Positions 1 through 64,000 of a stretch of 64,000 bases of DNA are shown piece after piece. The DNA is from Marilutibacter spongiae (GTDB lineage Bacteria > Pseudomonadota > Gammaproteobacteria > Xanthomonadales > Xanthomonadaceae). Positions within the stretch are counted from its first letter, which is position 1; each line of letters starts with the position of its first letter. The notes beneath the pieces are model-generated. The model did no database searches and had not been told where the DNA came from. It saw only the letters and a program-made list of their open reading frames with translations. A program made the position numbers and the translations under genes. The DNA lies in the NCBI RefSeq assembly GCF_014145325.1, contig NZ_JACHTF010000014.1, forward strand, positions 1 to 64,000, read 5' to 3'.

Positions 1-2297
1 CTGCCGCGCGCGGCGTCGCGCCCGCGGCCGCCGGCCGGCCGACCCGCCTCGCGCGGTCCGCGCGAGGCCTCGCGTGGCTCGCGCTGCGGCGCGGTGGCCG
101 GGTCCAGGCGTCGCGACAGCGCGATGCGCTTGCGCGGTACGTCGACTTCCAGCACGCGCACCTTGACCACGTCGCCGGCCTTGACCACGTCGCGCGGGTC
201 CTTGACGTAGCGGTCGGCCAGTTCCGAGATGTGCACCAGGCCATCCTGGTGCACGCCGATGTCGACGAAGGCGCCGAACGCGGCGACATTGCTCACCACG
301 CCTTCCAGCACCATGCCTTCGCGCAGGTCCTTGATGTCCTCGACGCCGTCGGCGAAGCGGGCGGCCTTGAACTCCGGGCGCGGGTCGCGACCGGGCTTCT
401 CGAGCTCCCTGAGGATGTCGCGCACGGTCGGCACGCCGAAGGTCTCGTCGGTGAACTGCTCGGCCTTCAGGCCGCGCAACAGGGCGCTGTCGCCGATCAG
501 CTGCTTCACGTCGCGGCCGCACCGGGCGAGGATGCGCTCGACCACCGGGTAGGCCTCCGGATGCACGGACGAGGCGTCCAGGGGTTGCTCGCCCTCGCTG
601 ATGCGCAGGAAGCCCGCGCACTGCTCGAAGGTTTTCTCGCCCAGGCGCGGCACCTTCAGCAGGGCCTTGCGGCTGGCGAAGGGGCCGTTCTGGTCGCGAT
701 AGACGACGATGTTCTCGGCCACCGTCGTCGACAGTCCGGAGACGCGGGTAAGGAGCGCGGCCGAGGCGGTGTTGACGTCGACGCCGACCGCGTTCACGCA
801 GTCCTCCACGCGCGCGTCCAGCGCCCGGGCGAGCCGGTACTGGTCGACGTCGTGCTGGTACTGGCCGACGCCGATCGCCTTGGGCTCGATCTTCACCAGT
901 TCGGCGAGCGGATCCTGCAGGCGACGCGCGATCGACACCGCGCCGCGCAGGGACACATCCAGGTCGGGGAACTCCTTGGAGGCAAACTCCGACGCCGAGT
1001 ACACCGAGGCGCCGGCCTCGCTGACGACGATCTTCTGCATCGCCTGCGCGGGCAGCAGCTTGAGCAGGTCGCCGGCCAGCTTGTCGGTCTCGCGCGAGGC
1101 GGTGCCGTTTCCGATCGCGACCAGCTCCACGCCGTGCTTCTCGCACAGCGCCCGCAGCACGTGCAGCGAGGCGTCCCACTGGCGCCGGGGCTCGTGCGGG
1201 TAGATGGTGGCGGTGTCGACCAGTTTGCCCGTGCGGTCGACCACCGCGACCTTGACGCCGGTGCGCAGGCCCGGGTCCAGCCCCAACACCGCCTTCGGGC
1301 CCGCGGGGGCGGCCAGCAGCAGGTCCTTGAGGTTGTCGCCGAACACGTCGATGGCCTCGGCCTCGGCCTTCTCGCGGGCCTGGCCGAACAGGTCCAGCAT
1401 CAGGTGCAGGTGCAGCTTGGCCTTCCAGGCCAGGCGGCACCCGTCGAGCAGCCACTTGTCGGCGGGGCGGCCCTGGGCGCGGATGCCGGCGTGCACGGCG
1501 ACCCGGCCCTCGGCCTGGGCATGGCCGGCCTCGGCATCGCTCCCGGGGTCGAGGTCCAGGAACAGGAATTCCTCGCGCCGGCCGCGGAACAGCGCCAGCA
1601 GGCGATGCGAGGGGATCGCGGCGAGGTTCTCGGCGTGGTCGAAGTAGTCGCGGTACTTGGCGCCCTCGGCCTCCTTGCCCTCGGCGACGCGGGCGCGGAT
1701 CACGCCCACCTCGGACAGCCAGGCGCGCAGGCCGCCGACCAGGGTCGCGTCCTCGGCCCAGCGTTCCATCAGGATCGCGCGCGCGCCGTCCAGCGCGGCC
1801 TTGGCGTCGGCCACGCCCTTGTCGGCGTCCACGTAGGCGGCCGCGGCCTCCTCGGGCACCTGCATCGGATCGTCGAGCAGGCCATCGGCCAGGGGCTCCA
1901 GTCCGGCTTCGCGGGCAATCTGGGCCTTGGTGCGGCGCTTGGGCTTGTAGGGCAGGTAGAGGTCTTCCAGGCGCGCCTTGCTGTCGGCGGCCTCGATGTC
2001 GGCGCGCAGCGCGTCGTCCAGCTTGCCCTGTTCCTCGATGCTCGCCAGCACGGCGCTGCGCCGGTCCTCGAGTTCGCGCAGGTAGGTCAGCCGCGTTTCC
2101 AGGTTGCGCAACTGGATGTCGTCCAGTCCGCCGGTGACTTCCTTGCGGTAGCGGGCGATGAAGGGCACGGTGGCGCCTTCGTCGAGCAGGCCGATGGCGG
2201 CGATGGCCTGGGCGGGCTGGGCGCCGATCTCATCGGCGATGCGGGAGGCGATCTGGGCGGCGACGCGGGTCGCGCTGGACTTGGAGCTGTCGGACAT
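1..2297 (-). CDS. tex: Transcription accessory protein Tex, C-terminus cut by window edge
   Basis: The reading frame starts at an ATG at 2297 (protein begins [18 protein letters not shown]) and stays open to the left edge, so the last residues and stop are outside the window. The N-terminal helical Tex domain ([20 protein letters not shown]) is clear. The C-terminal S1 RNA-binding domain, encoded around positions 120-330, is also clear ([16 protein letters not shown], then [16 protein letters not shown]). The tail beyond S1 is Arg/Ala/Gly-rich and low-complexity. Tex is a conserved nucleic-acid-binding protein with a YqgF-like fold and HhH motifs, implicated in transcription and stress tolerance. 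It stands alone, followed upstream by a gap of about 270 bp. Confidence 0.95.
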
Positions 2298-2463
2298 CGA
2301 TTTCTGGCATTGCGGGACGCGGGGTCCGGGGCGTCGATTGTGGCAATGCGCCGCGGCCAGCGGTACCCGTTGACAAGCCGGGCCGAACCCGCCCCGGCCG
2401 CGGGCAGCACCGTTGCGAAACGACGGCCAGGCGAACGCCGGTATCCGGCATCGGCTCTACCGC

Positions 2464-2496
2464 TGCCCCGGGTGCGTTTTGCTTGCCCGGGTTGCA
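2464..2496 (-). repeat. Degenerate type-B dispersed repeat in the tex/M2 peptidase gap
   Basis: Read on the minus strand this is CCCGGGCAAGCAAAACGCAC followed by CCGGGG, matching the type-B element seen intact at 23119 and 57607 (GTAGCCCGGGTAAGCGAAGC then GCACCCGGGG). The rest of 2298-2571 shows no gene; it holds the tex promoter region on the minus strand and a stretch (about 2540-2565) resembling the start of the 11231 tandem repeat. Confidence 0.6.
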
Positions 2497-2571
2497 GGGA
2501 CGGCCTATGGGGTTGGGACGCAGGCCACCCGGGTCAGCCGAGCGGCATTCACCCCCAGTCGGGAGAAGAAC

Positions 2572-2602
2572 AAAAAAACGGGCCGGCGAATGGCCGGCCC
2601 GT
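2572..2602 (-). terminator. Rho-independent terminator of the M2 peptidase gene
   Basis: On the minus strand a perfect 10-bp stem (ACGGGCCGGC / GCCGGCCCGT) with a 5-nt loop is followed by a run of seven T. It lies 22 bp after the stop codon of the peptidase gene. Confidence 0.9.
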
Positions 2603-2624
2603 CGGGTGGCGCGTGGCGGAGCGG

Positions 2625-4646
2625 TCAGCCCTGGGCGTCGGCGCTGGCCGCGGCATCGTCTGCCGCTTCCTCGCCGGCCGGCGCCGGCGCGGGCACCGTG
2701 GTGCTGGCCTGCCAGCCGCAGGTCTGGCCTTCGTTCTGCTCCTTCAGCCAGTCCTGCAGCGGTGCGAAGTATTCCAGCACCGCACCGGCGTCCATGCTCT
2801 CGCCGCCGGTCAGCTCCTTGAGGGTCTGCTGCCAGGGCTGGCTTGCGCCCTTGGCCAGCATGGCCTGGAACTTCTCGCCCGCGGCCTTGTTGCCGTAGAA
2901 GCTGCACTGGTACAGCGGGCCTTCGTATCCGGAGGCATCGCACAGCGCCTTGTAGAACTGGAACTGCAGCACGTGCGACAGGAAGTAGCGCGTGTACGGG
3001 GTGTTGCCCGGCACGTGGTACTTCGCGCCCGGGTCGAAGAACTCCTCGCCGCGCGACTCGACCGGGGCGACGCCCTGGTACTTGGCCTTCAGGTCCCACC
3101 ATGCCTTGTTGTATTCGCCCGGCGCGATCGAGCCGTCGAACACGCCCCAGCGCCAGCGGTCGATCATCAGGCCGAACGGCAGGAACGAGACCTTGGCCAG
3201 GGCCATGCGCATCTGCGCGTTGATCAGCGCCTCCTTGCTCTGCTGCTGCGCGTCCACCAGGCCGATCGACTGCAGGTACTCGGGGGTCATCGACAGCACG
3301 ATGGTGTCGCCGATGGCCTCGTGGAAGCCGTCGTGCGCGCCGTTCTGGAAGATCGGCGGCTGGTCCTTGTAGAGCATGTAGTAATAGACGTGGCCCAGCT
3401 CGTGGTAGATGGTCGTGAAGTCTTCCTCGTTGGGCTTGATGCACATCTTGGTGCGCACGTCGTCGGCCATGTCCATCGGCCAGGCGCTGGCGTGGCAGAC
3501 CACGTTGCGGTCGCGCGGCTTGATGAACTGGGTCTTGTCCCAGTACGTCGCCGGCAGCTTGGGCATGCCCAGAGAGGTGTAGAAGTCCTCGGCGCGCTCG
3601 GTCATCTGGCGCGCGGTGGCGAGATCGGCGCCATGCTCGATCTCGGCCAGGTCGGAGGCGTTGCGCTCGCCCTTGTGCCGGGCCATCCCGGCGGCGAAGT
3701 TCTGCTGCCACTGGCCTTCGAGCGCGCCGGTGATGTCCAGGCTGCCGGCGTTGCGGTAGGGCGCCAGGATGTCCCACAGGTTGCCCCAGTCCTGCTGCCA
3801 CATGTTGCCCATCAGGTGGGCGGGCAGCATGCCGCCGGCGACCTCGCCCTTGTCCTCGCCGTACTTGGCGTCCAGGCGGGTGCGGGCGTAGCAGTGCAAC
3901 TGCTCGTAGAGCGGCTTGACCTGGCCCCAGAGGCGGTCGGTCTCGGCCGCGATCTCGGCCGGGGTCATGTCGTAGCCCGAGCGCCACATCTCGCCGGCGT
4001 CGGCATAGCCCATCTCCTGGGCGCCTTCGTTGACCAGCTCCACGAAGCGGGTGTAATCCTTGCGCATCGGCTGGGCGATGGTGTGCCAGCCGCGCCAGGC
4101 GTCGAGCTGGTCGTCGTAGTCGCGGTCGCTGCGCAGCACGTCCTCGAGCTCGCCGAGCTGGCGGCACTTGCGTGCGTCGCCTTCGCCGGTGCAGTACTCG
4201 CCCTCGCCGTACATGGCCTCCATGCTGGCCGCGATCTTCGTCAGCTCCGAGAGCTTGGCCGGATCCCGCGGCGCGGGCATCGAGGTGCTCAGCTTGAGCA
4301 ACTGGATGGCGCGCGCGGTCTGCGGCGACATCTCCTGGCCCTCGAACTTCTTGGCCTGCTCGATCCAGCTGTTGAGCTGGGTCAGCATGCGTTCGTTGGC
4401 CTTGGAGGAGATCAGCTGGCTGTCGCTGTTGATGTAGGTCGAGGCGATCCACTGCGCGGAGGTGATCTCCGGGTACATGGCGCGCATCTCGTCGTTGACG
4501 CGGGCGACGAACTGGTCGGCGGTCTCGCCGCCGGGGGTGGTCGAGCCGGTGGTGCCGGCGTCGTCGCTGGACGGCTTGCTGCAGCCGGCCAGGCCGATGA
4601 CGGCCGCGGTGATGCCGAGCGCGAGCAGGGCGCGGACAGGTTTCAT
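2625..4646 (-). CDS. M2 family (angiotensin-converting-enzyme-like) dipeptidyl carboxypeptidase, lipoprotein
   Basis: The protein has 673 residues. The start at 4646 (MKPVRALLALGITAAVIGLAGCS) is chosen because AGGAG lies about 10 nt upstream and a signal peptide with lipobox LAGC (Cys22) follows directly; a longer open frame begins 16 codons earlier. The zinc motif HELGH is at residues 415-419 in the context TTIYHELGHVYYYM, followed by HEAIGD, which supplies the third ligand as in peptidase M2. Length and the MWQQDWGNLWD and GDTIVLSMTPEYL blocks also fit the ACE family. The lipoprotein signal places it in the periplasm, anchored to a membrane, where it would release C-terminal dipeptides. It is a single-gene unit with its own terminator. 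Confidence 0.92.
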   Translation of the reverse strand: MKPVRALLALGITAAVIGLAGCSKPSSDDAGTTGSTTPGGETADQFVARVNDEMRAMYPEITSAQWIASTYINSDSQLISSKANERMLTQLNSWIEQAKKFEGQEMSPQTARAIQLLKLSTSMPAPRDPAKLSELTKIAASMEAMYGEGEYCTGEGDARKCRQLGELEDVLRSDRDYDDQLDAWRGWHTIAQPMRKDYTRFVELVNEGAQEMGYADAGEMWRSGYDMTPAEIAAETDRLWGQVKPLYEQLHCYARTRLDAKYGEDKGEVAGGMLPAHLMGNMWQQDWGNLWDILAPYRNAGSLDITGALEGQWQQNFAAGMARHKGERNASDLAEIEHGADLATARQMTERAEDFYTSLGMPKLPATYWDKTQFIKPRDRNVVCHASAWPMDMADDVRTKMCIKPNEEDFTTIYHELGHVYYYMLYKDQPPIFQNGAHDGFHEAIGDTIVLSMTPEYLQSIGLVDAQQQSKEALINAQMRMALAKVSFLPFGLMIDRWRWGVFDGSIAPGEYNKAWWDLKAKYQGVAPVESRGEEFFDPGAKYHVPGNTPYTRYFLSHVLQFQFYKALCDASGYEGPLYQCSFYGNKAAGEKFQAMLAKGASQPWQQTLKELTGGESMDAGAVLEYFAPLQDWLKEQNEGQTCGWQASTTVPAPAPAGEEAADDAAASADAQG

Positions 4647-4737
4647 GGGATGGGATCTCCTCGAACGGATCGCGCCGATGCGCTGAAAACGCAAGGCTAG
4701 AGGCCGTTCCCGGGTGGCGCAAGTGCGCGAGGCGGGG

Positions 4738-5229
4738 TCAGCAGGGCGCCGGAACGGGCAGGGCGAGGGTGCGCGCCGGCAGTTCGACGAGGCCGCGGGC
4801 CTGCAGCCAGCGCCAGGCGGCGTCGGAATCGTGTTCGAAATAGGCGGCGGCCGATCCCAGCCGGAAGGTGTAGCCCCAGGCGTCCATGTCGGCCAGCACG
4901 CGCGCGCGTCCGACCCCGGGCAAAGCGTCGCCGAGCAGGGCCTGCAGGATGCAGACCGCGTCTTCCTCCTCGATCGAGTCGGTGGCGTCGGTATGGACGG
5001 CGGCGCGGCGCTCGGGCGGCAGCACGATCAGGTGGCAGGCTTCGTGCAGAAGCGAATGCACCGGCGTGTCGCCGCGCGCATGGACCGTGCTGCCGATCAG
5101 CCCGGCCTCGCATTCGCCCCAGTAGCTGCCGGGGATCGGCATGCCGTCGGCGACCCGCTCCAGGCGCAGGCCATAGCGCGCCAGCAGGGCCGCCACGGCC
5201 TCGTGTTCGATGTCGGCGAGGGTCAGCAT
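4738..5229 (-). CDS. Conserved hypothetical protein with HEXXH-like motif
   Basis: The protein has 163 residues and starts MLTLADIEHEAV. The only recognisable feature is HSLLHEACHLIVL, an HEXXH zinc signature at residues 62-66, followed about 20 residues later by the acidic stretch SIEEEDAV, which could provide a further ligand. No signal peptide or membrane segment is visible. It is collinear with minE, 51 bp downstream of it, so it may be co-transcribed with the min genes. A metal-dependent hydrolase is possible, but the family is not one I can name and the function is unknown. Confidence 0.75.
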   Translation of the reverse strand: MLTLADIEHEAVAALLARYGLRLERVADGMPIPGSYWGECEAGLIGSTVHARGDTPVHSLLHEACHLIVLPPERRAAVHTDATDSIEEEDAVCILQALLGDALPGVGRARVLADMDAWGYTFRLGSAAAYFEHDSDAAWRWLQARGLVELPARTLALPVPAPC

Positions 5230-5280
5230 CGCGGGACGCGCGGTGCGCGGCGGCGGGGTGCGCGCGCCGCGTGCCGCGGC

Positions 5281-5541
5281 TCAGGCCTGGGCGGGGTTCT
5301 CGGGCAGCGAGACCGAGATGTCCAGCACCTTGCTGTCGCCCTCGCCGATCAGGTCGACCTTGACCGCCTCGGCGTCGACGTTGACGTACTTGCGGATCAC
5401 CTCGAGGAGCTCGCGCTGCAGGGTCGGCAGGTAGTCGGGGCCGCCGCGGGTGGCGCGCTCGTGGGCGACGATGATCCGCAAGCGGTCCTTGGCGACCGAT
5501 GCCGTCTGCTTCTTGGCCAGCAGGAAGTCGAACAATCCCAT
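5281..5541 (-). CDS. minE: Cell division topological specificity factor MinE
   Basis: The protein has 86 residues ([20 protein letters not shown], then a C-terminal dimerisation half ending [11 protein letters not shown]). MinE stimulates the MinD ATPase and drives pole-to-pole oscillation of MinCD. The N-terminal part carries the MinD-binding and membrane-targeting segment. Two adjacent ATGs occur; the second (5541) is preferred because GGAGG is 6 nt upstream, whereas the first (5544) is only 3 nt away. The coding region abuts the minD stop codon, which implies translational coupling. Confidence 0.97.
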
Positions 5542-5543
5542 CA

Positions 5544-6353
5544 TCAACCTCCGAACATCTTGCTGAAGAAGCCCTTCTTCTCGACGTGGGTGAAGCGCAT
5601 CGGGCGGGTGTCGCCGAGCAGGCGGGCGACGGCGTCGTCGTAGGCCTGGGCGGCATCGGATTCGGTGTCGAGGATGACCGGTTCGCCCTTGTTGGAGGCG
5701 TTGAGCACGTCCCCGGACTCCGGGATCACGCCGATCGTCTTCAGGCCGAGGATCTCCTCGACGTCGCCGACGCTGAGCATCTCGCCGGTTTCCACGCGCT
5801 TGGGGCTGTAGCGGGTGAGCAGCAGGTGCTCCTTGACCCGCTCGCCGTTCTCGGCCTTGCGCGTCTTCGAGGAAAGCAGGCCCAGGATGCGGTCGGAATC
5901 GCGCACCGAGGAGACTTCGGGGTTGACCACGACGACGGCCTGGTCGGAGAAGTACATCGCCAGGTAGGCGCCCTTCTCGATGCCGGCCGGGGAGTCGCAG
6001 ACGATGTAGTCGAAGCCCTCGTCGGACATCTCCTTGAGGACCTTCTCCACGCCTTCCATCGTCAGCGCGTCCTTGTCGCGGGTCTGCGAGGCGGCCAGCA
6101 CGTAGAGGTTGTCGAAGCGCTTGTCCTTGATCATCGACTGCTTGAGCGTGGACTCGCCGTTGACGACATTGACGAAGTCGTACACCACGCGGCGCTCGCA
6201 GCCCATGATGAGGTCGAGGTTGCGCAGGCCGACGTCGAAGTCGATCACGGCCACCTTGTGTCCACGACGGGCAAGTCCACACGCGAGGCTGGCGCTGGTG
6301 GTGGTCTTGCCGACGCCGCCCTTGCCTGACGTGACTACGATGATTTCGGCCAA
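5544..6353 (-). CDS. minD: Septum site-determining protein MinD, ATPase
   Basis: The protein has 269 residues. MinD is the membrane-associated ParA/MinD-type ATPase that recruits MinC to the membrane. The deviant Walker A motif GKGGVGKTT lies at residues 10-18, and there are [11 protein letters not shown] and [11 protein letters not shown] blocks and the C-terminal amphipathic targeting helix ending [11 protein letters not shown]. No ATG is available. Two TTG codons occur, at 6359 and 6353. The second gives [13 protein letters not shown], the family N-terminus, and has GGAGG 8 nt upstream, so 6353 is preferred. It follows minC by 25 nt. Confidence 0.97.
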
Positions 6354-6378
6354 GTTCAAATCCTCCGGTGGAGCGGCA

Positions 6379-7158
6379 TCAGTCGAGTGCCGCTATTTTT
6401 AGTTGTTGGTCTTCCAGCCAGACCTGCACGGCCTTGCCGCGCAGGTCGGAGGGTATGTCTTCCAGCACCCGGTAGTGGCCGGCGATGGCCACCAGCTCGG
6501 CATGGAACTCGCGGCAGAAGATGCGGGCCTGCTCGTTGCCCTGAGCGCCGGCCAGTGCGCGGCCGCGCAGGGGGCCGTAGATGTGGACCGAGCCGTCGGC
6601 GATCACTTCCGCGCCCGCGCCCACCGGCGAAAGCACGGTGAGGTCGCGATTGTCGGCATAGACCTGCTGGCCCGAGCGCACCGGCGCGGACTGGATCTTG
6701 CCCGGCTGGCCGCTGCCGGGCACCGCGGCAGCGGCCGGCGCGGCGGGGCGGGCCGATGCCGGGGAGGCTTGCGCGGGCGCCGGTTCAACTGCCGGGGCCG
6801 GCGTGCCATCGGCGCGCTCGTACTGGGCGCGGAACTTGGCCAGCAGCGGCAGGCCCAGGGCCTCGGACAGGCGCTCGGTCTCGGGGGTGCCATAGGCCAG
6901 CGCCACCGGCAGCACGCCCGCCTCGACGAGTCCGTCGATCAGGGCACGGGCGGTGGTGGCGTCGGGCACCTGCGACAGCCCGCCGAAGTCGATCACCACC
7001 GCGGCGCGCGCGAACAGCTTGGGCGCGCGCTGGACGCGCTGGCGCATCTCGTCGACGAGGCGGGCGACGTCGAGGGAGCGGATGCGAAGGTTGGCAATGC
7101 CGACCTGGCCGATCTTGAGTTCGCCGGCCTGCTCGTAGTCCATCGCCGCTGCGCTCAT
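6379..7158 (-). CDS. minC: Septum site-determining protein MinC
   Basis: The protein has 259 residues. It has an N-terminal FtsZ-inhibiting domain (about 1-115), a Pro/Ala-rich linker (about 120-165) and a C-terminal beta-helix domain (about 170-259) with DLTVLSPVGAGAEVIADGSVHIYGPLRGRA, here cited only as the MinC_C signature region. It blocks FtsZ assembly away from midcell in complex with MinD. The ATG at 7158 overlaps the TGA of the upstream acetyltransferase gene (ATGA), indicating coupled translation. An alternative start 5 codons downstream (MDYEQAG) cannot be excluded. Confidence 0.95.
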   Translation of the reverse strand: MSAAAMDYEQAGELKIGQVGIANLRIRSLDVARLVDEMRQRVQRAPKLFARAAVVIDFGGLSQVPDATTARALIDGLVEAGVLPVALAYGTPETERLSEALGLPLLAKFRAQYERADGTPAPAVEPAPAQASPASARPAAPAAAAVPGSGQPGKIQSAPVRSGQQVYADNRDLTVLSPVGAGAEVIADGSVHIYGPLRGRALAGAQGNEQARIFCREFHAELVAIAGHYRVLEDIPSDLRGKAVQVWLEDQQLKIAALD

Positions 7159-7754
7159 CGACCGGTGCCCGTCATGCGGGGCGGGCTGGCCAGGTGCGCG
7201 CGATTGCGTACCCACGGCGCGTCGGGCAACTCGCCGCCGTAGGTGTCCCGCACCCAGGCATAGCTGCACAGGGGCTTCATGAGCATCGCCGCGCGGACGT
7301 TGACGCCGGGCATGACATGCTGGCCGATCTCGCGAAAGCCGAAGCTGCCGTGGAAGAGCAGGGCCGGGTCGTGGCCGCCTTCCAGGAAGACCTCGCAGGC
7401 CATCTGCGGGTACCGCAGCTCGGCATAACTCTGGGCATCGGCGTAGAGGGCGCGCCCGACGCCGCCGCCGCGGCGCCGGCTGGCGACGACGATGCGGTCG
7501 ATGTAGAAAAAGTCGGCGTGGCGGTCCCGGAACCAGTTGAAATTGCTGCTCTCGTGCTCGGCGCGGCTGCCGACGCCGATCATGAAGCCGGCCAGGGTGT
7601 CGTCGCGGAGGGCGACGCGGAAGTACTCGGCGGTATCGAAGAAACGGCGGACCCTCGCCGCGTCCAGCGGCAGGATGGCGGGGCCGGCGGCGTTGTTGAG
7701 GGCAAGGACGGAATCCAGCTCGTGCTCGTGCACGTCGCGGACGACGATCGACAT
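7155..7754 (-). CDS. GNAT family N-acetyltransferase
   Basis: The protein has 199 residues from MSIVVRDVHEHELDSVLALN. The GNAT fold is shown by the acetyl-CoA-binding region IDRIVVASRRRGGGVGRALY, here with the R-x-x-G-x-G/A-type loop, and the GSFGFREIGQH motif near the end of the domain. The substrate is not predictable. It heads the min gene cluster and overlaps minC by 4 nt. An alternative ATG at 7766 with AGGA 5 nt upstream would add four residues. Confidence 0.85.
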   Translation of the reverse strand: MSIVVRDVHEHELDSVLALNNAAGPAILPLDAARVRRFFDTAEYFRVALRDDTLAGFMIGVGSRAEHESSNFNWFRDRHADFFYIDRIVVASRRRGGGVGRALYADAQSYAELRYPQMACEVFLEGGHDPALLFHGSFGFREIGQHVMPGVNVRAAMLMKPLCSYAWVRDTYGGELPDAPWVRNRAHLASPPRMTGTGR

Positions 7755-7916
7755 TCCTGACTCCATGTGATTCCTGGCCGGGGGCGTGGGGCGCTCCGGC
7801 AATGCGGGATTATCGCATGGCCGGGGCGGCTCGGCGAAGTGCCGGCGACCCCGCCGGGCGTCGCGGCATGACTTTCGGGCGGCCCTGCACCCCCGCAATG
7901 CCGTTAGCATGCGGGA

Positions 7917-9125
7917 ATGTTGACCCATCTGAACCATTCCCGACTGCTTCGCTATGCCGGCCTGTTCACCTGGGTCGTTGTGGGCGTGCCCCTGCTCTAC
8001 CTCTATTCATGGTCCTGGCTCCTCGAGGCCGGCGGGGTGGAGTCGGGCGTGGCGGCCGGGTTCGCGGCGATGCCCTGGGCGGCGATCGCGGCCTACGCGC
8101 TCTTCGGCGCGAGCTATGCCTGGCTGACCCGGGAGCTGGGCGGGCGCCAGGTCCGCTGGGTCGACCAGTTGTTCCTGCTGGTGCTGACCGCCAGCGCGGT
8201 CGGGGTCAGCTATTTCACCGAGACCGGCCTGGGCAGCATCCTGCTGATGGTCACCGCCAGCGTCCTGCCGTGGATGCTGCCGTTGCGGGTCGGCGTGGCC
8301 TGGCTGGTCCTGAGCCAGCTGATCATCGTCCCGGTCTACATCCGCCTGGACCTGCCGGTCTTCGAGGCGGTGATGCAGTCGGTCCTGTACGCAGGCTTCT
8401 CGGGCTTCGTCTTCGTCACCAGCCTGGTCGCGCGCCAGCAGTCGCTGGCGCGGGAGGAGCAGCGCCAGCTGAACGCGGAGCTGCGCGCCACCCGCGCACT
8501 GCTCGCCGAGAGCGCCCGCGTGAACGAGCGCACCCGCATCTCGCGCGAGCTTCACGACCTGCTCGGCCACCACCTGACCGCGTTGAGCCTCAACCTGGAG
8601 GTCGCCAGCCATCTGTCCGAAGGGCGGGTCAAGGACCACGTCCGCCAGGCCCACACGCTCGCCAGGCTGCTGCTGACCGATGTGCGCGAGGCGGTCAGCC
8701 AGCTGCGCGAGGGCGGCGCGATCGACCTGGAGTCCGCGCTGCGGCCCCTGGCCGAGAACGTGCCCTCGCTGAACATCCAGATGGACATCCAGTCGCCGCT
8801 CACCGTGGACGACCCCGAGCGCGCGCATACCCTCCTGCGCAGCACCCAGGAGATCATCACCAACACCGTCCGCCACGCCCACGCCCGAAACCTGTGGATC
8901 GAGGCCCGCAGCGAGGATGGCATGATCGTCATGCGGGCCCGGGACGACGGCCGCGGTGCCGAGGCGCCGGTGCCCGGCAACGGCCTGCAGGGCATGCGCG
9001 AACGCCTGCAGCAGCAGGGCGGCGAACTTACGATAGAGACACGACCGCAGGCCGGGTTCTCGCTGCGTCTCGTATTGCCTGCCACGGTGGCCGCGGCCCC
9101 CGTCAACGAAGGAGTGGTTGCATGA
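7917..9125 (+). CDS. Sensor histidine kinase, NarL/DesK type (HisKA_3)
   Basis: The protein has 402 residues. There are about five or six hydrophobic segments in residues 14-172, then a dimerisation/phosphoacceptor helix RTRISRELHDLLGHHLTAL with the probable phospho-His at 213. A compact HATPase_c domain follows (EIITNTVRHAHARNLWIEA, RDDGRGA, GNGLQGMRERL). There is no large periplasmic domain, so a membrane-related signal is likely, as for DesK; the signal itself is unknown. The TGA overlaps the response-regulator ATG (ATGA). It is divergent from the GNAT-min cluster. Confidence 0.93.
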   Translation: MLTHLNHSRLLRYAGLFTWVVVGVPLLYLYSWSWLLEAGGVESGVAAGFAAMPWAAIAAYALFGASYAWLTRELGGRQVRWVDQLFLLVLTASAVGVSYFTETGLGSILLMVTASVLPWMLPLRVGVAWLVLSQLIIVPVYIRLDLPVFEAVMQSVLYAGFSGFVFVTSLVARQQSLAREEQRQLNAELRATRALLAESARVNERTRISRELHDLLGHHLTALSLNLEVASHLSEGRVKDHVRQAHTLARLLLTDVREAVSQLREGGAIDLESALRPLAENVPSLNIQMDIQSPLTVDDPERAHTLLRSTQEIITNTVRHAHARNLWIEARSEDGMIVMRARDDGRGAEAPVPGNGLQGMRERLQQQGGELTIETRPQAGFSLRLVLPATVAAAPVNEGVVA

Positions 9126-9763
9126 TCCGCGTATTGCTCGTAGACGATCAGACCCTGGTGCGCCAGGGGGTACGTTCCCTGCTCTCGCTGGCGGAAGGCA
9201 TCGAAGTGGTGGCCGAGGCCGGCGACGGCCGGCAGGCGGTGGAGATGGTCCCGGAGGTCCGGCCCGACGTGGTCCTGATGGACATGCGCATGCCGGTGAT
9301 GTCCGGGTTGGAGGCCCTGCAGGCGCTGGCCCATGCCAACAACCTGCCGCCCACGATCATCCTGACCACCTTCGACGACGACCAGCTGGTCCTGGCCGGG
9401 CTCAAGGCCGGTGCCAAGGGCTACCTGCTCAAGGACGTGTCGCTGGAGCAGCTGGTGGGCGCGATCCAGACCGTGGCCGAGGGCGGTTCGCTGGTCCAGC
9501 CGGCGATGACCCAGCGACTGCTCTCGGGCCTGGAGCACATGCGCAACGATTTCGTCAGCCTCGATCGCCCGGATCCGCTGACCGACCGCGAGACCGAGAT
9601 CCTGCGCCTGATGGCCGGCGGCTTCTCCAACAAGGAGATCGCCAATTCGCTGGGCGTCGCGGAGGGGACCATCAAGAACCACGTGTCGAACATATTGTCC
9701 AAGCTCGGCGTGCGCGATCGCACGCGGGCGGTGCTCAAGGCGTTCGAGCTGCAGCTGGTCTGA
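9122..9763 (+). CDS. Response regulator, NarL/LuxR family
   Basis: The protein has 213 residues. The N-terminal receiver domain has acidic pocket DD (9-10), phospho-Asp54 in VVLMDMRMP, and Lys in LLKDVS. The C-terminal LuxR-type HTH spans about 148-213 (LTDRETEILRLMAGGFSNKE, then VAEGTIKNHVSNILSKLGVR). It is the cognate partner of the kinase whose gene it overlaps by 4 nt. Target genes are not evident from the window. Confidence 0.95.
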   Translation: MIRVLLVDDQTLVRQGVRSLLSLAEGIEVVAEAGDGRQAVEMVPEVRPDVVLMDMRMPVMSGLEALQALAHANNLPPTIILTTFDDDQLVLAGLKAGAKGYLLKDVSLEQLVGAIQTVAEGGSLVQPAMTQRLLSGLEHMRNDFVSLDRPDPLTDRETEILRLMAGGFSNKEIANSLGVAEGTIKNHVSNILSKLGVRDRTRAVLKAFELQLV

Positions 9764-9979
9764 GCCGGGGGCGGGCGAGCGTGTGCGCATGACGGCCTTC
9801 CGGTGGACCTGAACCGGGGCCCGGGGCGGGTGGCCAGCCGCCTCCAGGACCGGCGCGGGGCGTGGACCGGACGGCCTTCCGGGTTCCTGCGAAAGAGTAA
9901 TGCGCCGGCCCCGTTACCTTTGCTAGGATTGTGGGTCTGCGCCCCGGTTTGGTCCCGGGTCGGTCCTGGAGAACGCTGA

Positions 9980-11167
9980 ATGACCCGTCTGATCGAAATC
10001 CTGATTTCCCTTGCCATCGTCGCCGCGCTGTTCCTGACGCTTGGCGTGCTGTTGCCGGATCGCCGCCACCTCGAGGAAAGCGTCGAGACGAACCGCAAGC
10101 TGACCATCGTCTACGACACCATCAACAGCCTGCGCCGCTTCGACGACTGGAACGCGCTGGTCCTGCACGATCCCGCGATCAAGCTGGAACTGTCGGGCCC
10201 CGAGTCGGGCGTCGGCGCGCGCCTGGAATACACGTCCGAGGTCGAGGAAATCGGTACCGGCAGCTGGGAGATCACCGGCAACGAACCGCTCAAGAGCGTC
10301 AGCTACGCCCTGACCACCCGTCCCGGCGGCAACAATCCGTTCCGCGGACGCGGCAAGAACCAGCGCAGCACCTTCACGCTGACCCCGACCGGCCGCAGCG
10401 GTCGCAACACCATGATCACGCAGATCTACGACGTCGACTACGGCTGGGACCTGCTGGGCCGCTACTCGGGCATGTACGTGGCCAGCAACTTCGGCCAGGA
10501 CATGAAGCTCAGCCTGTCGCGCCTGACCAACATGCTGTCGACGGTGCCGAACATCGACTACACCGAGTTCGGCAAGGACGACCCGTCCAAGGCGCCGCGC
10601 ACCGACGATCGCCCGGCCGAGAACCTGCTGGTCGTCAGCGCCGCCGTGCCGCGCGAGAACGAGGCCGTCGCCAAGCAGATGAAGGCCAACCTGGAGTGGA
10701 TCCGCAAGGTCATGGACGCCAACAACCTGGTGGCCGCCGGTCCGCTGCGCATCGTCACCAATGAGTTCGGTTCCGAGAGCTACTCCTTCGACACCGCGAT
10801 GCCGGTGCGCAAGAAGGGCAGTGGCGACACCGCCGCGAAGGATGGTGACGACGAGGGCGAGGACGGCGAGGACGCCAAGCCGGTTGCCGTCGCCAAGCCC
10901 ACCACCGATGCGCCGAAGCTGGAAGGCATCAAGGTCGAGGGCGACAACAACCCGGTCGAGGTGGTCTACTCGCCCGCCGGCAAGGTGGTTGCCGTGCCGT
11001 TCACCGGCCACATGGCCAACCTGTCCAAGGTGCGCGACGCACTGCGGGCCTGGGCGCTGACCCGCGGCTACGAGACCGTGGACCGTCCGTACGAAGACTG
11101 GAACAACGGCGTCGACAAGGGCTTCACCGAGGAAGGCGATTTCGTCGTCTACTGGGGCGTCAAGTAA
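9980..11167 (+). CDS. SRPBCC-fold protein with C-terminal GyrI-like domain
   Basis: The protein has 395 residues. One N-terminal membrane segment or uncleaved signal (LIEILISLAIVAALFLTLGVLL) is followed by a SRPBCC/polyketide-cyclase-like domain (about 35-190). A GyrI-like effector-binding-type region comes next, interrupted by a very acidic low-complexity linker around residue 285-300 (KDGDDEGEDGEDAK). The combination of a membrane-tethered START-like fold and GyrI-like fold suggests ligand binding rather than catalysis; the function is unknown. The 216-bp gap before it has a -10-like TAGGAT at 9924-9929. It is a monocistronic unit ending at a strong terminator. Confidence 0.75.
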   Translation: MTRLIEILISLAIVAALFLTLGVLLPDRRHLEESVETNRKLTIVYDTINSLRRFDDWNALVLHDPAIKLELSGPESGVGARLEYTSEVEEIGTGSWEITGNEPLKSVSYALTTRPGGNNPFRGRGKNQRSTFTLTPTGRSGRNTMITQIYDVDYGWDLLGRYSGMYVASNFGQDMKLSLSRLTNMLSTVPNIDYTEFGKDDPSKAPRTDDRPAENLLVVSAAVPRENEAVAKQMKANLEWIRKVMDANNLVAAGPLRIVTNEFGSESYSFDTAMPVRKKGSGDTAAKDGDDEGEDGEDAKPVAVAKPTTDAPKLEGIKVEGDNNPVEVVYSPAGKVVAVPFTGHMANLSKVRDALRAWALTRGYETVDRPYEDWNNGVDKGFTEEGDFVVYWGVK

Positions 11168-11196
11168 GCACGCGGTCCCCGCGATGATCCACGAAG

Positions 11197-11226
11197 AAGG
11201 CGCCGCTCACGCGGCGCCTTTTTTTG
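11197..11226 (+). terminator. Rho-independent terminator
   Basis: A perfect 10-bp stem (AAGGCGCCGC / GCGGCGCCTT) with a TCAC loop is followed by a T run. It ends the SRPBCC-protein gene, 30 bp after the stop. Confidence 0.95.
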
Positions 11227-11407
11227 TTTTCTCCCAGCTGGGGGAATGCCGCCTGGCCGATCCGGGCAACCTCGGCCCCGACCCTGCGCCGTCATCCCGC
11301 GAACGCTGGGATCCAGCCTTTGCTTTCCAACTCCCGGTGGGTGCGCTTCGTTTACCTGGGCTACGGGGCGAGTCGCCTTTGCGATTGCCCCGCGATCCCA
11401 CGCCCCT

Positions 11408-11500
11408 CGTAGGGTGGGTAGCGCGAAGCAAAACCCATCGCGCGCCGTGCGTGCAGCTTCGCGACGGTGGGTTTCGCCTTCGGCTCTACCCACCCTACGA
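11408..11500. repeat. Type-A palindromic element, copy 1
   Basis: The left arm TCGTAGGGTGGGTAGCGCGA and right arm TCTACCCACCCTACGA are inverted, with further partial complementarity inside (AAACCCATCG versus CGGTGGGTTT). The element is therefore a long imperfect hairpin of about 93 bp. The same type occurs at 23016, 34535, 34699 and 57491. Confidence 0.85.
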
Positions 11501-11703
11501 GGCCTGGCACGGCCTACGGGCTCTTTCTCCCAGCTGGGGGAATGCCGCCTGGCCGATCCGGGCAACCTCGGCCCCGACCCTGCGCCGTCATCCCGCGAAC
11601 GCTGGGATCCAGCCTTTGCTTTCCAACTATCGGTGGGTGCGCTTCGTTTACCTGGGCTATGGGGCGAGTCGCCTTTGCGATTGCCTCGCGATCCCACGCC
11701 CCT

Positions 11704-11796
11704 CGTAGGGTGGGTAGCGCGAAGCAAAACCCATCGCGCGCCGTGCGTGCAGCTTCGCGACGGTGGGTTTCGCCTTCGGCTCTACCCACCCTACGA
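11704..11796. repeat. Type-A palindromic element, copy 2
   Basis: Identical in layout to the copy at 11408-11500, displaced by exactly 296 bp as part of the tandem duplication. Confidence 0.85.
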
Positions 11797-12002
11797 GGCC
11801 TGGCACGGCCTACGGGCCCGCGGAAAGCCGGCCATGGTTGCCATCGTGGCCGTCATGCGAAAACTGCTAGTCATCCTCAATGCCCGCCCGCGCGACACCT
11901 TCAAAAACACGACAATCGCCATCCGACGAACACAGTGGCTACGGGTATCGGGACCGGTCAGCCCTGGCGCCCCGCATGGAACCCCACTCCCCACGCAATC
12001 CG

Positions 12003-12028
12003 ATTCCCCATTCCCCATTCCCCATTCC
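12003..12028. repeat. Heptanucleotide repeat CCATTCC, about three units
   Basis: Three consecutive CCATTCC-type heptamers lie about 55 bp upstream of the DUF423 gene. The same unit occurs in the array in front of trmD (53056-53111). Confidence 0.8.
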
Positions 12029-12081
12029 ACCGACGGACGCGCCTGCTAAGGTGCCAGACCCGTGCAACAGGATCCGAGCAG

Positions 12082-12465
12082 ATGCCCGCTGGCCCCGACG
12101 CCCTTGCCGCCCCCGCGAATACCGTGCAACGCGTGCTGGCCGCGTCGGGTGCCGTGCTGGCCGCCCTGTCGGTCGGCCTGGCGGCCTACGCCTCGCACGC
12201 CGTCGACGCGAGCGCGCGTCCCCACCTGATGCTGGCGGCGATCTTCGCGTTCGGGCACGGCGTGGCCCTGGCGTCGCTGGCGCCGGCGTGCCGGCGCCGC
12301 CTTGGCATCGGGGCCCTGGCGGCGTTGCTGCTGGGGGTGCTGCTGTTCTCCGGCAGCCTGGCGGGCGGCCAGTTGCTGGGGTGGCCCACGCGGCTCGCGC
12401 CGACCGGCGGCAGCCTGATGATCCTGGCCTGGCTGGCGCTGGGTATCGACCTGGGGCGGCGCTGA
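12082..12465 (+). CDS. DUF423 family small membrane protein
   Basis: The protein has 127 residues with about four hydrophobic segments. The order of segments (VLAASGAVLAALSVGLAAYASHAV, LMLAAIFAFGHGVALASL, LAALLLGVLLFSGSL, LMILAWLALGI; given as separate landmarks) and the GxxLFSGSLAG-like motif fit the DUF423/YgdD family. Its function is unknown. It is 3 nt upstream of the glycosylase gene and probably shares its transcript. Confidence 0.8.
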   Translation: MPAGPDALAAPANTVQRVLAASGAVLAALSVGLAAYASHAVDASARPHLMLAAIFAFGHGVALASLAPACRRRLGIGALAALLLGVLLFSGSLAGGQLLGWPTRLAPTGGSLMILAWLALGIDLGRR

Positions 12466-12468
12466 GCC

Positions 12469-13143
12469 ATGCCGCGCCAGGTCCGCGGCTTCGATACCGC
12501 CGAGGCGTACGCCTGGCTCGCCCGCCGCGACCGTCGGCTGGGCCGCTGGATGCGGCGCATCGGTCCGATCGATGCGGACCCGCGCTGGAAGAAGCGCTTC
12601 GATCCGGTCGATGCGCTGGCGCGGGCGATCCTGTTCCAGCAACTGAGCGGAAAGGCGGCCGCCACCATCGTCGGTCGCGTCGAGGGCGCCATCGGCAGCG
12701 GGCGCCTGCATTGCGACACGCTGGGTCGCTGCGAGGATCCCGTGCTCAGGGCCTGCGGGGTCTCGGGCAACAAATTGCTGGCCCTGCGCGACCTGGCCCG
12801 CCGGGAGGCGGCGGGCGAGATTCCCACGCTCCGCCAGATGGCCTGGATGGAGGATGCCGCCCTGGTCGAGGCCCTGGTCCCGATTCGCGGCATCGGCCGC
12901 TGGACGGTGGAGATGATGTTGATGTTCCGCCTCGGGCGTCCCGACGTCCTGCCGGTCGACGACCTGGGCATCCGCAAGGGCCTGCAGCGGGTCGACGCGC
13001 TGGAGGCGATGCCGACCCCGCGCGAGCTGGCCGAGCGCGGGGAACGCTGGGGGCCGTACCGGACCTATGCCAGCCTGTACCTGTGGCGGATCGCCGACGA
13101 TACGGGCGCCGACCGGCCGCCCACGCCGCGCTCGCAGGAATAG
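12469..13143 (+). CDS. DNA-3-methyladenine glycosylase II (AlkA-type, HhH-GPD)
   Basis: The protein has 224 residues. The helix-hairpin-helix lies at about 138-150 (VPIRGIGRWTVEMMLMF) and is followed by LPVDDLGIRKG, whose Asp165 is the expected catalytic acid. LFQQLSGKAAATI is the conserved N-terminal helix motif. The enzyme removes alkylated bases for base-excision repair. It lacks the Ada-like fusion and the N-terminal domain of E. coli AlkA, so it is the short form. It lies directly downstream of the DUF423 gene. Confidence 0.9.
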   Translation: MPRQVRGFDTAEAYAWLARRDRRLGRWMRRIGPIDADPRWKKRFDPVDALARAILFQQLSGKAAATIVGRVEGAIGSGRLHCDTLGRCEDPVLRACGVSGNKLLALRDLARREAAGEIPTLRQMAWMEDAALVEALVPIRGIGRWTVEMMLMFRLGRPDVLPVDDLGIRKGLQRVDALEAMPTPRELAERGERWGPYRTYASLYLWRIADDTGADRPPTPRSQE

Positions 13144-13286
13144 CCACGACGCCGGCCCAGCGTCGCGTGCCGGCCGGGCGTCATGCGTCCTTCACGTGCC
13201 CCGTCGATCCCGCGCCCCGCGCTTTCGCGGCGCCTCCACGCGCGCCATGAGAGCGTAGCCTCCTGCAATGAAACAGGGGCACCCCC

Positions 13287-13676
13287 ATGAGCCGATACAA
13301 GCGCGGACTGGTCTTCCGAACCCTCTTCACCCTGGTGCTGATGATCGTGGTGGGGATGGTGGTGGCGAGCCCGTCCAACAAGTGGCGACTGGAGGTCAGC
13401 AGCGATGCCGACAGCGCCGGAGAAGTGGTCATCCGCTTGACGCCCGAAGACGGCACGCCGACCGACGTGCGCATCGCGATCCCGGACGACACCGGCGAGA
13501 ACCACATCGCCCGGCTGATCAGCGCGGGCCTCAAGGCCGAGGTGGGCGACACCTACCACGTCGAGGTCGACGACGGCGAAGACGTGCTGGTGAAGAAGCG
13601 CGGCGGGCCCGACTTCGACCTCCAGGTCATCGAGTTGACGGTGAAGGGAACGCGCATCCACGCGCAGCACGAATAG
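13287..13676 (+). CDS. Hypothetical protein with N-terminal membrane anchor
   Basis: The protein has 129 residues. One N-terminal hydrophobic segment (LFTLVLMIVVGMVVA) is followed by a hydrophilic, Asp/Glu-rich beta-type domain. AGGGG-like Shine-Dalgarno bases precede the ATG. No family is recognised and no catalytic motif is visible; an extracytoplasmic binding domain is possible. Confidence 0.6.
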   Translation: MSRYKRGLVFRTLFTLVLMIVVGMVVASPSNKWRLEVSSDADSAGEVVIRLTPEDGTPTDVRIAIPDDTGENHIARLISAGLKAEVGDTYHVEVDDGEDVLVKKRGGPDFDLQVIELTVKGTRIHAQHE

Positions 13677-13716
13677 CGGTTCGCGACATCGCCCGGTGCC
13701 ATGCCGGGCCTTCCGG

Positions 13717-13742
13717 AAAGCCCGCTTCGCCGCGGGCTTTCG
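13717..13742. terminator. Hairpin between convergent genes, possible bidirectional terminator
   Basis: A perfect 10-bp stem (GAAAGCCCGC / GCGGGCTTTC) with a 6-nt loop lies in the 90-bp gap between the 13287 gene and the convergent VanY-type gene. There is no long T run on either side, so termination is only likely. Confidence 0.5.
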
Positions 13743-13766
13743 CGTGCCGGTCCCGGCGTCGTGGGG

Positions 13767-14576
13767 TCAGGCGGTGTCGGCGGGCGAATGGCGCCAGTGC
13801 CAGGGCTCGTACACGATGCCGTGCGGGTTGTCGCGCGGATAGCTCATGTGGAACCCATGGCGGGCCGCGTTCGCGACCAGCCATGCAAACGCCGCGGTCC
13901 CTTCGAACGAGGTCTCCGCCGGGGGCTCGCCCGGCGTGCCGATGTCCAGCGCGAGCCCGGAATGATGCTCGCTGTATCCCGGCGCGGCGTTGACCTGCAG
14001 GATCTCGTCGACCTCCAGCCCGCGCGCGCGCTTGCGCTCGAAAATACCCAGCTGGTAGGCGTGGCTCCGGTAACCCGAGATCGCCTCGAGCAGGACGCCG
14101 TCGCGTTGCGCGCCCGCGCGCATGGCCGCCCAGGCCGGGGCGGCGTGGGCATGCAGCCACAAGGGACGGCGGTAGCGGTCGAAACCGGCGAGCGACAGCC
14201 AGGCCGGCTCGGGGACCAGGGCCAGCCCGGTGCGCTCGCCGTAGGCATGGTCCAGCCCGAGGGCCTCTAGCCGCGCTTCCAGCCCGGCCAGCGGCAGGTT
14301 GGCCACGCGTTCGAGGCCGGCGCGCCGATGCGTGGGGACGGTGTCGAGCGCGGCCAGGGCCTCGTCGATGCCCGCTTCGCGCGCCAGCCGCGGGACCAGC
14401 GACAGCAGCCCCTCGGGCAACACGGCAGCCAGGTAGCGCCCGTCGCGCTTGCGTCGCAGCACGTGGCGCGCGCGGGCCAGGGCGCGGGCGTCGCGATTGC
14501 CGCGTGCGCGCAACAGGCGTGCCGGCCACAGTTCGATGTCGGCGGTGTTGACCAGGATGTCGGGTGCGCGCGGCAT
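13767..14576 (-). CDS. M15 family (VanY-type) D-alanyl-D-alanine carboxypeptidase-like protein
   Basis: The protein has 269 residues. The C-terminal M15B peptidase domain shows ISGYRSHAYQ, YSEHHSGLALDIG (His and Asp zinc ligands) and EPWHWR (third His ligand). The N-terminal 100 residues (RHVLRRKRDGRYLAAVLP) are not part of the catalytic domain and may help substrate binding. No signal peptide is visible, so the route to the cell wall is unclear. It is the last gene of a leftward block that starts with the SPFH gene. Confidence 0.85.
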   Translation of the reverse strand: MPRAPDILVNTADIELWPARLLRARGNRDARALARARHVLRRKRDGRYLAAVLPEGLLSLVPRLAREAGIDEALAALDTVPTHRRAGLERVANLPLAGLEARLEALGLDHAYGERTGLALVPEPAWLSLAGFDRYRRPLWLHAHAAPAWAAMRAGAQRDGVLLEAISGYRSHAYQLGIFERKRARGLEVDEILQVNAAPGYSEHHSGLALDIGTPGEPPAETSFEGTAAFAWLVANAARHGFHMSYPRDNPHGIVYEPWHWRHSPADTA

Positions 14577-14585
14577 GCAGGGAGC

Positions 14586-15182
14586 TTAGTCCCGATGCGA
14601 CGCCTCCGCCAAGCCGCGCAGCCGCGACAGCAATCCGTGCGGATCCTCCGGGCTCAACAGCAGGTAGCGACCGTCCCGGCGGGGCAGGAGCAGCACGCGA
14701 TCGCGGCGCGTCAGCAGGCAGAACGCCCGGCGCCGGTTGCGCAACAGGCAGTGGCCCGCGGTGAAGCCGGGCAGGGACATGCCGAACAGCCGAAGCCAGG
14801 GTCGATGGTCCACGTGCTCGTCGAGGTCGAGGACGCGGGCATGCGCCAGGTCGAGCGCCGCGACCGGCACGCGCTGCGTGAACACCGAGGCCGCCATCAC
14901 CCGCAACACGTCGCCCTCCAGCGCGATGCGACGGTATTGCAGGAGGATGTACGGGCCGACGACCACCATCGCGCACGCGAACGGCGTAATCAGCCACGCC
15001 GGCACCGGCTCGGTCGCGGCCTCCCCGTGCGGGCTCAGGTAGGCCACCACCAGCAGGACGGCCCACAGTCCCGGGAAGAACCAGCGGGTGCGTCCCGCCA
15101 GCGGGGCGACGGCGAACGCTTCCTCGCCGTCGGCGCTCCGCGTCCGGTCGCCGTGCTGCATGCCCTTGCCCGCCCGGACCAT
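14586..15182 (-). CDS. Membrane protein with PH-like domain, hypothetical
   Basis: The protein has 198 residues. Two hydrophobic segments (WFFPGLWAVLLVVAYL and WLITPFACAMVVVGPYILL) are followed by a soluble part resembling bacterial PH domains (LEGDVLRVMAASVFTQRVPV, then RRDGRYLLLSPEDPHGLL). The true start may be MQHGDRTRS eight residues later. It is separated from the VanY-type gene by 9 bp. Confidence 0.6.
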   Translation of the reverse strand: MVRAGKGMQHGDRTRSADGEEAFAVAPLAGRTRWFFPGLWAVLLVVAYLSPHGEAATEPVPAWLITPFACAMVVVGPYILLQYRRIALEGDVLRVMAASVFTQRVPVAALDLAHARVLDLDEHVDHRPWLRLFGMSLPGFTAGHCLLRNRRRAFCLLTRRDRVLLLPRRDGRYLLLSPEDPHGLLSRLRGLAEASHRD

Positions 15183-15186
15183 GGGG

Positions 15187-15312
15187 TCAGTGCGACCGCA
15201 GCAGGGCCAGCCCCGCGCCGAGCATCAGCGCCGACGCGGCGGCCAGCAGGACGACGATCCGGCGGGCATGGCGGGGGGAACGGCGTTCGATCAGCTTGAT
15301 GACGTGAAGCAT
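15187..15312 (-). CDS. Small single-pass membrane protein, 41 aa
   Basis: The frame encodes MLHVIKLIERRSPRHARR and then a hydrophobic helix (IVVLLAAASALMLGAGLALL) and stops. AAGGAG lies 6 nt before the ATG, an ideal Shine-Dalgarno site, which supports translation. It is positioned between DUF4177 and the PH-like protein gene in the same direction. Function unknown. Confidence 0.6.
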   Translation of the reverse strand: MLHVIKLIERRSPRHARRIVVLLAAASALMLGAGLALLRSH

Positions 15313-15351
15313 GGTGGGCTCCTTGGTCGCGCGGAGGGATGGCGTGCGGAC

Positions 15352-15528
15352 TCAGGCGGGCTTCTTGAAGAACAGCCTGAGCGTATGGCTGGACTGCGAC
15401 TGGACCACCGACACCAGCTCCCAGCCTTGCTGGCCGTGCTTGTCCAGTTCCTGTTGCAGTTGCTCGGTCTGGTTGGCGAACAGCTTGTAGGGGACTTCGG
15501 TGACCTTGTGCTGCCAGCGGTTACTCAT
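15352..15528 (-). CDS. DUF4177 domain protein, 58 aa
   Basis: The frame encodes MSNRWQHKVTEVPYKLF, then LQQELDKHGQQGWELVSVV and a basic tail ending FFKKPA. This is the DUF4177 pattern (EYK-type strand, helix, GWELVSV strand). It overlaps the end of the RHH gene by 8 nt, so the two are translationally linked. Function unknown. Confidence 0.75.
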   Translation of the reverse strand: MSNRWQHKVTEVPYKLFANQTEQLQQELDKHGQQGWELVSVVQSQSSHTLRLFFKKPA

Positions 15529-15733
15529 CGGTGTCTTCCTCGGGGGTGGCGGCCCCGCCAGGCGGCGATGGCGCCGCGGAGCGGGGCAGTCGGCCGGCCT
15601 TGCGCAAGGCGTCGCGCAGGACGTACTCGATCTGGGCGTTCAGGCTGCGCAACTCGTCGTCGGCCCATCCCTGCGCCGCGGCGAGCACGTCGGCGTTGAT
15701 GCGCAGGGGGTAGGCTTTTTTCTTCTCGGCCAC
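15521..15733 (-). CDS. Arc-type ribbon-helix-helix DNA-binding protein
   Basis: The protein has 70 residues: MAEKKKAYPLRINADVLAAA (beta strand), helix A, then SLNAQIEYVLRDALRKAGR (helix B), followed by a Pro/Asp-rich tail. The pattern is that of Arc family repressors, which bind DNA as dimers inserting the beta strand in the major groove. It is the third gene of the SPFH operon, and the operon promoter carries two TGATATCA boxes 11 bp apart, the spacing expected for adjacent RHH dimers. Autoregulation is inferred. Confidence 0.85.
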   Translation of the reverse strand: MAEKKKAYPLRINADVLAAAQGWADDELRSLNAQIEYVLRDALRKAGRLPRSAAPSPPGGAATPEEDTDE

Positions 15734-15741
15734 GGCGCTTC

Positions 15742-16116
15742 TCAGGTCCGCCCGCCGTCGGGTTCGGAGGGCGCGGGCGGGCGGGGCAGGTAGTCGCGCC
15801 GGGCGGCCGAGGCGGCGCGGAACAGCGCGAAGCCCAGGCCGTTGACCACGAGCAGCAGGACAAGTACCACGGCGATCATCCGGCCTTCGTCGTCGCCGGC
15901 CGCGTACAGGCCCGCCGCGCCCAGGACCAGGGCGACGCCCACCAGCCCCAGCAGGCGGGCCAGACGGCGTGCGACCGCAGCCGGGTCGCGCAGGCGGCGT
16001 GCGTCCAGGCCGTTCACCCAGTGCAGGTCGCCGCGGCCGATGCGCCAGGCGATGGCGAACATCGGCAGGCTGCCGGCGAACAACAGGGCGGGGACGAGCA
16101 GGTCGCGGGTGTCCAT
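15742..16116 (-). CDS. Membrane protein of the SPFH operon, hypothetical
   Basis: The protein has 124 residues with three hydrophobic segments ([59 protein letters not shown]). It lies 7 nt after the SPFH gene and 8 nt before the RHH gene. The layout is like DUF3784-type small membrane proteins, but the assignment is uncertain. Confidence 0.65.
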
Positions 16117-16123
16117 ACGGGCC

Positions 16124-17002
16124 TCAGTACAGCGTGCCCGCGTTGACGATCGGCTGGGTGCTGCGATCGCCGCAGAGCACGACGAGCAGGTTGCTCACCA
16201 TCGCCGCCTTGCGCTCTTCGTCCAGGTCGACGACGCCGTTCTTCTGCAGTTCCTCGAGCGCCATTTCGACCATGCCGACTGCGCCGGCGACGATGCGGGT
16301 GCGGGCGGCGATCACCGCGTTGGCCTGCTGGCGTTGCAGCATGGCCTGGGCGATCTCCGGCGCATACGCCAGGTGGCTGATGCGGGCCTCGATGACGTCC
16401 ACGCCGGCCTCGGTCAGGCGCTCGTCGAGGTGGTGCTTGAGGCGATCGGAGATCTCGTTGGGATGGCTGCGCAGCGAGATCTGGTCCTCGTCGTGCTGGT
16501 CGTAGGGGTAGCTGGTCGCCATCGCGCGCAGCGCGGCCTCCGACTGGATGTGCACGAAGCTCTCGTAGTCGTCGACGTTGAAGACCGCTTCGGCCGAGTC
16601 GACCACGCGCCAGACGATCACCGCGGCGATCTCGATCGGGCTGCCGTCGAGCTCGTTGACCTTGAGCTTGCCGCTCTCGAAATTGCGCACGCGCAGCGAG
16701 ATCTTGCGCTTGGAGAAGAAGGGGTTGTTCCAGCGCAGGCCGTTGTCCTTGACCGTGCCCACGTACTTGCCGAACAGGCTGAGCACCGCGGACTGGTTGG
16801 GCTGCACGGTGTACAGGCCGATCAGGCTGAAGAACGCCAGCAGCGCCAGCACGATCCCGCCGACGACCATCGACAGCGAGGCCGGGCCATTGCCGTCCGC
16901 GCGGGCGCCATTGACGAACAGCCAGCCGGCCAGCAGCACCGCGACCAGTACGCCGAGCAGGAAGGGGATGCCGGGAAGCGAACGGACATGGTTTTCTTTC
17001 AT
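16124..17002 (-). CDS. SPFH/Band 7 (prohibitin-like) membrane protein
   Basis: The protein has 292 residues from [17 protein letters not shown]. Two close hydrophobic segments lie at the N-terminus ([18 protein letters not shown] and [17 protein letters not shown]). A Band 7 domain follows ([62 protein letters not shown]), then a coiled-coil-like segment ending [17 protein letters not shown] proteins form large membrane assemblies that organise microdomains. It is the first gene of a five- or six-gene operon with an RHH regulator. GAGGG lies upstream of the chosen ATG. Confidence 0.9.
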
Positions 17003-17029
17003 GGTGGGACCCTCGGGTGGATGCAAATA

Positions 17030-17057
17030 ATTTGATATCAAAATGATATCAAGTCAA
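17030..17057 (-). promoter_or_regulatory. SPFH operon promoter with double TGATATCA operator
   Basis: On the minus strand, -35 TTGACT (17057-17052) and -10-like TCAAAT (17035-17030) are 16 bp apart. Two copies of the palindrome TGATATCA (17051-17044 and 17040-17033) fill the spacer, with centres 11 bp apart. AT-rich sequence here contrasts with the GC-rich surroundings. The likely ligand is the operon's own ribbon-helix-helix protein (inference). Confidence 0.7.
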
Positions 17058-17150
17058 GTGCGACGCGAAAGCGCCGCGGCCCAGACGGCGACTTGCGCCC
17101 GTTATGCGCGCCATCGGCAGAGGATTTTCCTTTTCAATCAGTGGGTTGGG

Positions 17151-18125
17151 TCAGGGTTTGGGTTGGGGCGCGGCCGCGGCAGGTGCCGGCGGCTGGATCC
17201 GGAACAGCGGCGCGGGAATGAACTCGCCGGTGGCGAGGAGGGCGCTGCCGTCCGCCCGCCAGCCCATCGCTTCGGCCTGCGGCAGCCAGGGCAGGGGGGC
17301 CATGTCGGGCGCGCGCGCGATGGCGCGGCTCCAGTCCTCGACCCCCTGGCGCGTGTACACCATGAGGTCGCGGTAGGTCATGACGGCCAGTCGGCGGCCG
17401 TCGGGAGAGAGGTCGGCCGCGGTGACCTGGTGCTCGTAACGTCGTCGGCGCGGCGCATCCGCCGGAATGTCGTTCGCCGGCCCCGGCACCCCTGCCAGGG
17501 CGCCACGGGCCGCGGCGACCTGCAGGCCATCGCCCTGGGGGCGCAGGGGCAGGCTGAACAGCTCAGGGGGCGTCCGCTTCTTGGAGACCAGCAGGATCTG
17601 GCCACCGGCGGCGTCGACCGCGACCGCCTCGCAGTCGAGCGGTCCGTCGGGCCAGCGGAAGGCGATCGACCAGGCCGGTTCGAGGCGCGCGTTCTCCAGG
17701 ACAGCCGGCTCTTCGAAGACATGCAACTGCAGGGTGCGCCGCAGCCCGCCGTTGTCGCCGGTGTCGGCGACCAGCAGGTAGGCCCGTCCGTCCAGTTCGA
17801 AGGCCGCCATGTCTTCCCAGTCGGTCTTGGTCACCCCTTCCACGGTGAAGGTCGCGATCCTGCCGCCATTGGCATCGGTGGCGAACAGGCGTGCGGGATT
17901 GCCGCCGTCGTCGTGCATCCAGAGCACGCCGGGGTGTCGCCGCGAGGCCGCCAGCCCGCTGATCTCGCTCATCTGCGCGTCGAGCAGCACGCCCTGCACG
18001 CCGTTCTCGCCGGCGGCCTCCTCGCCGCTGCCGCAGGCGACCAGTGCAAGCGGGAGGCAGGACGACAGCAGCCATGCCTGCCAGCGAGGGCATGGACGGC
18101 TGCGGCGGTGGCGGGGCCGGGACAT
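17151..18125 (-). CDS. Putative beta-propeller-like lipoprotein
   Basis: The protein has 324 residues from [16 protein letters not shown] signal sequence with lipobox LVAC is followed by repeats of beta-sheet character ([60 protein letters not shown]), resembling propeller-fold proteins such as phytase-like or SdiA-regulated proteins. The C-terminus is Pro/Ala-rich. It is probably periplasmic, and no catalytic residues are assignable. It is divergent from purT, separated by about 100 bp. Confidence 0.65.
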
Positions 18126-18191
18126 GCCGGAAGCATCGCACGGCCCCCGGTGGCGCCCAAGTGGGTGGCGGGCCCGTGCGACCGCCTCGAC

Positions 18192-18197
18192 TAGAAT
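18192..18197 (+). promoter_or_regulatory. purT promoter -10 element
   Basis: TAGAAT lies 31 bp upstream of the purT ATG. No good -35 hexamer is visible. The same TAGAAT form precedes rpsP. Confidence 0.45.
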
Positions 18198-18228
18198 GAA
18201 CGCCCGACCTTTCGCCACAGGACCTGCC

Positions 18229-19443
18229 ATGACCACCCTCGGCACCCCGCTCTCCCCCCATGCCTTCCGCGTGCTGCTGCTGGGCTCGGGCGAACTGGGC
18301 AAGGAAGTGGCGATCGAGCTGCAGCGCTTCGGCGTCGAGGTGATCGCCGCCGATCGCTACGCCGATGCGCCGGCGATGCAGGTCGCTCATCGCAGCCATG
18401 TCCTGGACATGCTCGACGGACAGGCGATCCGCGAGCTGGTGGCCGCCGAGCGCCCGCACCTGATCGTGCCGGAGATCGAGGCCATCCATACCGCGACCCT
18501 GGTCGAACTGGAGCAGGAATTCGCCGAACGCGGCAGCGACACCCGGGTCATCCCGACCGCACGCGCCGCGCGGCTGACCATGGACCGCGAGGGCATCCGC
18601 CGCCTGGCCGCGGAAACCCTCGGCCTGCCGACTTCGCCTTACCGCTTCGTCGACACGCCCGCCGAATACCGCGAGGCCGTCGCGGCGATCGGCCTGCCCT
18701 GCGTGGTCAAGCCGGTGATGTCCTCCTCGGGCAAGGGCCAGAGCACGGTGCGCGACGCCGCCGACGTCGATGCGGCCTGGGATTACGCCCAGACCGGCGG
18801 ACGCGCGGGTGCCGGCCGTTGCATCGTCGAGGGCTTCGTGGACTTCGACTACGAGATCACCCTGCTGACGGTGCGCCACGCCGGCGGCACCGCGTTCTGC
18901 GCGCCGGTCGGGCACCTGCAGCGCGACGGCGACTACCGCGAAAGCTGGCAGCCGCAGCCGATGTCGGCGCGCGCGCTGGAACGGGCCCGGGCGATTGCCC
19001 GCGCCATCACCGACGACCTCGGCGGCTGGGGGCTGTTCGGCGTCGAGCTTTTCGTCAAGGGCGACGAAGTCTGGTTCAGCGAGGTCTCGCCGCGCCCGCA
19101 CGACACCGGCCTGGTCACGCTGGCGTCGCAGTCGGCCAGCGAGTTCGCCCTGCATGCGCGCGCCATCCTCGGTTTGCCGGTCCACGCCGACGCCGACGGC
19201 CAGGTGCCGCTGGTGGGGCCCACCGCATCCTGCGCTGTGCTGGCCGAGGGCCACGGCATCCCCGTGTTCGAAGGCGTGGATGCCGCGCTTGCGGCGCCGG
19301 GGACGCAGCTGCGCCTGTTCGGCAAGCCGCGGGTCGAGGGCCAGCGTCGCGTCGCGGTTACCCTGGCCCACGGCGGGAGCGTCGATGCCGCGCGCACCGG
19401 CGCTCGCGAGGCCGCCGCGCAGCTCAAGGTGCGCCTGCGCTGA
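18229..19443 (+). CDS. purT: Formate-dependent phosphoribosylglycinamide formyltransferase PurT
   Basis: The protein has 404 residues. It catalyses formate + GAR + ATP to FGAR in purine synthesis. The ATP-grasp architecture is clear: N-terminal [20 protein letters not shown], substrate motif [16 protein letters not shown]-binding loop [12 protein letters not shown], and metal-binding [15 protein letters not shown]. The start follows a -10-like TAGAAT. PurU, encoded about 20 kb away in this window, would release formate that PurT can use. Confidence 0.97.
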
Positions 19444-19558
19444 TCGGGCGCCTTCGCTACAGTCGACGACTGCGCGGGCCATCGCGCTGCACCCTTGGCG
19501 GCACGCGGCGACGGACCGCGGCCGCCTTCCACCCGCAACCGCGACACCAGGAGATGCC

Positions 19559-20035
19559 ATGAACGACGTGCAGGGCTACGCCGTGTTCTTTTTCCCCAAG
19601 GCGATCGAAGCGCTGGGCGGCGCAATCGAGCCTTACCTGCTCGGCGAGAAGGGCGGCGAGCACGTCCTCTGCCGCGAGGTCGACACCGGCGGCGCCTTCA
19701 CCAAGATGGTGCTCGATGGACGCACGCCGCAGGGCACGGCGGTGGAACTGGAACTGATGATCCCCGGCAGCATGGTCAGGATGATCGTCTCCGCGCGCAG
19801 CGAGGAGGCCTTCGGTTTCGGTCCCCGCGTGCAGACCGCATTGCCGGCGCAGGCGATCGTGTCCGACGCGCCGGTGCCCGCGGCGCAGGCACCGGCAAAA
19901 CAGCCCGCCGACCGGCCGGCGAAGAAAGCCGCGAAGGCCTCGCGGCCTCCGGGCGGCCAGACCGCGAAGAAAGCCACGAAGAAAACCGCGAAGAAGGCCG
20001 CGACGAAGCCAGCGGGCAGGAAGAAGGACCGCTAG
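19559..20035 (+). CDS. Small protein with Lys/Ala-rich histone-H1-like tail
   Basis: The protein has 158 residues. The N-terminal 100 residues (MNDVQGYAVFFFPKAIEALG, GGAFTKMVLDGRTPQ) form a compact domain I do not recognise. The C-terminal 50 residues consist of KKA/KKT repeats (AKKATKKTAKKAATK), like H1-type or AlgP-type tails that bind nucleic acid. A small acyl-sensing or DNA-associated role is speculative. AGGAG lies about 5 nt before the ATG. Confidence 0.65.
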   Translation: MNDVQGYAVFFFPKAIEALGGAIEPYLLGEKGGEHVLCREVDTGGAFTKMVLDGRTPQGTAVELELMIPGSMVRMIVSARSEEAFGFGPRVQTALPAQAIVSDAPVPAAQAPAKQPADRPAKKAAKASRPPGGQTAKKATKKTAKKAATKPAGRKKDR

Positions 20036-20054
20036 AAGTCGTGCGTGCCGCCGC

Positions 20055-21293
20055 CTAGGGGGCGCCGCCGGCCAGGTCCACCCAGACCAGGCGGTGGTCG
20101 CTGGCGCCGACCAGCTCGGCGCCCGGAGCGTTGCTGCGCGGCCAGAACACGCCGCTGCCGGTGACCGCCAGGCCGACAGACGGCAGCACATAGTCCAGGC
20201 GCAAGGTGCCCACGCGGGGCCCGTAGTCGCCGGTGGCCTGCGCGGGCGCACCGCGGCGCGCGACGTCCGGATACCGCGCGGCCGCTTCCTCGGCGCCCTC
20301 GCTGCGCGGCGTCGCCATGCGCAGCACGCGCGGGTGCTCCAGCAGTTCGACGATCGCCGCATGGTCGCCGTCGCCGTCGACGGGGTCGTTGTTGTAGTCG
20401 CCCAGGATCACGAAGCGCGCATCGGTCGCGAGCCCGCCGCAGGTGCCGGCGTCGTCGCACAGCCACGGCGCGTCGCCGCCGATGTATTCGCGCCACAACC
20501 GGATCTCGTCCGCGTTGCGCGCGCCATTGCGGTTCTCGGGGCCATCGAACACCGGCGGCGTGGGGTGCGCGGCCAGGACATGGAGGGTTCCCGCCGGCGT
20601 GCGCACCGGAACGTCCCAGTGAGATTTCGAGGACAGGCGCAGGCGCGACCACACCTCTGCCGGGTACCAGGGTTGGCCCGTGGCGGGGTCGCGGGGCTGC
20701 CGCGCGCCCGGCATCGCGCTCCATGCCAGCTTTCGGAAAGTGCGCACACGCGCCTCGTCGATCGGGAAGCGCGACAGCAGCAACATGCCGTACTGCCCCG
20801 GGTGCAGGCCGAAGCCCCAGGCATCGTTGCCGCGGCCCCGGCCGTCGCCGCCGACCTCGCCGTTGCGGTCCAGGTCGAGCCCGCTGGGCTCGCCGGTGTT
20901 GACTGGCGCCAGGTAGCGATGGGGATAGGCGAGGGCGTCGCCGCCGCCGGCCTGGGCCACGCCCAGGTAGCGTTGCTGGAACAGGTCTGCGGCGCGATGC
21001 GCATCGTCGAAGTCGAATTCGTTCAGCAGGACCACGTCGGGACGCACGCGCTGCAGGACCGCGGCGATGCGACGCGCGTCGGGGTCGCCGTGCTCCAGTC
21101 GCGCGACCAGGCCACCCGCGGTGTCGGAATACAGTGAAGTGTTGTAGGTGGCCAGGCGCAGGGTGCGGCTCCCGGTGTGCGTGGAAGGGGCGGGCGGATC
21201 GCCATGGACGTTGACGCGCACGCAGGCGACCGGCGCCATCACGACGATCGCGATCGCGGCGAGCGCGGTGCGCAGTCTCAAGCCGCCCCTCAT
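20055..21293 (-). CDS. Endonuclease/exonuclease/phosphatase family protein, exported
   Basis: The protein has 412 residues. The N-terminal signal has a possible lipobox (APVAC). The EEP fold is shown by [22 protein letters not shown] (catalytic Glu), [20 protein letters not shown] (Asp/Asn pair) and [12 protein letters not shown] (final His). Insertions such as [20 protein letters not shown] suggest an extended loop that may bind metal. The substrate could be DNA, a phosphodiester or a lipid phosphate. The ATG overlaps the bpt stop (ATGA). Confidence 0.88.
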
Positions 21294-22069
21294 GGCGTGG
21301 CGTCCCCGTCGGCCGGGAACGCCCGCGTAACCGGATCGAACTCACGCCAGCCGCGTCCGTCGAAGCCTTCCAGCGGGTGGAAACGACGCTTGTAGTCCAT
21401 CTTGCCATGCCCCGCGATCCAGTAGCCCAGGTACAGATGCGCGCGTCGCTCGCGGCGGGCCCACTCGATCTGCTTGAGGATCGCCAGGGTGCCCAGCCCG
21501 CGCGCGACGGCATCGGGCTCGAAGAAGGTATACACCGCCGAGAGCGCGTTACCGGCGACATCGGTGACCGCGACCGCCAACAGCCGGCCCGGGCGTCCGG
21601 CGCCCGCCTCGCGCAGTTCCATGAAACGCCCTTCGCTCCAGCTGCCGACCAGGAACTGGTCGAACTCCAGCGCGCCGTGGCCGTCCATGCCGCCACCGGG
21701 GTGGCGCGCGCGCAGGTAGCGGCGGTACAGGGCCAGCTGCTCCTCGGTCCGTACCGGCTGGCAGACGCGCATTTCGATATCGGCGTTGCGCTTGAGGCAA
21801 CGTCGCTGGCTGCGGTCGGGGCGGAAGGCATCCACGGGGATGCGTACCGCCACGCAGGCGCGGCAGCCGGCGCAGTGCGGGCGGTAGACGATGTCGCCCG
21901 AGCGGCGGAATCCCCATTCCAGGGCCTGCGGATACCAGGCCGGCAGGCGGGGATCGCGCGGGTCCAGGACCAGGTCGCGCGCGGTGCGTTCGGGCCAGTA
22001 GCCGCAGGCATGCTCGCCCGTGTGGAACAGGCGCATGTCGTTGTCGTCGCGGCCGGAAGAGTTGCCCAT
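21290..22069 (-). CDS. bpt: Aspartate/glutamate leucyltransferase (arginyl/leucyl-tRNA protein transferase)
   Basis: The protein has 259 residues from [20 protein letters not shown]. It carries the N-terminal Cys cluster ([28 protein letters not shown]) and the GNAT-like C-terminal part ([39 protein letters not shown]) of the ATE/Bpt family. It adds Leu to proteins with N-terminal Asp or Glu and marks them for ClpS-ClpAP. The start at 22069 matches the family length; an open frame extends 32 codons further. It is followed by the overlapping EEP gene. Confidence 0.95.
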
Positions 22070-22129
22070 GCCACCAGCATAGCGCCGGGGGCGGCGGCCC
22101 TGTCCAGCGCCTGAACCGATCGGGGACGC

Positions 22130-22156
22130 TGTCAACCCGGTCGCGGGCAGGGCGTT
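22130..22156 (+). promoter_or_regulatory. ECF-like promoter candidate before the EF-hand gene
   Basis: TGTCAAC (22130-22136), 16 bp, then CGTT (22153-22156) resembles ECF sigma promoters and ends 47 bp before the ATG. It is similar in layout to the elements at 24795 and 26274 but not identical in the -35 box. Confidence 0.3.
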
Positions 22157-22203
22157 TGATGTCATGACGGCGCCAACGGGCGTCGATGAACCGGAGACAG
22201 TCC

Positions 22204-22884
22204 ATGAATCGTTCCCTCCTGCTGGCCGCCATCGCCACCGCGCTCGTGGCCGGTACCGCGCTCGCTGCGCCCCAGGCGCCTGAGGAAGGCCCCGACGCGC
22301 CCCCGCGCATGGCCCGCCTGGACAGCAATGGCGACGGCGCCATCGACCGGACCGAGGCTGCGGCGTCGCCCCGCCTGGTCGAGCGTTTCGATCGCATCGA
22401 CCGCAACGGCGACGGCCGCCTCACCGCGGACGAGCGACCGGGGCGCAAGCACCGCCGCGGCGGTCGCGGCGGCCTGGAGCGCATCATCGCACTCGACGCG
22501 AACGCCGATGGCCGTATCAGCAAGGTCGAGGCCGGTAACGACTCGCCGCTCGGCAAGCACTTCGACGACATCGACGCCAACCGCGACGGCTACATCGTGC
22601 GCGCCGAGCTGCGTGCCTCGCACGAGAAGATGCGCGCAGAGTTCCAGGCGCGCGCCGCCGAACGCCACAAGGCGCGATTCGCGGAGGTCGACGGCAACAA
22701 GGACGGCCGCCTGAGCCAGGCCGAAGTCGAGGCCGGCATGCCGCGGCTGGCCAAGGCCTTCGCCTTCCTCGACGAGAACCGCGATGGCTACCTCAGCGCC
22801 GAAGAAGCCCGGCCCGAGCACGGGATGATGTCGGGCCACCCCCGTGGCCGCCATGGCCGCGGCGGCGATCGCACCACGCGCTGA
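22204..22884 (+). CDS. Secreted six-EF-hand calcium-binding protein
   Basis: The protein has 226 residues. The signal peptide ([17 protein letters not shown], cleavage after TALA) is followed by six DxDxDG-type loops beginning at about Asp40, 66, 98, 124, 163 and 190 (for example [27 protein letters not shown]). The first four and last two are separated by an Arg-rich helix. The C-terminus is His/Arg/Gly-rich. Such proteins buffer or sense periplasmic calcium; a catalytic role is not expected. A good GGAG site precedes the ATG and a strong terminator follows. Confidence 0.9.
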
Positions 22885-22917
22885 AGCACGTTTTGGAAGC
22901 TCCTGTGGGGGAGCCCT

Positions 22918-22947
22918 GCAGGTGCCTTCGGGCACCTGCTTTTTTTT
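22918..22947 (+). terminator. Rho-independent terminator
   Basis: A 9-bp stem (GCAGGTGCC / GGCACCTGC) with TTCG tetraloop is followed by eight T, 33 bp after the EF-hand stop codon. Confidence 0.95.
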
Positions 22948-23015
22948 GCGGCCTTGCCGCCCTGGCCAGGAAGGACGTGCCTGTGTGTGGCCGTGGCCGG
23001 GCAAGGGGCTTGAGC

Positions 23016-23090
23016 CGTAGGCGATACCCACCGTCGCGCAGCCGCACGCATGACGCACGATGGGTTTTGCTTCGCGCTACCCATCCTACG
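23016..23090. repeat. Type-A palindromic repeat
   Basis: The left arm is a decayed CGTAGGCGATACCCACCGTC and the right arm GGGTTTTGCTTCGCGCTACC ending CATCCTACG. It is the same family as 11408-11500, in the 575-bp gap 22948-23523. Confidence 0.8.
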
Positions 23091-23118
23091 AAGCTACGAG
23101 CGCATGATCGCCAGCCGC

Positions 23119-23160
23119 GTAGCCCGGGTAAGCGAAGCGCACCCGGGGACCCGGGGACCC
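23119..23160. repeat. Type-B dispersed repeat
   Basis: GTAGCCCGGGTAAGCGAAGC followed by GCACCCGGGG and a duplicated GACCCGGG. The rest of 23161-23523 has no recognisable gene; it contains further fragments with AAGCGAAGCG-like words and is the downstream region of the sigma-factor operon. Confidence 0.8.
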
Positions 23161-23523
23161 GGCAAAGGGGATGAGGCACGAAGCGAACCCGTCGATTGAC
23201 TGCCATCACGCGCGGCGGCGTGTTGGATGCCAAGCGGGGTCGAAGCGTCACCTTGCGCGGCGCAGGAAGCGAAGCGCCTGGCCCCCATTCCTTCCGACCG
23301 CCAACGCCCGGGAGTGGTGGTCGAGTACAAGGTCGCGAGCAAGAGCTGTATTCCATCGTGCGCCGGGCAGGCGGTAAACCTGCCGGCCGCTGGCCGCCCC
23401 GGCGTGTCGCCTTGGGCATCCCCAGGCTGCCCGGCTCAGCCGTGCGCCACTCTTACCCCGGCGGGAAGATCCTTTTTGCACGATTGCCGACCTGGCCAGG
23501 GAAGTGGCTCGTGGTGGCGGGCT

Positions 23524-24747
23524 TCAGAGCGGGAAGTCGCTCGAGCGCACCACGGCGATCGCGATGACGGCGGTCGCCAGCAGCGAGCTGTAGAGCACTG
23601 CCGTGCGCCCCAGGGTGTATTCGTAGCAGCGTCGGCGGCGCTGGTTGACCGGGTAGGCGAGGATCGGCTCCATGATCCTCGGCAGCATCACCAGGTACTG
23701 GTAGTTGATGAGGCCCATGCCAGCCAGGAAAACGATCGGCAGCGACCACCACTGCGGCACCAGCGTGAACGCCAGGACCATCGCGCCTCCCCATAGCGCC
23801 CCGGTCACGGTGTTGAGGCGCATGAAGCGCAGGACCTGCTGGCGCTCGGCCGGGGTCTGCGCCAGCCGCAGCAGGTACCACAGCGTGGCCGCGGCGCCGA
23901 ACAGGCCGCCCAGTCCGCCCAGCGCGGCCATGGCGAGGGTGTCGGCATCCAGCCACGCCGCGTTGGCGACGACCGCCATCGTGCCGCCGGCGACGCCACC
24001 CGACACGCTGCTGCCGGCGATCGCGCCGCTCCCCAGCTTGCCAAGGCCGCTGCCCACCAGGCCGCTGCCGATGACGGCGGCCGCGCTCGCCGCGGGCGAC
24101 GCGACGGCCAGGCTGCCAACGACGACCGCAGTGAAGGCCGCCCCCGGCGCGCTGCCGCGGGCGAACTCGCCGAAGCGCTCGAGCATCTCGCCACGGACCA
24201 GTTCGCGCGCCCGCGACAGGCGTTTGCGCACCGCGGCATCGCTCAGGCCGAGCAGGGCGGCGACCTGCCTTGAGCGCTGGCCTTCGCGATAGAACAGCAG
24301 CAGGGTTTCCCGGCTGTCCTCGGGCAGGCTGGAGATGATGTCGGCGGCCGCCTCTTCCTGCTCGGTCCGCAACAGACGCTCGGCGGGCGAGGGCGAAGGG
24401 TCGGCGGCCATGTTGATCGCCATCTCGGCGCCGGAGCCGGTCATCGGCTGGGCGCGCGTGGCCCGCAGGTAGTCGCGGGCCAGGTTGCGGGTGATCTGCC
24501 GCAGCCAGGGCAGGAAGCTGGCCTGGTTCTTCAACGTGTCCAGGCCCTGCCAGGCCTTCAGGAAGGCTTCCTGTGCAATGTCCTCGCTCGTGGCCACGTC
24601 GCGCACGATTGCCAGGGCGATGGCGGTGATCGAGTTCTGGCAGGCACCGACGATGCGGGCATAGGCGTCGCCGTCGCCGCGCCGGGCGGCCGGAAGGTGG
24701 CGTTCCACCAGTTGGTCGATATCGAACTCGGCGGCGATGGCGTTCAT
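23524..24747 (-). CDS. ECF sigma factor fused to C-terminal membrane domain (paralogue 2)
   Basis: The protein has 407 residues. Sigma-70 region 2 is at about 23-95 (ITAIALAIVRDVATSEDIAQ, FLPWLRQITRNLARDYLRA), and region 4 at about 140-195 (SSLPEDSRETLLLFYREGQR, LLGLSDAAVRKRLSRAREL). From about 205 the protein continues into Ala/Gly-rich hydrophobic segments (AAFTAVVVGSLAVAS, AALGGLGGLFGAAATLWYLL, ALWGGAMVLAFTLV, SLLATAVIAIAVV). The sigma half is therefore tethered to the inner membrane. No anti-sigma gene is adjacent. It is paralogous to the gene 91 bp upstream, and its own promoter-like motif lies in that gap. Confidence 0.9.
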   Translation of the reverse strand: MNAIAAEFDIDQLVERHLPAARRGDGDAYARIVGACQNSITAIALAIVRDVATSEDIAQEAFLKAWQGLDTLKNQASFLPWLRQITRNLARDYLRATRAQPMTGSGAEMAINMAADPSPSPAERLLRTEQEEAAADIISSLPEDSRETLLLFYREGQRSRQVAALLGLSDAAVRKRLSRARELVRGEMLERFGEFARGSAPGAAFTAVVVGSLAVASPAASAAAVIGSGLVGSGLGKLGSGAIAGSSVSGGVAGGTMAVVANAAWLDADTLAMAALGGLGGLFGAAATLWYLLRLAQTPAERQQVLRFMRLNTVTGALWGGAMVLAFTLVPQWWSLPIVFLAGMGLINYQYLVMLPRIMEPILAYPVNQRRRRCYEYTLGRTAVLYSSLLATAVIAIAVVRSSDFPL

Positions 24748-24794
24748 GCGGGTCTCCGTGTCGACGCGCCGTGGCCGCGCATCCTCGCCCCCCT

Positions 24795-24820
24795 GACGAG
24801 GCCCGGCGGAAAACGTGACC
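24795..24820 (-). promoter_or_regulatory. Putative ECF-type promoter before paralogue 2
   Basis: On the minus strand, GGTCAC (24820-24815), 16 bp, then CGTC (24798-24795). CGTC ends 47 bp before the ATG. The motif repeats with the same spacing and same distance to the start codon before the first gene of the cluster (26274-26299), and the spacers are also similar (TTTTCC...GGCCT versus TTTCCT...CCCC). Confidence 0.65.
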
Positions 24821-24838
24821 GGGTCGTCTCCCCCCGGT

Positions 24839-26008
24839 TCACAGGCGGCCCGAGGCCACGAGGCCCGCGAGAAGGCCTCCCAGTCCGCCCACGAGGCCGA
24901 GGCCTAGGCCGAAGCGCGCGCGCAGGCGTTCGCGCCGCCTGTCACGGGCGGCCGCTTCGGGATCGAGCGCCGCCTCGCGGGCATGCCGGCGGCGCATGGC
25001 GCGCGGTTGCACCACCATCGACTGCCAGAACACGGTGCCCATGAACAGCAGCGTCATCACGGTAGGCCACAACCACCCCCTGTCCCTTGCCGCGACGAGG
25101 GTGATCGCGACCACGAAGCCGACCGAGGCCAATGCGCATACGACGGCGCTGCGGACCAGGGCCAGGCGTTCGGCGGCGTCCAGGGCGCCCTTCAGTTGCG
25201 CACGCAGGCCCAGCCAGATGCCCGTGAGTGCCGCGATCGCACCGAACGCGATGCTACCGGCGGCCCCCAGCACGACCTGCAGGAACGTGGTCTTCGATCC
25301 TCCGGCCGCCGCCGCGCCGAGGATGCCGAATGCCGCGGCCGGTGGACTTGCCATCGCAAGCGCACCGGCCACCACGGTCGTGAACGCCGCCGACGGCGCG
25401 GTGTCGCGGGCAAGTTCTGCGAAGCGCTCCAGCAGGTCGCGCCGGACCGTGGCGCGCGCCCGCGACAGGCGCTTGCGCACGGCGGCATCGCTCAGCCCGA
25501 GCAGGTCGGCGACATGGCGTGAGCGCTGTCCTTCCCGGTAGTACAGCAGCAGGATCTCGCGACTGTCGTCGGGCAGGGCCGCGATCAGCTCCTCGATCGC
25601 AGCGCGTCGTTCGTCATCGAGCAGGCGAAGGCAGGGGTCGGGTCCAGGATCGGCGACCTGGGCAATGACGGCCTCGGCGTCGTCCACCGGTCGCGGGCGA
25701 CTCCTGCCTGCACGCAGGTGGTCGCGCGCGAGGTTGCGGGTGATCTGGCGCAGCCAGGGCAGGAAGCTGGCCGGGTTCTGCAGCCGTCTCAGGTTCATCC
25801 AAGCGCTGAGGAAGGCGTCCTGGGCGATGTCCTCGCTGGCGGGCACGTCCCGCACGATCGAAAGCGCGATGGCGGTCACCGAGTTCTGGCAAAGCGAGAC
25901 GACGCGGGCGAACGCATCGCGGTCGCCGCCGCGGGCGGCCTCGAGCAGGGGCTCGAGCTGGCGGTCGACGCCGGCGCGCGCATCCACCGATGAGAGGAGA
26001 GCGGACAT
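24839..26008 (-). CDS. ECF sigma factor fused to C-terminal membrane domain (paralogue 1)
   Basis: The protein has 389 residues. Region 2 (VTAIALSIVRDVPASEDIAQ, FLPWLRQITRNLARDHLRA) and region 4 (AALPDDSREILLLYYREGQR, LLGLSDAAVRKRLSRARAT) are nearly identical to the downstream paralogue. The C-terminal part (about 215-389) has hydrophobic segments (AFTTVVAGALAMASPPAAAF, VVCALASVGFVVAITLV, LWPTVMTLLFMGTVFWQ) separated by basic loops but is much more divergent than the sigma half. It follows a 68-aa membrane protein gene by 12 bp. Confidence 0.9.
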   Translation of the reverse strand: MSALLSSVDARAGVDRQLEPLLEAARGGDRDAFARVVSLCQNSVTAIALSIVRDVPASEDIAQDAFLSAWMNLRRLQNPASFLPWLRQITRNLARDHLRAGRSRPRPVDDAEAVIAQVADPGPDPCLRLLDDERRAAIEELIAALPDDSREILLLYYREGQRSRHVADLLGLSDAAVRKRLSRARATVRRDLLERFAELARDTAPSAAFTTVVAGALAMASPPAAAFGILGAAAAGGSKTTFLQVVLGAAGSIAFGAIAALTGIWLGLRAQLKGALDAAERLALVRSAVVCALASVGFVVAITLVAARDRGWLWPTVMTLLFMGTVFWQSMVVQPRAMRRRHAREAALDPEAAARDRRRERLRARFGLGLGLVGGLGGLLAGLVASGRL

Positions 26009-26020
26009 GTCGGCAGTCTC

Positions 26021-26227
26021 TCAGCGTTCGCCGCGCCGCGCATCCGCCAGCGCCCGGGCGATGCGCGGCCAGGCGACGACGACCATGACCGCCAGGGGCG
26101 GCCACGCTGCATCGGCCGAGCGCCAGGGGCCCAGCCCCAGGACCAGCAGGAAGACGGCCAGCGTGCTCCAGGCAAGCCTACAGAGCGTGTCGGCGGCGCG
26201 GGAACGGAAGGGGGGCAGGGCGGGCAT
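26021..26227 (-). CDS. Small membrane protein at the head of the sigma-factor operon
   Basis: The protein has 68 residues (MPALPPFRSRAADTLCRLAW) with two hydrophobic segments (STLAVFLLVLGLGPW and WPPLAVMVVVAWPRIARAL) and a basic C-terminus. GGAG lies 5 nt before the ATG. Its stop is 12 bp upstream of the sigma gene, and the promoter motif lies before it, so it should be co-expressed. It could interact with the membrane part of the sigma factor; this is inference. Confidence 0.7.
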   Translation of the reverse strand: MPALPPFRSRAADTLCRLAWSTLAVFLLVLGLGPWRSADAAWPPLAVMVVVAWPRIARALADARRGER

Positions 26228-26273
26228 GCGAACTCCGGTGCGCGAGGCGCAATCATGTGACCTGCCCATGCAT

Positions 26274-26299
26274 GACGGGGCGGCGCAGGAAATGTGACC
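26274..26299 (-). promoter_or_regulatory. Putative ECF-type promoter of the sigma-factor operon
   Basis: On the minus strand, GGTCAC (26299-26294), 16 bp, then CGTC (26277-26274), which ends 46 bp before the ATG of the small membrane protein. Its match to the element at 24795-24820 in both boxes, spacing and position suggests direct autoregulation by these sigma factors. Confidence 0.65.
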
Positions 26300-26316
26300 G
26301 CCGCGCCCGACTGGAT

Positions 26317-27201
26317 TCAGATCGACGCGCCGCGCAGCACCTTCACGACCTGCCAGCGGCCATCGATGCGCCGCACCTCGAGGGTGCGGTAGGTCGCGAA
26401 CAGGCGATGGTGGTAGGCGGTGTACTCCACCTCGCCGGCGTCGGCCGCATGCGCCCGGAAGCGCCCCACGTCGACCAGCATCGCCGGACGGCCGCTCGCG
26501 CGGTGGCGGCTGCCCGGGTCCTCGTCGGCGATGCGCTCGCAGTTGGACGAGGACACCAGCTGGAGGCCCGTGTCGCCCAGCTGCGCCTGCACGGTCTCGA
26601 TCAGCGGTGCGGGTGCGTCGTGGCCATCGACCGACATGCACGCGATGTCGAGCCTGACATCGCCCAGCTCGTGCGCGAAGACGGCCTCGGCGATCGCCGT
26701 GAGGGTGGGCTGGATGCTGCCGTCGAAGGGCTCGCGTGCTTCCTGCCGCTCGGGCAGCGGTTGCGGGTTCATCGGCGTGCTGATCGCCGCGCCGGTCGCC
26801 TGGGGCCGGTTGCGGACCATGTGCACGGTCAGCGCGCCGGCGGCGATCAGCAGCACCACCAGCATCGCGTACTTGATGCGGACCACGCGGCGCTGCCGGG
26901 CGTCGCCGCCGCCGGCCGCCGCTTCCGGCTCGCGGAAGTTCGCCACGAAGCTGTCGCGCTGGCGGGTGGAGTCGATCAGTCCTGCCTCGCGGAGGATCTC
27001 GCGGGCACGGACCTGGTCGCCCGACTGGACGACCCAGACCGCCGCCTTCGGCCCGCTGGTGTCGCCATAGCTGAAGTTGCCGCGACGATTGCCACGGTAC
27101 GAGCGGCCATCGGTGATGCGGACCTCGATGCCGGCCTCGGACAGGACCTGGGCGACGGCTTCGACGTTCTCGAGGCGGGGGCTGCTGAATACCTGGCGCA
27201 T
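26317..27201 (-). CDS. DUF2007 domain membrane protein (pathogenicity-like protein of Xanthomonads)
   Basis: The protein has 294 residues. The N-terminal DUF2007-type domain (MRQVFSSPRLENVEAVAQVL to about residue 75, with VWVVQSGDQVRAREIL) is followed by a short cytoplasmic linker. One transmembrane helix (YAMLVVLLIAAGALTVHMV) lies at about 111-129, and a periplasmic domain with two Cys follows (DIACMSVDG and SSNCERIAD). Xanthomonad homologues are annotated as pathogenicity-like; no function is proven. It is 3 bp downstream of tesB, on the same strand. Confidence 0.75.
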   Translation of the reverse strand: MRQVFSSPRLENVEAVAQVLSEAGIEVRITDGRSYRGNRRGNFSYGDTSGPKAAVWVVQSGDQVRAREILREAGLIDSTRQRDSFVANFREPEAAAGGGDARQRRVVRIKYAMLVVLLIAAGALTVHMVRNRPQATGAAISTPMNPQPLPERQEAREPFDGSIQPTLTAIAEAVFAHELGDVRLDIACMSVDGHDAPAPLIETVQAQLGDTGLQLVSSSNCERIADEDPGSRHRASGRPAMLVDVGRFRAHAADAGEVEYTAYHHRLFATYRTLEVRRIDGRWQVVKVLRGASI

Positions 27202-27204
27202 GGT

Positions 27205-28101
27205 TCAGCGCTTCGCCGGGACGTGCTGGGCGGCGGCCGCGTCCTCGACCACGCGGATCAGGCCCTCCTGCGCGGTGCTGGCGACCAGGCGGCCTTCGCG
27301 ATCGAAGATCTGGCCGCGTGCAAGGCCACGACCGGCCTGCGCGCTGGGGCTGTCGATCGAATACAGCAGCCAGTCGTCGGCCCGGAACGGGCGGTGGAAC
27401 CACAAGGCGTGGTCGAGCGAGGCCATCTGCACGTTGGGCTGGTAGTAACTGATGCCGTGCGGGAACGTGGCCGTGCCGAGCAGGTGGAAATCCGAGGCGT
27501 AGGCGAGCAGGGCCCGGTGCAGTTCGGGCGCGTCGTCGACCTTTTCCGCCAGGCGGAACCACACCTGCTGGTAGGGCGGTCGCTTCGGCGGCTGCAGTTC
27601 GTCGCGCGGGTAGACGTGGCGGAACTCGAACGGGCCGCCGCGCGAGAGCCAGCGCTGGATCTTGGTGGGCAGCGTCTTCATCACCTCGTCGGGCACCGCG
27701 GGCGCCGGCGCGATGTCCTCGGGCTTGGGGACCTCGGGCATGGACAACTGGTGCGTTGCGCCGTCCTCCCGCTTCTGGAACGAAGCGGCGAGGAAGAAGA
27801 TCGGCTGGCCATGCTGGATCGCGGTGACCCGGCGTACCGAGAAGCTGCCGCCATCGCGCGTGCGGTCGACCTGGTAGACGATCGGCGCGCGGATGTCGCC
27901 TGCCTTCAGGAAGTAGGCATGCAGCGAGTGCGCCGCGCGCGGGTCCTGCATGGTCGCCTGCGCGGCCGACAGGGCCTGGCCCAGGACCTGGCCGCCGAAC
28001 ACGTACTTGGTACCGATGTCGCGGCTCTGGCCGCGGAACAGGTTGTCCTCCAGGCGCTCCAGCGACAGCAGTTCGATCAGTTCGGATACGGCAGAGCTCA
28101 T
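27205..28101 (-). CDS. tesB: Acyl-CoA thioesterase II TesB
   Basis: The protein has 298 residues, the normal TesB length, with two hot-dog domains. LFRGQSRDIGTKYVFGGQVL and HSLHAYFLKAGD mark domain 1. Domain 2 carries SLDHALWFHRPFRADDWLLY and RGLARGQIFDREGRLVAS, which supplies the catalytic Asp/Gln/Thr set. It hydrolyses medium- and long-chain acyl-CoA. It is co-directional with the DUF2007 gene immediately downstream. Confidence 0.95.
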   Translation of the reverse strand: MSSAVSELIELLSLERLEDNLFRGQSRDIGTKYVFGGQVLGQALSAAQATMQDPRAAHSLHAYFLKAGDIRAPIVYQVDRTRDGGSFSVRRVTAIQHGQPIFFLAASFQKREDGATHQLSMPEVPKPEDIAPAPAVPDEVMKTLPTKIQRWLSRGGPFEFRHVYPRDELQPPKRPPYQQVWFRLAEKVDDAPELHRALLAYASDFHLLGTATFPHGISYYQPNVQMASLDHALWFHRPFRADDWLLYSIDSPSAQAGRGLARGQIFDREGRLVASTAQEGLIRVVEDAAAAQHVPAKR

Positions 28102-28199
28102 GCGCGGGCGTCGGCGGTCAGGGCGGGCCAGTATAGCGGGCGACCCGCGCGCGCCCTGCACGGCGCGACAGGATCGGGCGGGGGCCCGGGGCCGGGCGC

Positions 28200-28760
28200 T
28201 CAGGCCTGGCGCTGCAGGCCACAGGCCGGTACTACGGTCGCCCAGGGGAAAAGAGGGCCCGGGTCGCGCTTGCGTCGCACGCGCCGGGCGGGGTCGTCGC
28301 GGGCCTCGACCTCGGTCGTGTCCAGGTCCTCGTGCCCGGCGATCCAGGCCAGGCCGGGGAGTTGCCCGCGCAGCGACTCCAGCAGTCCCAGCAGGGCGTC
28401 GATCTGTGCCTCGCCATAGGGCTCGTCCATGGCCTGGTGACCTGCGTCCAGCCAATTCGGCCAGCGCCCGGTGTTGACCAGCTCGATGCCGATCGAGCGG
28501 GCGTTGTGGCCGCGCGTGTGGTGGGCGACGCGGCCGATGTCGACGTACTGGTGCACGCTGCCGTCGCGGTCGATGTAGAAGTGCCCGCTGTTGCCCGTGC
28601 CACTACCGGCATAGTGGACCTGCTCGCCGAACTCGCGCGCGGTCGCCAGGTCGGGCAGTTCGGTGCAGTGGATCACCACGAGGTCGATCGCGGCCCGGTC
28701 ACGGGCCTGCAAGCGGCTCTCGTAGGGCAGGGGCGAGTGGACGATCGGCGGGGCGGGCAT
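28200..28760 (-). CDS. N-acetylmuramoyl-L-alanine amidase, Amidase_2 family
   Basis: The protein has 186 residues from MPAPPIVHSPLPYESRL. Zinc-ligand motifs are VVIHCTE (first His), TRGHNARSIGIELVNTGRWP (second His and the conserved Asn) and IAGHEDLDTTEVEARDDPA (third His). It resembles AmpD-type cytosolic amidases because no signal peptide is visible, which suggests cell-wall recycling. The region after the third His is longer and more basic than usual (RRVRRKRDPGPLFPW). It is divergent from the MOSC gene. Confidence 0.88.
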   Translation of the reverse strand: MPAPPIVHSPLPYESRLQARDRAAIDLVVIHCTELPDLATAREFGEQVHYAGSGTGNSGHFYIDRDGSVHQYVDIGRVAHHTRGHNARSIGIELVNTGRWPNWLDAGHQAMDEPYGEAQIDALLGLLESLRGQLPGLAWIAGHEDLDTTEVEARDDPARRVRRKRDPGPLFPWATVVPACGLQRQA

Positions 28761-28833
28761 GGCCCGGATGCTACCATTCGCCACCGTCTCCGCCGCGCGC
28801 CGGTCGCGCCGCCGGCCCAGCCACGAGCCCCGC

Positions 28834-29355
28834 ATGAAACTGCCTCCCGCCGATTCCCCCCTGGGCCAGCTGATGGCCCGCCTGCCCCGGGCCGGTCGGG
28901 TCGAATGGATCGGCCTGCGCCCGGCCCGCGACGTGCCGATGGAGGCCGTCGCCCAGGCCCGGGCCGTCGAGGGCGTCGGCCTGGTCGGCGACCGCTACGC
29001 CGGCGGCAGCGGCAAGCGCGGCCTGACCCTCATCCAGGCCGAACACCTGCCGGCGATCGCCGCGCTGGCCGGGCACGACACCGTGCCGCCGGCCACCCTG
29101 CGCCGCAACGTGGTGGTCTCCGGAATCCCGTTGGTCGCATTGAAGGGACGGCGCTTCCGCATCGGCGACGCCGTGCTGGAAGGCACCGAACCCTGCGATC
29201 CGTGTTCGCGCATGGAAGATGCGCTGGGCGCGGGCGGCTACAACGCCATGCGCGGCATGGGCGGCCTGTGCGCGCGTATCGTCGAAGGCGGCGAGCTGCG
29301 CCTGGGCGACGCGGTCGAGGCGCTGCCGGCCGCCGCCGTGGGCGAGGGCAGCTGA
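28834..29355 (+). CDS. MOSC domain protein
   Basis: The protein has 173 residues. The MOSC fold is shown by VGLVGDRYAGGSGKRGLTLI, the Arg-rich LRRNVVVSGIPL, and the conserved Cys in TEPCDPCSRMEDALG. MOSC proteins bind molybdenum cofactor or handle reactive sulfur (YiiM-like). It is first in a tight three-gene unit with an esterase and rlmKL. Confidence 0.88.
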   Translation: MKLPPADSPLGQLMARLPRAGRVEWIGLRPARDVPMEAVAQARAVEGVGLVGDRYAGGSGKRGLTLIQAEHLPAIAALAGHDTVPPATLRRNVVVSGIPLVALKGRRFRIGDAVLEGTEPCDPCSRMEDALGAGGYNAMRGMGGLCARIVEGGELRLGDAVEALPAAAVGEGS

Positions 29356-29357
29356 AC

Positions 29358-29900
29358 ATGCGCGGACACTGCATCCTGTCGCACGGCTTCGAAAGCGGCC
29401 CCGACGCGACCAAGGTCACCGCGCTTGCCGAGGCGGCCGAACACCTGGGCTGGACCCACGACCGCCCCGACTACACCGACCTGGACGCCCGCCGCGAGGT
29501 CAGCGAACTGGGTGACGTCGCGGCCCGCCTGCAGCGCCTGCTCGGCCTGGCCCATGCCGCCGCGTCGCGCGGCCCGCTGGTGCTGGCCGGCTCGAGCCTG
29601 GGCGCGTGGATATCCGGGCGTGCGTCGACGCTGTTGCCGGTCGCCGGCCTGTTCCTGATGGCACCGCCGGTGCAGATGGGCCACGCTCCGCGCCTGGAGG
29701 CCGCCGACGTGCCGACCTCCATCATCCATGGCTGGCACGACGAACTCATCCCCGCCAGCGACGTGGTCGCCTGGGCGCAGCCCCGGCGCGCGCGCCTGTT
29801 GCTGGTCGACGACAGCCATCGCCTGGCCTCGCACGTGGACGCGAGCGCGGATGCCTTCGCCGCGCTGCTGGCGTCGCTGGGACGGTCCCGGCACGCATGA
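29358..29900 (+). CDS. YqiA-like alpha/beta-hydrolase (esterase)
   Basis: The protein has 180 residues. The nucleophile elbow is GSSLGAW, the oxyanion motif is LSHGFESGP, and Asp and His appear in [11 protein letters not shown] and [11 protein letters not shown]. This fits the small YqiA/DUF alpha/beta-hydrolase group. It starts 2 nt after the MOSC stop and its own TGA overlaps the rlmKL ATG. The substrate is unknown. Confidence 0.85.
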
Positions 29901-32053
29901 GCGACGCCTCCGTGCCCACGCGTTTCTTCGCCAGTTGCGGCAAGGGGCTGGAATACCTCCTGGCCGACGAGCTGGCCGCCCTGGGCTGCGAGAGCGCCAA
30001 GGCCACCGTCGCCGGCGTCAATGCCGTCGGACGCCTGGTCGATGCGCAGCGCGCCGTGCTGTGGTCGCGCCTGGCCAGTCGCGTGCTGTGGCCGCTGCTG
30101 GAATTCGATTGCGCCGACGAAGCGGCGCTTTACGCGGGCGTACGCTCGATCGACTGGACCGCGCACCTCGAGCCGGGGCACAGCCTGGCGGTCGATGCGC
30201 ACGTGTCGGGCGATGCGATCACCCATGAGCGCTACGCGGCGCAACGGGTCAAGGACGCCGTCGTCGACGTGATGCGCGAGGCCAGCGGGCAACGTCCGGA
30301 CGTCGACCTGGACGCGCCCGACCTGCGCCTGAACCTCGTCATCCGCAAGGGCCGGGCGATCCTCTCGGTCGACCTGGGCGGCGGTCCGCTGCACCGCCGC
30401 GGCTGGCGCCAGCACCAGGGCGAAGCACCGCTGAAGGAAACCCTGGCCGCGGCCGTGCTCCTGCGCGGGCAGTGGCCCAGGATCCACGCCGAGGGCGGCG
30501 CGCTGCTCGACCCGATGTGCGGCAGCGGCACCCTGGTGATCGAAGGTGCGTTGATGGCGGCCGACGCCGCGCCCGGCCTGTCGCGTTACGGGGCGTTGCG
30601 GCCGACGCGCTGGCGCGGCTTCGACGTCGATGCGTGGAAGCGCCTGTTCGACGAGGCGCGCCAGCGCGAGGCGGCCGGGATGAACGCATTGCGGCCTTGC
30701 TTCTTCGGCAGCGACAGCGATCCGGCGGCGATCCGCGCCGCGCGCGACAATGCCTCGCTCGCCGGCCTGACGGGAATGATCGCCTGGGACCACGCCGACA
30801 TCGAACGCCTGCCCGCGCATCCGGCGGTGCGTGGCCTGGTGGTCTGCAATCCGCCCTACGACGCGCGCCTGGCGGCCGACCCCGCGCTGTATCGCGCGCT
30901 GGGCGACGCGCTGCGCCGCGCCGTGCCGGCCTGGCGGGCCAGCCTGCTCTGCGGCGACGCCGAACTGGCGCGCGCCACCGGCCTGCGCGCGGCGAAGGTG
31001 TACCAGCTGTTCAATGGCGCGATCGAATGCAGCCTGATCGCCGTCGACCCGGTGGCGCCGCCGCAGCGCGTCGTCGAGGCGCGACCCGAACTCGACGAAG
31101 GCGCGCGGATGGTGGCCAACCGCCTGCGCCGCAACCTGCGCAAGCTCAAGGCGTGGCGACGGCAGGAAGGCATCACCTGCTTCCGCGCCTACGATGCCGA
31201 CCTGCCCGAGTACGCGGCCGCCATCGACGTCTACGAGACCGACGAGTCGCCATCGCGCACCTTCCTGCATGTCCAGGAGTACGCGGCGCCGGCGACGATT
31301 CCCGAGGCCGACCAGCGCCGCCGTCGCAACGAACTGATGGCCGCCGCGCGCGAAGTCTTCGAAGTGCCGCGCGAACAGCTGGCGCTGAAGACGCGCGCGC
31401 GCGGGAAGGGCGGCAGCAAGTACGGCGCCTTCGACTCGCGCGGCGAGTTCCTGCCGGTGCGCGAGGGCGAGGCGCGTCTGCGCGTGAACCTGTTCGACTA
31501 CCTCGACACCGGCTTGTTCCTCGACCACCGCCCGCTGCGCATGCGCTTGTTCGAGGAGGCCGATGACACGCGCTTCCTGAACCTGTTCGGCTACACCGGC
31601 GCGGCCACCGTCCAGGCCGCGGTGGGCGGCGCGCGCGCGACCACCACCGTCGATCTCTCGGCGACCTACCTGCAATGGTGCGCCGACAACCTGGCCGCCA
31701 ACGGCATCGGCGGACGCCGGCACCAACTGGTCCAGGCCGACGTGATGGAGTGGCTGGAGGCCAGCCGCGGCGAGTACGACCTGGTCTTCTGCGATCCGCC
31801 CACGTTCTCCAACTCCAAGCGCGCCCAGGACTTCGACATCCAGGCCGAGCACGTCCGCCTGCTGCGCGGGGTGGTCGAGCACCTTGCGCCGGACGGCGTG
31901 GCGTACTTCTCGAACAACTTCCGCCGCTTCCGCATGGACGACGAGGCGATCGCGGCCTTCGCCCATTGCGAAGAAATCAGCCCCGAGACACTCCCGCCCG
32001 ATTTCGAGCGCAACAGCCGCATCCACCGCTGCTGGCGGCTCCGTCGCCGCTGA
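29897..32053 (+). CDS. rlmL: Bifunctional 23S rRNA methyltransferase RlmKL
   Basis: The protein has 718 residues and is a fusion as in E. coli. The THUMP domain and first methyltransferase (RlmL, m2G2445) have [15 protein letters not shown] and [11 protein letters not shown]. The second methyltransferase (RlmK, m7G2069) has [19 protein letters not shown] and [18 protein letters not shown]. Both NPPY and DPP catalytic motifs are intact. It overlaps the esterase stop by 4 nt. Confidence 0.96.
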
Positions 32054-32096
32054 GGGCCGCCTTCGGCCCTGCCCATCCTGGGGCGTTGGAATCGGG

Positions 32097-32130
32097 GCCT
32101 CGGGGCGCTTCGCTTACGCGGGCCACGTGG
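32097..32130 (-). repeat. Degenerate type-B repeat after rlmKL
   Basis: On the minus strand this reads GGCCCGCGTAAGCGAAGCGC, a decayed form of the type-B element. The gap 32054-32375 otherwise holds the pirin promoter region. Confidence 0.55.
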
Positions 32131-32269
32131 CTCGACCTCGACCTTCGCGACTTCGAGGCCGGCGGCCGATAGGCCTTCGGCTGCTGAGGGCCCCCGCGCC
32201 GGTCGACCCGACCGTTCCCCACTTCATTGGAGGCATTTCCGCACTTGTTGTCCGCGTCGCTTTGGTATT

Positions 32270-32285
32270 GTTCCGTTATTGGAAC
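32270..32285 (+). promoter_or_regulatory. Inverted repeat in the pirin promoter region, possible operator
   Basis: GTTCC-GTTATT-GGAAC is a perfect 5-bp-arm inverted repeat in an AT-rich island (TTTGGTATTGTTCCGTTATT), 90 bp before the pirin ATG. It could bind a dimeric regulator; no regulator gene is adjacent. Confidence 0.4.
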
Positions 32286-32375
32286 GAATCGCTGCCGACA
32301 TGCAGCGACCGGACGCGGCATTCGCGCGCATCCTTGTCGTCAGCCGATCCCGGCGCATGACACGAGGGCAAGACC

Positions 32376-33239
32376 ATGTCCACCCAAGCCACTGCCAGCC
32401 GCAATGCGCATCCCAGCCGCCTGGTCCGGGGCCAGGCGGCCTCGGACGGCGCCGGCGTGCGCCTCACCCGCGTCATCGGCAGCCCCATGCTGCCCGACCT
32501 CGATCCGTTCCTGCTGCTGGACGAATTCGGCACCGACAAGCCCGAGGACTACCTCGCCGGCTTCCCCGACCACCCGCACCGTGGCTTCGAGACCGTGACC
32601 TACATGCTCGACGGGCGCATGCGGCACAAGGACAACCACGGCAACGAGGGCGTGCTCGTGCCCGGCAGCGTGCAGTGGATGACCGCTGGCCGCGGCCTGG
32701 TGCACTCGGAGATGCCCGAGCAGGAAGAAGGGCGGATGCGCGGCTTCCAGCTGTGGGTCAACCTGCCCGCGCGCGACAAGATGATCGCACCGCGCTACCA
32801 GGAGTTCGCGCCGGAGCGGATCCCATCGCTTGCACCGGCGCCCGGCGTCGTGGTGAAGGTGATCGCCGGCGAGGTCGACGGCATCTCCGGTCCGATCGCC
32901 CAGCCGGCGACCGACCCGGTGTACCTCGACATCGCGCTGGAGGCCGGGGCTTCCTGGGCGTACGAGCTGCCGGCGGGGCACAGCGCTTTCGCCTATGCCT
33001 TCGAAGGCAGCGTGCGACTGGGCGAGGGCGAGGACGCCCGCGAGCTGCCGGGACAGACCCTGGCCGTGCTCGGGGGCGGCGAGCGTGTCGTGCTGCAGGC
33101 CGTCGACGCGCCTTCGCGCCTGATCCTCGTCGCGGGGCGTCCGCTGCGCGAACCCGTGGTCCGCCACGGGCCGTTCGTCATGAACAGCCGGCAGGAGATC
33201 ATGCAGGCCTTCATCGACTTCCAGGAGGGGCGCTTCTGA
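32376..33239 (+). CDS. Pirin family protein (YhhW-type)
   Basis: The protein has 287 residues with two cupin domains. The N-terminal metal motif is FPDHPHRGFETVTYMLDG, plus SVQWMTAGRGLVHSEMP. The C-terminal half contains PVYLDIALEAGASWAYELPA, given here only as a landmark. Some pirins act as quercetin dioxygenases, others as regulators; the role here is not predictable. The stop overlaps the start of the DUF3861 gene by one base, so the two form a unit. Confidence 0.93.
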   Translation: MSTQATASRNAHPSRLVRGQAASDGAGVRLTRVIGSPMLPDLDPFLLLDEFGTDKPEDYLAGFPDHPHRGFETVTYMLDGRMRHKDNHGNEGVLVPGSVQWMTAGRGLVHSEMPEQEEGRMRGFQLWVNLPARDKMIAPRYQEFAPERIPSLAPAPGVVVKVIAGEVDGISGPIAQPATDPVYLDIALEAGASWAYELPAGHSAFAYAFEGSVRLGEGEDARELPGQTLAVLGGGERVVLQAVDAPSRLILVAGRPLREPVVRHGPFVMNSRQEIMQAFIDFQEGRF

Positions 33240-33565
33240 TGGCGCTTCGCGAGCATCGTTACCGCGTCACGCTCGAGCACCTGGCCCACCCGCGTGCGGA
33301 GGGCCAGGTGCATCCGCCGCTGGTGTTCGAGGACGGCAACCACGACGACATCTTCGAGATCGTCGAGCGCCAGCGCGCCTCCGGTCGTTTCGGCACTGCA
33401 GACGAGGCGGCGGCGTTCGCCCTGGGCCTCAAGCTGCTGGGCGAAGCGGTGCTGCGCAATCGCCAGGACGCTTTGCTGCAACAGTTGAAGCCGGCGTTGG
33501 GGGATTTCGTCCGCGCGCTGAAGGCCGAGGGCAAGACGCGCGCCGCGGCGCATCAGGTGGATTGA
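33239..33565 (+). CDS. DUF3861 family protein
   Basis: The protein has 108 residues (MALREHRYRVTLEHLAHP, then FEDGNHDDIFEIVERQRASG and a helical C-terminus). This matches the DUF3861 pattern. It is coupled to the pirin gene (TGATG overlap). Function unknown. Confidence 0.75.
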   Translation: MALREHRYRVTLEHLAHPRAEGQVHPPLVFEDGNHDDIFEIVERQRASGRFGTADEAAAFALGLKLLGEAVLRNRQDALLQQLKPALGDFVRALKAEGKTRAAAHQVD

Positions 33566-33572
33566 ACCGGGA

Positions 33573-33597
33573 CGAAGGCCGCGCTGCGCGGCCTTCG
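33573..33597. terminator. Hairpin between convergent DUF3861 and aqpZ genes
   Basis: An 11-bp perfect stem (CGAAGGCCGCG / CGCGGCCTTCG) with CTG loop. No T run follows in either direction, so it may be a weak or bidirectional terminator. Confidence 0.55.
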
Positions 33598-33616
33598 CCA
33601 TCCCCGGTGCGGGTGA

Positions 33617-34351
33617 TCAGGCGCCGCCGACCACGTCCGGGCGCTCGGGTCCCAGCCAGCGGTAGAGCATGCCGCCCAGGAGCCCGCCGAGGATCGGCGC
33701 CAGCCAGAACAACCACAGTTGCGAAATCGCGCCGCTGCCCGCGAACAGCGCCACGCCGGTCGAACGCGCCGGGTTCACCGAGGTGTTGGTGACCGGGATG
33801 CTGATCAGGTGGATCAGGGTCAGGCCCAGGCCGATCGCGATCGGCGCGAAGCCCACCGGCGCGCGGCTGTGCGTCGCGCCCATGATGATCACCAGGAACA
33901 TGGCGGTCATCACCACCTCGCAGAGGAAGGCGGCGGCCACGCTGTAGCCGCCCGGCGAGAGGCCTCCGTAGCCGTTGCTGGCGAAGTTGCCCGCTGCCGC
34001 CGGGTCGGGTGCGAAGGCCGCCGACCCGCTGGCGATCTGCCAGAGGATGAAGCCCGCGAACAGACCGCCCAGTACCTGGGCGACGATGTAGAGCGCCAGG
34101 TCGCGGGCCGGGAAGCGGCCACCGGCCCAGAGTCCGAAACTGACGGCGGGGTTGAAGTGCCCGCCCGAGATATGGCCCAGCGCATAGGCGCCGGTGAGCA
34201 CCGTCAGGCCGAACGCGAACGCGACGCCCAGGAAGCCGATGCCCAGGGGGTTGCCGTCCCCGCCGAAATTCGCTGCGAGCACGGCACTGCCGCAGCCACC
34301 CAGCACCAGCCAGAACGTACCGATGAACTCCGCACCCAGTCGCTTGATCAT
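33617..34351 (-). CDS. aqpZ: Aquaporin Z
   Basis: The protein has 244 residues with six membrane helices. The two NPA motifs are HFNPAVS and VNPARSTG. The selectivity filter typical of water channels is visible: His in [20 protein letters not shown], Thr in the same segment, and Arg after the second NPA. It is an inner-membrane water channel. It is a single gene between two pirin units. Confidence 0.95.
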
Positions 34352-34534
34352 GGTCCTGTCCTCCCGAAGAAGCCAACATGTTTGGCCACCGTTCAGGATG
34401 AAACTAGAGGCCGTGTGAGCTTGGTGTGTTCATGGCGTGACGATGCAGGCGGCCGCCTTGGCCTGCGGTGCTCGGCGGCCTCAAGGTCGCGGAGGTCAAA
34501 GTCAAGATCAACGGCAACGGCAACAGCAACGCCT

Positions 34535-34626
34535 CGTAGGGTGGGTAGAGCCAAAGGCGAAACCCACCGTCGCGGGATTGCACGCAAGACGCACGATGGG
34601 GTTTGCTTCGCGCTACCCATCCTACG
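34535..34626. repeat. Type-A palindromic repeat in the aqpZ/34892 gap
   Basis: CGTAGGGTGGGTAGAGCCAA at the left and TTCGCGCTACCCATCCTACG at the right form the long imperfect palindrome. The gap 34352-34891 contains no gene. Confidence 0.85.
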
Positions 34627-34698
34627 GTGCTGGATTCCAGCACTCGCTCGAATGACGGTTCGTGTGGGATGCCGGAGGGGGCCGGCTGCAGCGTCGTC

Positions 34699-34792
34699 GT
34701 AGGGAGGGTCGAGCCGAAGGCGATACCCACCATGGCCCGTGGCCACGACGCACGATGGGTTTCGCTTCGCGCAACCCATCGTGAAAGCTGGA
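34699..34792. repeat. Second, decayed type-A palindromic repeat
   Basis: GTAGGGAGGGTCGAGCCGAA at the left and TTCGCTTCGCGCAACCCATC at the right. A short dRS3-like remnant (GGATTCCAGCACTCGCTC) lies between the two type-A copies at about 34630-34650. Confidence 0.75.
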
Positions 34793-34836
34793 GGCGACCA
34801 CGACACCCAACGCGCTTGCACGCTGGCTGGGGCGCG

Positions 34837-34867
34837 AAAAAAAAGCCGCCCCGGCGGGAGCGGCTTT
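34837..34867 (-). terminator. Rho-independent terminator of the 34892 gene
   Basis: On the minus strand AAAGCCGC...GCGGCTTT pairs over 8 bp, extended by two CC/GG pairs after one mismatch, and is followed by eight T in total. It is 25 bp after the stop codon. Confidence 0.9.
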
Positions 34868-34891
34868 CGATGCGTTGCGGTGGTGACTGGC

Positions 34892-35347
34892 TCAGTTGCT
34901 GGTGAGCTGCGCGCTCGGGAACTGCAGCAGCTGGGTCGCCTGCAACGCCTGGTTCAGGCGATCCTGCGATTCGGCCTGCACCCAGATGTGCGCCGTGCGG
35001 TCGCGCCCGACCTTCACCAGGGTCTCGCGCGCGATGATGTCGGGCTTGCCCGCCAGCTCGCTGCGATACCAGTGGATCTGCTGCCCATCGACGCGCCCCT
35101 CTTCCTCGCGATCGCTGCGCTTGGGCTCGAAGCCCGGCTTCTTGCTGATGTACATCCCGAAGGCTTCCGAGCCGTCCTCGCGCAGGGCGCGGCAGAAGTC
35201 CGCATCCCCGGCGCTGCTGTATTCCCAGGTCAGGCCCGTGCTTGCGGGCAGGATGGGGCAGCCTTCGGCCGCCGTCTGTGCATTCGCCTGGCTCCATGCG
35301 CCCAACCCCAGCGCGCAGAGCAACAGGACTCCCCTCGTCGTCGTCAT
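34892..35347 (-). CDS. Hypothetical exported protein
   Basis: The protein has 151 residues from MTTTRGVLLLCALGLGAW. The signal peptide is cleaved probably after QANAQ. Two Cys (EGCPILP and DADFCRALR) could pair. The remaining sequence (HWYRSELAGKPDIIARETLV) is not recognised. GGGGGGA lies 6-7 nt before the ATG. Its own terminator follows. Confidence 0.7.
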   Translation of the reverse strand: MTTTRGVLLLCALGLGAWSQANAQTAAEGCPILPASTGLTWEYSSAGDADFCRALREDGSEAFGMYISKKPGFEPKRSDREEEGRVDGQQIHWYRSELAGKPDIIARETLVKVGRDRTAHIWVQAESQDRLNQALQATQLLQFPSAQLTSN

Positions 35348-35461
35348 CTGGATTCCCCCCTGTAGGGCCAAAACAGGCCGGTGATCACAACCCGACCATA
35401 AAACACTCTGAGGGGATTGACAAATTTTCCCGGATATTGTTTCAGATGTTACGACCCTGCC

Positions 35462-36322
35462 TTACCGGTCGGGCAACGGGATGAACTCGTCGTCGCCCTC
35501 GATCCGGCCGAAACGACCGGCCACCCAGTCCTCCTTGGCCTGCTCGATCCGCTCCTGCGAACTGGACACGAAGTTCCACCACATGTGGCGGGGGCGGTCG
35601 AGCGGTTCGCCGCCCAGCAGCATGGCCTTGAGGGGGCTGCGCGCGCGCAGGCGCGGGCGGCTGCCGGGCTCGAGCACCACCAGGTGCTTGTCGGGGATGT
35701 CGGTGCCGTCGAGCTGGGCATCACCCTCGAGGACGTAGAGCGCGCGTTCCGGGTGGCTGGCCTCCAGGAACATTTCCGCCTCCGGGTCCAGGTCGATCGC
35801 CACGTACAGGGTGTCGGCGAAGACCTTCACCGGGGACTCCCCGCCGTAGCCGCGGCCGGCGACGATGCGCAGCCAGCGGCCGTCATGCCGCAGCTGGGGC
35901 AGGCTGTCGGCGGCATGGTGGTGGAAGGCCGGCGCGGTCTCCTCGTCGGGCAGGGGCAGCGCCACCCATGTCTGCATGCCGTGCAGCGGGTGCTCGCCTT
36001 CCCGCAGGATCGCCGGGGTCCGCTCGGAGTGTGCGATGCCACGCCCGGCGGTCATCCAGTTGACGTCGCCGGGCCGGATGTCCTGGTCGCTGCCGAGGGT
36101 GTCGCGATGGTTGATGCAGCCCGACCACAGGAAGGTCACCGTGGCCAGCCCGATGTGGGGGTGGGGCCTTACGTCGACGCCCTGTCCCGGCTGGAAGGTC
36201 GCCGGTCCCATGTGGTCGACGAAGACGAAGGGTCCCACGCTGCGCGCCTTCAGGCTCGGCACCGCGCGGCGTACCTGGAAGCCGCCGAGGTCATGGACGC
36301 GGGGGGCGATGATCGTGCTCAT
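35462..36322 (-). CDS. Pirin family protein (second copy)
   Basis: The protein has 286 residues. The cupin metal motif is RPHPHIGLATVTFLWSG with a later HSERTPA segment, and the C-terminal cupin includes ALYVLEGDAQLDGTDI and the MWWNFVSSSQERIEQAKEDW tail typical of pirins. It differs clearly from the pirin at 32376 (different metal-motif context), so the two are old paralogues rather than a recent duplication. It is monocistronic. Confidence 0.93.
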   Translation of the reverse strand: MSTIIAPRVHDLGGFQVRRAVPSLKARSVGPFVFVDHMGPATFQPGQGVDVRPHPHIGLATVTFLWSGCINHRDTLGSDQDIRPGDVNWMTAGRGIAHSERTPAILREGEHPLHGMQTWVALPLPDEETAPAFHHHAADSLPQLRHDGRWLRIVAGRGYGGESPVKVFADTLYVAIDLDPEAEMFLEASHPERALYVLEGDAQLDGTDIPDKHLVVLEPGSRPRLRARSPLKAMLLGGEPLDRPRHMWWNFVSSSQERIEQAKEDWVAGRFGRIEGDDEFIPLPDR

Positions 36323-36418
36323 GGGCCTGCGCTCGTTTGGGAGGGGGGGGACGAGGATCGCATCCCAGGCGTGACGCCGGGAGCGAACCGGTGCAACGCT
36401 GCGTTGCCGTCGCGTGGT

Positions 36419-36988
36419 TCAGGGCGAGAGCGGGCGGTCCGACATGCGTGGGGTGCCGCCGGCGTCGAACTCTACGTAGTAGCGGTGGTCGTACTCGGCT
36501 TCGCTCATCGGCGGTACCGGGCAGCCGCACAGCGCCGCCACGATCCCCGGGACCGTGTTGCTGTGGCCGACCACGAGCACCGTGCCGCCTGGGTGGCGGC
36601 CCCGGAGCTGGCGGGCGAAGTCGGCGGCCGGGACGCGCGCCTCGTAGGGCAGGACGGTGAGGCCATGCGCCGCCGCCGTGGGCGCCGCGGTCTGCTGCGT
36701 ACGCCGGTATGCGGTCGCGTACACCGCGACCACGTCCGCGTCCCGAAGCGAGCGTGCCAGGCGATCGGCCCGCACCAGCCCGGCCGCCGTGAGCGCGGGG
36801 TCGGTATCGGCGTCGGACCGGGCCGGCAGCTTCTCGGCATGCCGCACGACCACGAAGCGCGATGGTGCGTCCGTCGCGTCGGCGGGTGCGTGGCGACAGC
36901 CCGCGATGGCCAGGGCAAGGCCGAACACGCAGGCGGCCGCGCGCAGGCCGCGCACGGACGTCGTCATCGAGATCGGCGTCATCGCCAT
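36419..36988 (-). CDS. Histidine phosphatase family lipoprotein
   Basis: The protein has 189 residues. The start at 36988 (MAMTPISMTTSVRGL) is supported by GGGAG 6 nt upstream. The lipobox is AIAGC. The catalytic motif FVVVRHAEKLPA contains the phosphorylated His; a second basic region (YATAYRRTQQTA) and VVGHSNTVPGI complete the active site. It is probably periplasmic, acting on a small phospho-ester. Confidence 0.88.
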   Translation of the reverse strand: MAMTPISMTTSVRGLRAAACVFGLALAIAGCRHAPADATDAPSRFVVVRHAEKLPARSDADTDPALTAAGLVRADRLARSLRDADVVAVYATAYRRTQQTAAPTAAAHGLTVLPYEARVPAADFARQLRGRHPGGTVLVVGHSNTVPGIVAALCGCPVPPMSEAEYDHRYYVEFDAGGTPRMSDRPLSP

Positions 36989-37036
36989 GGGCGTCTCCCT
37001 CGCGGCCGGTCGGAAGGCCGGCATCATGAACCGAGT

Positions 37037-37498
37037 CTAGCGCCGGCCGGATGCGCGCGGCTCGGCCCCATCTCCCTGCGGGGTGGCGAACAACTGGTCG
37101 ATATCGCGGAACGCCTTGAACTCGAGGGCGTTGCCGCATGGATCGAGCAGGAACATCGTCGCCTGCTCGCCGACTTCGCCGCGGAAGCGGATGCCCGGCT
37201 CGATCACGAACGCGACGCCGCGTCCGCGCAGCCGCTCGGCGAGGGCTTCCCAGTCCTCCCATGCCAGCACCACGCCGAAATGGGGCACCGGTACCGCCTG
37301 GCCATCCACCGGGTTGCGGTGGGCCGCTTCGGCGCGCGCGGGGGCTTCGTGGATCACCAACTGGTGGCCGAAGAAGTCGAAGTCGACCCATTGCGCGGCG
37401 CTGCGGCCCTCGCGGCAGCCGAACACCTCGCCATAGAAGCGGCGCGCCGCCCGCAGGTCGTCGACCGGGATCGCAAGGTGGAAGGGCGGCAGAGGCAT
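37037..37498 (-). CDS. VOC family (glyoxalase/bleomycin resistance-like) protein
   Basis: The protein has 153 residues. Paired beta-alpha-beta-beta-beta units are visible ([20 protein letters not shown] and [20 protein letters not shown]), with the end motif [15 protein letters not shown] carrying the metal-binding Glu. The first-shell His is in PPFHLAIP and the second in VPHFGV. The substrate is unknown. Confidence 0.88.
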
Positions 37499-37626
37499 GG
37501 CGGCACTCGTTCGGGCGCGGGACGGGCAGCGACGAGTCTAGCCGAGCGAATGCCGGCCGCGCGCGATCTCGCGGCGTGCGACCAGGGGCGGGTAAAGTGA
37601 AGGCCTCTCCTTCGATCGAACCGCCC

Positions 37627-39048
<1,422 letters not shown>

Positions 39049-39070
39049 GCCCGCGTTCCTCGCGATCGCC

Positions 39071-39922
39071 TCAGCTGCCGAACACCACCGTGCGGTGGCC
39101 GTTGAGCAGGATGCGGTCGTCGAGCCAGTTGCGCAGGGCGCGTGCCAGCACCTGGCGTTCGATGTCGCGGCCGATGCGGACCAGGTCGTCCGGCGTGTGC
39201 TGGTGGCCGACGCGCTGGGTGTCCTGCTCGATGATCGGCCCTTCGTCCAGGTCGGCGGTGACGAAATGCGCCGTCGCGCCGATCAGTTTGACCCCGCGCG
39301 CATGCGCCTGGTGGTACGGGCGCGCGCCCTTGAAGCTGGGCAGGAACGAATGGTGGATGTTGATGCAGCGGCCGGCCAGGCGCGCGACCAGGCCGTCCGA
39401 CAGCACCTGCATGTAGCGCGCGAGGACGACCAGCTCGGTGCCGGTCGCGTCCACGAGTGCGCCGAGCGCCTGTTCCTGCGCCGCCTTGCTGGCCTTGCCC
39501 ACCGGCAGGTGGTGGAACGGAATGCCATCGAAGTCGAGGTGGCGGAAGGTGTCGCGCGGATGGTTGGAGACGATCGCGGTGACCGTCATGTCCAGCTCGC
39601 CGGTACGCCAGCGATAGAGCACGTCGGCCAGGCAGTGGTCGAACTTCGAGGCCAGCAACATCACCCGTCGCGGCACCCCGCGGTCGCGCGCGGTCCAGTC
39701 CATGCCGAAGCGGGTCGCGAGACGGGAGAAATCGCGCTGGAACGCATCGAAGCGACCCTCGGGCAGCGCGAACACGCAACGCAGGAAGAAGCGTCCGTTC
39801 TCGACGTCGTCGAACTGTTGCGCGTCGAGGATGTTGCCCTCGTGCCGCAGCAGCTCCCCGGTGACCGCGTTGACGATGCCGGGCCGGTCGGGGCAGGACA
39901 GGGTGAGTGCGTGTTCGGACAT
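39071..39922 (-). CDS. purU: Formyltetrahydrofolate deformylase PurU
   Basis: The protein has 283 residues. The N-terminal ACT domain ([20 protein letters not shown]) is followed by a formyltransferase-like domain with [20 protein letters not shown] and [20 protein letters not shown], which carry the Asn-His-Asp catalytic set. It hydrolyses 10-formyl-THF to formate and THF; formate can feed PurT, encoded in this window. It is convergent with radA, 22 bp apart. Confidence 0.96.
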
Positions 39923-40027
39923 GGCGGGCGTGACGGGGGCGGGGGCCCTGTATAGCGCAATCGGCGCGGCGGGGAAATTACCGCCGAAACCATCGCGCCC
40001 CGGCCGGGCCGGGGCGCGTCCGGCCGG

Positions 40028-41614
40028 TCAGTGCCCGCCGGCGGCGGCGCCCGCTGCCTTGGCCGCGAACGGCGGCCGCGCGAACCACACGAACAGGATC
40101 ACGAGCAGGAACAGGATGCCCAGCAGGTGGAAGATCTCGTTGAAGCCGATCTGCATGGCCTGCTGGGAGATCATCTGGTTCAGCAACACCGCGCCGCGCT
40201 GCGGGTCGCCCTGGCCCAGCGCGCCGACGGTCTGCTGGATCGCCGGGTCGGCGGCCTGGATGTGTTCGGTAAGCCGCGCGTGGTGGATGGTACCGCGCTG
40301 GTTCCAGGCCCAGGTGGTCAGGGACGCGGCGAAGCTGCCGCCCAGGGTGCGCACGAAGGTGGCCAGGCCCGAGCCGGCGGCGATCTCGTGCGGTTCCAGG
40401 TCCGACAGCAGGATCGTCAGCACCGGCATGAAGAACAGCGCCACGCCCAGGCCCTGGAACAACTGGACCATGGCGACGTGCTCGAAGTCGACGTCGAGGT
40501 TGAAGCCCGCGCGCATGAAGCAGGTCACGGCCATGGCGATGAAGGCCAGGCTGGCGACCATGCGCAGGTCGAACTTCGTGGCGTACATGCCCACCAGCGG
40601 CGTCAACAGCACCGGCAGCAGGCCGATCGGCGCGGTGGCGAAGCCGGCCCAGATCGGCGTGTAACCCAGGTTGCGCTGCAGCCACAGCGGCACCAGCAGG
40701 CCAATGCTGAAGAAGGCGGCATACGCCAGCACCAGGGCCACCGTGCCGCTGGCGAAGTTGCGGTGGCGGAACAGCCGCAGGTCGACGACGGGGTCCTTCT
40801 CGGTGAGTTCCCAGATGACGAACACCGCCAGCGCGACCACGGCCACGATCGCCAGCACGACGATGCGGGTGGAGGCGAACCAGTCGTCGTCGTTGCCCAG
40901 GTCGAGCAGGACCTGCAGCGCGCCGACGCCGACGACCAGGGTCGCCAGGCCCACGTAGTCCATCTTGGGCCGCTCGAGTTTCTCGGGGCGTCCGCGCAAC
41001 TGGCTGCCCACGACCAGGCTGACGAAGATGCCGATGGGCACGTTGATGAAGAAGATCCACTCCCAACTGTAGTTGTCGGTGATCCAGCCGCCGAGCACCG
41101 GTCCGGCGATCGGCGCGACCACGGTGACCATCGCCAGCAGCGCGATGGCCTGGCCGCGTTTCTGCGGGGGGTAGATCGAGATCAGCAGGGCCTGCGCGAC
41201 CGGGTACATCGGTCCGGCGACGAAGCCCTGCAGCGCGCGCGCGGCGACCAGCATGCCCATCGAACTGGCCAGGCCGCACAGCAGGGACGCGATCGCGAAG
41301 GCGAAGGTCGCCCACATGAACAGCTTGCGCTCGCCGAAGCGACGCGTCATGAAACCGGTCAGCGGCAGCGCGATCGCGTTGCTGACCGCGAACGAGGTGA
41401 TCACCCAGACCGCCTGGTTGGCGCTGGCGCCCAGGTTGCCGGAGATGGTCGGCAGCGACACGTTGGCGATGGTGATGTCCAGCACCTGCATGAACGTCGC
41501 CAGCGAGATGCCGATCGTGGCCAGCGCCATGTTCGGCGGCGCGAACGGCTTGGCCGCCGGCTCCGGTCCGGGCGGCAGGCCCATCCGTTCCTCTTCCTCG
41601 ATGATGTCCGACAT
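40028..41614 (-). CDS. emrB: EmrB/QacA-type MFS drug transporter (DHA2)
   Basis: The protein has 528 residues and about 14 membrane helices, the DHA2 layout. Motif C-like (VAPIAGPVLGGWITDNYSWE) and motif A-like (GFMTRRFGERKLFMWATF) blocks and the signature LDITIANVSLPTISGNLG are present. It exports drugs or organic solutes by proton antiport, coupled to the periplasmic adaptor encoded directly upstream. Gap to the adaptor gene is 8 bp. Confidence 0.95.
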   Translation of the reverse strand: MSDIIEEEERMGLPPGPEPAAKPFAPPNMALATIGISLATFMQVLDITIANVSLPTISGNLGASANQAVWVITSFAVSNAIALPLTGFMTRRFGERKLFMWATFAFAIASLLCGLASSMGMLVAARALQGFVAGPMYPVAQALLISIYPPQKRGQAIALLAMVTVVAPIAGPVLGGWITDNYSWEWIFFINVPIGIFVSLVVGSQLRGRPEKLERPKMDYVGLATLVVGVGALQVLLDLGNDDDWFASTRIVVLAIVAVVALAVFVIWELTEKDPVVDLRLFRHRNFASGTVALVLAYAAFFSIGLLVPLWLQRNLGYTPIWAGFATAPIGLLPVLLTPLVGMYATKFDLRMVASLAFIAMAVTCFMRAGFNLDVDFEHVAMVQLFQGLGVALFFMPVLTILLSDLEPHEIAAGSGLATFVRTLGGSFAASLTTWAWNQRGTIHHARLTEHIQAADPAIQQTVGALGQGDPQRGAVLLNQMISQQAMQIGFNEIFHLLGILFLLVILFVWFARPPFAAKAAGAAAGGH

Positions 41615-41622
41615 GGCGGCGC

Positions 41623-42852
41623 TCAGCCCCGGTCCGCGGCCTGGTCGTCGCGCGACGTGCGCGCGCTGCGCGGCAGGTTGTCGTTGATGACCTGCTCGAT
41701 CAGGGCGTCGGCCTCGGCCAGCTGGTTGGCATAGGTGCGCGTCGACAGCACCGGGGCGCCGGAGTCGCGGGCTTCCGACAGCACCGGGCCGTCCTGGTCG
41801 CGCACCGACACGTCGGCGTGCATGCTCAGGCCCAGGCGGAGCGGGTGCTCGGCGAGCTGGCGGCCATCGATCTCGATGCGGACCGGCACGCGCTGGACGA
41901 TCTTGATCCAGTTGCCGCTGGCGTTCTGCGCCGGCAGCAGCGAGAACGCGCTGCCGGTGCCCATGCCGAGGCTGGCGATGCGGCCGTCGTACTCGACGTC
42001 GTCGCCGTAGATGTCGGCGTGCAGCTTGACCGGCTGGCCGATGCGCATGTGGGCCAGCTGGGTTTCCTTGAAGTTCGCCTCGATCCACACCTGGTCCAGC
42101 GGGACGACCGTCATCAGGGGGGTGCCGGGCTGGACGCGCTGGCCCAGCTGCACGGTGCGCTTGGCGGTGAAGCCGTCGATCGGGGCGAGGATCGCCGAGC
42201 GCTGCTTGTCGAGGTAGGCGCGACGCAGCTGCGCCGCGGCGGCCTGGACCTGCGGCTGGCTGGCGACCTCGGTGGCATCGACCAGGGCCTTGTTGCGCGA
42301 GAGGTCGCCGGTGGACGCCGCGACGGCGGCCTGCGCGGCGGCGAGCTGGTCGCGGGCATGCGCCAGCTCCTCGGCCGAGACCGCGCCGCTGGCCACCAGG
42401 CCCTCGCGGCGGCGGACGTCGGCACGCGCCTTGTCCAGCGCCACCTGCTGCGCCTTGAGCTGGGCCTGCCCGGCGTCCACGGCGCTGTACAGGCCGCGCA
42501 CCTGGCGTACCGTGCCGGCGAGGTTGGCCAGGGCCTGCTGGTAGGCGACGTCGGCGTCGTCGGGGTCGAGCTGCACCAGGGTCTGGCCGGCCTTGACCTT
42601 CATGCCTTCCTCGGCGCCGATGTCGATCACCGTGCCCATCGTCTGCGGGGTGATGGTCACCACGTCGCCCTGGACGTAGGCATCGTCGGTGCTCTCGTGC
42701 CAGCGGGCGACGAGGAGGTACCACGCCGTCCAGGCGACGCCTGCCACGACCACGACGGTCGCGAGGATCGCCAGGGCCTTGCGGCGCCGGCCATTGCGCG
42801 CCGGCGGGGTGGCCGGGGCGGCGTTTGCGTTGGGATTGATCTTGCTGGTCAT
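41623..42852 (-). CDS. emrA: EmrA-type HlyD family periplasmic adaptor
   Basis: The protein has 409 residues. One N-terminal membrane anchor (ALAILATVVVVAGVAWTAWY) is followed by a lipoyl half-motif (VTITPQTMGTVIDIGAEEGM), a long coiled-coil hairpin (about 110-215), the second lipoyl half (ILAPIDGFTAKRTVQLGQRV) and beta-barrel domains. It links EmrB to the outer-membrane channel. The C-terminal part ends with a charged tail (SARTSRDDQAADRG). Confidence 0.95.
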   Translation of the reverse strand: MTSKINPNANAAPATPPARNGRRRKALAILATVVVVAGVAWTAWYLLVARWHESTDDAYVQGDVVTITPQTMGTVIDIGAEEGMKVKAGQTLVQLDPDDADVAYQQALANLAGTVRQVRGLYSAVDAGQAQLKAQQVALDKARADVRRREGLVASGAVSAEELAHARDQLAAAQAAVAASTGDLSRNKALVDATEVASQPQVQAAAAQLRRAYLDKQRSAILAPIDGFTAKRTVQLGQRVQPGTPLMTVVPLDQVWIEANFKETQLAHMRIGQPVKLHADIYGDDVEYDGRIASLGMGTGSAFSLLPAQNASGNWIKIVQRVPVRIEIDGRQLAEHPLRLGLSMHADVSVRDQDGPVLSEARDSGAPVLSTRTYANQLAEADALIEQVINDNLPRSARTSRDDQAADRG

Positions 42853-42887
42853 CGGTGTGCCTTGGGGGATCCGGGGACGCGGGGCGT

Positions 42888-44333
42888 TCAGTGGGTGGAG
42901 GGCGGTGCGGGCAGTTCGAGGCCGCCGCCCAGGGCTTCGTCGAGGTCGATCGCGGCGACCAGGCGCTGGGCGCGCAGGCCGGCGAGCAACTGGTCGAGCT
43001 GCAGCAGCGGTTGCTGGGCCGCGAGCACGTCGAGTTGGGTGCCCAGGCCCGCGTCGTAACGTTGGGTGGCGAGCTGCCATGCCTGGTCGGCGGCGTCGCG
43101 CGCTTCGGTCGCGGTGGCGATGCGCGCATCCAGTGCGCTGGCGCCCTGGACAGCGTCGGCCACCTCGCGCAGCGCGGCCGCGAGGCGTCCGTTGTAGTCC
43201 GCGGCGGCGAGGTCGAAGTCGGCGTCGCTGGCGTCGAGCCGGGCGCGCAGGCGACCGCCGTCGAAGATCGGCAGGCTGATCGCCGGGCCGCCCTGGATCA
43301 GGCCGGCTTCGGTGCGGAACAGGTCCGACAGGCCGATCGAGGCCAGGCCGACCATCGCCTTGAGGTTGACGGTCGGATAGAACGCGGCCTGGCTGGCGTC
43401 GATCCCGCGCAACGCGGCTTCGGCGCGCCAACGGGCGGCGACGATGTCCGGGCGGTGGCCCAGCAGTTCACTGGGCAGCACGTCGGGCACGCCGGGCGCG
43501 GGTGCCTGCAGGAGGGTGGGGCGGGCGATCGCCAGGCCCCGGTCGGGGCCCTGGCCGAGGAGGGCGGCGATGGCGTTGCGCGCTTCGTCGATCCGCTGCT
43601 GGGCCGCTTGGCCCTGCTGGCGGGCTGAGGCGACGCTGGCCTGCGCGCGTTCGAGCTGCATGCGGTTGTCGAGTCCGGCGCGGACGCGCTTGCCGCTCAG
43701 GTCCTGGAGGCCGGCCGCACGCGCTTCTTCCGCGCGCGCGACGTCCAGGTCGTCGTAGGCACCGGCCAGCGCCACGTAGGCGCGGGCGATGTTCGCCGAC
43801 AGCGTCAGGCGGGCGGCCTGCGCATCGACTTCGGCCGCGCGGGCCTGGCCGAGCGCGGCCTCCCACTGGGCGCGTTTGCCGCCCCAGAAGTCGAAGCTGT
43901 GGTCGAACCCGAGGCTGAGCAGCTCCACGCCGGAGTATTCGCCGCCGATCGGTGCGGGGGCGACTGTCTCGCCGATCCTCAGGCCCGAGTACTGGGCGGT
44001 GGCGCCGATCGTGGGCTTGCGCTGGGCGTCGGCCAGGCCGGCGCGCGCGCTGGCCTGGCGCAGCCGCGCGTCGGCGGCGTCCAGGCTCGGGTTGCCGCGC
44101 AGCGCTTCCTCGACGAGGGCATCGAGCTGGGGATCGCCGAAGGCGGTCCACCAGTCGAGGTCCGGGAAGGTCGCGTCGCCGCGCGCATGCGCGGCCAGGC
44201 TGTCGCGCGTGGCGAGGCCGTCGGCGGGGGCCAGCTGGCCCACGGGCTCCAGCCCGCCGCTGGTGGCGCAGCCGACGAGGCTGGCCAGGAGCAGCGGCAG
44301 GGCGAGCCGGGAGGGGAGGGGAATGGGTCGCAT
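42888..44333 (-). CDS. NodT-type outer-membrane efflux lipoprotein
   Basis: The protein has 481 residues from MRPIPLPSRLALPLLLASLV. The lipobox is LVGC. Two OEP repeats are seen, with LDWWTAFGDPQLDALVEEAL marking the first half and FYPTVNLKAMVGLASIGLSD the second. It is a TolC-like trimeric channel. It lies between the MarR gene and emrA in one operon; the start lies 4 nt after the MarR stop codon. Confidence 0.93.
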   Translation of the reverse strand: MRPIPLPSRLALPLLLASLVGCATSGGLEPVGQLAPADGLATRDSLAAHARGDATFPDLDWWTAFGDPQLDALVEEALRGNPSLDAADARLRQASARAGLADAQRKPTIGATAQYSGLRIGETVAPAPIGGEYSGVELLSLGFDHSFDFWGGKRAQWEAALGQARAAEVDAQAARLTLSANIARAYVALAGAYDDLDVARAEEARAAGLQDLSGKRVRAGLDNRMQLERAQASVASARQQGQAAQQRIDEARNAIAALLGQGPDRGLAIARPTLLQAPAPGVPDVLPSELLGHRPDIVAARWRAEAALRGIDASQAAFYPTVNLKAMVGLASIGLSDLFRTEAGLIQGGPAISLPIFDGGRLRARLDASDADFDLAAADYNGRLAAALREVADAVQGASALDARIATATEARDAADQAWQLATQRYDAGLGTQLDVLAAQQPLLQLDQLLAGLRAQRLVAAIDLDEALGGGLELPAPPSTH

Positions 44334-44337
44334 CGGT

Positions 44338-44787
44338 TCAGGCCCCGTAGGCGGTGAGGTTGTCGCGCACGCGGACCAGCAGGGCCAGCAATTGCGCCTG
44401 TTCGTCGGCATCCATGTCCTTCATCGCCTGCTCGCGGACACGGGCACCGCATTCGTTCACGTCCACCCACAGGCGGCGACCGGCCTGGGTGAGCTCGATG
44501 ACGAGGGCGCGACGGTCGGCCGGATCGGCATTGCGGACCAGCAGGCCGCGGGCCTCGAGCTTGTCGAGCAGGCGGGTCATGGCGCCGGGGTTGAGCTCGG
44601 CGGCGCGCGCCAGCTCGCTGGCGCCCTGGCTGCCGTCGGCCAGCTTCTTGATGGTGATGTACTGGCTGAAGCTCAGGTCGTGGCCGGCCTCGGCCAGCTC
44701 ACGCGCCATGCGGGCCCACATGGCGTCGCGGACCTGGCGGAAGAGCAGGCCCAGCGAGGAGCCCGTGCAGGGGGAAGGCGTGTTCAT
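44338..44787 (-). CDS. MarR/EmrR family transcriptional regulator
   Basis: The protein has 149 residues from MNTPSPCTGSSLGLLFRQVR. The winged-helix core shows FSQYITIKKLADGSQGASEL, ELNPGAMTRLLDKLEARGLL (recognition helix) and DRRALVIELTQAGRRL (wing). It is the first gene of the efflux operon and the probable repressor of it. A further ATG 3 codons upstream is possible, but the promoter layout favours 44787. Confidence 0.93.
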   Translation of the reverse strand: MNTPSPCTGSSLGLLFRQVRDAMWARMARELAEAGHDLSFSQYITIKKLADGSQGASELARAAELNPGAMTRLLDKLEARGLLVRNADPADRRALVIELTQAGRRLWVDVNECGARVREQAMKDMDADEQAQLLALLVRVRDNLTAYGA

Positions 44788-44794
44788 GGGCGCC

Positions 44795-44835
44795 ATTTTC
44801 GTAGCCCACGCAATAGTTGTCAAGGCAAATATTTG
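44795..44835 (-). promoter_or_regulatory. Efflux operon promoter with MarR-like palindrome
   Basis: On the minus strand, -35 TTGACA (44823-44818), 17 bp, then -10-like GAAAAT (44800-44795). The perfect palindrome CAAATATTTG (44826-44835) sits just upstream of the -35. With this -10, transcription would begin within a few bases of the ATG at 44787, giving a very short or leaderless mRNA; there is no Shine-Dalgarno sequence. Confidence 0.6.
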
Positions 44836-44892
44836 GCATCGGGATATTCCCGCTGCGCAACGCAGCGTTCCATCAGCCGGGTCTACAGGGAG

Positions 44893-45687
44893 TCAGGCGC
44901 CGCGCCGCAGGATCAGTTCGAGCACGTACTTGCTGCCGAAGAAGGCCAGCACCAGCAGGCTCATCGCCACCAGGGTCCAGTGCACGGCCTTGGCGCCGCG
45001 CCAGCCGTGGCGCCAGCGCCCCAGCAGCAGGCCGCCGAACACCAGCCAGGACAGCACGCTCAGCACGGTCTTGTGGACCAGGTGCTGGGCGAACAGGTTC
45101 TCCACGAACAGCATCCCGGTCAGCAGGGTTGCCGTGAGGAGGATGAAGCCGACCGTGATGGTCCGGAACAGCAGGCTCTCCAGTTCCACCAGCGGCGGCA
45201 GTGCGCGCAGCCAGCCGTGGATCTCGCGCCTGCGGAGCGCGCGCTCCTGCAGCCACAGCATCACCGCGAGCAGCGCGGCCACGGCGAGCGTGGCGTAGGC
45301 TAGCAGGGCCAGCCAGGCATGCAGTTGCAGGCGCCAGTCCAGCGATCGCGCCACGCCGGGTTCGTGCATGAAGTCCGCGGCCAGCACTGCCGCCGCCAGC
45401 GGGAAGACCACCACGCCCAGCGCGGACATGCGGCCCCGGGTGGCGAAGACCGCGGTCAGGCCGGCCATGCCCAGGCCGACCAGCGACAGGGCGGCGAAGA
45501 AGTGCAGGTCGGCGCGCCCGGTCGCGCGCCAAGCGATGACGTGGGCGAGTGCGTGGCACGCGGTGCCGGTCCAGGCCAGCCACCACCACGGGCGGGGGCC
45601 GCCGGCCGGGCGGCCGTTGCGCAGTTCGCCGACCAGCAGGCCGGCGGCCGCGAGGTAGGCGATGATGGCGATGAGAACGATTGTCAT
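44893..45687 (-). CDS. ypjD: YpjD/CcsA-like cytochrome c assembly family membrane protein
   Basis: The protein has 264 residues with about eight membrane helices. The CcsA/HemX-type pattern includes HAWLALLAYATLAVAALLAV and HLVHKTVLSVLSWLVFGGLL, with conserved His in HALAHVIAW. In E. coli and many gammaproteobacteria ypjD is divergent from ffh, as here. The role in haem handling is not established for this subgroup. Confidence 0.88.
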   Translation of the reverse strand: MTIVLIAIIAYLAAAGLLVGELRNGRPAGGPRPWWWLAWTGTACHALAHVIAWRATGRADLHFFAALSLVGLGMAGLTAVFATRGRMSALGVVVFPLAAAVLAADFMHEPGVARSLDWRLQLHAWLALLAYATLAVAALLAVMLWLQERALRRREIHGWLRALPPLVELESLLFRTITVGFILLTATLLTGMLFVENLFAQHLVHKTVLSVLSWLVFGGLLLGRWRHGWRGAKAVHWTLVAMSLLVLAFFGSKYVLELILRRGA

Positions 45688-45783
45688 CGGCGGAGTGTCG
45701 CACAGCCGCCGGTCGGCCGTATGGCCGCGATCGACGCGCGATGGCGAATTCCGCCGCCGTCCGGGCCCGTCGCCGCGGGGCGC

Positions 45784-45789
45784 TATAAT
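45784..45789 (+). promoter_or_regulatory. ffh promoter -10 element
   Basis: A perfect TATAAT lies 33 bp upstream of the ffh ATG, in the ypjD/ffh divergent region. The -35 is not clear. Confidence 0.6.
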
Positions 45790-45822
45790 CCGCGCCCGCC
45801 CCCGTTTTCCGGTTTCCCTGCG

Positions 45823-47190
45823 ATGTTCGAATCCCTGACCCAGCGACTTTCCGGCACCATCGAGCGCCTGCGCGGCCGTGGCCGCCTGACCGAGGAGAAC
45901 ATCCGCGAGTCCCTGCGCGAGGTGCGCATCGCGCTGCTCGAGGCGGACGTGGCACTGCCGGTCGTCCAAGCGCTGATCGAGCGCATCAAGGTCCGCGCGG
46001 TCGGCCAGGAAGTGCTCAAGTCGCTGACCCCGGGCCAGGCCCTGATCAAGGTCGTGCGCGACGAGATGAGCACGGTGATGGGCTCGGCGGCCGCCGACCT
46101 CAACCTCAACACCTCGCCGCCGGCGGTGATCCTGATGGCGGGCCTGCAGGGCGCGGGCAAGACCACCACGGTCGGCAAGCTGGCCAAGCACCTCAAGGAG
46201 CGCCGCAAGAAGAAGGTCATGGTGGTCTCGGCCGACGTCTACCGGCCGGCCGCGATCGAGCAGCTGCGCACGCTCGCCGAACAGGTCGGCGTGCAGTTCT
46301 TCCCCTCCAGCGCCGACCAGAAGCCCGAGGCGATCGTCCGCGCGGCCATCGACGACGCCCGGAAGTCCTACGTCGACGTCCTGCTGGTCGACACCGCGGG
46401 CCGCACCAGCATCGACGATGCGATGATGGCCGAGATCAAGGCCCTGCACGCGGCGGTCGATCCGGTGGAGACCCTGTTCGTGGTTGACGCGATGACCGGC
46501 CAGGACGCCGCGGTCACCGCCAAGCACTTCAGCGAGGCCCTGCCGTTGACCGGCGTGGTGCTCACCAAGACCGACGGCGACGCCCGTGGCGGTGCCGCGC
46601 TGAGCGTGCGCTACATCACCGGGCGCCCGATCAAGTTCATCGGCGTCGGCGAGAAGCCCGATGGCCTGGACGTGTTCCACCCCGATCGCATCGCCAGCCG
46701 CATCCTCGACATGGGCGACGTCCTGTCGCTGGTCGAGCAGGTCGAGCAGCAGGTCGACCAGGACAAGGCGAAGAAGCTCGCCGAGAAGGTCGCCAAGGGC
46801 AAGAAGTTCGACCTCAACGACATGCGCGACCAGCTCGAGCAGATGCAGAACATGGGCGGTCTGTCGGGCCTGATGGACAAGCTGCCCGGCGTCGGCCAGA
46901 TCCCCGACCACGTCAAGAGCCAGGTCACCGGCAAGGAAGTCCCGCGCATGGTCGCCATCATCGGTTCGATGACGCTCAAGGAACGGCGCAACCCGGCCCT
47001 GCTCAACGGCTCGCGCCGCAAGCGCATCGCCAGCGGCGCCGGCGTCACCCCGGCCGACGTCAACAAGCTGATGAAGCAGTACCAGCAGATGGAAAAGATG
47101 ATGGGCAAGCTGGGCCGCGGCGGCATGAAGGGCATGATGCGCGGCATGAAGGGCATGATGGGCGGGCGCGGCGGCATGCCGTTCCGCTGA
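45823..47190 (+). CDS. ffh: Signal recognition particle protein Ffh
   Basis: The protein has 455 residues. The N domain is followed by a GTPase domain with Walker A GLQGAGKTTT (107-116), VLLVDTAGR, and TKTDGDARGG. The C-terminal M domain is Met-rich with the signal-peptide and 4.5S RNA binding RRKRIASGAG motif and an end of MKGMMRGMKGMMGGRGG. It targets nascent membrane proteins to FtsY and SecYEG. Confidence 0.98.
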   Translation: MFESLTQRLSGTIERLRGRGRLTEENIRESLREVRIALLEADVALPVVQALIERIKVRAVGQEVLKSLTPGQALIKVVRDEMSTVMGSAAADLNLNTSPPAVILMAGLQGAGKTTTVGKLAKHLKERRKKKVMVVSADVYRPAAIEQLRTLAEQVGVQFFPSSADQKPEAIVRAAIDDARKSYVDVLLVDTAGRTSIDDAMMAEIKALHAAVDPVETLFVVDAMTGQDAAVTAKHFSEALPLTGVVLTKTDGDARGGAALSVRYITGRPIKFIGVGEKPDGLDVFHPDRIASRILDMGDVLSLVEQVEQQVDQDKAKKLAEKVAKGKKFDLNDMRDQLEQMQNMGGLSGLMDKLPGVGQIPDHVKSQVTGKEVPRMVAIIGSMTLKERRNPALLNGSRRKRIASGAGVTPADVNKLMKQYQQMEKMMGKLGRGGMKGMMRGMKGMMGGRGGMPFR

Positions 47191-47282
47191 GGGATCCACG
47201 CGCTGCCTCCCCGGCGCGCGCTGGCCTTCCCCCACGATCGATCGCGTTGTGAAGGGAGAGACGGTCGCGCAGGGGGCGACGG

Positions 47283-48455
47283 GTGGCAGCAGTCCCACAA
47301 TCGCAGGCGGGTGACGCCGGCCTGTATTTCCCGTCGCTCGACGGGTTCCGCGGCTTTGCCTTCATGGGCATCGTCGCCGCGCATGTCTTCCAGTTGTGGG
47401 AAGGCGTGGAGATCCCCTGGCAACTGAAGGTGCCCAACCTGCTCGTGCATTGCGCATGGGCGGGCATCGACGCGTTCTTCGTGCTGTCGGGCTTCCTGAT
47501 CACCGGCATCCTGCTGCGCCTGCGCGGGCGCGAGCGCGCGCTCAGGTTGTTCTACTTCCGCCGTACCCTGCGCATCTTCCCGCCGTACTACACCCTGCTG
47601 CTCCTGCTGTTCGCATGGCTGGCGTGGAGTGCCGGCGACTGGCGCGCGCCCTTCGAACCCGCGCGGCTGTCCTACTGGGTCTACCTGCACAACTTCGCGA
47701 TCAGCGCGCAGGGCTGGGACGCGTTCCGGCCGCTCTCGCACCTGTGGTCGCTGGCGATCGAGGAGCAGTTCTACCTGCTCTGGCCCTTGCTGGTGCTGAT
47801 GCTGCCGATCGGCCGCCTGCGCTGGGTCCTGTTCGGCTTCCTGCTGTTCGCGCCGCTGCTGCGCCTGGCCATGACCGTGCAGGGCAGCTCGTACGTGCCG
47901 ATCTACGTGCTGCTGTTCACGCGACTGGACGCGCTCGCGGGGGGCGCGCTGACCGCGCTGATGGCCGCCACGCCGGAGGGGCGCGCGCGCCTGGGAACCT
48001 GGGGGCCGCGCATGGTCGCCTTCAGCCTGGTGGTGATCCTGGCCTTCTACGTGCTGCGCCACGGCTATCTGCTGGACGACCCGCTGGTTCAGGTGGTCGG
48101 CTACAGCGTGAACATCGTCGGTGCGGTGGGCGTGCTGACCTCCCTGGCGTTCGCGCCGCGCACCCTGGGACTGCGCGGATTCTTCGCCTGGGGCCCGTTC
48201 CGCTGGCTGGGCAACCGCAGCTACGGCGGCTATCTCTACCACTGGCCGATCGCGATCGTGGTCCACCAGTGGCTGCTGCCGCTGGGCATGACGCCGCTCT
48301 GGAGCCTGGTCGACACGATGCTGGCCACCACGGCCTTGACGCTGCTGGCGGCCGAGGCGAGCTGGCGCCTGATCGAGCGGCCCTGCCTGGGCTTGCGGCA
48401 CCTGTATCCCCCGCGGGTCGCGCCGGTCGATGTCTCCCGGCCGGTGGCCGAGTAG
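47283..48455 (+). CDS. Acyltransferase 3 family membrane protein
   Basis: The protein has 390 residues with about ten membrane helices. The family N-terminal block is LDGFRGFAFMGIVAAHVFQL, with FFVLSGFLITGILL and a basic segment (FYFRRTLRIFPPYY). The His in AAHVF is the expected catalytic residue. It probably adds acyl groups to a cell-surface polysaccharide or lipid. The start is GTG at 47283, with GGGGG about 6 nt upstream; no ATG fits. Confidence 0.88.
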   Translation: MAAVPQSQAGDAGLYFPSLDGFRGFAFMGIVAAHVFQLWEGVEIPWQLKVPNLLVHCAWAGIDAFFVLSGFLITGILLRLRGRERALRLFYFRRTLRIFPPYYTLLLLLFAWLAWSAGDWRAPFEPARLSYWVYLHNFAISAQGWDAFRPLSHLWSLAIEEQFYLLWPLLVLMLPIGRLRWVLFGFLLFAPLLRLAMTVQGSSYVPIYVLLFTRLDALAGGALTALMAATPEGRARLGTWGPRMVAFSLVVILAFYVLRHGYLLDDPLVQVVGYSVNIVGAVGVLTSLAFAPRTLGLRGFFAWGPFRWLGNRSYGGYLYHWPIAIVVHQWLLPLGMTPLWSLVDTMLATTALTLLAAEASWRLIERPCLGLRHLYPPRVAPVDVSRPVAE

Positions 48456-48694
48456 GGACCGGCCGGCGCGCCGTCTGACGAGCGGTCGCCCCGACGTATT
48501 GCGCACGGCCCGGCGGCTCGCCTACATTCCGTGATGTTGCGCACGCTTCGGCGCAGCGCCTCCCGTGGGCCTGGCATGGCGGAAACCGCGGAGGGGCGAA
48601 GTCACAGGGGGAGAAGCGGAATCACCATGTTCATACATGCCGCCGACCAATGACGGTCGGTTGGTGATCCGTTCGCATCATGAGGGGAAATCAG

Positions 48695-51600
48695 ATGCTC
48701 TCTTACACCAGACTGGGTGTCGCGCTCGGCACGGCCGTGCTCGTGGCCGCCGTCGGCGCGACGACCCCGGGCGCCTCGGCGCAGGCTTCGGGCAAGGCGC
48801 CCGCCGTCGCGGAACCCGACAACAGTCCGCGGCAGATCTACATCGTCGGGTACGTCGAACCCGCGCTCGCCAACTACGACGGCGACCGCGCCGGCATTCC
48901 CGCGCCGCGCCGCCAGGGCGGCGCCGGTGGTCGCATCGACGTCCAGAGCAGCGAGGCTCGCGCATACGTCGCCGACCTCGCGCGCCAGCAGGGCGAACAC
49001 GTCGCACGCGCGGGCCGGATGCTCGGCCGCCAGTTGCAGGTGCGCAGGCGCATGCAGCATGCGCTCAACGGCGTGGTCACCGACCTCACGCGCAACGAAG
49101 CCGCCGCGCTGGCCGGCATGGCCGAGGTGGCGTTCGTCGAGCCCTATCGCGAATACGAAATGGATACCGACGCCGGCCCGCAGCGGATCGGCGCGGATAC
49201 CGTGTGGGCCAGCGGCAGCGGCCTGCCGCCGGGACAGACACTGCCCGGATCGCCGAAGCTGCCCGGTGCGCGCGGCGAGGGCATCGTGTTCGGCATCGTC
49301 GACTCCGGCATCAATTTCGGCAGTCCCTCCTTCAGCGCCGTCGCCAGCGACGGCTACCACCACGTCAATCCGAACGGCGCGGGCAACTACCTGGGCACCT
49401 GCGCGCCCGGTGGCGTCGACGAAGGACGATGCAACGACAAGCTCATCGGCGGCTACGATTTCGTCTGCGAGGCGCCGGGCAACCGCTGCGGCGTCGCCGG
49501 CATCCTGGAGGAGCCGGGCTTCGGAGACACCAACGGGCACGGCTCGCACACGGCGTCGACGGCGGCGGGCAACCCGCGCACGGTCGAGTTCCGCGGCGCG
49601 AGCGTGAACATCTCCGGCGTGGCGCCGCGCGGCAACATCATCGCCTACGACGTGTGCTACACGCGCACCAGCGACGGCAACGGGCTGTGTCCGAACGTGT
49701 CGTCGGCGGCGGCGATCGACCAGGCCGTGGCCGATGGCGTCGACGTCATCAACTTCTCCATCGGCGGCGGTGCCGCGCCCTGGAGCGAGGCGGTCTCCCA
49801 GGCGTTCCTGGGCGCATCGGACGCCGGCGTGTTCGTCGCGGCATCGGCGGGCAATTCCGGCCCGGCGGCCGGCACCCTGGGCCACCATGAGCCCTGGGTG
49901 ACCACCGTGGCCGCGGCCACCCATGGCCGCCAGGGCTTCGAGTTCATCCTCGACCTCACCGGCCCCGGCGCACCGCCGGCCGCGGTCCAGGGCGTGGTGC
50001 TCACGCCCGGCGGCAGCGGCGTCGCGCACGAGTCGGCCATTCCCGGCACCACGGCCTTCGTGGTCGCGCCGGACTTCGACAGCGGCAGCGACGCGTGTTC
50101 GGCCTATGGCGGCAACGTGTTCCAGGGCGCGATCGCCTTCGTCCGCCGCGGCGGCTGCTCGTTCAGCATCAAGACCAACAACGCGTCCGCGGCGGGCGCG
50201 ATCGCGGTGGTCATCGCCAACAACGCCGACGGCGGCCTGAGCCCCTCCGTCCCCGGCACCACGATCCCGGCCTTCGCGATCACCCGCGCCGACGGCGACG
50301 CGGTGCGCGACTTCGCCAGCGGAGTCTCGGCCACGGCGGCGATCGGCTATCCGGCGCAGGTCATCGCCAACAAGCCCGACGTGCTCGGTGCCTTCAGTTC
50401 GCGCGGGCCGGCCAACTACGAGCTGGTCAAGCCCGACATCACCGCGCCGGGCGTGGCGGTGCTGGCCGCCGACGCCGGGTCGACCATCGAGGGCTTCGAA
50501 GACCTGGTGGGCCTGAAGAACGGCACGTCGATGGCGTCGCCGCACGTCGCCGGCGCCGCCGGACTGATCAAGCAGTTGAACCCGACCTGGACGCCCGCCG
50601 AGATCAAGTCGGCGCTGATGATGACCGCCGACCAGGAGGTCTACATCGAGGACGGCGAGACCCGGGCCGACGCCTTCGCCATGGGCGCGGGCCGCGTCCA
50701 GGTGCGCAATGCCTCGCGCACCGGCCTGGTCATGGACGAGACCACCGCCAATTACCTGGCGGCCAATCCGGTGGAAGGCGGCGACACCAGCACGCTCAAC
50801 CTGCCGAGCATGAACGAGCAGGCCTGCGTGGGCTTTTGCACCTTCACCCGCACCTTCCGCAGCGTGCGTCGCCCGAACGTGTTGTGGACCGCGCGCCTGG
50901 AAGGGGTCAAGGGCATCGTCTGGCCCGCGCTGTTCATGGTGAAGGGCGACCAGGAGGTCTCGCTCACCGTGATCGTGGATGGCCGCAAGCTTCCGGCGGA
51001 CGACAGCTGGAACTTCGGCAAGCTGGTGCTGGAGCCGGTCGGGCACTCGCCTCACGTGGCGACCCTGCGCCTGCCGGTCGCGGTGTCGGTACCGTCGCCG
51101 CGCATCGCCACCGCGCCGGAGGATGGCGCATCGTTGACGCTCAAGGCCGGCCGCCGGGGCGTGGTCGCCGCGAAGGTCGCCAACGAAGGCGGTGGCTGGC
51201 TGGAGTGGAGCCACCAGGCCAGCGGTGCGGTCAGCGACGTGGTCTATGCCTCGACCAGCGAGGGCGTGACCACGGGCACCCTGAGCGCCTACATGCCCGA
51301 CTACGGTTCGGGCTTCTACGCGGCCGACGACTTCGTGATGGAGGAGGGCGGCGCGATCGACTTCCTGGCCACGCGCGGTTTCGTCGTCAGCGGCGCCAGC
51401 CTGCAGTCGACCGCGAGCAGCATCACCTGGTCGATCTACGCGGACGATGGCGGCAAGCCGGCCGGCTATCCGCGCACGCCCGGCTCGACGCCGCCGTTGT
51501 GGACGTACACGGCGGCGCCCAACAGTGCCGGCATCGGCGTATCCGATGGTTGGCTGCAGTTCGATCCGACCCTGGCCGGACAGGACGTGCAACTGCCGCC

Positions 51601-51979
51601 GGGGACCTATTGGCTGCACGTGCACGTCGAGACCCTGCTCGCCAATCGCTGGGCCTGGTACCAGTCGCTGCAGGGCATCGGCGGGCAGGCCCAGGTGGTG
51701 CAGTCGCCCGAACTGGGCGGCACCTGGGGCGCGACCTCGGCGACCAACCCGGGCCTGGCCTTCCAGGTGAACGCCGCTTCGCAGTGCGGCGCGGCGTGGA
51801 TCGGTTCGGTGCTGCCCGGCAGTGGCCGCGTCTACGGCGGCACCGACCGCACGGTGCTGCTGAGCCTGAACGCGGCCGGCCTCGCGCCGGGTGAATACCG
51901 CGCGCGCGCCTGTTTCGCCAGCAACGACCCCAGCCAGCCGGTGGCCAGCCTGCCGGTCAGGTTGACCGTCACGCCCTGA
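48695..51979 (+). CDS. Secreted S8 (subtilisin-like) serine protease with PA domain
   Basis: The protein has 1094 residues from MLSYTRLGVALGTAVLVAAV (AGGGG 7 nt upstream; an ATG 5 codons earlier has no such site). A Sec signal is followed by an inhibitor-type propeptide (about 45-155). The catalytic domain has Asp203 (IVDSGINFG), His282 (DTNGHGSHTA), oxyanion Asn387 (AASAGNSGP) and Ser612 (NGTSMASPHVAG). A PA domain is inserted at about 465-550 (FQGAIAFVRRGGCSF). The C-terminal 450 residues are beta-rich, Fn3-like, and probably bind substrate or surface. It is likely secreted. Confidence 0.93.
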   Translation: MLSYTRLGVALGTAVLVAAVGATTPGASAQASGKAPAVAEPDNSPRQIYIVGYVEPALANYDGDRAGIPAPRRQGGAGGRIDVQSSEARAYVADLARQQGEHVARAGRMLGRQLQVRRRMQHALNGVVTDLTRNEAAALAGMAEVAFVEPYREYEMDTDAGPQRIGADTVWASGSGLPPGQTLPGSPKLPGARGEGIVFGIVDSGINFGSPSFSAVASDGYHHVNPNGAGNYLGTCAPGGVDEGRCNDKLIGGYDFVCEAPGNRCGVAGILEEPGFGDTNGHGSHTASTAAGNPRTVEFRGASVNISGVAPRGNIIAYDVCYTRTSDGNGLCPNVSSAAAIDQAVADGVDVINFSIGGGAAPWSEAVSQAFLGASDAGVFVAASAGNSGPAAGTLGHHEPWVTTVAAATHGRQGFEFILDLTGPGAPPAAVQGVVLTPGGSGVAHESAIPGTTAFVVAPDFDSGSDACSAYGGNVFQGAIAFVRRGGCSFSIKTNNASAAGAIAVVIANNADGGLSPSVPGTTIPAFAITRADGDAVRDFASGVSATAAIGYPAQVIANKPDVLGAFSSRGPANYELVKPDITAPGVAVLAADAGSTIEGFEDLVGLKNGTSMASPHVAGAAGLIKQLNPTWTPAEIKSALMMTADQEVYIEDGETRADAFAMGAGRVQVRNASRTGLVMDETTANYLAANPVEGGDTSTLNLPSMNEQACVGFCTFTRTFRSVRRPNVLWTARLEGVKGIVWPALFMVKGDQEVSLTVIVDGRKLPADDSWNFGKLVLEPVGHSPHVATLRLPVAVSVPSPRIATAPEDGASLTLKAGRRGVVAAKVANEGGGWLEWSHQASGAVSDVVYASTSEGVTTGTLSAYMPDYGSGFYAADDFVMEEGGAIDFLATRGFVVSGASLQSTASSITWSIYADDGGKPAGYPRTPGSTPPLWTYTAAPNSAGIGVSDGWLQFDPTLAGQDVQLPPGTYWLHVHVETLLANRWAWYQSLQGIGGQAQVVQSPELGGTWGATSATNPGLAFQVNAASQCGAAWIGSVLPGSGRVYGGTDRTVLLSLNAAGLAPGEYRARACFASNDPSQPVASLPVRLTVTP

Positions 51980-51990
51980 CGGGCGGAGCG

Positions 51991-52019
51991 GACCGGGGCG
52001 GGCATCGCCCGCCCCGGTC
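51991..52019 (+). terminator. Strong hairpin after the protease gene
   Basis: A perfect 13-bp stem (GACCGGGGCGGGC / GCCCGCCCCGGTC) with an ATC loop lies 12 bp after the stop. There is no T run, so it is likely a terminator of the GC-rich kind. Confidence 0.6.
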
Positions 52020-52095
52020 TCCCGGCGGCAGTTGGGACGCCGCGCGCGTTCAGCCCCGGCGGTGGCGGGATCTTCCATTGACCCGGGGCCTGGGC

Positions 52096-52101
52096 TAGAA
52101 T
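52096..52101 (+). promoter_or_regulatory. rpsP operon promoter -10 element
   Basis: TAGAAT is 52 bp upstream of the rpsP ATG. The -35 region is not convincing. Confidence 0.45.
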
Positions 52102-52153
52102 TGCCGGCTTACCTCGCCGTCCTGGCGACTGGGCAACACAGGAAACCGAAAAG

Positions 52154-52423
52154 ATGGTCAAGATCCGCCTGACGCGTGGTGGCGCCAAGAAGCGCCCCTT
52201 CTACCACATCATCGTCACCGACAGCCGCAACCCGCGCGATGGCCGCAACATCGAGCGCCTGGGCTACTACAACCCCGTTGCCACCGGTGGCGAGAAGCGC
52301 ATCGAGCTCAACACCGAGCGCGTCAAGCACTGGGTGGGCACCGGCGCGCAGCTGACCGACAAGGTCGCCACGCTGTACAAGGAAGCGCTCAAGGGCGCCG
52401 ACGCACCGGCTGCCAAAGCCTGA
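52154..52423 (+). CDS. rpsP: 30S ribosomal protein S16
   Basis: The protein has 89 residues ([20 protein letters not shown]), the normal length. GYYNP and the C-terminal [14 protein letters not shown] match S16. It is the first gene of rpsP-rimM-trmD-rplS. The C-terminal tail (ADAPAAKA) is short. Confidence 0.98.
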
Positions 52424-52451
52424 GTGCGGGGCTGCGTCGAGGCGCGGCCGC

Positions 52452-52973
52452 ATGACCGTGGAAACGCCAGGGCGCCGCATCCTGCTGGGCAGGGTGCTTG
52501 GCGCCTTTGGCTTGCGTGGTGAACTGAAGTTCGAGTCCTGGACCGAGCCGCGCGAAGCCCTGTTCCGCTACCAGCCCTGGATCCTGCGCGACGCGCAGGG
52601 CAACGAGCGCCAGGTCAGCGGCGCGCGCGGCAAGGCCAGTGGCAAGTACCTGGTGGGCCACTTGCCCGACGTGATCGACCGCGATGCCGCGGAAGCCGCG
52701 CGCGGCACCGAAATCTACATCCCGCGCGACGCGTTGCCTCCGCCCCGGCCCGGCGAGTACTACTGGGCCGACCTGGAGGGCCTGCGCGTCGTCAATGCCG
52801 AGGGCATCGACCTGGGCACGGTCTCGCATCTCTTCTCGACCGGGGCCAACGACGTCCTGGTCGCGCGCGACGACGAGCGCGAGCGCATGATTCCCTTCGT
52901 CCAGCCGCAGTACGTGACCGGCGTGGACTTCGAGACAGGCATCGTCAGCGTCGACTGGGACGCGGATTTCTGA
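52452..52973 (+). CDS. rimM: 16S rRNA processing protein RimM
   Basis: The protein has 173 residues. The N-terminal RimM domain ([20 protein letters not shown]) is followed by a PRC-barrel domain ([20 protein letters not shown], then [16 protein letters not shown]). It aids 30S maturation and binds S19. It is 28 bp after rpsP. Confidence 0.97.
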
Positions 52974-53055
52974 AGCCACTGGCGCGGGATTGAAGTCCCG
53001 CCCCGCATGCATGCGACCGCTCGGGGACCCACCGGGCTCCCTGACGCGATAGAGT

Positions 53056-53111
53056 CGCTTCCCGCTTCCCGCTTCCCGCTTCCCGCTTCCCCATTCCCCA
53101 TTCCCCATTCC
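53056..53111. repeat. Heptanucleotide repeat array in the trmD leader
   Basis: Five units of CGCTTCC are followed by three of CCATTCC, 56 bp in all, ending 9 bp before the trmD ATG. On the opposite strand the array reads as GGG(G) runs separated by four bases, a potential G-quadruplex pattern. The gap 52974-53120 holds no gene. Confidence 0.93.
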
Positions 53112-53120
53112 CACGCAGCC

Positions 53121-53912
53121 ATGCGCATCGACGTCGTCAGCCTGTTCCCGGAGTTCATCGCCCAGTGCGCCGCATTCGGCGTGGTGGGACGTGCCGGTGA
53201 GCGCGGCCTGATGTCACTGCACGGCTGGAACCCCCGCGACCACGCCGAGGGCAACTACCGGCGGGTGGACGACCGGCCCTTCGGCGGCGGCCCGGGCATG
53301 GTGATGCTGATCGACCCGTTGCGCGCGTGCCTGCGTGCCGTGCGCGAGGCCGACCCGCGTCCGGCCCGCGTCATCTACATGAGCCCCCAGGGCCGTCCCC
53401 TGGACCAGGCCAAGGTGCGTGAATTGGCGGCCTGCGAGCGGCTCATATTGCTGTGCGGGCGCTACGAAGGCGTCGACGAGCGGTTGCTGCAGGCCGAGGT
53501 CGACGAGGAACTCTCGATCGGCGACTACGTGCTGTCGGGGGGCGAACTGGCCGCCGCGGTGGTCGTGGACGCGGTCGCGCGCCTGCAGGACGGGGCCCTC
53601 AATGACGCCGAATCCGCGGTCCAGGACAGCTTCGAGGACGGCCTGCTCGACTGCCCCCACTACACGCGCCCGGTGGCGCATGAGTTGGGTGTCGTGCCCG
53701 AGGTGCTGATGTCGGGCAATCACGCCCGCATCGCCCGTTGGCGGCGGATGCAGGCGCTCGGCCGGACCTGGCTGCGCCGTCCCGATCTGATCGACGAGGC
53801 CGCGCTCACGCCCGCCGACCGCGCCCTCCTGGAGGCGTGGAAGGCCAGTGACGAGGGTGTCCAGCCCCTGCCGGACGGCCATGCCGGGGAGTCGCCTGAA
53901 CAGGCGGAGTAG
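53121..53912 (+). CDS. trmD: tRNA (guanine-N1)-methyltransferase TrmD
   Basis: The protein has 263 residues. It forms m1G37. The SPOUT knot motifs are [37 protein letters not shown] and [14 protein letters not shown], with catalytic Asp in the C-terminal half. No Shine-Dalgarno is present in the 15 bp before the ATG; the pyrimidine-rich heptamer array is there instead. It may depend on translational coupling or re-initiation from upstream genes. Confidence 0.98.
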
Positions 53913-53952
53913 ACGCCCGTCCGGCCAGTGGCGCCCGGGCCGGGAAATCCGT

Positions 53953-53958
53953 TACAAT
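53953..53958 (+). promoter_or_regulatory. Possible internal promoter -10 before rplS
   Basis: TACAAT in an AT-rich patch (GTTACAATTAGCGG), 76 bp before the rplS ATG, could start an extra rplS transcript. Confidence 0.4.
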
Positions 53959-54034
53959 TAGCGGCTTACGTTCCAACCAGCCAGACGCGGGTCCACGTGC
54001 ACTCGCGCTACAACGACTCCAACAGGCCAGAACC

Positions 54035-54421
54035 ATGACCCAGCCCTCTCTCAATACGCTTCTGCAGAACTTCGAAGCCGAGCAGGAACAGCGCGAGCTG
54101 CCCGAGTTCGGTCCCGGCGACACCGTGGTCGTCAACGTCAAGGTGAAGGAAGGCAACCGCGAACGCCTCCAGGCCTATGAGGGCGTCGTGATCGCGCGCA
54201 AGAGCGCCGGCCTGAATTCCTCCTTCACCGTGCGCAAGATCTCGCACGGCTTCGGCGTCGAGCGCGTGTTCCAGAGCCACAGCGCGATCATCGATTCGGT
54301 CAGCGTGAAGCGTCGCGGCAAGGTCCGCGCCGGCAAGCTGTACTACCTGCGCGGCCTGGAAGGCAAGAAGGCGCGCATCAAGGAAGACCTGGCGGCTTAC
54401 GCGAAGGCCAAGGCCAAGTAA
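54035..54421 (+). CDS. rplS: 50S ribosomal protein L19
   Basis: The protein has 128 residues. The motifs [20 protein letters not shown] and [20 protein letters not shown] are typical, and the C-terminus is Lys-rich (YAKAKAK). It is the last gene of the rpsP operon. Confidence 0.98.
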
Positions 54422-54446
54422 GACCCACCCGCCCGGGTTTCCGCAG

Positions 54447-54472
54447 CGGCCGCCCCATGGGCGGCCGTTTGC
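54447..54472 (+). terminator. Terminator of the rpsP-rplS operon
   Basis: A 9-bp stem (CGGCCGCCC / GGGCGGCCG) with CAT loop is followed by TTTGCGTT, 26 bp after rplS. Confidence 0.75.
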
Positions 54473-54518
54473 GTTCTGGCGCCGACCCGCCGGCGAACGA
54501 GCCGCTAGACTTCCTCCC

Positions 54519-54950
54519 ATGGCGCACATTCCATCCCCGGGCGGCAGCCCGCCCGCCGACGAGGCGGCCACGGTACGACTCGACCTGTGGCTCTGGGCCG
54601 CCCGTTTCTTCAAGACGCGCGGCCTGGCGCGGCAGGCGATCGAGAACGGAAAGATCGAGGTCGGCGAGCAGCGGCCCAAGCCCTCGCGCTCGGTGCGGGT
54701 GGGCGATGCCCTGCGCGTCGCGCGCGGCGAGGAGCTGTTCGACGTGCGGGTCCTGGGCCTGAGCGATACGCGCGGCCCGGCCACGGTCGCGCGCACCCTG
54801 TACGAAGAGAGCGAGGCCTCGCGTGCGGCGCGCGAACAGGCACGTGCCCTGCGCGCGGCCGCCCACGCCGGCTACCGGGCGCCGGAGGGCAAACCCGACA
54901 AGCGGGCCCGGCGGCTGATCCGCGCGCTGGGCGACATCGACGCGACCTGA
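54519..54950 (+). CDS. hslR: Heat shock protein 15-type S4 RNA-binding protein
   Basis: The protein has 143 residues. The S4 domain occupies about 19-80 (RLDLWLWAARFFKTRGLARQ, IENGKIEVGEQRPKPS), and a basic C-terminal tail follows (RAPEGKPDKRARRLIRALGD). Hsp15 binds 50S subunits carrying nascent chains and rescues stalled translation. Confidence 0.92.
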   Translation: MAHIPSPGGSPPADEAATVRLDLWLWAARFFKTRGLARQAIENGKIEVGEQRPKPSRSVRVGDALRVARGEELFDVRVLGLSDTRGPATVARTLYEESEASRAAREQARALRAAAHAGYRAPEGKPDKRARRLIRALGDIDAT

Positions 54951-54964
54951 TCCGGCGGAGCGCC

Positions 54965-55585
54965 TCAGCGCCCGCCCAAGAGCGAACCGCCCAGGCGCAG
55001 GAGGTCGCCCAGGTCGGTATCGCCGTCGCTGTCCTGGTCGAGGACCGCGCCCAGCAGGCCACCCGCCAAGCCGCCCGACTCGCCGATGCGCCGGCTTTCC
55101 TCGCCGAGCACGCTGCCCAGGCTTTGCGGCGTCGGCGACAGCGGCGTGGTGCCGGCGGGCGCCGGATCGGAGGAGAACATCCGCCGGGCCAGGTAGGCCA
55201 TGACCAGGGGCGCGAGCATTTTCAGCAGGCTGCCCGCGCGATCGCCGTCCAGGCCGGTGCTGGCCTCTATGCCACGAATCGCGGTCTGCTGGCGTCCGCC
55301 CAACACGTGTTCGAGGATGCCAGCGCCCTGGCCGCCGCCGCCCAGCACCGCGCCCAGCACGCTGCCGACGTCCTCGCCGGCGTGGTCGCGCTGCAGCGCG
55401 CCGAACAGTGCGTCGGCGCCTTCCGGCTGGCTGGCGTTGCGGCCCAGTGCGCCCAGCAGCAGGGGCAGGGCGGTGGCGACGGCGCCTTGGACCTGGCTGT
55501 CGGACAGGCCGAGCTGGCGGCCGATGTCGGAAAGGGGTTGGCCCTGCAGGCGGCCGAGGAGGTCCTGTGCGATCGGGCTGGTCAT
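54965..55585 (-). CDS. DUF937 domain protein
   Basis: The protein has 206 residues. An N-terminal DUF937 domain (IAQDLLGRLQGQPLSDIGRQ, then VQGAVATALPLLLGALGRNA) is followed by a Gly-rich second half with LGSVLGEESRRI and DSDGDTDLGDLLRLGGSLLG. The DSDGD sequence is EF-hand-like but isolated. Function unknown. It is convergent with hslR. Confidence 0.8.
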   Translation of the reverse strand: MTSPIAQDLLGRLQGQPLSDIGRQLGLSDSQVQGAVATALPLLLGALGRNASQPEGADALFGALQRDHAGEDVGSVLGAVLGGGGQGAGILEHVLGGRQQTAIRGIEASTGLDGDRAGSLLKMLAPLVMAYLARRMFSSDPAPAGTTPLSPTPQSLGSVLGEESRRIGESGGLAGGLLGAVLDQDSDGDTDLGDLLRLGGSLLGGR

Positions 55586-55647
55586 GGGCGTTTCATCCGT
55601 AGGTGCGGGGTTCCATCCTACGCCCGATGACCGTCCCCGGAGCGCGC

Positions 55648-56124
55648 TCAGGGATCCGGCGATCGGAAGACCGGCAGTTCGGTGTTGCGGCGGAACTCGA
55701 AGATCAGCTGCGTCTGGATGTGCGCCACTTCCTCGCGCTCGGTGAACGCGGTCAGGGCGAATTCGCGCAGGTGGTCGCTGTCGCGCACGCCGACGTGGAC
55801 GAGAAAATCGTCTGCGCCGGCCAGGTGGTAGAAGGCGAGCACTTCCTGCAGGCCCTGCAGGTGGCGGTGGAAGCTGTCGACCATCGCGCGCGAATGGCGG
55901 GCGAGCCGGACCACGACCATGGCCTGCAGCCCGATGCCGATCGCGGCCGGGTTGATCTCCGCGTGGTAGCCCTGGATCGTCCGCGACTCGTGCATGCGGC
56001 GGATGCGCTCCAGCGCCGTCGAGGGCGCGATCCCGGCTTTCTCTGCCAGGGTCTTGTTCGGCAGCCGCGCATTCTTCCGCAACAGCCGCAGCAGGGCGAA
56101 GTCGGTTCGGTCGAGTCGGAACAT
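55648..56124 (-). CDS. Lrp/AsnC family transcriptional regulator
   Basis: The protein has 158 residues. The N-terminal HTH (about 3-55: TDFALLRLLRKNARLPNKTL, APSTALERIRRM) is followed by the RAM ligand-binding domain (AMVVVRLARHSRAMVDSFHR to HIQTQLIFEFRR). It is divergent from the PLP-enzyme gene, the usual layout for an amino-acid-responsive regulator of that gene. The shared gap of 91 bp would hold the operator. Confidence 0.93.
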   Translation of the reverse strand: MFRLDRTDFALLRLLRKNARLPNKTLAEKAGIAPSTALERIRRMHESRTIQGYHAEINPAAIGIGLQAMVVVRLARHSRAMVDSFHRHLQGLQEVLAFYHLAGADDFLVHVGVRDSDHLREFALTAFTEREEVAHIQTQLIFEFRRNTELPVFRSPDP

Positions 56125-56215
56125 TCCGGGGCCTTGACGAATATCGTTCGGCCGTCAGGTTATCAGGCGCAGGTGTTTCTAGTATCGGGGGGATATCCGA
56201 CGAAATGGTGCTGCC

Positions 56216-57415
56216 ATGACCCGATTTTCGACCCGTGCCGTGCACGCCGGCCGCGACGAGCTGCGCGAGCTCGGCGTCCACGCCCCGCCGATCGACCTGT
56301 CCACGACCTATCCGGTGACCGACCTGGAAGCGGGCACCGCCAGCTTCGACGCCCTCGTCGGGGGCCAGGCCCGCGCCGGCAATCCGATCTATGCCCGTCT
56401 GCACAACCCCACGGTGGCCCGCGTCGAGGACGCGCTGGCCGCGCTGGAGGACACCGGTGCCTGCGTGGCCTTCGGCTCGGGCATGGCGGCGCTGACCGCG
56501 GTCCTCATGGCCCGTCGCGCCCACGGCGCCCACGTGCTGGTGGTGCGTCCGCTCTACGGCACCTCCGACCACTTGCTGGCCAGCGGCCTGTGCGGCATCG
56601 AGGCCGAGTTCGTCGAAGCGGGCGAGATCGCGTCGCGTCGACGCGCCGACACCACGCTGGTGATCGTCGAGACGCCGGCCAACCCGACCCTGGACCTGGT
56701 CGACATCCGCGCGGTCGTGGCCGCCGCCGGCGACGTGCCGGTGCTGGTCGACTCGACCTTCGCCACGCCGGTGCTGCAGAACCCGGCCGCGCTGGGCGCT
56801 CGCTACGTGCTGCACAGCGCGACCAAGTTCCTGGGCGGGCATGGCGACGTGATCGCCGGCGTGGTGTGCTGCGCCGACGAGGACGCCCGGCCCCTGCGCA
56901 CGGTACGGGCAGCGACCGGCGGCCTGTTGCATCCACTGGCGGCCTACCTGCTTCACCGCGGCCTGCCGACGCTGGCCCTGCGCGTGGAGCGCGCGCAGGC
57001 CAATGCCGAAGTGCTTGCCGAGCGGCTGCAGGCGCATCCGCGCGTCGCGAAGGTGTTCTACCCCGGGCTGGGGACGGTGAGGAACGCCGCGCTGCACTGG
57101 ACCCAGATGCGCGGCCCTGGTTGCCTGGTGGCGTTCGAACTGGCGCAGGGCCATGCCGCCGCGGCGTCGGTGATGCGCGAAGTGAAGCTGCTGACGCCCG
57201 CGGTCAGCCTGGGCTCGGTCGACACCCTCATCCAGCATCCGGCCGGCCTGACCCATCGCGTCGTCGGCGAGGCCGACCAGCTGGCCCATGGCATCACGCC
57301 TGGACTGCTGCGCATGTCGGTGGGCATCGAGCATGTCGACGACCTGTGGGCGGACCTGTCGCGCGCACTGGAGGCGGTGCCGGCTGGCGTGCAGCGGGAC
57401 GCAGCGGCGGCGTAG
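56216..57415 (+). CDS. Cys/Met metabolism PLP-dependent enzyme (cystathionine/methionine gamma-lyase type)
   Basis: The protein has 399 residues. PLP-binding Lys204 is in HSATKFLGGHGDV; Tyr59 and Arg61 (PIYARLHNP) bind the phosphate from the neighbouring subunit; Tyr114 stacks on PLP in PLYGTSDHLL. Methionine gamma-lyases have YGCT at this position (Cys116 in the Pseudomonas putida enzyme); here it is YGTS, so a classical methionine gamma-lyase is less likely than a cystathionine-lyase-like or mixed activity. It is probably controlled by the divergent Lrp gene. Confidence 0.92.
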   Translation: MTRFSTRAVHAGRDELRELGVHAPPIDLSTTYPVTDLEAGTASFDALVGGQARAGNPIYARLHNPTVARVEDALAALEDTGACVAFGSGMAALTAVLMARRAHGAHVLVVRPLYGTSDHLLASGLCGIEAEFVEAGEIASRRRADTTLVIVETPANPTLDLVDIRAVVAAAGDVPVLVDSTFATPVLQNPAALGARYVLHSATKFLGGHGDVIAGVVCCADEDARPLRTVRAATGGLLHPLAAYLLHRGLPTLALRVERAQANAEVLAERLQAHPRVAKVFYPGLGTVRNAALHWTQMRGPGCLVAFELAQGHAAAASVMREVKLLTPAVSLGSVDTLIQHPAGLTHRVVGEADQLAHGITPGLLRMSVGIEHVDDLWADLSRALEAVPAGVQRDAAAA

Positions 57416-57430
57416 TCGAGCGCACGCATG

Positions 57431-57468
57431 GCGCACGATGGGTTTTGCTTCGCGCTACCCATCCTACG
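57431..57468. repeat. Half type-A palindrome
   Basis: Only the right arm is present (GCACGATGGGTTTTGCTTCG, then CGCTACCCATCCTACG). It begins 16 bp after the PLP-enzyme stop. Confidence 0.75.
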
Positions 57469-57490
57469 ACCCGGCCTCTCATCGCGCTTC

Positions 57491-57580
57491 GTAGGGTGGG
57501 TAGAGCCCAAGGCGAAACCCACCGTGCGCGCAGCCGCACGCAGGACGCACGATGGGTCTTCCTTCGCGCAACCCATGCGA
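57491..57580. repeat. Type-A palindromic repeat
   Basis: Left arm GTAGGGTGGGTAGAGCCCAA and right arm GATGGGTCTTCCTTCGCGCA, ending AACCCATGCG. It lies in the gap 57416-57760, which contains no gene. Confidence 0.8.
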
Positions 57581-57606
57581 AGAGCAATTTGGGGTCTGCC
57601 GGCAAC

Positions 57607-57640
57607 GTAGCCCGGGCAAGCGAAGCGCGCCCGGGGCCCC
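57607..57640. repeat. Type-B dispersed repeat
   Basis: GTAGCCCGGGCAAGCGAAGC followed by GCGCCCGGGGCCC. It follows the type-A element in the same order and orientation as at 23016-23160. Confidence 0.8.
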
Positions 57641-57710
57641 GCGCGGGATCCGTCCGGGCGACGTGGATGCTGGCGGCCTGCCTTGCTCCGGCCCCCGGCG
57701 GACGCACAAG

Positions 57711-57740
57711 GAAGAAGCCCGGCGGATGCCGGGCTTCTTC
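57711..57740 (-). terminator. Hairpin after katG, likely terminator
   Basis: A perfect 13-bp stem (GAAGAAGCCCGGC / GCCGGGCTTCTTC) with a 4-nt loop, 20 bp after the katG stop. The T-rich arm on the minus strand (CTTCTTCCTTG) makes it a plausible terminator. Confidence 0.75.
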
Positions 57741-57760
57741 GCGAGCACGCGTCGGACTGC

Positions 57761-60200
<2,440 letters not shown>

Positions 60201-60322
60201 CGCCAAAGCCGGGCGAAGGAGCGCATCATGCGCCCGCAACGATGACGGAATCGTCCACGCCTGTGTGGCGCTGCGGTTACCATCGAGGCCCTCCGCCGCC
60301 ACCCTTCCGCGCCCGCGCCTCC

Positions 60323-60991
60323 ATGACCGATCCCCGACCCGCCTCCGACCCCGCCGACATGATCGCCCGCAGCGCGGCCCACTTCGCCGCGGAGGGGTTC
60401 AGCGTATTGCGCGGGGTGCTGGCGCCGGCCGAAGCGGAGCTCTGCGCCAACTACGCGGTGATGCAGACCGGCGTGCCGGGCCATTACACCGTCGAAGAGA
60501 GCCTGGGGTCGCAGGGGCGTTATGCCGACACGCTGTCGGAATGCCTGCTGTTGCGCGTCCTGCCCTTGATGGAGCGCGTGGCCGGCGGTCCCCTGCACCC
60601 GTGCTATTCCTACCTGCGGGTGTACATGCCCGGCGCCGAACTGCCCCGCCACCTGGACCGGCCCTCCTGCGAGATCAGCACCTCGCTGACCCTGGGCTTC
60701 GATGCCGACCGCCCCTGGACGCTGGGACTGCAATCGGGCGGCGGCGACCTGGAACTGCCGCTGGCCGCGGGCGACATGCTCGCCTACAAGGGCGCCGAAC
60801 TGCCGCACTGGCGCGGTCGCTTCGACGGGCGCTACTGGGTGCAGGTCTTCCTGCACTACGTACGGGCCGATGGCGAGTTCGCCGACTACCGGTTCGACGG
60901 TCGCGACCGCATCGGTCCGTTCGACCCGGCCCGGCAGGTCCGGCGCTTCGATGCCACGCCGCCGACGGGCGCGGGTGGCGAGGCCGCCTGA
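60323..60991 (+). CDS. 2OG-Fe(II) oxygenase-like protein
   Basis: The protein has 222 residues from MTDPRPASDPADMIARSAAH. A jelly-roll with iron ligands is suggested by His110 and Asp112 (ELPRHLDRPSCEIS), a distal His162 and Arg164 or Arg166 (ELPHWRGRFDGRYW). YSYLRVYMPGA and LPLAAGDMLAYKGA are typical strands before the ligands. The substrate is unknown. It is divergent from katG. Confidence 0.7.
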   Translation: MTDPRPASDPADMIARSAAHFAAEGFSVLRGVLAPAEAELCANYAVMQTGVPGHYTVEESLGSQGRYADTLSECLLLRVLPLMERVAGGPLHPCYSYLRVYMPGAELPRHLDRPSCEISTSLTLGFDADRPWTLGLQSGGGDLELPLAAGDMLAYKGAELPHWRGRFDGRYWVQVFLHYVRADGEFADYRFDGRDRIGPFDPARQVRRFDATPPTGAGGEAA

Positions 60992-61108
60992 CTGTCGCGT
61001 GCCGGCCCCATCGACGGGGCCTGGGCGGAGCGTGCTGACATACCCTGTCAGCAGGGCAGGCGTACCGTGGGCCCCCTTGCCCCGCCCACGTTCCAGGAGG
61101 AACCGCCG

Positions 61109-61723
61109 ATGTCCACGCTGACCCTGTATACCCACCCCGAGTCCCGCGGCGTCGTCGCGCGCTGGATGCTCGAGGAGACCGGCCAGTCTTACCGCACCGA
61201 GTACCTCGAGTACGGCACCACGATGAAGGCGCCGGAGTACCTGGCGATCAATCCGATGGGCAAGGTGCCCGCGATCCGCCACGACACCACCGTGGTGACC
61301 GAGAACGCCGCCATCTGCGCCTACCTGGCCGACGCGTTCCCCGCCGCAGGGCTGGCGCCGCCCTCGGGCAGCCGCGAGCGCGGCGATTACTACCGCTGGC
61401 TGTTCTTCGTCGCCGGTCCGCTGGAAGCGGCGGTGCTGGCCAAGCTCGGGGGCGCGACGCTGGAGCCGCGATCCGCCGGCTTCGGTTCGCTGGAAGACGT
61501 GCTGGCCACGCTGGACGCGCTGGTGTCCAGCCGCGAGTTCGTCGCCGGCGACCGCTTCAGTGCCGCCGACCTGATGCTGTCGGCCTACCTGGGCTGGTAC
61601 ATGCAGTTCGGCGTCATCGACAAGCGCCCGGCCTTCGAGGCCTACGCTGCCCGCCATGCCGGCCGCGAGGCCGCTGTGCGCGCGCGCGCGACCGAAGCCG
61701 AGCGCGCCGCCGCCAAGGCCTGA
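61109..61723 (+). CDS. Glutathione S-transferase family protein
   Basis: The protein has 204 residues. AGGAGG lies 7 nt before the ATG. The N-terminal thioredoxin-like domain (TLYTHPESRGVVARWMLEET, NPMGKVPAIRHD, VVTENAAICAYLAD) contains the cis-Pro and Ser-type GSH contact. The C-terminal helical domain includes FVAGDRFSAADLMLSAYLGW, the N-capping-box motif. The specific substrate is unknown. It is convergent with mutS, 1 nt apart. Confidence 0.93.
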   Translation: MSTLTLYTHPESRGVVARWMLEETGQSYRTEYLEYGTTMKAPEYLAINPMGKVPAIRHDTTVVTENAAICAYLADAFPAAGLAPPSGSRERGDYYRWLFFVAGPLEAAVLAKLGGATLEPRSAGFGSLEDVLATLDALVSSREFVAGDRFSAADLMLSAYLGWYMQFGVIDKRPAFEAYAARHAGREAAVRARATEAERAAAKA

Positions 61724-61724
61724 G

Positions 61725-64000
61725 TCAGGCCAGCGACTTCAGGCGGTACAGGGCCTCGAGCGCCTGCTTCGGCGTCAGCTCGTCCGGCTCCAGTCCGGCC
61801 AGCGCTTCCATCGCCGCCGATGGCGCGGAAAACAGCGTGGCCTGGCGCGGCGCATCCAGCACTTCCGGCACCAGCGGCGCCGCGCTGGGCGCATCGTGGC
61901 CACGTTGCTCCAGCTCGGCCAGGCGGCCCTTGGCCTGCTGCACCACCGACCGGGGCAGGCCCGCCAGCGCCGCGACCTGGAGGCCGAAGCTGCGGTTCGC
62001 CGGGCCGTCCTTGACCGCGTGCATGAAGACCAGGCGGTCGCCATGTTCGCGGTCGTGGTGCTCGACCGCGTCCAGGTGCACGTTGGCGATGCCGCTGCCC
62101 GGTTCGGCGAGCGCGGTGAGCTCGAAGTAATGCGTCGCGAACAGCGTGTAGGCGCGGTTGTGGTGGGCGAGGTGGCGGGCGCAGGCATCGGCCAGGGCCA
62201 GGCCGTCGTAGGTGGAGGTGCCGCGGCCGATCTCGTCCATCAGCACCAGCGATTCCGCGGTGGCGTGGTGGAGGATGTAGCTGGTCTCGCTCATCTCCAC
62301 CATGAAGGTGGACTGTCCGCGGGCGAGGTCGTCGCCGGCGCCGATGCGGGTCAGGATCCGGTCGATCGGACCGATCGAGGCGCGCTCGGCCGGCACGAAG
62401 CTGCCGATGTGGGCGAGCAGGACGATCAGCGCGTTCTGCCGCATGTAGGTGCTCTTGCCGCCCATGTTCGGGCCGGTGATGACCAGCATGCGGCGTGATT
62501 CGTCGAGCACCAGGTCGTTGGGCTCGAACGGATCCTCGCGCACCGCCTCGACCACCGGGTGACGGCCGCGCTCGATGTGCAGGCAGGGCCGCTCGTCCAG
62601 GTCCGGCCGCGCCCAGTCCAGCGCGTGCGCGCGCTCGGCCAGGCCGGCGAGCACGTCAAGTTCGGCCAGTGCGGCTGCGCAGGCGCGCAGCGGCGGCAGG
62701 CGTTCGTTGAGCGTGTCCAGCAGTTCTTCGTACAACAGGCGTTCGCGCGCGAGGGCGCGCTCGCGCGCCGACAGCACCTTGTCCTCGAAGTCCTTCAGCT
62801 CTTCGGTGATGTAGCGCTCGGCGTTGGCCAGCGTCTGCCGCCGCGTGTAGTGCGTGGGCGCCTTGCCGGCCTGCGCCTTGCTGATCTCCAGGTAATAGCC
62901 GTGCACGCGGTTGTAGCCGACCTTCAGCGTCGGGATGCCGCTGGCTTCGCGCTCGCGCGCTTCAAGTTCGACCAGGAACTGGTCGGCGTTGCTCGACAGG
63001 CGCCGCAGTTCGTCGAGTTCGGCGTCGTGGCCCTCGGCGAACACGCCGCCGTCGCGGGCGAGGACCGGCGGCTGCTCGACGATCGCCGAGGCCAGCAGTC
63101 GCGCGTGCGCATCGTGTTCGCCCAGGGCATCGAGCAGGGCCGCCAGGCGCGGTGCGTCCAGTGGCGAGAGCAGGGCATGCACGCCCGGCAGCAGGCCCAG
63201 GCCGTCGCGCAGCGTGGACAGGTCGCGCGGACGTGCGCTGCGCAGCGCGATGCGCGACAGGATGCGTTCGAGGTCGCCCAGGGCACGGAAGCGCTCGCGC
63301 AGGTCGTCGCCCGCGCCGCTGTCCATCAGGGTTTCGACCGCCTGGTGGCGCAGGCGCAGGGTCGGCCGGTCGCGCAACGGCCGGTGCAGCCAGCGGCGCA
63401 GCAGGCGTCCGCCCATCGGCGTCACCGTGCTGTCGAGCACGCCGAGCAGGGTGTGGCGGGTGTCGCCGTCGATGCGGGTGTCCAACTCCAGGTGGCGCCG
63501 GGTGGCGGCGTTCATCGCGATCGCGCCGTCGCCGGACTCGACCGCGATCGAGGACAGGTGCGGCAGGCGCTGCTTCTGCGTTTCCTCCACGTAGCCCAGC
63601 AGGGCGGCGGCGGCGGCGATCGACAGCGGCTTGTCCTCGATGCCGAAACTGCCCAGGTCGTGCAGGTTGAAGAAGCGCAGCAACTGGCGGCGACCGCTGT
63701 CGGCGTCGAACAGCCAGGGCGGGCGGCGGCGCAGGCCGCCGCGCGCGGTGACGAAGCCCGGCCAGCCGTCCTCGTCGGCGACCAGGGTCTCGGCCGGCTC
63801 GAGGCGGGCCAGTTCGGCTTCCAGGGTGTCGTCGCCGGCGACTTCGTTGACCAGGAAGCGCCCGGCCGCGAGGTCGGCCCAGGCCAGGCCGTAGCCGTTG
63901 CGGCCACGCGCGATCGCCAGCAGCAGGGTATCGCGGCGCTCGTTGAGCAGGGCCTCGTCGGTGACCGTGCCCGGGGTGATGATGCGCACGACCTTGCGCT
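61725..64000 (-). CDS. mutS: DNA mismatch repair protein MutS, N-terminus cut by window edge
   Basis: The frame stays open to the right edge. The visible part begins within the end of domain I (KVVRIITPGTVTDEALLNER), so the mismatch-binding Phe-x-Glu motif lies outside. Domains II to V are present: the clamp/lever region, the ATPase with Walker A GPNMGGKSTYMRQ, LVLMDEIGRGTSTYDGLALA (Walker B) and ATHYFEL. The C-terminus ends LEALYRLKSLA. It recognises mismatches and recruits MutL. Confidence 0.97.
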   Translation of the reverse strand, partial: RKVVRIITPGTVTDEALLNERRDTLLLAIARGRNGYGLAWADLAAGRFLVNEVAGDDTLEAELARLEPAETLVADEDGWPGFVTARGGLRRRPPWLFDADSGRRQLLRFFNLHDLGSFGIEDKPLSIAAAAALLGYVEETQKQRLPHLSSIAVESGDGAIAMNAATRRHLELDTRIDGDTRHTLLGVLDSTVTPMGGRLLRRWLHRPLRDRPTLRLRHQAVETLMDSGAGDDLRERFRALGDLERILSRIALRSARPRDLSTLRDGLGLLPGVHALLSPLDAPRLAALLDALGEHDAHARLLASAIVEQPPVLARDGGVFAEGHDAELDELRRLSSNADQFLVELEAREREASGIPTLKVGYNRVHGYYLEISKAQAGKAPTHYTRRQTLANAERYITEELKDFEDKVLSARERALARERLLYEELLDTLNERLPPLRACAAALAELDVLAGLAERAHALDWARPDLDERPCLHIERGRHPVVEAVREDPFEPNDLVLDESRRMLVITGPNMGGKSTYMRQNALIVLLAHIGSFVPAERASIGPIDRILTRIGAGDDLARGQSTFMVEMSETSYILHHATAESLVLMDEIGRGTSTYDGLALADACARHLAHHNRAYTLFATHYFELTALAEPGSGIANVHLDAVEHHDREHGDRLVFMHAVKDGPANRSFGLQVAALAGLPRSVVQQAKGRLAELEQRGHDAPSAAPLVPEVLDAPRQATLFSAPSAAMEALAGLEPDELTPKQALEALYRLKSLA

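Follow-up and report, generated by a model that had tools for sequence, protein, structure and literature searches.

Sigma-W of Bacillus subtilis is an envelope-stress ECF σ whose targets include membrane-protein and exporter genes, among them SPFH/NfeD genes. ECF41 σs carry a SnoaL-like C-terminal extension, and a siderophore (TonB-dependent) receptor gene nearby is a trait of ECF243/IutY-like systems. IutY (ECF243), as described in the consulted parts of PMC8999054, is a σ/anti-σ fusion in one protein that is released by proteolysis; it belongs to an iron-starvation cell-surface signaling system and responds to aerobactin. The same parts of that paper describe ECF48, ECF52, and ECF53 as actinobacterial groups whose C-terminal membrane extension combines a zinc finger with one or two helices and is expected to act as anti-σ (PMC8999054). 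In the consulted parts of PMC3426412, ECF41 σs use TGTCACA-n16-CGTC promoters, have a C-terminal regulatory extension without an anti-σ gene nearby, and target carboxymuconolactone decarboxylase, oxidoreductase, or epimerase genes, while Sigma-W has a separate anti-σ, RsiW.

We analyzed a 64,000-nucleotide stretch of Marilutibacter spongiae DNA (the window) in which three predicted ORFs lie together on the minus strand. Two of them, P0002 (389 aa; 24839 to 26008, with an alternative start possible at 25987) and P0003 (407 aa; 23524 to 24747), were proposed to be paralogs with ECF σ regions, and the σ domain HMMs agree: Sigma70_r2 and Sigma70_r4_2 scored above their Pfam cutoffs at residues 40 to 102 (25703 to 25891; E = 9.7e-13) and 136 to 187 (25448 to 25603; E = 1.6e-12) of P0002, and at residues 34 to 98 (24454 to 24648; E = 1.5e-14) and 134 to 182 (24202 to 24348; E = 2.7e-11) of P0003. 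The NCBIfam model TIGR02937 (sigma70-ECF) also exceeded its cutoff in both. Downstream of region 4, hydropathy gives about five hydrophobic segments in each protein, as expected if the C-terminal halves are membrane fused; this domain spans 24842 to 25426 in P0002, where it begins at a conserved F-A-x3-A-P-x3-F junction, and 23527 to 24177 in P0003. We refer to P0002 and P0003 as B and A, after their subfamilies. P0001, a 68-aa small membrane protein (26021 to 26227; codon score 17.5), heads the B unit, as had been proposed, and matched no family in Pfam, NCBIfam, or PHROGs. The neighboring genes encode a DUF2007-like protein with a hydrophobic segment (26317 to 27201, minus strand; E = 0.00016, below the Pfam cutoff), an acyl-CoA thioesterase (tesB-like), an EF-hand protein, and an arginyl-transferase; a Pfam scan of these neighbors returned no anti-σ family, in line with the absence of an adjacent anti-σ gene noted originally.

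Pfam matches and published descriptions set A and B apart from groups ECF243, ECF48/52/53, and ECF41. Like IutY (PMC8999054, consulted parts), each is a single protein in which an ECF σ continues into a C-terminal regulatory part in the membrane. Unlike IutY, they have about five hydrophobic segments, ABC exporters as predicted targets, and no FecR match at E up to 1 in Pfam; nor did Pfam find a siderophore receptor among the scanned neighbors, which were identified in part. They share a C-terminal membrane extension with ECF48/52/53 as described in those parts of PMC8999054, but those groups belong to another phylum, and A and B have more hydrophobic segments and no Pfam zinc-finger match, either in P0002 and P0003 (E up to 1) or in 42 C-terminal domains (E up to 0.01). 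The likeness to ECF41 lies in a similar promoter motif and a C-terminal extension without a neighboring anti-σ gene; the ECF41 target types were not seen here, however, and the word "transmembrane" occurs nowhere in PMC3426412. No SnoaL-like match was found by Pfam in P0002, P0003, or the 42 C-terminal domains. Unlike Sigma-W with its RsiW, A and B have no anti-σ gene among their neighbors. We recognized no published description of this fusion family, judging from titles and abstract openings in a search that mostly did not cover subscription papers.

Matches to the σ-membrane fusion occur in 96 of 198 Lysobacteraceae genomes, and the genes mostly occupy one site, adjoining tesB and the DUF2007 gene. 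Full-length fusions recur in many genera, so the fusion does not stem from a frameshift artifact. Sequence comparison identifies the fusion as an old Lysobacteraceae family, with A and B as ancient subfamilies. P0002 and P0003 are 63% identical over residues 1 to 195 (121/191), 73% in region 2 (54/74), and 69% in region 4 (40/58), so that calling their σ regions "nearly identical" was an overstatement; the strong divergence claimed for the C-terminal membrane domains holds, at 21% identity (32/152). Two adjacent copies are listed for 11 of these 96 genomes, M. spongiae included. They are spread over three genera (g1, which includes the window, g14, and g17), so the tandem pair is not unique, which weakens the claim that it is unusual. 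The gene order is A then B in the ten other tandem genomes versus B then A in the window, and the 68aa-B unit is absent from the nearest named relative. Window B may have been acquired from another lineage or may reflect a deeper duplication with losses; a single descent for window B and the tandem B copies of g17, a grouping named after the first tree, was rejected (AU test, P = 0.00013). Rows L054 and L055 were dropped as second copies of L001 and L002; proteins of <300 aa, namely the two L090 pieces, were also left out. Longer open frames matching the membrane domain in other families (four loci) had no called σ gene and no strict motif, with a gene caller trained on the GC-rich window.

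The main new evidence is a set of predicted autoregulatory promoters and a predicted exporter regulon, both of which the original prediction had missed. A conserved promoter-like motif, GGTCACAT-N14-CGTC, starts a median of 58 nt upstream of the fusion genes. Both window units have it on the minus strand: the predicted promoter of the 68aa-B unit lies at 26274 to 26298 (GTCACAT at −35 and CGTC at −10, with 16 nt separating GTCAC from CGTC), and that of the A gene lies at 24795 to 24819 (GTCACG at −35 and CGTC at −10), with a counterpart in the same place in Marilutibacter (Lysobacter) aestuarii. Leaving out the distant L118 to L120, the motif is present at 77 of 86 family genes of other loci, comprising 48/48 A and 29/38 B genes. 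Six of the nine B genes without it are second genes close behind A; the other three retain GTCACAT with an altered −10. When 957 kb of family loci plus the window were searched for GTCACA-N13..17-CGTC, all 77 matches (76 distinct, as one locus was included twice) pointed at fusion units, 74 preceding a σ-fusion gene and 3 preceding a small ORF in front of one.

Outside the locus, extra motif sites numbered 67 in 60 genomes with the fusion gene (σ+) versus 18 in 59 without it (σ−), although both kinds of genome group by lineage. Two ABC-exporter operons stand out. An intergenic motif lies upstream of a MacA-like gene in 18/29 σ+ versus 2/28 σ− genomes, and upstream of the hydrolase gene of a hydrolase-NatAB-like operon in 20/29 versus 2/28; the genes themselves were found in 29/29 and 28/30 (MacA-like) and in 29/29 and 29/30 (hydrolase). 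Thus 11/29 and 9/29 σ+ genomes, respectively, have no counted site, and two σ− genomes per operon keep one; within genus g1, the hydrolase motif is absent in σ+ G019 yet present in σ− G141. These counts exclude matches inside called genes, whose removal lowered the hydrolase figure from 24/29 to 20/29 and the MacA figure from 19/29 to 18/29; two removed matches, one per group (L273 and L212), may be real because the caller overextends genes. L275 and L311, with too little upstream sequence, were left out of the first exporter-motif count, and the counted sites of L209, L221, and L277 are unusually far upstream. In its own genome, M. spongiae has the motif before both exporter operons and three strict sites, one of them inside an opposite-strand gene.

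We think that A and B are probably autoinducing σs with a built-in membrane sensor/anti-σ that control envelope export pumps. Their C-terminal multihelix membrane domain would act as both sensor and anti-σ, and envelope disturbance would leave the σ half free to join RNAP, perhaps through a cut near the conserved AP-x3-F/Ala-rich junction. The σ half would then transcribe from promoters of the above motif, namely those of its own gene (with the 68-aa gene), of the MacA/MacB-like ABC exporter operon, and of the TAP-like hydrolase-NatAB-like ABC exporter operon, from whose activity the cell may benefit. Since A and B share a promoter class but differ in their membrane halves, the window pair would constitute two sensors for one regulon. 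The earlier suggestion that the membrane part itself holds or releases the σ half fits these findings, and its premises of membrane fusion, diverged membrane halves, and no neighboring anti-σ gene are borne out; sequestration and proteolysis are our inferences.

The junction bears on how release might occur. AP-x3-F is present in 91/91 family rows, and a Pro plus Ala-x-Ala step, a loose, signal-peptidase-like pattern, follows the first hydrophobic segment in 89/91; five hydrophobic segments were counted in 60/91 rows at one hydropathy threshold. The invariant AP-x3-F is also compatible with a fixed tether, and no protease or anti-σ gene was recognized at the locus; σ might then work membrane bound, like membrane-tethered one-component regulators, with the membrane domain only tuning its conformation and no cleavage. 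We regard this as a serious although unlikely alternative, given that IutY, a different fused σ/anti-σ, is freed by proteolysis (PMC8999054, consulted parts). More speculative is a fuller version of autoinduction by A and B: a one-protein envelope-stress family of the Lysobacteraceae, with polytopic sensor and ECF σ, self-induction, and a tiny ABC-exporter regulon, in which cleavage at the Pro plus Ala-x-Ala step would take off the sensor half and free σ, and A/B pairs would be two sensors for one regulon. Beyond the junction, conservation in the membrane domain is low (mean column identity, 34%), making a common signal uncertain, and no Pfam family matched more than one of the 42 C-terminal domains. 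An AlphaFold2 model of P0003, from an alignment with P0002 and two relatives, shows four long C-terminal helices at low confidence (mean pLDDT, 47) and thus no sequestering interface; as Foldseek also gave nothing at E ≤ 0.001 with this model (best, AlgU and sigma-E), we make no structural claim.

It is improbable that the real anti-σ is a separate protein, be it unlinked, the 68-aa protein, or the DUF2007-like protein. The last of these contains a hydrophobic segment and was called at 75/80 loci, mostly directly upstream and codirectional, but it still adjoins tesB in 27/29 loci without σ; it is thus probably outside the system, and we set it aside as a dedicated anti-σ. A small ORF between motif and σ gene, as in the window, was called at only 2/80 other loci (L056 and L111). 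Less probable still is that the motif belongs to another σ, for example of the ECF41 type, and that the fusion is merely one target. The motif does closely resemble the ECF41 promoter in the consulted parts of PMC3426412, but sites outside the locus track the fusion gene, and all matches in family loci point at fusion genes or leader ORFs. Moreover, the seven other ECF genes of the M. spongiae genome, taken by similarity to P0003 at E = 1e-5 only, so that a distant σ could be missed, encode proteins of 189 to 213 aa that match σ regions 2 and 4 without any large additional domain; the motif is missing from the 350 nt upstream of each gene. Decay or accident without a regulatory role is hardly credible: one copy (L090) is apparently broken into two pieces (264 and 141 aa), but the architecture recurs family-wide with a conserved promoter and junction.

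What our comparison adds to the proposed autoinduction by A and B is the conserved promoter-like motif, its link to the fusion σ, and its sites before two ABC-exporter operons. The family fuses sensor and switch in one protein and comes with a defined promoter motif and a predicted core regulon; with these and the natural present/absent and one-copy/two-copy contrasts, control of σ by a fused domain becomes directly testable. The predicted targets suggest how Lysobacteraceae bacteria could activate export pumps.

Among 40 extra motif sites that we inspected, 15 precede other genes, sit within a gene, or precede none; these sites were picked by eye, partly on recurring spacer letters, so the genes behind them are only a lead, the tests being the σ+/σ− counts of extra sites and of motifs before the exporter operons. 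As among Sigma-W targets, the motif precedes a Band_7-NfeD pair in one relative (L185) and an NfeD gene in another (L186).

The three genes are co-directional on the minus strand: a called ORF encoding a 68-aa membrane protein (26021-26227), P0002 (B, 389 aa; 24839-26008), and P0003 (A, 407 aa; 23524-24747). A and B both score far over the cutoffs for Pfam Sigma70_r2 and Sigma70_r4_2, both match the ECF superfamily model TIGR02937, and both carry several hydrophobic segments C-terminal to region 4. ORF calls and Pfam matches thus bear out the two σ-membrane fusions of the original prediction. The strong divergence of their membrane halves (21% identity) holds too, but "nearly identical" overstates the likeness of the σ halves, which are 73% (region 2) and 69% (region 4) identical. 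As also proposed, no anti-σ gene adjoins A and B: none was recognized at the locus. At one simple hydropathy threshold, five hydrophobic segments were counted in 60 of 91 members of this protein family, six in 18, four in 10, seven in 2, and three in 1. A junction, F-A-x3-A-P-x3-F, is common to the membrane halves: in 42 aligned members its alanines, proline, and last F are invariant, and its first F occurs in at least 90%; AP-x3-F was found in all 91 family rows.

Copies of the fusion (E ≤ 1e-30) are present in 96 of 198 sampled Lysobacteraceae genomes. We retrieved 80 loci, drawn from 79 of the other 95 genomes with a copy, and predicted their genes with a caller trained on the window. The commonest order is tesB, DUF2007, σ fusion, EF-hand (opposite strand), and ATE, names based on Pfam for the window genes; including loci cut off by contig ends, tesB-like genes were called in 76 of the 80, DUF2007-like in 75, ATE in 64, and EF-hand in 57. 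Three fusion loci (L118-L120) lie at another genomic place, and one (L090, in genome G191) has its fusion in two pieces (264 and 141 aa), apparently a broken copy. The window's EF-hand gene (22204-22884, plus strand) has a secreted-looking product, and its position beside the σ gene is kept in many loci; in those of genus g14 it is divergent from the σ promoter, and there pirin-like genes adjoin tesB. Genomes lacking the fusion (σ−) retain the frame: 30 were searched, the thirtieth had no tesB match, and DUF2007 follows tesB in 27 of the 29 loci. The membrane domain matched in 62 of 299 genomes sampled across the order (E ≤ 1e-6), 51 of them Lysobacteraceae and six, with E about 1e-40, from a neighboring family; in a phylum-wide sample it matched in 9 of 398, six of them Lysobacteraceae. 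Elsewhere in the order and class, weaker matches lie within open frames of 557-582 aa.

The tandem pair is present but not unique, since adjacent pairs occur in 11 of the 96 genomes: the window's own and ten from genera g14 and g17. A 91-row tree sets an A clade (49 rows, support 100/100) apart from the B rows. Window A is 94% identical to the copy in Lysobacter (now Marilutibacter) aestuarii, and window B clusters with copies from a different genus (support 98/95). In the fetched locus of M. aestuarii, the nearest named relative, there is no 68-aa-B unit, and the A promoter and A come right after the DUF2007 gene. Grouping window B with the g17 tandem B copies, a grouping chosen after the tree, was rejected (AU P = 0.00013). 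Because of this rejection, the relative without the 68-aa-B unit, and the gene order (B-A in the window versus A-B in the ten g14 and g17 genomes), the window pair was probably assembled anew, by gain of the B unit or through a deeper duplication with losses.

Motif discovery, started from the stretch before A common to the window and M. aestuarii, yielded a predicted promoter, GTCAC[A/G]T...CGTC, with 16 nt separating GTCAC (−35 part) from CGTC (−10 part). It starts 71 nt before the 68-aa gene and 72 nt before A. In the other loci it precedes all 48 A genes and 29 of 38 B genes, and its median start is 58 nt ahead of the called gene start. The nine B genes without it comprise six that come second, shortly after A (overlap to 73 nt), and three that retain the −35 part. 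A search of about 957 kb, loci plus the window, gave 77 matches to GTCACA-N13..17-CGTC (one locus counted twice), all pointing at σ-fusion genes (74) or a preceding small ORF (3, including the window's 68-aa gene); for five control patterns, either scrambled or wrongly spaced, the matches numbered 1 to 13. Such a motif before the fusion genes is what one would expect of positive autoregulation. ECF41 promoters, as published, closely resemble it (PMC3426412); an ECF41-type extension was not found in the fusion proteins. No motif lies within 350 nt upstream of seven other ECF σ genes of M. spongiae, each matched in regions 2 and 4; a co-directional gene comes next after each, and the three of these scanned match RseA_N, FecR, and ChrR cupin. 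A pirin gene (35462-36322) begins about 28 nt downstream of a third window match, GTCACG...CGTC (36350-36375, minus strand), which may be due to chance.

Away from the σ locus, we found 67 motif sites in 60 genomes with the fusion (σ+) versus 18 in 59 σ− genomes; a backward control pattern gave 21 versus 12 hits. At least one extra site was present in 40 σ+ versus 15 σ− genomes (Fisher P = 8e-6; 119 genomes), and three of the 18 σ− sites belong to G104, whose genus is otherwise σ+ (G044, G077). Forty extra sites, picked by eye, were fetched: 9 are at a MacA-like adaptor gene and 12 at a TAP-like hydrolase gene, 2 precede another ABC transporter and 2 precede Band_7-NfeD or NfeD genes, and the other 15 lie elsewhere. 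In the scanned examples, the genes after the adaptor encode an ABC ATPase and MacB/FtsX permeases, and those after the hydrolase an ABC ATPase plus an ABC-2 permease. M. spongiae has a MacA site (C52:153788), a hydrolase site ending, by its coordinates, about 43 nt upstream with a spacer one base longer, and a third strict site inside a gene on the opposite strand. In G041, a motif-bearing Band_7/NfeD unit (L185, around 3030-5300) is divergent from a 165-aa ECF-like gene recognized by eye. G101 has identical motif copies 7.7 kb apart (L154, L155), with no gene called downstream within the fetched stretches. In two g14 genomes (L159, L181), a gene of ~400-430 aa lies downstream of the motif, its longer call beginning like a signal peptide, and a second gene comes after it.

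We compared 29 σ+ with 30 σ− genomes, each set one per genus. The MacA-like gene was present in 29/29 and 28/30, respectively, and the hydrolase gene in 29/29 and 29/30; one σ+ hydrolase is split over two contigs, and one of its pieces and one σ− locus were excluded for short upstream sequence, leaving 29 and 28 loci. The MacA-like gene has an intergenic motif ahead of it in 18/29 σ+ versus 2/28 σ− loci (P = 1.6e-5) and the hydrolase gene in 20/29 versus 2/28 (P = 1.5e-6). Six genera contain both σ+ and σ− genomes. Among these, the MacA contrast went as predicted in five (g1, g4, g7, g28, g32) and tied in g38; the hydrolase contrast went as predicted in four (g4, g7, g32, g38), was reversed in g1 (G019 versus G141), and in g28 depends on a doubtful site far upstream. 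In L196-L207, from several σ+ genera, the −10 ends 5-14 nt before the called MacA-like start codon, which suggests a nearly leaderless transcript.

Membrane-fused ECF σ factors are already known as a kind. By the descriptions of ECF groups in reviews, the A/B family is set apart by a multisegment membrane domain with no zinc-finger or FecR match, and also by its predicted exporter regulon. What the sequence displays is a σ-membrane fusion, a motif compatible with self-induction, and predicted exporter targets. From the lack of a recognized anti-σ at the locus and from fused precedents such as IutY, described as combining σ and regulator (PMC8999054), we infer that the membrane domain would hold the σ half, sense envelope disturbance, and then let σ go. 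In 89 of 91 rows, a conserved proline and then an Ala-x-Ala-like step come after the first hydrophobic segment and resemble a signal-peptidase site, only a lead because Ala-rich helices easily satisfy so loose a pattern. Site-1 cleavage of the signal-peptidase kind is reported for the Bacillus anti-σ RsiP (PMC8844934). Alternatively, σ may be active without cleavage; the predicted structure is too poor to inform the mechanism.

The 68-aa gene has coding-like codon use and sits behind the B promoter, heading the operon in the window as predicted; a comparable small ORF between motif and σ gene is rare, having been called in only 2 of the other 80 loci (L056, 54 aa; L111, 56 aa). The 68-aa protein is an optional extra, outside the core system. 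In L067, a 41-aa call precedes the motif.
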